Source: Prasinococcaceae sp. CCMP 1430
Taxonomy: Eukaryota; Prasinodermophyta; Palmophyllophyceae; Prasinococcales; Prasinococcaceae
Direction: 5' to 3'
Length of the DNA: 20,199 nucleotides
NCBI GenBank assembly: GCA_013416795.1
Contig: RQSC01001236.1
Span: 56,902 to 77,100 of the forward strand
The translations under genes and the position numbers were made by a program. Below are positions 1-20,199 of the stretch, one piece after another. How positions within the stretch are numbered: position 1 is the first letter of the stretch; the number at the start of each line of letters is the position of its first letter. The notes under the pieces are model-generated. The model ran no database searches, had not been told where the DNA came from, and saw nothing but the letters and a program-made list of their open reading frames with translations.

Positions 1-1
1 C

Positions 2-70
2 GTGTGGGTGCGCACCGACGGCGTGTGGGAGGCGCCGGGCGCGGGCTGCGCCGGCGCGGCCGCAAGCTAG
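2..70 (+). CDS. C-terminal tail of an unidentified protein (partial)
   Basis: An open frame runs in from the left edge and stops at TAG 68-70, giving 22 residues that start VWVRTDGVWEAPG. It would be the last piece of a plus-strand gene whose body lies outside the window. Support is only indirect. It would lie tail-to-tail with the M23 gene ending at 234, matching the arrangement at the other convergent pairs here, and an AT-richer patch follows the stop. The piece is too short to assign a family and could be a chance frame. Confidence 0.3.
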   Translation: MWVRTDGVWEAPGAGCAGAAAS

Positions 71-233
71 TCGCGGGCCTGTGGCGCACCTCGAGTACAA
101 AAGTAAAGTGTACACCCGTGCGCCCACGACGACCCGCGGGCTGCACGCGCCCCCGCGGCTGCGGCTGCAGGCGGCCTCCCCCCCCCCCTGCCCCCCCACC
201 CCACCCCCACCCCCTTATCCCTTCGCCCGCTCG
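71..233. terminator. Putative shared 3' region with a short AT-rich patch
   Basis: This 163-bp spacer separates the two apparent stop codons. It holds one AT-richer patch at about 97-118 (GTACAAAAGTAAAGTGTACAC) with a short GTGTACAC palindrome, then a C-rich run at 178-214. Similar AT-rich patches follow NUP205 and SEC23. A role in 3'-end formation is inferred from position only; there is no AATAAA. Confidence 0.3.
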
Positions 234-1075
234 CTAGAGCGGCTCGCCGGTGTCCGGATCGACGGCGCCCGTGGTTGGGTGGTAGAACTCGCCCGCGCGA
301 GGGTAGTACGCGCCCAGCGCCCCCATGAACTGGAAGGGGACCGTGTGCGCCTTGTCGCCGCCGCCCTCGGTCACCTGGAAGTGCAGGTGCGGCTCCGGGC
401 AGAATCCCACGTCGCCCGACTCGCACAGCACGTCGCCCGCACTCACCCGGTCGCCGACCTTGACCCTCGCCGAGCCCGCGCGGATGTGCACGTACTCAGT
501 GACGAGGCCGCCGGCAATCTCGACGGCGATCGAGTTCCACGCGAAGAGGTTGCGGACGCTGATGCCGCTGACGCCGCGCGTGCTGTCGCGCACCGCGCTC
601 ACCACGCCGTCGGCCGCCGCGACCACCGGCGTGCCGACCGCGCACCGAAAGTCGACCGCGTGGTGCGTGCACGGGCTCAGGCAGTGCGTCAGCGAGCCGC
701 CGAAGCCCTGCGTGCATAGGAAGCGGGCCTCGCCGGCCCGCCGCCCGTGCCCGCCCGTGCGCGGGCCGACCCGCGCCGCGAGCGGAAAGCGCAGCACGGC
801 GCGGCACTCCCCCGCCGGATTGGGGTGCGGGGTGAGGGTGCTCACGTCGCTCTCGAGGCGCAACGCCTCGTACGACGCACCGTGCGGCACGTCGGCGAGC
901 ACGCACAGCGTGGTGATCGACTGAGGCGGCGCCTGCGCAATGAAGGTCACGCACTGCTCGCCGTCGCCATCGCTGCTGCCGCCCTGGACGGGCGCCTGCT
1001 CGCCGCCGTCGCTGCTGCCGCCGCGCCCGAGGTCAAATCGCAAGTATCGCACCCCGTGTTTTCGTTCGCCCCATC
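234..1075 (-). CDS. M23-family (LytM-type) metallopeptidase, 5' end open
   Basis: The frame ends at TAG (234-236) and reads back as a typical M23 zinc-peptidase domain. Its core is HHAVDFRCAVGTPVVAAADG (about 665-606), a lysostaphin-type turn, EYVHI, then KVGDRVSAGDVLCESGD and HLHFQV (about 388-371). The first His and the Asp of HxxxD, with the second His of HLH, are the expected zinc ligands, so the site looks intact. Known M23 enzymes cut glycyl or peptidoglycan cross-bridge bonds; the substrate here is unknown. About 100 residues of non-catalytic sequence precede the domain (RYLRFDLGRGGSSDGG and onward). The start is not resolved: the frame stays open up to the N at 1172, so upstream exons may lie in the gap. 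The family is mainly bacterial, so ancient transfer is possible, but base composition matches the neighbours. Confidence 0.75.
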
Positions 1076-1171
1076 TGCTCCCATTGCCATCCGACGGAAG
1101 ATCTGCCGAAATCCGCATTCTTCCGCAGATTGGATTTTTCCCCCGCCGCGAGGCGCCGCGCCCGCCCCCCC

Positions 1172-1172
1172 N
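1172..1172. other. Single N, probable scaffold gap of unknown size
   Basis: An isolated N follows a C run. On its left the M23 gene (minus) is open towards it; on its right a ClpB gene (plus) begins in mid-domain. Both genes lack their 5' parts exactly here, so the N probably stands for missing sequence rather than one ambiguous base. Confidence 0.75.
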
Positions 1173-1391
1173 CTGGCGAAGCGAATCGAGGCCAAGAAGA
1201 TGTCGATGACCATCACCGATGCGGCGCTGGATCATCTGAGCGAGGTGGGCTACGACGTCCGCTACGGCGCTCGCCCCGTGAAGCGCGTCATCCAGCAGCG
1301 CCTCGAGACGCCGCTCGCGCAGGCCCTCCTGCGCGGCGACTTCGCCGAGGGCGATGGCATCCTCGTGGACTTCGATGACACTGCGGACGAG
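1173..1391 (+). CDS. clpB: ClpB/HSP101 disaggregase, C-terminal fragment
   Basis: Directly after the N the frame encodes the small D2 subdomain that ends ClpB/HSP100 proteins: LAKRIEAKK, then TITDAALDHLSEVGYDVRYG, the highly conserved GARPVKRVIQQRLETPLAQ, and LLRGDFAEGDGILVDFDD. ClpB is a hexameric AAA+ unfoldase that rescues aggregated protein with Hsp70, in the cytosol, mitochondria or plastid; the compartment cannot be told because the N-terminus is missing. A full protein is about 850-950 residues, so more than 90% lies in the gap. The exon appears to end at a GAG/GTGCGT donor at 1391/1392. A possible acceptor (CTGAC, pyrimidines, CAG) ends at 1532 but overlaps the stop of the opposite gene, and the true stop was not found. 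Confidence 0.85.
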
Positions 1392-1521
1392 GTGCGTGCC
1401 CCCGCAGCTGCCGGCGTCACGCGCGGATTGACTGCGCTGCGCGCTCGCTCGCGCCGACGGGTCGCGCCGCGAGCGCCATGTCCTTGGCTTGTTTCTGACT
1501 CCCACTGCCCACTCCTCGCCC

Positions 1522-2241
1522 TCATACGACAGCGTCCGCGGCGGCGGCGCGCGCAGCGGCCGGCCAGCGGTCGCCGGCGGACGCGCTCCGCGGCAACGCT
1601 CCCACGCCGAGCAGCACGGCGATGGACTCGACGAGGCGCGCGGCGGTCGTGCTGCCCCCAAAGCGCACTCCCGAGAGGACCGCGAGCTCGACGTGCGCGT
1701 CGGCAGCGTCCACAACGTCGCCCGTGCGCGCGCGCATGCGCGCCGCGATGGAACACGCTGCAAGCAGTGCGCGCGCATACGCGTCGCCTCGCGCGCGTGA
1801 GAGCGCAGGCAGGGCGCAAGCAAGCGACGTTGCCACGCCGGCCAGCTCGTGCGGCGAGAGTGCACGCGCTCCAGCGCGCTCGAATGCCGCCTGGGGTAGC
1901 GCGCCCTCGCTTTCGAGGCGTCGCGCGGCGACAGCGTCGTCGTCCGCGGTCAGCGCCGCGACGACCCGCGCGCGCGTGGCCGCGAGAGCGGCGGCGACGC
2001 ACTCCGGCGGAATCGCCGCCGCGAGCACGCGGGGAAGCGACGCCTCTGCCGCGCGGGCGGGCGCCCACCCATCGTCACCGATGAGCGCGAGTATCCCCAG
2101 CGCGACTCGCTCGGGCTCGCTTCCGTTGCAGCAGAGCGCAAGGTACTGCTCCTCCTTCGACAGCTCAGCGCGCTCCCCGCCGGCCACATGCCCCGCGTGC
2201 CTGCCACGTGCCGCACGCTCCTCGCACCCCTCACGCCACAT
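1522..2241 (-). CDS. Hypothetical Ala-rich, probably all-helical protein
   Basis: I do not recognise this family. The frame runs from an ATG at 2241 to TGA (1522-1524), 239 residues, with amphipathic helix-like blocks: ELSKEEQYLALCCNG, ERVALGILALIGDDGW, LPRVLAAAIPPECVAAALAA, SPHELAGVATSLACALPAL and DAADAHVELAVLSGVRFGG. It could be a helical-repeat (HEAT or ARM-like) protein, but no repeat consensus is clear. The frame is open upstream of the ATG and includes the plausible VDLAAFFEELRRRIGGAETM, so the start may lie further upstream or an upstream exon may join. It lies 146 bp downstream of the uL30 stop on the same strand and points at the ClpB gene. Non-random residue composition is the main support. 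Confidence 0.5.
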   Translation of the reverse strand: MWREGCEERAARGRHAGHVAGGERAELSKEEQYLALCCNGSEPERVALGILALIGDDGWAPARAAEASLPRVLAAAIPPECVAAALAATRARVVAALTADDDAVAARRLESEGALPQAAFERAGARALSPHELAGVATSLACALPALSRARGDAYARALLAACSIAARMRARTGDVVDAADAHVELAVLSGVRFGGSTTAARLVESIAVLLGVGALPRSASAGDRWPAAARAAAADAVV

Positions 2242-2387
2242 CGTCTCCGCCCCGCCGATTCTCCGCCGCAGCTCCTCGAAGAATGCGGCCAAGTCAACAG
2301 AAACACCGCCTGCGCGCAGCTCTCCCGCAGCGGGCGCCTCCTCCGCACACAGCGCGGCGGCGGCCGCCGCCGCGCCCCACGCAGGCA

Positions 2388-2756
2388 CTACCGCCGAGAC
2401 GGCGTCGCGCCGTGCGTCACGCGCACGGGTGGCAATGCCGCCGGCGGCGCCGTTGGCGGGTCGAGTATGCGCACCATGTGCGCAATCTTCGCCAACTGGC
2501 CGAGCATGGGCGGGTCCGCCTGCACCTCCTTGGTGTCTGCACTCGCGCACGCGCAAGTCAGCGCGGTGCGACGGCGGCGCGCAGCGCGCAAGCACGCACA
2601 CGCACGCGCTCCGAATATCTCGTGCGAGCGCTCGGCGCGTGACGCACCCAGGGTCCATCTGAGCCCGATGGAGCGCACGATGCGCCGGTGGCTCTCTCGC
2701 GTGCCGATGACCGACCTGCGCAGCTGCACGAGCAGCGTCTGCGCGCCGGCGCCCAT
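2388..2756 (-). CDS. Ribosomal protein uL30, organellar/bacterial type (two exons)
   Basis: Exon 1 (to 2648) encodes TLLVQLRRSVIGTRESHRR then IVRSIGLRWTL. Exon 2 (2536-2388) encodes DTKEVQADPPMLGQLAKIAH then MVRIL and a short tail ending at TAG. This is the whole L30 fold: beta strand, the RSxIG..E..R..IR.LGLR helix, then the D-P-M-x-x-x-x-K-I-x-H-x-V helix. L30 sits in the large subunit of bacterial-type ribosomes, so this protein should work in mitochondria or plastids. The intron 2647-2537 (111 bp, phase 1) has a GTGCGT donor, a CTGAC motif and a GTGCAG acceptor; splicing restores the frame exactly. The start at ATG 2756 is the minimum. The frame is open back to about 2860 with a transit-peptide-like Ala/Arg/Ser stretch, so an upstream exon joined at a GTGCAG acceptor near 2865 is likely. 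Confidence 0.75.
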   Translation of the reverse strand: MGAGAQTLLVQLRRSVIGTRESHRRIVRSIGLRWTLGASRAERSHEIFGARACACLRAARRRRTALTCACASADTKEVQADPPMLGQLAKIAHMVRILDPPTAPPAALPPVRVTHGATPSRR

Positions 2757-3085
2757 CGCCCCGCGGCCCAGGGGCCGCGCGCGCGCGCTGGCCGCGCGCG
2801 CCGGGTTGGGCAGGTTGGAATTGAGGTCGGAGGCACCGGGGGACGACACGAGCGGGGTGCCTGCACAGGCGCGCGCCGGGCGCGCGCTGTGGCGCGCCCG
2901 CCCGCCCTAATTTTTTTTTTTCTGCGAGCGCTTCACGAGAGCGTGCGTGTCGTCGCGCGCGCAATCGCCGCCGCCTCGTCGAAGACTTGCCTCGTGGGCC
3001 GAGACCTACGAGCGCCCGCGCATCATACTCTTGCTGACAACGCTGAGGGTGTGTTCAATGGCTGCAGCTGCGGCCGCGGCGCCAG
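2757..3085. other. Spacer between SRPRA stop and uL30 start
   Basis: This stretch of about 330 bp lies downstream of SRPRA and upstream of uL30, both on the minus strand. It must hold the SRPRA 3' end, the uL30 promoter and probably the uL30 transit-peptide coding sequence. It contains an 11-base T run at about 2911-2921 (A run on the coding strand). A minus-strand ATGATG near 3026 opens only a six-codon frame. I found no other supported gene. Confidence 0.5.
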
Positions 3086-4918
3086 CTAGGCGAGAAGAGC
3101 GCGCACGATCTCGCGCACGTTGAGCGACTTGAGGTCCGTGTACGTCTGCCCGCAGCCGATGAACATGATGGGCGCCCCCGACGTGTACACCATGGAGAGC
3201 GCGGAGCCCACCTTGTCGTCGACTGTCTCGTACTTGGTCAGAAGGATGCCGTCAATGACGCGCGTGCAGTTCGGATCCGGGTGCAGGTCCGCGAGGCGCG
3301 AGTTGAACTTTTGCAGCTGGTCGAGCGCGTCGTTGCCCGTCAGCGCCTCGCCCACGAACAGCGTGGTGTCCGGCTTGTTCATGACGATGAGCTTGGAGAG
3401 CGCCACCATGAGCGGCTCGTTGTCCTGCATGCGTCCCGCGGTGTCCACGAGCACCACGTCGTAGCCCTCGCGGCGCGCGTGCTTGACTGCTTCGCGCGCC
3501 ACGTTGGCAGGGTCTTTCTCGTATCCGCGCTCGAACAGCGGCACATCCAGGCGCGCCGCGTGCGTGCGCAACTGCTCGACCGCGCCCGAGCGAAACGTGT
3601 CGCACGCCGCGAGCAGCACACGCATGCCGTTTTGCGTGAGCCAATACGCCACCTTGGCGAGGTTGGTGCTCTTGCCCACGCCGTTCACGCCCACGAACAC
3701 CATGACGTAGGGCTCGCCGCTCGCCTTCTTCCCCGCGATGTCGCGCAAGATCTCGTTCGAGCGCTTGGGAGTGAGGATGCGCACCAGCGCGGCCTCCATC
3801 GCCTCACGCACCGCCGTTCGAACGCGCCCAAACGTCGGCAGTCGCCGCCCGACGAGGCTCTCCTCCACGCTCGCGCACAGCTCGCCGGCAATCTCCTCGG
3901 CGACGTTTTTGGTGAGCAAGCGCTCCTTGAGCGCGACGAGCGTGGGCGCCAGATCGGCTCGCTCGAGCGGCCGGCTCCCGCTCACTTTGGCAAAGACAGA
4001 TCCCACCCACGCACCGACGCCGGCGCCGGAGCCGGGAGAATCATCTTCGTCGTCGTTGTCGTCGTCGCTGTCGTCGTCCATCCGGCTCGCGCCGTGGGTG
4101 TGGGCGGCCCCGCCCTCGGCAGCGACCGCATCCGCCAGCGTGCCCTGCGAGTAGTCCAGCACCTCTGCCTCCTCGTCGCCTTTGCCCCCCTTCCCCTTGC
4201 CTTTGCCCTTGTAATATGCGGGCTTTGACGGCTTGCCAGACTTGGCCGGCGCGCGCACCGGTGGCTCTCGGCCCCCCTTCTTGCCACGGCGGTTGAGCTT
4301 GCTCATATCGAAGGCGCCGTCACCTGCCTGCATCGCGCCAGCGCCCGCCCCCGCCCCCGCGTCGCCTCCAGAGCCCGCACCAGCGCCCCCTTCGCCGCTG
4401 CGATCACGCTCAGCGCTGCTGCCCGCGCCTTCGGCCGCGCCGGCCTGCGCAGCCGTCGCGCCGCCGCCGGCGCCGCCATCGCCGCTGGGGGGTGCGGTGA
4501 GTTCCGAGGCATCCTCGAGGTCGGCGCGAATGGCGTCGAATTTTGCGTCGAACGCGTCTGCGTAGTCGAGCTTTCCCGGCTCGTGCGCGCGCCCGAACGC
4601 ATCCCTCACGCGCTCGAGCAGCGCGGGCACGTACGGCAGGGCGATCGAGCGCTCGTGTGTGGCGGCGAGCACGAGGCCGCGCGTATTGTCCAGCGCCCAC
4701 CGCACGCGGTACCCGCGTCCGTTCGGGGCGACGACGTCGTAGGCCTCATCGCTGCCGCCTCCCGACCCCCCACCCGCGCGCTCCTCCAGGAGTACGCGCG
4801 CGATGAGGGCGTTCACGACGGCGTCGCCACCGGCCGCCGCCGGACGCCCCGCCCCCTCGGCGGGCACGCGCCACAGCACCACGCCGCCGCGCGTGAACAC
4901 CACGAAGTCGTCCAGCAT
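3086..4918 (-). CDS. SRPRA: Signal recognition particle receptor subunit alpha (FtsY-like GTPase)
   Basis: A single exon of 610 residues. Residues 1-125 form the SRX longin domain (starts MLDDFVVFTRGGVVLWRVPA), which binds SRPR-beta on the ER membrane. Residues about 125-300 are a charged, Gly-rich linker with a KGKGKGKGGKGDEE patch and an acidic Asp run. The N and G domains follow: P-loop GVNGVGKST (about 408-416), DTFRSGAVEQLR (about 439), DTAGRMQ (about 491), the G4 region TKYE (561-564) and GQTYTDLKSL near the end. The protein docks SRP-ribosome complexes at the translocon and pairs its GTPase with SRP54. The length is close to animal SRPRA. The ATG at 4918 starts the SRX domain directly. 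Oddity: G4 reads TKYE where the family has TK(F/Y)D. Antisense frames here are GC-driven shadows. Confidence 0.96.
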   Translation of the reverse strand: MLDDFVVFTRGGVVLWRVPAEGAGRPAAAGGDAVVNALIARVLLEERAGGGSGGGSDEAYDVVAPNGRGYRVRWALDNTRGLVLAATHERSIALPYVPALLERVRDAFGRAHEPGKLDYADAFDAKFDAIRADLEDASELTAPPSGDGGAGGGATAAQAGAAEGAGSSAERDRSGEGGAGAGSGGDAGAGAGAGAMQAGDGAFDMSKLNRRGKKGGREPPVRAPAKSGKPSKPAYYKGKGKGKGGKGDEEAEVLDYSQGTLADAVAAEGGAAHTHGASRMDDDSDDDNDDEDDSPGSGAGVGAWVGSVFAKVSGSRPLERADLAPTLVALKERLLTKNVAEEIAGELCASVEESLVGRRLPTFGRVRTAVREAMEAALVRILTPKRSNEILRDIAGKKASGEPYVMVFVGVNGVGKSTNLAKVAYWLTQNGMRVLLAACDTFRSGAVEQLRTHAARLDVPLFERGYEKDPANVAREAVKHARREGYDVVLVDTAGRMQDNEPLMVALSKLIVMNKPDTTLFVGEALTGNDALDQLQKFNSRLADLHPDPNCTRVIDGILLTKYETVDDKVGSALSMVYTSGAPIMFIGCGQTYTDLKSLNVREIVRALLA

Positions 4919-5122
4919 GCCGCGCGGCGCGCCGGAGCGCTCCCTCTTCCCCCCCGCCTCCCCCTCTGGCGACGGGATCCACTCTCAATCGAGCGCCTCG
5001 TCGATCGTCCGCGCCTGCGCCAGCGCGAAGGGCGGGGTTGGATGCGGGCTCCCAAGGGGAGGAGGGCGGCTCTCCCCCGCCGCCGCCCGCCCCCCGGGGG
5101 CGCTCGCGCTGTGGCCGCGGCA

Positions 5123-5289
5123 GGGGCCGTGCCGTCGAGAGCGTGGCCCGCCCCCACGAGCAGCGCCGCGCATCGTACGTGCCCCAGCCGCACCGCCTCC
5201 GCCCAATTGGCGGAGGCGGTGCGGCTGGGGCACGTACGATGCGCGGCGCTGCTCGTGGGGGCGGGCCACGCTCTCGACGGCACGGCCCC
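5123..5289. repeat. Perfect 81-bp inverted repeat with a 5-nt loop
   Basis: Positions 5123-5203 are the exact reverse complement of 5209-5289, separated by CAATT at 5204-5208. I checked the arms base by base and found no mismatch; outside 5123 and 5289 pairing fails at once. Each arm contains the blocks CATCGTACGTGCCCCAGCCG and its complement. A perfect palindrome this long is unstable in cells and hard to sequence, so it is either a very recent inverted duplication or a fold-back or assembly artefact. Confidence 0.97.
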
Positions 5290-5352
5290 CGCGGGGGAGA
5301 CTGCACTCGACTGGGCGGCGTACGCTTCGAGCCGAGCCAGGGAGGCGCACGA
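5209..5352 (+). pseudogene. Ankyrin-repeat coding fragment, truncated at the palindrome
   Basis: From the palindrome centre the plus strand reads AEAVRLGHVRCAALLVGAGH, ALDGTAPAGETALDWAAYAS, SRAREAHDERC. This fits one ankyrin unit (xLGHxxxxALLVxAGA-like) followed by the start of the next (GETALDWAA). The left arm encodes the first 27 or so residues again on the minus strand (5203-5123). The domain is cut at the loop, with no start codon and no matching upstream repeat, so it is a fragment: a relic, a misassembled exon or a gene piece next to an unmarked join. Its frame does not match the downstream EF-hand gene. The ankyrin call rests on motif spacing over about 45 residues. Confidence 0.5.
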
Positions 5353-5544
5353 TGAGCGCTGCCGAGGGGCGGGCGACGCGCGGGGGGGCGGCGCCCCGTC
5401 GGGGTTCCCCCGCCGGTGGAGAGTAAAAGGGGGAGCCGGAGGGCGCGGCGCGCTCGTTCGCGCGCCACACGCGCGCAGCACAAGCAGAGGCCTGGGCTCG
5501 AGCGCGCTCTCGTCCCCAACCGCCCCGAGCGAGACGGGCACGCG

Positions 5545-6764
5545 ATGCGGCGCCCCGCGCCGGGCGCGGGTAGCCGCCGCGGCGGCATCAGCGCGGGCAC
5601 AAACGTGCAGCGGCCCGAGAATGGGGGCGGCGGCGGCAGCCGCCGCAGCAGCGGCCGGGGCAGAAGCGAGTCCAGGGCGGAACGCCGCTTAAAGATCCTC
5701 GCGGCGGACATCGCGTCGTGGATGCGCAAGCGGGGCAAGAGCCTGCGGCCAGAGCTCACGCCCGCCCAGCGCGGCGAGATAAAAGGTACGGCACCAGCCG
5801 ACACAACATCCCCCCCCTCGCACGTCCCATGCTGCCTCCGCGCGAAAGGCACACAGGCGCCCCCCCGCACCGCCGGCGGTGGTGGCTCCGCGCGCTTCGC
5901 GCTGACACGCCCCCACCCGCCGTCGCCATCGCTCGGAAGAGTGCTTTGCGCTGATGGACACCGACGGCTCAGGAACGGTCGACGTCGACGAGGTGCGCCC
6001 GAGCGCTGCTCGCCCTCGCGCGCGCCTCGCCCGGAAATCCACCCGCGCGGCTCCTCAAGCGCGCGCTCACGCCCACTAGCACCTGCGCCGCTCCCCTCCC
6101 ACCCGATCCGCCCTCCACGAAGGTACACGCTGCCATGAAGCTCCTCGGCATGAAGGCGCGCCGGCGCGATGTGGAGCGTATGGTGAACGCGTGGGACGCC
6201 GACGGCTCGGGCGAGATCGAGCTGCCCGAGTTCATCGAGATGATGACCAGCGAGATCCAAACGCAAATCGCCAACGAGTACGAACGACGCGAGGCGGGCG
6301 CCGCAGGGGGCGGCGCGGCGCCGCACTCCTTCCAGATGATCGCGCAGGGCCTGCGGCGCAAGAACCTTCTCGACAAGGTGATGACCGGGGACAAGGCCGC
6401 GCGCATGGAGCTACAGGGGCTGCTCGACTCGAAGAAGGCCTTCGCGCTGGCCGACGGCGGCTCGCGGTACGCGCGGCGGCGCTCGGTGTTCGCCGGGGGG
6501 GTCGTCTCGCATGCGTCGGTGTCGCGCTTCATCGCCGCACAGAGCGAGGTCGTCGAGAAGACGCTGGGCAGCGACGTCGGCGGGGGGGTGTCGTCCCGCC
6601 TGCTGAGTGCGGAGGAGCGCGAGGAACTGCGTGCTGTGAGCGTCTCGCGAGAAGACATGCGCGCGGCCAGGGGTGAGGCCGCCGCACGCCTGAGGCTCGC
6701 CGATACAGCCGCGCGCCGCGCGGAGAGCTCGCTCTTCACGCTGTGGCCGAAGCCACGTAGGTGA
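5545..6764 (+). CDS. EF-hand calcium-binding protein, centrin/calmodulin-like (three exons)
   Basis: Exons 5545-5785, 5940-5992 and 6123-6764 join to give 311 residues. Introns of 154 and 130 bp use GTACGG/AAG and GTGCGC/AAG borders, and both junctions restore the EF-hand consensus. A basic Gly/Arg/Ser-rich N-terminus (1-50) leads into LTPAQRGEIKECFALMDTDG. Calcium loop 1 is DTDGSGTVDVDE (87-98); loop 2 is DADGSGEIELPE (123-134). The 36-residue spacing is canonical and both loops keep all ligands. The linker VHAAMKLLGMKARRRDVERM resembles centrin and calmodulin. Unlike those four-hand proteins, it has one pair, then about 175 residues of helical and low-complexity tail without another loop. 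Binding partner and location are unknown. ATG 5545 is the first in-frame ATG. The stop lies 31 bp from the RRP42 stop. Confidence 0.85.
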
Positions 6765-6795
6765 CACGATGTACGCGTGCGATGAATCGCCCGTA

Positions 6796-7890
6796 TTACA
6801 CAACGTCCATGTTGTCCTCATCGGCGAGGAGCTGCGCGTCGATTGCGGCCGCGACGGCGGGCGCAGCGCCGAGTGCGGCCGCGCGTAGCGCGGCGTACTC
6901 GGCGCCGGACACGCCCGCGTGTGCGCCGTCGTGCGAGAGCCTGCAACGGTGAGCAGTGCGCGTGCGTGAGAAAGAGCGCATCCAAAAAGCCCTGCACGCG
7001 CGCGCGCGCGCGCGCGCGCGCACGTACCTCTCCCAGCACACCTGCCCACCCTCAAGCACGGCTACAGAGAGCGTCGCGCGCGCGCAGCCCTCCTCGGCCT
7101 CTGTGGGGTCCACAACGACCACTGCACCGCTACCCTCGCCTTCGCCCTCACCCTCGCCCTCGGGGGTGGCGTCGAGTAGCGCCGCGGTAAGCACGACGGG
7201 CATGGAAGCCACCACGAGCGGATCCACCTCCTCACCATCCTCGATCTCGACCTCTACCTCCGCCCCACCCGTGCCATTCTCACCCTCCGCAGCGACAGCG
7301 ACCGCACGCGGGATGGCGGCCGTCGAGAGGGCGGCGCGTACCGCGGCGGACGCGCACGCGAGCATGCCGCCGCCGAGGCCGCCACACGCGTTGTGCGCGC
7401 CGTCCCCGGCCGCCATGATGGCCACGTGCACGCGGAGCTCCCACGCGTGGCGCGCACGCGCCACACACAGCCGCGCGAGATCGACCGCTGCGCCCGATCC
7501 GTCGGGCGCGCCGCCGAACGCCGACTGCAGCGCGGCGCGCAGCGTGGCTGCCTCGGCCTCGCGCCTGCTCGTTCGCGCGGACGCAAACGCGCGTGCAGAG
7601 CGCGGGGTCAGTTCTCCGTCATACGCGCGCATGCGCGCGCGCGCGCGCGCATGCCCGTCGATGGGTGCTCACGCGAGCGCCCCGCACGCACCTCCGGGGC
7701 GCCCCCCACTGCTCCCTGGCGCACGGCGAGACCTCGACGGAGAACGCGATGGAGCCGCAGTCGGGTGCCGACGCGCGCGGCCTGACGACGTCGGCCTTGA
7801 CGCCCGCCACAGCGGCGAGCGCGCCGACGGCGGCGTGCGCGGAGCCATCACACTGCGCGAGCGCGCCCGATGCGACGCGCGGCGCGCGCG
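6796..7890 (-). CDS. RRP42: Exosome complex RNase PH-like subunit RRP42/EXOSC7 (5' end missing)
   Basis: Exons 7890-7692, 7564-7028 and 6940-6796 join in frame to 292 residues, missing the first 40 or so. Introns are 127 bp (7691-7565) and 87 bp (7027-6941), both phase 2; the first has a CTGAC motif before its CAG. Exon A has the RNase PH core LAQCDGSAHAAVGALAAVAG then VKADVVRP and FSVEVSP. Exon B has AALSTAAIPRAVAV, an acidic VEIEDGEEVDP, SMPVVLTAALLD and VVVDPTEAEEGCARATLSVA. Exon C ends at TAA (6798-6796). The acidic insert before MPVVLT and the TEAEEGCA block favour RRP42 over RRP45, RRP43 or MTR3, though not with certainty. It is a non-catalytic ring subunit of the nuclear and cytoplasmic exosome. 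A (GE)n run in exon B comes from a hexanucleotide microsatellite (about 7135-7165). The acceptor for exon A is TTTCCTCAG. Confidence 0.85.
6997..7021. repeat. Alternating (CG)n tract in an RRP42 intron
   Basis: An uninterrupted 25-base CG alternation, extended by flanking CA/TG steps, starts immediately inside the 5' splice site of the last RRP42 intron and takes up nearly a third of it. Confidence 0.9.
7621..7654. repeat. Alternating purine-pyrimidine (CG-rich) tract in an RRP42 intron
   Basis: Thirty-four bases of strict purine-pyrimidine alternation, mostly CG with ATGC interruptions, lie inside the intron spanning 7691-7565. Confidence 0.9.
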
Positions 7891-7899
7891 CTGAGGAAA

Positions 7900-7946
7900 C
7901 GCGCGCACGCGCGCACGCGCGCGCGCCCAAACGCGCGCGCGCGCGT
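7900..7946. repeat. Two adjacent CG/CA alternating tracts upstream of RRP42 exon A
   Basis: Alternation covers about 7900-7926 and 7930-7946, broken by a short CCAA. It lies just upstream (on the minus strand) of the TTTCCTCAG acceptor, so it is probably in a further RRP42 intron. Confidence 0.85.
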
Positions 7947-8092
7947 TCGTACAACCCTCGCCCCCTCCCTAGCCGCCCGATGCTGGGAGCGCCGCGCCGC
8001 GCCCCCAGTCCCACCCCCACCCCTGCCCGTCCGGCGGTGTGTGTGTGGCGCACGCAGCCGCCGCCGCCGCCGCCGCCGCCCGCCGCCCGCCG

Positions 8093-8135
8093 TTTAGGGG
8101 GTTGAGGTTAGGGTTTTGACCCCATTTGTTTAGGG
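8093..8135 (+). repeat. Degenerate telomere-like words (TTTAGGG/TTAGGG)
   Basis: TTTAGGG occurs at 8093-8099 and 8129-8135, and GGTTAGGGTTTT lies between them at 8106-8117. They are spaced, not tandem, so this is at most a decayed interstitial or subtelomeric trace. Confidence 0.4.
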
Positions 8136-8569
8136 TGCGCATCAGTGTATCTGCCACACCCGGGGTGTCGGGTTGTACCTGGGTCACCGCCCGGACGCCT
8201 CGCGTCATTCTGTTGGGACACCGGGGTCGTCGGGCGAGGAACCAGGTCGCGCGCTCGTGCGCGTTCGCGCCCGTAGGGTTCTTTCGACCCATTTTTCTTT
8301 TTTTTTTTCCCTTCCCCCTCCAAAACCCCCGAAAAAAGCCCGCGCGAAAACGCGGCGCGCAAAGGCGCCCTCGCGCCCCCCCCCACCCCCCCTGGCCTGG
8401 CGGCCTGGCGGCCCCGCCACAAGCGCGCGGGCTGCTGCCCCCCTCCCCCCCCGGCCCCGTGTCGCTGGGCGGGGGGTAGAGGGCGGCTCCCCTCGGCGGC
8501 GCCGATCGCCCGCCCGAAGGAAGGAGGGGCGGCTCCCGGGCGATGTCGCGGGCCGCGGCCGCCCCCCCC

Positions 8570-8570
8570 N
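8570..8570. other. Single N, probable scaffold gap of unknown size
   Basis: A lone N follows a C run, and the sequence character changes abruptly from G/C homopolymers to a CA-rich tract. It lies between two divergent genes that both lack their N-terminal coding exons, which suggests real missing sequence. Confidence 0.75.
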
Positions 8571-8676
8571 GCACACACGCACACACACAGCACGCGCACT
8601 GCCATGCGCCCACACATGCACACCTCCACACAAACACAACACGCCACAATCACCACCACCACCGACACATCCAAAG
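8571..8676 (+). other. CA-rich 3' end of a NUP205 intron
   Basis: This stretch is built of CACACA and CCACCA units and ends CATCCAAAG directly before clear NUP205 coding. The CNNM intron ends in the same kind of CA-rich tract. The exact acceptor is uncertain; AAG at 8674-8676 keeps the frame and has no stop after it. Confidence 0.5.
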
Positions 8677-11600
8677 GGTCCCAACCCGAACGACCGCGCT
8701 CTCCTCCGCGACGGCAAGATCGCGAACGTGCGCCACCAGCCCCTGACGCTCACAGACGACCACGTGTGGATCGTCAACACGCTGTCCGACGCGCTCTCGC
8801 TCAACGAGATGCTGTGCCTCAACCTGCTCGTGGAAACGGACGAGATCTACGGCCTGCAGGGGCGCACCCGGGAGGACACGGCGCGGCTGGCGGCGGGGGT
8901 GTACCACGAGGAGCGCATGGCGGTCGTCGAGTGCCTGCTGCTCATCCTCAACGCGGCCATCGTCGACTACGCGCCCGATCGGAGCGAGCTGCAGTCCGCC
9001 CTCGCGGACTACGCGGTGACGGTCATGCGGCGCACCGACCCGGCGGAGGGCGGGGGGTCGACGCTCCTGCGCAGGCTGCTCGCGCTGGCGTCCGCCGAGC
9101 CGCCCGCCGTGGAGGCGGGGAGCCTGCTCGAGCACATCACGCTCAGGTCGGGCGTGACCTGCGCGCGCGCGGACCAGGCGGCGCACGAGGCCATGCTGTG
9201 CGGGAACGCGCTGCACAGCGCCTGCTCCGTGGTCGCCTACGCGGTGCACACGCCGACGCCCGTCGCGGTGCGCGTCGAGGACGCAATGGCGGTGGTCCGG
9301 CTGGCGGCGAAGCGCGCGGCCGACATAGACGCCGAGGAGCAGAAGCGCGCGAACGCGCGCGCGCTCAACGACGAGCACATCCGCGTGCTCGGCCGCGGCA
9401 TCGCCCAGCAGGACGACGCCGCCGGCGGCGGCGGCCTCGCCGACTCCAACAAGAGGGCGGGCGAGCGCGAGGAGGCGCGCCGGAAGGCGCAGCAGGCCGT
9501 CTCGTGCCAGCTGGCGGCCGTCGAGCTGCTGTGCCCGTGCGACCAGTTCCAGATGCCGATGGGCGTCGTCACCGAGCCCAACATGCTCGCGCAGGTGGGC
9601 GCCCTCGTGCGCGCCGCCGCGAGCGGCGGCCAGGGCGAGAACGGCGGGGGCGCGAGCGCGGCGGTGGGCCACGCGTCGTCGTCGTCGTCGTGGCACGCCC
9701 GCGCGATGGCCACCACCTCGATCGCGTGGGCCCTCGCCTCGGCGGATCCGAGGCAGGCGCAAAAGTCGGGCGAGGCCGCCGACGTCATCGCGCGCTACTC
9801 CGCAAAGGTCTTCGCGGCGATGCTCCAGGGCGACGCGGCGGCGCGCTACGACCCCGCGCAGGGCGCCATGGCGCACCAGACCGCGCACAAGCTGCTGCTG
9901 CGGTTCCTGCTGCACGAGGCCGGCAAGGGCGAGGTGCGAGCGATGCGTGACGCCGCCTCGGTGCATGTGGCGGCCGAGGGCGGCGACGCCTCCGAGGGCG
10001 CGGGCCTCGCGAGCCTGCTGTCGCTGATGGCGGTGCTCTACGCCGCCAACCCGGGGCTCGCCGAGCACTGGTGCGTGGTTGACTTCGTGGAGGGCGTGAT
10101 GGAGGACCAGTGCACGGTGGCGATGCTCACGCCGCTCCTCGACATGCTGGCGGCGCTCGCGGGCTCGGACCAGTGGCGCCCGCGCCTGCGTGAGTGGCTG
10201 CAGCGCCCCGCCGATCGCGTGCCGGTCAACTGGTCGAAGCTCTTCAACGCCACGGCGCAGTACGCCAGCCTCCTCCGCGCGCGCGAGCAGGAGCAGGGCG
10301 GCGGCGTGGACGTCGCCAAGGCGGCGCAGCAGAAGAGGGAGCCGGCGACGACGGAGCTGATCCCCGCCGAGGACGAGCGGGTGCTCACGGCGTACCTGTC
10401 GCTCTTCAGGTCGCTCTTCGAGGCGGCCGCCGAGGACTCGGAGCGGCAGGCGGTGGCGCAGGAGATCAGGGCGGCGAGCAACCAGGCGCCGGTCGTCGGC
10501 CTCGTCAGCCTCTACACGTGCGGCGTGAGCCCCGCCCTGAAGGCCTCGCTGCTGGACGCCCTGCGGGCGGCGGCGCTCTCGCCGTCGCTGGCGCACGCGG
10601 CGCTCGAGCAGCTCAAGTCTTCCGGAGCGGCGCACGCGCACGCCGGCGGCGCGGCCGCCGGGCTGACGAGGCAGCTCAACCAGATCGAGGCCCCCGCGCG
10701 CACGTACCCCGAGCTGCGCGCCTTCCTCCGACTGGTCAAGACGCTCGCCGCCTCCCTGCCCCTGTACGCCGATCGGGGGCTCGCCCTCAGGACGCTCCTG
10801 CCGTTCGTGCGCGACGAGGCCTTCCTGAAGCTCGGCGCGCGCGAGCACGTCGACCCCGCCGAGCGCTGGGAGGTCGCCGCGCTCTGCTTGGAGATCTTCG
10901 AGAGCGTGGTGGCTGTGTACGCCCCGCGCGCGCAGGACTTCCACGACGGCGGGGTCAACCGGGCAGACGTGCCGCCGGGCTTCGACGTGATGAAGGACGC
11001 GCTCTCCGGCGGCGCCATCCTCCACCACGCCCTCCAGATCCTCGTCGATGGCGGCGAGGTGCCCGGGGACAGGGCGCTCGCGCCGCTCGACCTGCCGCGC
11101 GAGAGGGCCGTGCACGCGGCGCTGGCGCTCCTCAGGACCGTCCTGGGCGCCGACGCCGAGGTCTGCCGCTGCGCCGCCGAGGTGGCGGGGCACGGGGTCG
11201 ATCGCGACGGGGCCGACTCGCGGGGGCTCGGGCCCGCCGCGCTGCTCACGCTTGACGTGGTGCTCACGCGCGCCCCCGAGCGCCTGGCGGCGTGCATGCA
11301 GTACTGCGCGTACACTCCCAACGTGGCCGTGCGCTGCGCCGCCGTCGATGTCATGCGCCACCTGTCCGACCGCCTGGAGGGGCTGCCGCTCGCGCTCGGC
11401 GACGGCGCCCCGGCGCGGCGCATCGTCGGCGGCTGCGCGGCCGCCCTCGCCGAGGCGGTGGCGAGCCCGCCGCAGACGCACGAGGGCGCGGAGCAAGGGT
11501 GCGACGCGTACCAGCTCGGGCTGCGGGTGCTGAGCCTGATGCTCAGCGCCGCGTCGCAGCCCGCGCCCAACATGCTCCACTTCCTGCTTGGCTGCCAGTG

Positions 11601-14028
11601 CTCCGTGGACGGCATCGACCTGCCAGAGGCGAGCGCCGTGCGCCAGCTCGCGCCCCTGCTCCACCTGTGCGAGCTCGTGTGCGACACTGGGCGCCGCGAG
11701 ACGCACGCCACCCGCCTCGCGGAGCTGGCCGTCAGGGTGCTGGCGTCCTTGGCCACCGAGGAGCAGACGCGAGGCGCCGTGCTCCACGCCCTCAGGCAGC
11801 GGGGGCTCGTCGCGAGGATGGTCGCGAGCAGCGCGGCGGCGCCACCGCCGGCCGAGGGCGAGCGCCAGGCGACGCTGACGATCACGGGCAGCGTCCTGCG
11901 CCTCGCCGCGATCGAGCTGCACGCCGCCGATCCGGAGGTGCCCCTGCAGGGAGGGAGCATCGCGAGCGTGCTGCGCGCGTTGTTTGGCGCCGCGGCGGAC
12001 TCGGGCAGCGACCCCAGCGCGCTGCAGGCGCTGAGCTCGCGCCACGTGGCGTTGCTGCAGATCCTCGAGCAGCTCCGCCCCAGCGCGCCGCCCGTGGCCT
12101 CGATCGGCGCTCAGGACGCCGCCGTGGAGAGCGTGCTCGCCGCCGCGCACGTGCGCGAGGCGCTTGCGGATCCCAGATCGGCCGGCATCGGGGGCGAGGC
12201 GGTCGGATTTGGCGCGCAGGCGCGGCCGACCGTCGACCTGAAGGCGCTCACGCACTTTTTGCAGTCGCGCGTGCCGATGCAGCAGACGCCCCGCGAGAGC
12301 GCCGCGTCCGCGGACGCGAACCGCCTCGCCATCGAGGTCGCTGCGAGCAACAACGCCGCGGCGGAGGAGAGCGCCGCGCGCGCGTCCGCCCTGCTCGCTT
12401 GGGCGGCCGCCGTGGAGGTGCTCGTATCGCGTCGCATCGACGGGGCCGGCAACACGCTGAAGTTGGTGGACATGGTGCTGCACGCGTGCCTGGACGTGCT
12501 CCTGGACGCGAGCCGCAAGGCGGAGGTGGATAATGACCTTGCTGGTTCGCTGCTGCGCGTCGTCTCGGTGACTCTGGCAACGCTCTCCGCGGCGCACGCC
12601 GAGACGCGCCGCGGGGCCAACGCCGCGGCAGCTGGGGCGCTGTCTCGCCACGCGCCCACCGAGCTGGCGACGGTCGCCTCTGGCGCGCTGCCCAAGCTGC
12701 TTCTGGTGATGGGCGACGCCTCGGCCTCGGCGGGCAGCGGCGCCGGCAGCGTCGTGGCCATGTGCAGGCTCTACGCGGGCGTCCTGCACGCGCTGGACTG
12801 CGCCGATGGGGAGGCCGCCGCGTGCGCCGCGGTGCGCAGGGCGCCAGAGCAGGCGCTCGCGAGGCTCGCGAGCGATGCGCTCGCCCCGAGCGAGGCCCTT
12901 CAGGAGCTGGCGCTGCGCACCCTGGACGCCGCGCTGGCCGCGGATGCCGGCGGCACGACCGTCGAACGGGCTCTGTCCGCCGGCGTCATCCGCGGGCTGC
13001 TGCACGGCGTGGCTGGAGCGGGCGGGCGCGCCGCGGCCGCCTCCCTCACCAACGCCGCCGTGATGTCGACCAGGCCGGCGTGCCTTCTCGAGGCCCAGCT
13101 GTCGTTGCTCCTGCGCATCGCCATCAGTCGCTGGCCGGTGAGCGCCGAGGTGCTGCTTCGGACTGGGGCGCTCCGCTCCCTGGCGGCGTGCGAGGCCCTG
13201 GACGTCGCCGTCGCGCCCTTCTCCCAGAGTGCGATGGGGCTCGACGCCGCGCGCGCGGCCGCGGTGGCCGTCCACGGGCGCGGGCGAGCCGACCGCGCCA
13301 TGCGTCGCACGATCGTGTTCCCGGCGCTGCGGCTCGCGGCCGCCGTGGGCGCGTCCTTGCCCAAGAGCGAAGACTGCGGTGCGCAGCTCGCCAACTTCGT
13401 GAGCTCGCACGTGGGACTCTTCGCCAGCACCTTCGCCACGGCGGCCCTGCCGGCCGCGCGTGACACGGGCGACGAGGCGCTCGCGGACTCGCGCGTGGCG
13501 CGCGCCGCGATCGAAGACGCGGAGGAGCTCGCGCTGTGCATGGCGGTGCTGCTGCCCCTCTACGCGCACGCGGTCGAGGCGGGTGGCGCGGGCGCCGCCG
13601 CCGATGCGAGGAGCGCGGGCCCCGTGGCGGGCGCCATCGCCAGGGTGCACAACGATGTGGTGACGCTTGCGGGCGTGTACTGCACGGCCGACGGCGCGCT
13701 CGCCGTGCAGCCGGAGGTGGCCACTCGCCTTCAGGCCGTCGTCGCCGCGCTGGCGTCCTCGCGCGACGAGGGCCAGCGCGCGGCCGGTGCGACGCTGCGT
13801 GCGCAGATGAGTCGCGCGTCCGATCGACTCGCGCAGTGCGTGCGCCTGGGCCCCGCAATGCCCGAAGGTGCGAACGGCCACGGCACTGGCGCGATGGTCG
13901 TGGCAGGCGCGGGCGCGGCCGGCACCGCGGCACGCGTGGCCGAGCACGCGCGCGCCTCACTCGTCGCTCGCGCCGCGGATGGCATGTTTGCGTACGTGGG
14001 CGGCGGCATGCGCTCGCCGCTGGCGTAG
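8677..14028 (+). CDS. NUP205: Nuclear pore inner-ring nucleoporin NUP205/NUP192 (5' end missing)
   Basis: One uninterrupted exon of 5.35 kb encodes about 1,783 residues to TAG 14026-14028. This large alpha-solenoid scaffold of the nuclear pore inner ring binds NUP93 and NUP53/35. Diagnostic parts are the N-terminal LSDALSLNEMLCLNLLVETD, YHEERMAVVECLLLILNAAI, the central VPVNWSKLFNATAQYASLL, ELIPAEDERVLTAYLSLFRS, and QAPVVGLVSLYTCGVSPALK; the rest is Leu/Ala-rich helical repeat throughout. Family members are about 1,700-2,000 residues, so only the first 70-100 or so seem absent, probably in the gap at 8570. Frame and codon use are even across the exon with no frameshift. The stop lies 136 bp from the CNNM stop. 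A 1,765-codon antisense frame is a GC-driven shadow. NUP188, the paralogue, is less likely given the W-S-x-L-F-N block. Confidence 0.92.
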   Translation, partial: GPNPNDRALLRDGKIANVRHQPLTLTDDHVWIVNTLSDALSLNEMLCLNLLVETDEIYGLQGRTREDTARLAAGVYHEERMAVVECLLLILNAAIVDYAPDRSELQSALADYAVTVMRRTDPAEGGGSTLLRRLLALASAEPPAVEAGSLLEHITLRSGVTCARADQAAHEAMLCGNALHSACSVVAYAVHTPTPVAVRVEDAMAVVRLAAKRAADIDAEEQKRANARALNDEHIRVLGRGIAQQDDAAGGGGLADSNKRAGEREEARRKAQQAVSCQLAAVELLCPCDQFQMPMGVVTEPNMLAQVGALVRAAASGGQGENGGGASAAVGHASSSSSWHARAMATTSIAWALASADPRQAQKSGEAADVIARYSAKVFAAMLQGDAAARYDPAQGAMAHQTAHKLLLRFLLHEAGKGEVRAMRDAASVHVAAEGGDASEGAGLASLLSLMAVLYAANPGLAEHWCVVDFVEGVMEDQCTVAMLTPLLDMLAALAGSDQWRPRLREWLQRPADRVPVNWSKLFNATAQYASLLRAREQEQGGGVDVAKAAQQKREPATTELIPAEDERVLTAYLSLFRSLFEAAAEDSERQAVAQEIRAASNQAPVVGLVSLYTCGVSPALKASLLDALRAAALSPSLAHAALEQLKSSGAAHAHAGGAAAGLTRQLNQIEAPARTYPELRAFLRLVKTLAASLPLYADRGLALRTLLPFVRDEAFLKLGAREHVDPAERWEVAALCLEIFESVVAVYAPRAQDFHDGGVNRADVPPGFDVMKDALSGGAILHHALQILVDGGEVPGDRALAPLDLPRERAVHAALALLRTVLGADAEVCRCAAEVAGHGVDRDGADSRGLGPAALLTLDVVLTRAPERLAACMQYCAYTPNVAVRCAAVDVMRHLSDRLEGLPLALGDGAPARRIVGGCAAALAEAVASPPQTHEGAEQGCDAYQLGLRVLSLMLSAASQPAPNMLHFLLGCQCSVDGIDLPEASAVRQLAPLLHLCELVCDTGRRETHATRLAELAVRVLASLATEEQTRGAVLHALRQRGLVARMVASSAAAPPPAEGERQATLTITGSVLRLAAIELHAADPEVPLQGGSIASVLRALFGAAADSGSDPSALQALSSRHVALLQILEQLRPSAPPVASIGAQDAAVESVLAAAHVREALADPRSAGIGGEAVGFGAQARPTVDLKALTHFLQSRVPMQQTPRESAASADANRLAIEVAASNNAAAEESAARASALLAWAAAVEVLVSRRIDGAGNTLKLVDMVLHACLDVLLDASRKAEVDNDLAGSLLRVVSVTLATLSAAHAETRRGANAAAAGALSRHAPTELATVASGALPKLLLVMGDASASAGSGAGSVVAMCRLYAGVLHALDCADGEAAACAAVRRAPEQALARLASDALAPSEALQELALRTLDAALAADAGGTTVERALSAGVIRGLLHGVAGAGGRAAAASLTNAAVMSTRPACLLEAQLSLLLRIAISRWPVSAEVLLRTGALRSLAACEALDVAVAPFSQSAMGLDAARAAAVAVHGRGRADRAMRRTIVFPALRLAAAVGASLPKSEDCGAQLANFVSSHVGLFASTFATAALPAARDTGDEALADSRVARAAIEDAEELALCMAVLLPLYAHAVEAGGAGAAADARSAGPVAGAIARVHNDVVTLAGVYCTADGALAVQPEVATRLQAVVAALASSRDEGQRAAGATLRAQMSRASDRLAQCVRLGPAMPEGANGHGTGAMVVAGAGAAGTAARVAEHARASLVARAADGMFAYVGGGMRSPLA

Positions 14029-14164
14029 CAGGACACCCGCGTCGCGTCGGCGCACGCGCACCGCCGCCGTATCATAATGGGTGATATTACTTGACGTGAT
14101 GCTGGACGCACCATATTAGAGCCGCCCCCCCCCGCCGCTGGGCGCGCGCGCGCGCCGCGCGCGC
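14029..14164. terminator. Shared 3' region between NUP205 and CNNM
   Basis: A 136-bp convergent spacer. It contains an AT-richer patch at about 14070-14118 (GTATCATAATGGGTGATATT and onward), then a C run and a CG alternation at about 14145-14163. The AT patch is the only likely site for 3'-end formation of either gene. No AATAAA is present. Confidence 0.35.
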
Positions 14165-16373
14165 CTATCTGGGCGATGCGGAGCCCTTGCCGGGCGATGC
14201 CGTCTCCGAGCCGCCTTCCTCGAGCGTCGCGCGGGTGCCCCGCGCGTCCCCGGCCGCCGCGCCCCCCGTTGTCGCCTCGGTGAGGAAGCGCCGCCCGCCG
14301 GTGACGTGGTCGATCTTTGCCGCTATCAGCGCCGCGCGGTACTCGGTTCTGTCGATGGTGAGCAGGCGGCAGTCGCCGCTCACCGTCGCGTAGAAGTCCG
14401 GCACGTACGGATTCGACTCGTCGCAGGCGAGCGCCTTGTTTCCCAGAGTGGACCACGGGCCCAGCTCGGACTCGAAGCTCTCCGAGCCGGCGTGGATGAC
14501 CACCTTGCCCTGCATGATGAGCGTGAACATGCTCGATGGCACACCGCGGGAGTAGAGCACCTGCCCTTCCGTGTCGTCGCCACCAGGGCCGGAGATCACG
14601 CTGAAGTCGTTGTCGTCCTCATCGATCACCTTCGCGGTTGCGATGAGCTTCTTGAAGACGGCGGTGTACTGGCTCAGCTGCTTGAACTCCTCCACATTCA
14701 TCTGCAGGAAGGCCATCACCGCCTGCTGCTCCTGGGGGCTCAGCACGTTGGACGAGTTGTGGTCCGAGTTGAGCGCCTCGAAGAATTTGGAGATGTCTCT
14801 GGAGCGCATGGTGTGGCGGATCCTGGTCTGCAAGGGCTTGTTCACATCGATGGCGTTGTCAGTCTCGTCGACGATCTCGTCCTGAATGATCTCCTCGATC
14901 ACATCCTCGAGAGTGACGATGCCGGTGACCACCTTGGGCTGTGGCCCGAGCGACGCGGGCGACGCGGCGTCCGCGAAGTCGGGCGACGCCGGCGTAGCCA
15001 GGGCGGGGCCGTCCAGCTGTTGCTGCTTGTTGCGCCTGGAGGGCGCCGGCGAGTTTGCGATGCGCACCACAACGCCGTCATCGTTGATGGCGTCCTCCAC
15101 GTTGCGCCGGCTGGACGAGTCGCGCGCCTGCAGCGTGGGCGAGGCCAGGCCACCATCCATCCCCCCGCCGTTCGCATCCTCGTCGACCCCGGCGCCCACG
15201 CCGCCATCGTTCTTGGCCAGGGGCGAGAGCGTGGGGGTCCGGCCGTCCGCGCTGCTGCCATCGTCGCCTTCGCCGCTGGTGGGAAAGCCCTCAACGAGCA
15301 GCATGTGGGTGTAGTTGACCTTCATGAATGACAGCACCTTGTCGAGCGTCATGGTCTCGTCGACGGCGCACACGTCGCGCCCGTGGAAGGAAAGCAGCGT
15401 GCTCACCTCAATCTCGTCGTCGGGGTCCACCAAGATGAGGTCCTTTGCGTACAGGATGCCCACGATGTTGGTAGGCTCGACCTCGTACACGGGGATGCGC
15501 GTGAAGCCCGACTTGTAGACGTCGAGCAGCATCTCGAAGTTGAGGCGCTGCGAGCGCTCCATCATGAAGACCTTCTTTATTTGCGTGAACACGTCCTTGA
15601 CGCGCTTCTGCTTGTACTCGAGCACGCCCGTGAGCATGGTCTGGTCGTCCCTCGTGAGGCCGCTCTCCTCCTGCGCCTTCGGGTCTGCCACGTGGATCTC
15701 AATGAGCTTCTTGAACTCTTGCATCGAGTGGTACGTGCCGAGCTCCTGGCCGAGCACTATGTCGAGCACCTTGCTGATGGGCCACGAGACGGGGAGCAGG
15801 ACGAGCTGTGTGTTTGGGTGTGTGTGTTTGTGTGTAGGCCGGGGTGGTGGATGGCGGTGGTGGTGGTGGCGCAGCGCGCGCGCGCGCGCGTGCAGAGTGA
15901 GCGGCCGAACGCACCCGCGAGCGCGCGCCGAGGCGTGCTGCGCGTGCGCGCGCATGCGTTCGAGCGCTCGAGGCGCCTCCGCGTACCGTGAAGAGCTGCA
16001 CGAGCGGGATGACCTTCGCTCCAATGGCGAGGCCGTGGCGTGAGCACACGGCCTGCGGCGAGATTTCGCCGAAGACGACAATCACCGCCGTCGCCGCCGC
16101 GATTGCGACGGGCCCTTGGGCGAGGTCGTTCATGAGGATGGAGATGCACGTGTTCACGAGTGTGTTGCCGATGAGCAGCGTGCACAGCAGCAAGTTGCCC
16201 GACTCGCGCATGGGCAGGATCTTCTGCGCGTTGGCACGCTCGACGTCGTCGCCGCCGTCGGCGATAACCTGCAGGAGCGTAGTGTCCAGGCCCATCAGTC
16301 CCAGCGTCAAGCCCGAGAACACGCCGGAGAGAACGATGAGCAGGACGAGCAGGACATACTCCCACCAGTTCAT
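14165..16373 (-). CDS. CNNM/ACDP-type (CorC family) membrane protein with CBS pair (two exons)
   Basis: Exons 16373-15987 and 15805-14165 give 675 residues. The 181-bp intron (GTACGC...CACAG, phase 0) interrupts the membrane domain, and the join LFT/LVLLPVSWPISKVLD restores it. Residues 1-175 are the DUF21 transmembrane domain: WWEYVLLVLLIVLSGVFSGL, TLGLMGLD, GNLLLCTLLIGNTLVN and VIVVFGEISPQAVCSRHGLA. A CBS pair follows at about 205-445, with GILYAKDLILVDPDDE and GIVTLEDVIEEIIQDEIVDE. A cNMP-binding-like domain lies at about 480-630 (VLYSRGVPSSMFTLIMQGKV). The order matches animal CNNM/ACDP and fungal Mam3, linked to magnesium efflux and homeostasis. A long insert of about 118 residues (303-420) splits the second CBS motif. 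ATG 16373 immediately precedes the first membrane helix. It is divergent from SEC23. Confidence 0.93.
15874..15894. repeat. Alternating (CG)n tract in the CNNM intron
   Basis: About 21 bases of strict CG/TG alternation in the middle of the CNNM intron. On the coding strand it is followed by CCA repeats and a CA-rich run up to the acceptor. Confidence 0.9.
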
Positions 16374-17211
16374 GGCTGGCAGTCTGCTGGGCGGCCCCGC
16401 CCGCCCGCGCGCCGCCTGGCGCTGTGCCCCCCTGCCACTGCACCCGCGCGGGCGGGCGCGCGCCCACGTCAGCCCACGCACCCGCCCCACCCGGTGCATA
16501 CACGCCGCACGCACTGCCCGCGCCCGCGCCCGCGCCAGCGTCCGCACGCTTCCCCCTCCCCGCTCCGTGCTCTCACACGCACGCACCGTGCACCACGCGC
16601 TCGCACGCACACCTCCCCTCGCCTCTGCGCCCGGGGAACGCGCGCTCGCGCGCGCTCGGGGAACGGAGAGGAACGACGGGACGGGTCCCCTCCGCACTTT
16701 GGCAAAAGAACAATTTCATCAACGGCTTAATTTGAATGCTTCGTCAAAATAAATGTCACGTTCGTTCCATTCGACGGATGAGCCGAAATTCAATGGGAAA
16801 GTGCGCGTTGTGCGTTTCGCGGTTCGCGCGCGCAAACGCACACGCACACGAACTGGGCTGTCGGGGTTCAAAAAGGAGGTGGGCTTCACTTGCATTTTGA
16901 GCAACGATACGGTCACATGACAAACGCATGGAAGACCCCGCGCAGGAGGCTCTCTGACCAAGGCCTGCCGAGATCCGCGCGAAATGCAAAGTGACCTTCC
17001 CAAGCGCGCGCGTTGGGGACTGAGTTCATTTTGACGTCGATCGGCGCGCACGCGGGCCGTTTGAAGGGCTGTCTCTGTGCGGCGGGGCGTTGTGGCTGGC
17101 GCCTCGCGCCACAGCGCGCAGGGCGCCCCCCCCCACCGCGGACGCGCGCGCCGGGGTTGTGCGTGCCAAGCAGCGCCGCCGCTGACGGGCGCTCGCGCGC
17201 GCGCCCGGCAG
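16374..17211. promoter_or_regulatory. Divergent CNNM/SEC23 promoter region plus SEC23 intron
   Basis: About 840 bp. The left part (16374-16690) is GC-rich with many CA/CG alternations. The middle (about 16690-17045) is clearly AT-richer than anything else in the window, with AATTTCATC, TTAATTTGAATG and AAAATAAATG; a divergent core promoter is the simplest reading. Motif-like words there are GTCACATGAC (16912-16921, E-box-like) and TGACGTC (17032-17038, bZIP/CRE-like); binding is only inferred. The last 100 bp look like the 3' half of a SEC23 intron, with CTGAC at 17182 and CCCGGCAG ending at 17211. SEC23 exon 1 should lie here but I did not find it. No tRNA is present. Confidence 0.5.
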
Positions 17212-19431
17212 GCCGAGGCGGCGAAGTGCGTCGTGCCGTTCGGATGCCTGTACAAGCCGCTGCAGCCCATGGAGAGCATGCCCATCGTGCCGTACGAGCC
17301 GCAGCGCTGCAAGAGCTGCGCGTCGTGCCTCAACCCGTACGCGCGCGTGGACTTCCAGGCCAAGCTCTGGATCTGCCCGTTCTGCTACACGCGCAATCAC
17401 TTCCCCGCGCACTACCAGTCGATCTCCGAGCAGAGCCAGCCGGCCGAGCTCTTCCCCAACTACACGACGATCGAGTACACGATGCAGCAGCCCAGCCCGC
17501 CGCCGCCGGCCTTCCTGTTCGTGCTCGACGTCTGCCAGCTCGAGGACGAGCTCGCGGCGGCGCGCGCGTCGCTCACGCAGGCGCTCTCGCTGCTGCCGGA
17601 GAACGCGCTCGTCGGCCTCATCACGTTCGGCACGCACGTGCACGTGCACGAGCTCGGCTTCGCGGACTGCGCCAAGTCGTACGTGTTCCGCGGCAGCGGG
17701 ACGTACACGCGCGAGGCCGTCGCGGGGCAGCTCGGCCTCACGAGGGGGCAGGGCGGGCAGAGCCAGATCCCACAGCCCGGCCAGTCCGGCCAGCCCGGCT
17801 CGGGCGCGTCGCGCTTCCTCCTCCCAGTGTCGGAGTGCGAGTTCCAGCTCACCACGCTGCTCGAGGAGCTGTCGCACGACGCCTTCCCCGTGCAGGCCGA
17901 TCAGCGCCCGGCGCGCTGCACCGGTCCCGCGCTCGCGGTTGCGACGGGCTTGATGGGCGCCGCCGCGGCGGGGAGCGGCGGGCACATCATGCTGCTGCTG
18001 GGCGGGCCGGGAACAGAGGGGCAGGGCGCCGTCGTGAGCCGCGACAACGCCGACGCCGTGCGCTCGCACAAGGACATTAACAAAAGGACGGCGCCCTTCT
18101 ACAAGAACGCCTGCAAGTACTACGAGGCCCTCGGGCAGCAGCTCGTCGCCAACGGCCACGTGCTGGACGTCATCGCGTGCGCCCTCGACCAGTGCGGCCT
18201 GGCCGAGATGAAGGTGTGCGTCGAGGCGACGGGCGGTCACATGGTGCTCGCAGAGTCCTTCAACCACGAGGTGTTCAAAAAGTCCTTCCAGCAGCTCTTC
18301 AGCGAGGACGTGCTCGGCCTGGCCTTCAACGCCACGTACGAGGTGTTCTGCTCCAAGGACGTCAAAATCCTGGGCAACATCGGCCCGTGCGCCAGCTTGG
18401 GGAAGAGGACGCCATTCGTGGCGGACGCGGCGGTGGGCGTCGGTGGCACCGCGGCGTGGAAGCTCGCGGGCATCGACGCCTCGACGACCATCGCCACGTA
18501 CTTCGACGTGGGGAGCGCGGGGGACCCGCAGCAGCAGAGCCAGGCACAGGCTGGGGGCATGGGCGCGGGCGCGCAGTTCTTCCTGCAGTTCGCCACTCGC
18601 TACACGCACGCGAGCGGCGCCGTGCGCACGCGCGTGACCACGCTCACGCGGCGCTGGTCGGAAACGAACTCCAAGCACGAGCTCGTGCCCGGCTTCGACC
18701 AGGAGGCGGCCGCCGTAATCGTTGCGCGCCACACGTGCTGGAAGATGGAGAGTGAGGACGAGTACGACGCGACGCGCAGCGTCGACCGCATGCTCATCCG
18801 ACTGTGCCAGCGCTTCGGCGAGTATCAAAAGGACGACCCGCACAGCTTCCGCCTCCCGCCGCAGCTGAGCATTTTCCCGCAGTTCATGTTCAATCTGCGG
18901 CGCTCGCAGTTTCTACAGGTGTTCGGCAATTCGCCGGACGAGACGGTGTACTTCCGGTCGCTGCTCAACCGCGAGTCGGTCAACAACGGGCTGGTGATGA
19001 TTCAGCCCACGCTGCTGAGCTTTTCGATGGGCGCCGCCCCGGAGCCTGCCCTTCTGGACGTGTCGGCCATCCAGCCCGACCGGATCCTGCTGCTCGACGC
19101 GTACTTCTCGCTCGTGGTGTTCCACGGCACAACCATCGCGCAGTGGCGCAAGTCGGGGTACCACCACCAGCCGGAGTACGAGGCCTTCGCCGCCATGCTC
19201 GAGGCGCCGCAGGAGGAGGCGCAGGCCATCATCGGCGAGCGCTTTCCGGTGCCGCGCTTCGTCGACTGCGACCAAAACGGCTCGCAGGCGCGCTTCCTGC
19301 TGGCCAAGCTCAACCCGAGCAACACACACACCTCTCAGGGCGGCGGCCCGGGCGAGATCATGTTCACAGACGACGTGTCACTCGAGACGTTCATGAGCCA
19401 CTTGCGATCGCGCGCGGTGGCGTCCAGTTGA
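17212..19431 (+). CDS. SEC23: COPII coat subunit SEC23, GTPase-activating protein for SAR1 (first exon missing)
   Basis: The exon encodes 739 residues and ends at TGA 19429-19431. The order is that of SEC23: AEAAKCVVPFGCLYKPL, a zinc finger with CxxC...CxxC (RCKSC and WICPFC), the trunk (PAFLFVLDVCQLEDELAAAR, FGTHVHVHELGF, KSYVFRG), a beta-sandwich, the helical domain (MLIRLCQRFGEYQKDDPHSF, FMFNLRRSQFLQVFGNSPDE) and a gelsolin domain ending QARFLLAKLNPSNTHTS and FTDDVSLETFMSHL. SEC23 pairs with SEC24 on ER exit sites and stimulates SAR1 GTP hydrolysis. Human SEC23A has 765 residues, so only about 30 are missing; they would include the family's WNVWP motif. The acceptor at 17211 (CTGAC then CGGCAG, phase 0) falls just before AEAAKC. 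A Gly/Gln/Ser loop (QSQIPQPGQSGQPGSG) replaces a variable trunk loop. Confidence 0.95.
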   Translation, partial: AEAAKCVVPFGCLYKPLQPMESMPIVPYEPQRCKSCASCLNPYARVDFQAKLWICPFCYTRNHFPAHYQSISEQSQPAELFPNYTTIEYTMQQPSPPPPAFLFVLDVCQLEDELAAARASLTQALSLLPENALVGLITFGTHVHVHELGFADCAKSYVFRGSGTYTREAVAGQLGLTRGQGGQSQIPQPGQSGQPGSGASRFLLPVSECEFQLTTLLEELSHDAFPVQADQRPARCTGPALAVATGLMGAAAAGSGGHIMLLLGGPGTEGQGAVVSRDNADAVRSHKDINKRTAPFYKNACKYYEALGQQLVANGHVLDVIACALDQCGLAEMKVCVEATGGHMVLAESFNHEVFKKSFQQLFSEDVLGLAFNATYEVFCSKDVKILGNIGPCASLGKRTPFVADAAVGVGGTAAWKLAGIDASTTIATYFDVGSAGDPQQQSQAQAGGMGAGAQFFLQFATRYTHASGAVRTRVTTLTRRWSETNSKHELVPGFDQEAAAVIVARHTCWKMESEDEYDATRSVDRMLIRLCQRFGEYQKDDPHSFRLPPQLSIFPQFMFNLRRSQFLQVFGNSPDETVYFRSLLNRESVNNGLVMIQPTLLSFSMGAAPEPALLDVSAIQPDRILLLDAYFSLVVFHGTTIAQWRKSGYHHQPEYEAFAAMLEAPQEEAQAIIGERFPVPRFVDCDQNGSQARFLLAKLNPSNTHTSQGGGPGEIMFTDDVSLETFMSHLRSRAVASS

Positions 19432-19575
19432 GGCTGAGGGCGAGGTCTCATATTATACATGTAATTATTCGCGGGGATTGGTGACAACTGCTCGTCGCAG
19501 CGCCGGGCAGGAGGGCGTCGCTGTCCTGCCCGGCCAAGCGCGGGGCGCGGCCCCACGCCAGCCTCGCACCCGCGT
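19432..19575. terminator. Shared 3' region between SEC23 and the membrane-protein gene
   Basis: A 144-bp convergent spacer with one AT-rich patch at 19448-19470 (CATATTATACATGTAATTAT and onward). On the plus strand it contains TGTAA, the poly(A) signal known from green algae; one copy is too little to infer the same signal here. Confidence 0.35.
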
Positions 19576-20199
19576 CTACACGAGCTCCGCGAAACGCTCG
19601 TACCGCCGCTGGCCGTGCCTGCCGCCTCCCTCGGGCCACAGCAGCACCGCGGCGGGGACGAGGAGCACGGCGCCCACAACCAGCAGGACGATCCCCGTGG
19701 CCTCGCGCTCGGCCTCGTCTTCAGCAAAGATGCGGTGCTCGCCGTGGGTCAGGTTGAGCGCCGCGATGAGCGGGTCGTGCGCCTCTCGCACGGTCAGCGC
19801 ACCGATCGGTGCATCGAGAGCGGCCTGGGCCTTCGTCGGTGCGATCGTCGCGCGTGTCACCGGCGCAAAGGATGTCCGCGGAGAGCAGCCCCTCCCACCG
19901 CCGCCGCCGTCCAAGGACCAGGCCTCGCGCGCCGCGTCCCATGCGACCTTCACGCAGATGGACGCCAGGCGCTTGTACACGCGGCATTGGCCGCCGACGT
20001 ACGCGCCGCTCATCTGGTACTCGCAGTTCTTCCAGCTGCCCACCTTGAACGCCTGCTCCGACACCGCCGCGTGCGAACCGATGAGCAGCTCCGACCGCCG
20101 GCCGCCCGGCGCCTCCGCGATAATGCTGACGTTGAAGTGCGCGCGCGAGGCGGCGGCCGCGGCCGCGGGGCCCTCCGCCCGCGCGGCCTCGAGCGCGGC
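19576..20199 (-). CDS. Uncharacterised C-terminally anchored membrane protein (partial, N-terminus outside window)
   Basis: The frame is open from the window edge to TAG (19578-19576): 207 residues. I do not recognise the family. It shows an Ala-rich start, FNVSIIAEAPGGRRSELLIG, a Cys-containing region (WKNCEYQMSG, GGQCRVYKRLASICVKV), a Gly-rich loop with GRGCSPRTSFAPVTRAT, then VREAHDPLIAALNLTHG with a possible N-glycosylation site (NLT). One hydrophobic helix, TGIVLLVVGAVLLVPAAVLL, follows, then a short basic tail. This suggests a Cys-bearing extracytoplasmic domain with a C-terminal anchor and about 19 cytosolic residues; an N-terminal helix may lie beyond the edge. Residue pattern and open length support real coding. 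Tail-to-tail with SEC23. Confidence 0.7.
   Translation of the reverse strand, partial: AALEAARAEGPAAAAAASRAHFNVSIIAEAPGGRRSELLIGSHAAVSEQAFKVGSWKNCEYQMSGAYVGGQCRVYKRLASICVKVAWDAAREAWSLDGGGGGRGCSPRTSFAPVTRATIAPTKAQAALDAPIGALTVREAHDPLIAALNLTHGEHRIFAEDEAEREATGIVLLVVGAVLLVPAAVLLWPEGGGRHGQRRYERFAELV

Follow-up and report, generated by a model that had tools for sequence, protein, structure and literature searches.

In yeast, double-strand breaks give rise to fold-back inversions; inverted microhomology primes these templated inverted duplications, which span 2 to ~150 bp (PMC11724301). Pol delta carries out synthesis on one side of the break, and end joining captures the other end (PMC11724301). 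Inverted repeats of 3–15 bp give rise to longer fold-back inversions, one of which has a spacer of 6 bp (PMC10622511). Local template switches likewise create perfect inverted repeats, which in apes reach 128 nt (PMC7954356), and long perfect inverted repeats with arms of up to 142 bp are found in the coding sequence of nematomorph mitochondria (PMC6649704). Palindromes can also originate outside the cell: palindromic reads primed by hairpins have been documented as a library artefact (PMC3946424), and artificial palindromes are abundant in amplified DNA (PMC6218980).

Here we analyse a perfect 81-bp palindrome in a 20,199-nucleotide stretch of DNA from the alga Prasinococcaceae sp. CCMP 1430 (hereafter the window). 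The window comes from a 149,779-bp contig (C37) of an assembly of 24.5 Mb in 145 contigs. We suggest, with a probability of about one half, that the palindrome is the junction of a single fold-back synthesis event in the genome of the alga, in which part of an ankyrin-repeat coding segment was copied in inverted orientation and joined to a different sequence.

Yeast fold-back inversions (PMC11724301) are close to this proposal in that both would involve a short inverted duplication of sequence beside a break, with one end copied and the other joined without long homology, and 81 bp falls within the yeast range. However, most yeast events are shorter than 14 bp, and the mapped yeast case has a spacer of 41 nt as opposed to 5 nt here. 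Additionally, the left flank of our palindrome does not carry on the ankyrin frame, which calls for an extra deletion or translocation. Short-range template switching under the four-point model (PMC7954356) can also generate, in a single step, perfect inverted repeats that are tens of bases long, but as a rule the switch soon goes back to its original template close by, whereas the upstream sequence expected here is missing. Recognizing a template switch takes a four-point alignment to the ancestral sequence. The nematomorph palindromes (PMC6649704) share with it the long perfect inverted repeat in coding sequence; there, however, both arms encode conserved protein and many genes are affected, whereas here there is one case with one arm in context.

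Palindrome geometry and uniqueness

The initial annotation described a perfect 81-bp palindrome around a CAATT loop, and this description is exact: the two arms are complementary at 81 of 81 positions (Table 1). Beyond the arm edges 10 of 15 positions still match (binomial P ~0.007, with extension bias uncorrected), after which similarity stops. The second-longest perfect stem across the window measures 14 bp (loops <60), and the number of perfect 81-bp stems expected by chance in 24.5 Mb of the base composition found here is ~2e-34 (the GC content of the window is 71.6%). In fold computations the palindrome as a single strand reaches −140.7 kcal/mol, compared with −55 kcal/mol for shuffled sequences (z = −25).

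Table 1. Features of the palindrome locus and its surroundings (positions in the window)
Feature	Positions	Strand	Basis
Single-N join cutting the ClpB C-terminal domain	1172		Codon immediately after the N corresponds to ClpB_D2-small profile position 17
SRP receptor alpha subunit, left neighbour, head-to-head with the palindrome region	3086–4918	−	SRP54 GTPase E 4.8e-56; SRP-alpha_N E 9.1e-21
Left outer edge	5108–5122		10/15 matches to 5290–5304
Left arm, putative newly made copy of the ankyrin-coding segment	5123–5203	−	81/81 complementary to 5209–5289
Loop CAATT, ankyrin frame ...Q-L(A)	5204–5208		Sequence and fold; ankyrin homology begins just within the right arm
Right arm, putative source, part of ankyrin repeat AEAVRLGHVRCAALLVGAGHALDGTAPA	5209–5289	+	Homology unbroken across the outer edge
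Ankyrin-repeat homology, ~1.2 repeats, left end at the palindrome centre	5213–5329	+	Pfam and PDB matches
EF-hand protein gene, right neighbour	5545–6764	+	EF-hand matches in ORF 5955–6764

The absence of any difference over 81 bp places arm divergence below ~3.7% at 95%, which suggests that the duplication is very young. Extreme youth is unproven, since zero divergence gives an upper bound only and gene conversion could hold the arms identical.

The locus stands alone. DNA and protein searches of the readable genome returned the palindrome itself as the sole match, and no perfect stem of at least 18 bp with a loop of at most 300 nt was found in ~165 kb of readable sequence sampled outside the window, GT/CA microsatellites excepted. 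Thus, such palindromes, real or artificial, are not frequent here; about one-third of the bases in stretches sampled by position are N, and absences elsewhere are weak evidence. Two perfectly matching arms separated by a short centre could also be the terminal inverted repeats of a fold-back transposon or MITE, which is the least probable of the explanations we weighed. Host sequence coding for ankyrin makes up the arms and runs on outside the supposed element, inspection revealed no clear target-site duplication, and a locus with a single copy in the readable genome does not constitute a repeat family. A repeat-family or transposon identity was therefore rejected, as no dispersed copies accompany the locus in the readable genome.

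Ankyrin homology and the polarity of the arms

The peptide read from position 5204 (QLAEAVRLGHVRCAALLVGAGHALDGTAPAGETALDWAAYAS...) has ankyrin homology over residues 4–42. Its Pfam scores (Ank_4, E 0.0035, or 0.0067 when a longer peptide tail is included; Ank, E 0.011; Ank_2, E 0.016) all lie below the Pfam cut-offs. In a phmmer search of the PDB, with E-values that add up several weak repeats, the best match was ZDHHC17, an ankyrin palmitoyltransferase (E 7.3e-6), followed by designed repeat binders, ankyrin-1/2 and Kidins220. The reversed control peptide had no ankyrin match in the PDB search, and the long antisense and off-frame ORFs of the window had zero Pfam matches. These matches to ankyrin-repeat structures, together with the clean control, bear out the ankyrin reading proposed initially. 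We regard the homology as likely, and not as strong, because a small profile of the genome's own ankyrins neither separated the fragment from shuffled sequence nor picked it from the window.

The two arms differ in their context. The right-arm frame continues past the outer edge at 5289, with ...GHALDGTAPA before the edge and GETALDWAAYAS after it. Read outwards, the left arm leaves the ankyrin frame and runs into AATARAPPGG...; the ORF that reads through this arm (4813–5688, minus strand) has no Pfam match, and the left flank (4919–5122) offers no ankyrin-like reading in any frame upon inspection. Because ankyrin homology crosses the right outer edge only, the right arm probably served as the source of an inverted copy, the left arm, and the ankyrin fragment ends at the loop. 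An ankyrin unit had originally been assigned to both arms, with the domain cut off at the loop on both sides. The arms do encode the same peptide, trivially, as they are identical, and the fragment does stop at the loop; the ankyrin context, however, belongs to the right arm only, and the left arm is a copy without context.

The initial annotation had also proposed a search of the genome for the ankyrin gene carrying the arm sequence. Searching the readable genome at the DNA and protein level for an intact ankyrin gene or for the upstream exon recovered no copy besides the locus itself. Across the genome 189 ankyrin-repeat matches were counted. At one locus (C89:124065–125420) ankyrin repeats and a DHHC domain lie ~0.8 kb apart; judged by its domains, this pair is likely an ankyrin palmitoyltransferase of the ZDHHC17/Akr1 type, the family nearest to the fragment in the PDB search. 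The fragment has no DNA match to this ankyrin/DHHC locus.

Genomic setting

The palindrome sits in an intergenic region of ~630 bp between divergent genes, as had been supposed, with the SRP receptor alpha gene on its left (minus strand; start ATG at 4918–4916) and the EF-hand gene on its right (plus strand). The EF-hand gene is predicted to begin with the ATG at 5545 and to contain a GT-AG intron from ~5787.

A perfect and very stable stem between two divergent genes, in a genome with an Argonaute/Piwi-domain match, could be a useful hairpin, namely a young hairpin-RNA or proto-miRNA locus derived from an inverted coding duplication, or a cruciform that controls the divergent promoter. We consider this very unlikely. 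Neither an RNase III domain nor a second match to the arm that could serve as a target was found in DNA and protein searches of the readable genome, absences that are weak in so far as about one-third of the bases in the sampled stretches are N, and perfect identity is uninformative on selection. The hairpin-element option of the initial annotation thus gains no support: in the readable genome the sequence occurs once, belongs to no repeat family and has no other target. Less probable again is the narrower proposal that a very young inverted coding duplication in a divergent promoter is now an expressed hairpin-RNA locus, that is, a small-RNA gene being born. We propose no function for the palindrome, which is most likely an ordinary accident and not a working part; its main effect should be that of a fragile hairpin that hinders replication between two divergent genes.

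The Piwi-domain (Argonaute) match lies at C31:119748–120602. Its occurrence without an RNase III domain in the readable genome may reflect loss of Dicer or masking.

Assembly quality and a possible origin in the library

The assembly is a gapped draft, with 13 single-N joins in a readable sample of 140 kb, or ~1 per 10 kb. Two single Ns fall in the window, at 1172 and 8570. A ClpB-type D2-small domain (1172–1421) starts right after the first of these, and its upstream exon is absent; thus, single Ns in this assembly represent real gaps, and truncation of a domain at an assembly join is a known event within the window. The cut of the ankyrin domain at the palindrome centre looks similar to the cut of ClpB at 1172. 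No hidden direct or inverted overlaps of at least 12 bp were found within 300 bp of the 13 single-N joins.

Several single Ns (1172, 8570 and, by translation, those at L024 and L025) adjoin C-rich runs or introns. Single-N sites beyond the window occur at L007, L011, L013, L014, L018, L024, L025, L027, L029 and L038.

An origin in the library is a nearly equal rival to an origin in the cell, and the two places of origin are not separable from sequence alone. The initial annotation had likewise listed both a recent inverted duplication of an exon and a fold-back artefact. In the library, the palindrome would stem from hairpin-primed extension while the library was being prepared or the whole genome amplified, and a false contig join would then have linked it to the SRP receptor alpha side. 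The fold-back reads would lie at the end of a contig carrying the ankyrin exon, with the real upstream ankyrin exon in unassembled sequence. The density of single-N joins speaks for this explanation, as do the parallel with ClpB, in which both domains are truncated exactly at a discontinuity, and the left flank, which lacks the upstream ankyrin part while no other copy turned up in the readable genome. The zero divergence of the arms points the same way: palindromic read artefacts (PMC3946424, PMC6218980) are also perfect inverted copies of the same strand without divergence. However, these artefacts mirror one flank, whereas here similarity ends after 81 bp and two unrelated flanks follow. 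Because the outer flanks differ, the palindrome is not a plain fold-back read, and a second error, the false join, is needed. There is also no N at the palindrome junction, and no similar palindrome appeared in the ~165 kb examined elsewhere, where a systematic artefact might recur.

Proposed fold-back synthesis in the cell

For fold-back synthesis in the cell, which we prefer, the observations are the exact palindrome, the source/copy polarity of the arms, the unrelated flanks and the uniqueness of the locus in the readable genome. As in fold-back inversions, adjacent sequence is duplicated in inverted orientation around a short spacer (81/81, 5 nt), and the right arm remains in its native context while the left arm is joined to a different sequence.

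The event would have begun with a broken or stalled end within an ankyrin-repeat coding segment, at the position of today's loop. The 3′ strand may then have turned back on itself by pairing a few complementary bases on either side of CAATT, for example GCC/GGC; these triplets at the loop are compatible with a priming microhomology, but they are located inside the arms. A polymerase would have copied 81 nt from the same strand, giving the left arm, and the new end would have been released and joined, presumably by end joining as the closing step, to another end, which lay towards the SRP receptor alpha promoter. The product would be a perfectly matched inverted duplication between unrelated outer flanks, in which the ankyrin segment ends at the loop, the upstream ankyrin part having been lost or relocated.

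The following points count against an origin in the cell. Unless a further deletion or translocation took place, one would expect the upstream ankyrin part in the left flank, where it is absent. The draft is gapped, with single-N joins about every 10 kb, one of which truncates a domain in the same manner. Additionally, a hairpin of such stability is hard for short-read sequencing. Each explanation thus carries a cost: fold-back synthesis in the cell needs a deletion or translocation because the upstream ankyrin part is missing, and the library artefact needs its second error because of the unrelated flank.

If real, the palindrome would be a clean algal example of fold-back copying of 81 nt followed by joining to an unrelated end, a class of mutation for which most studies concern yeast and human genomes. 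It would also mean that perfect palindromes can arise within nuclear coding sequence and shorten a domain. If instead it is an artefact, it usefully cautions that, in gapped drafts, a domain that stops at the centre of a palindrome needs a read check before any gene model is built.

Further observations on the assembly

Some contigs carry pairs of matches with identical scores, one pair for a light-harvesting protein (C82:667658–668086 and C84:119853–120281) and one for ankyrin repeats (C75:589274 and C76:249696), which suggests unmerged haplotypes or recent duplications. Light-harvesting proteins of the chlorophyll a/b type in the assembly indicate a plastid of the green lineage.
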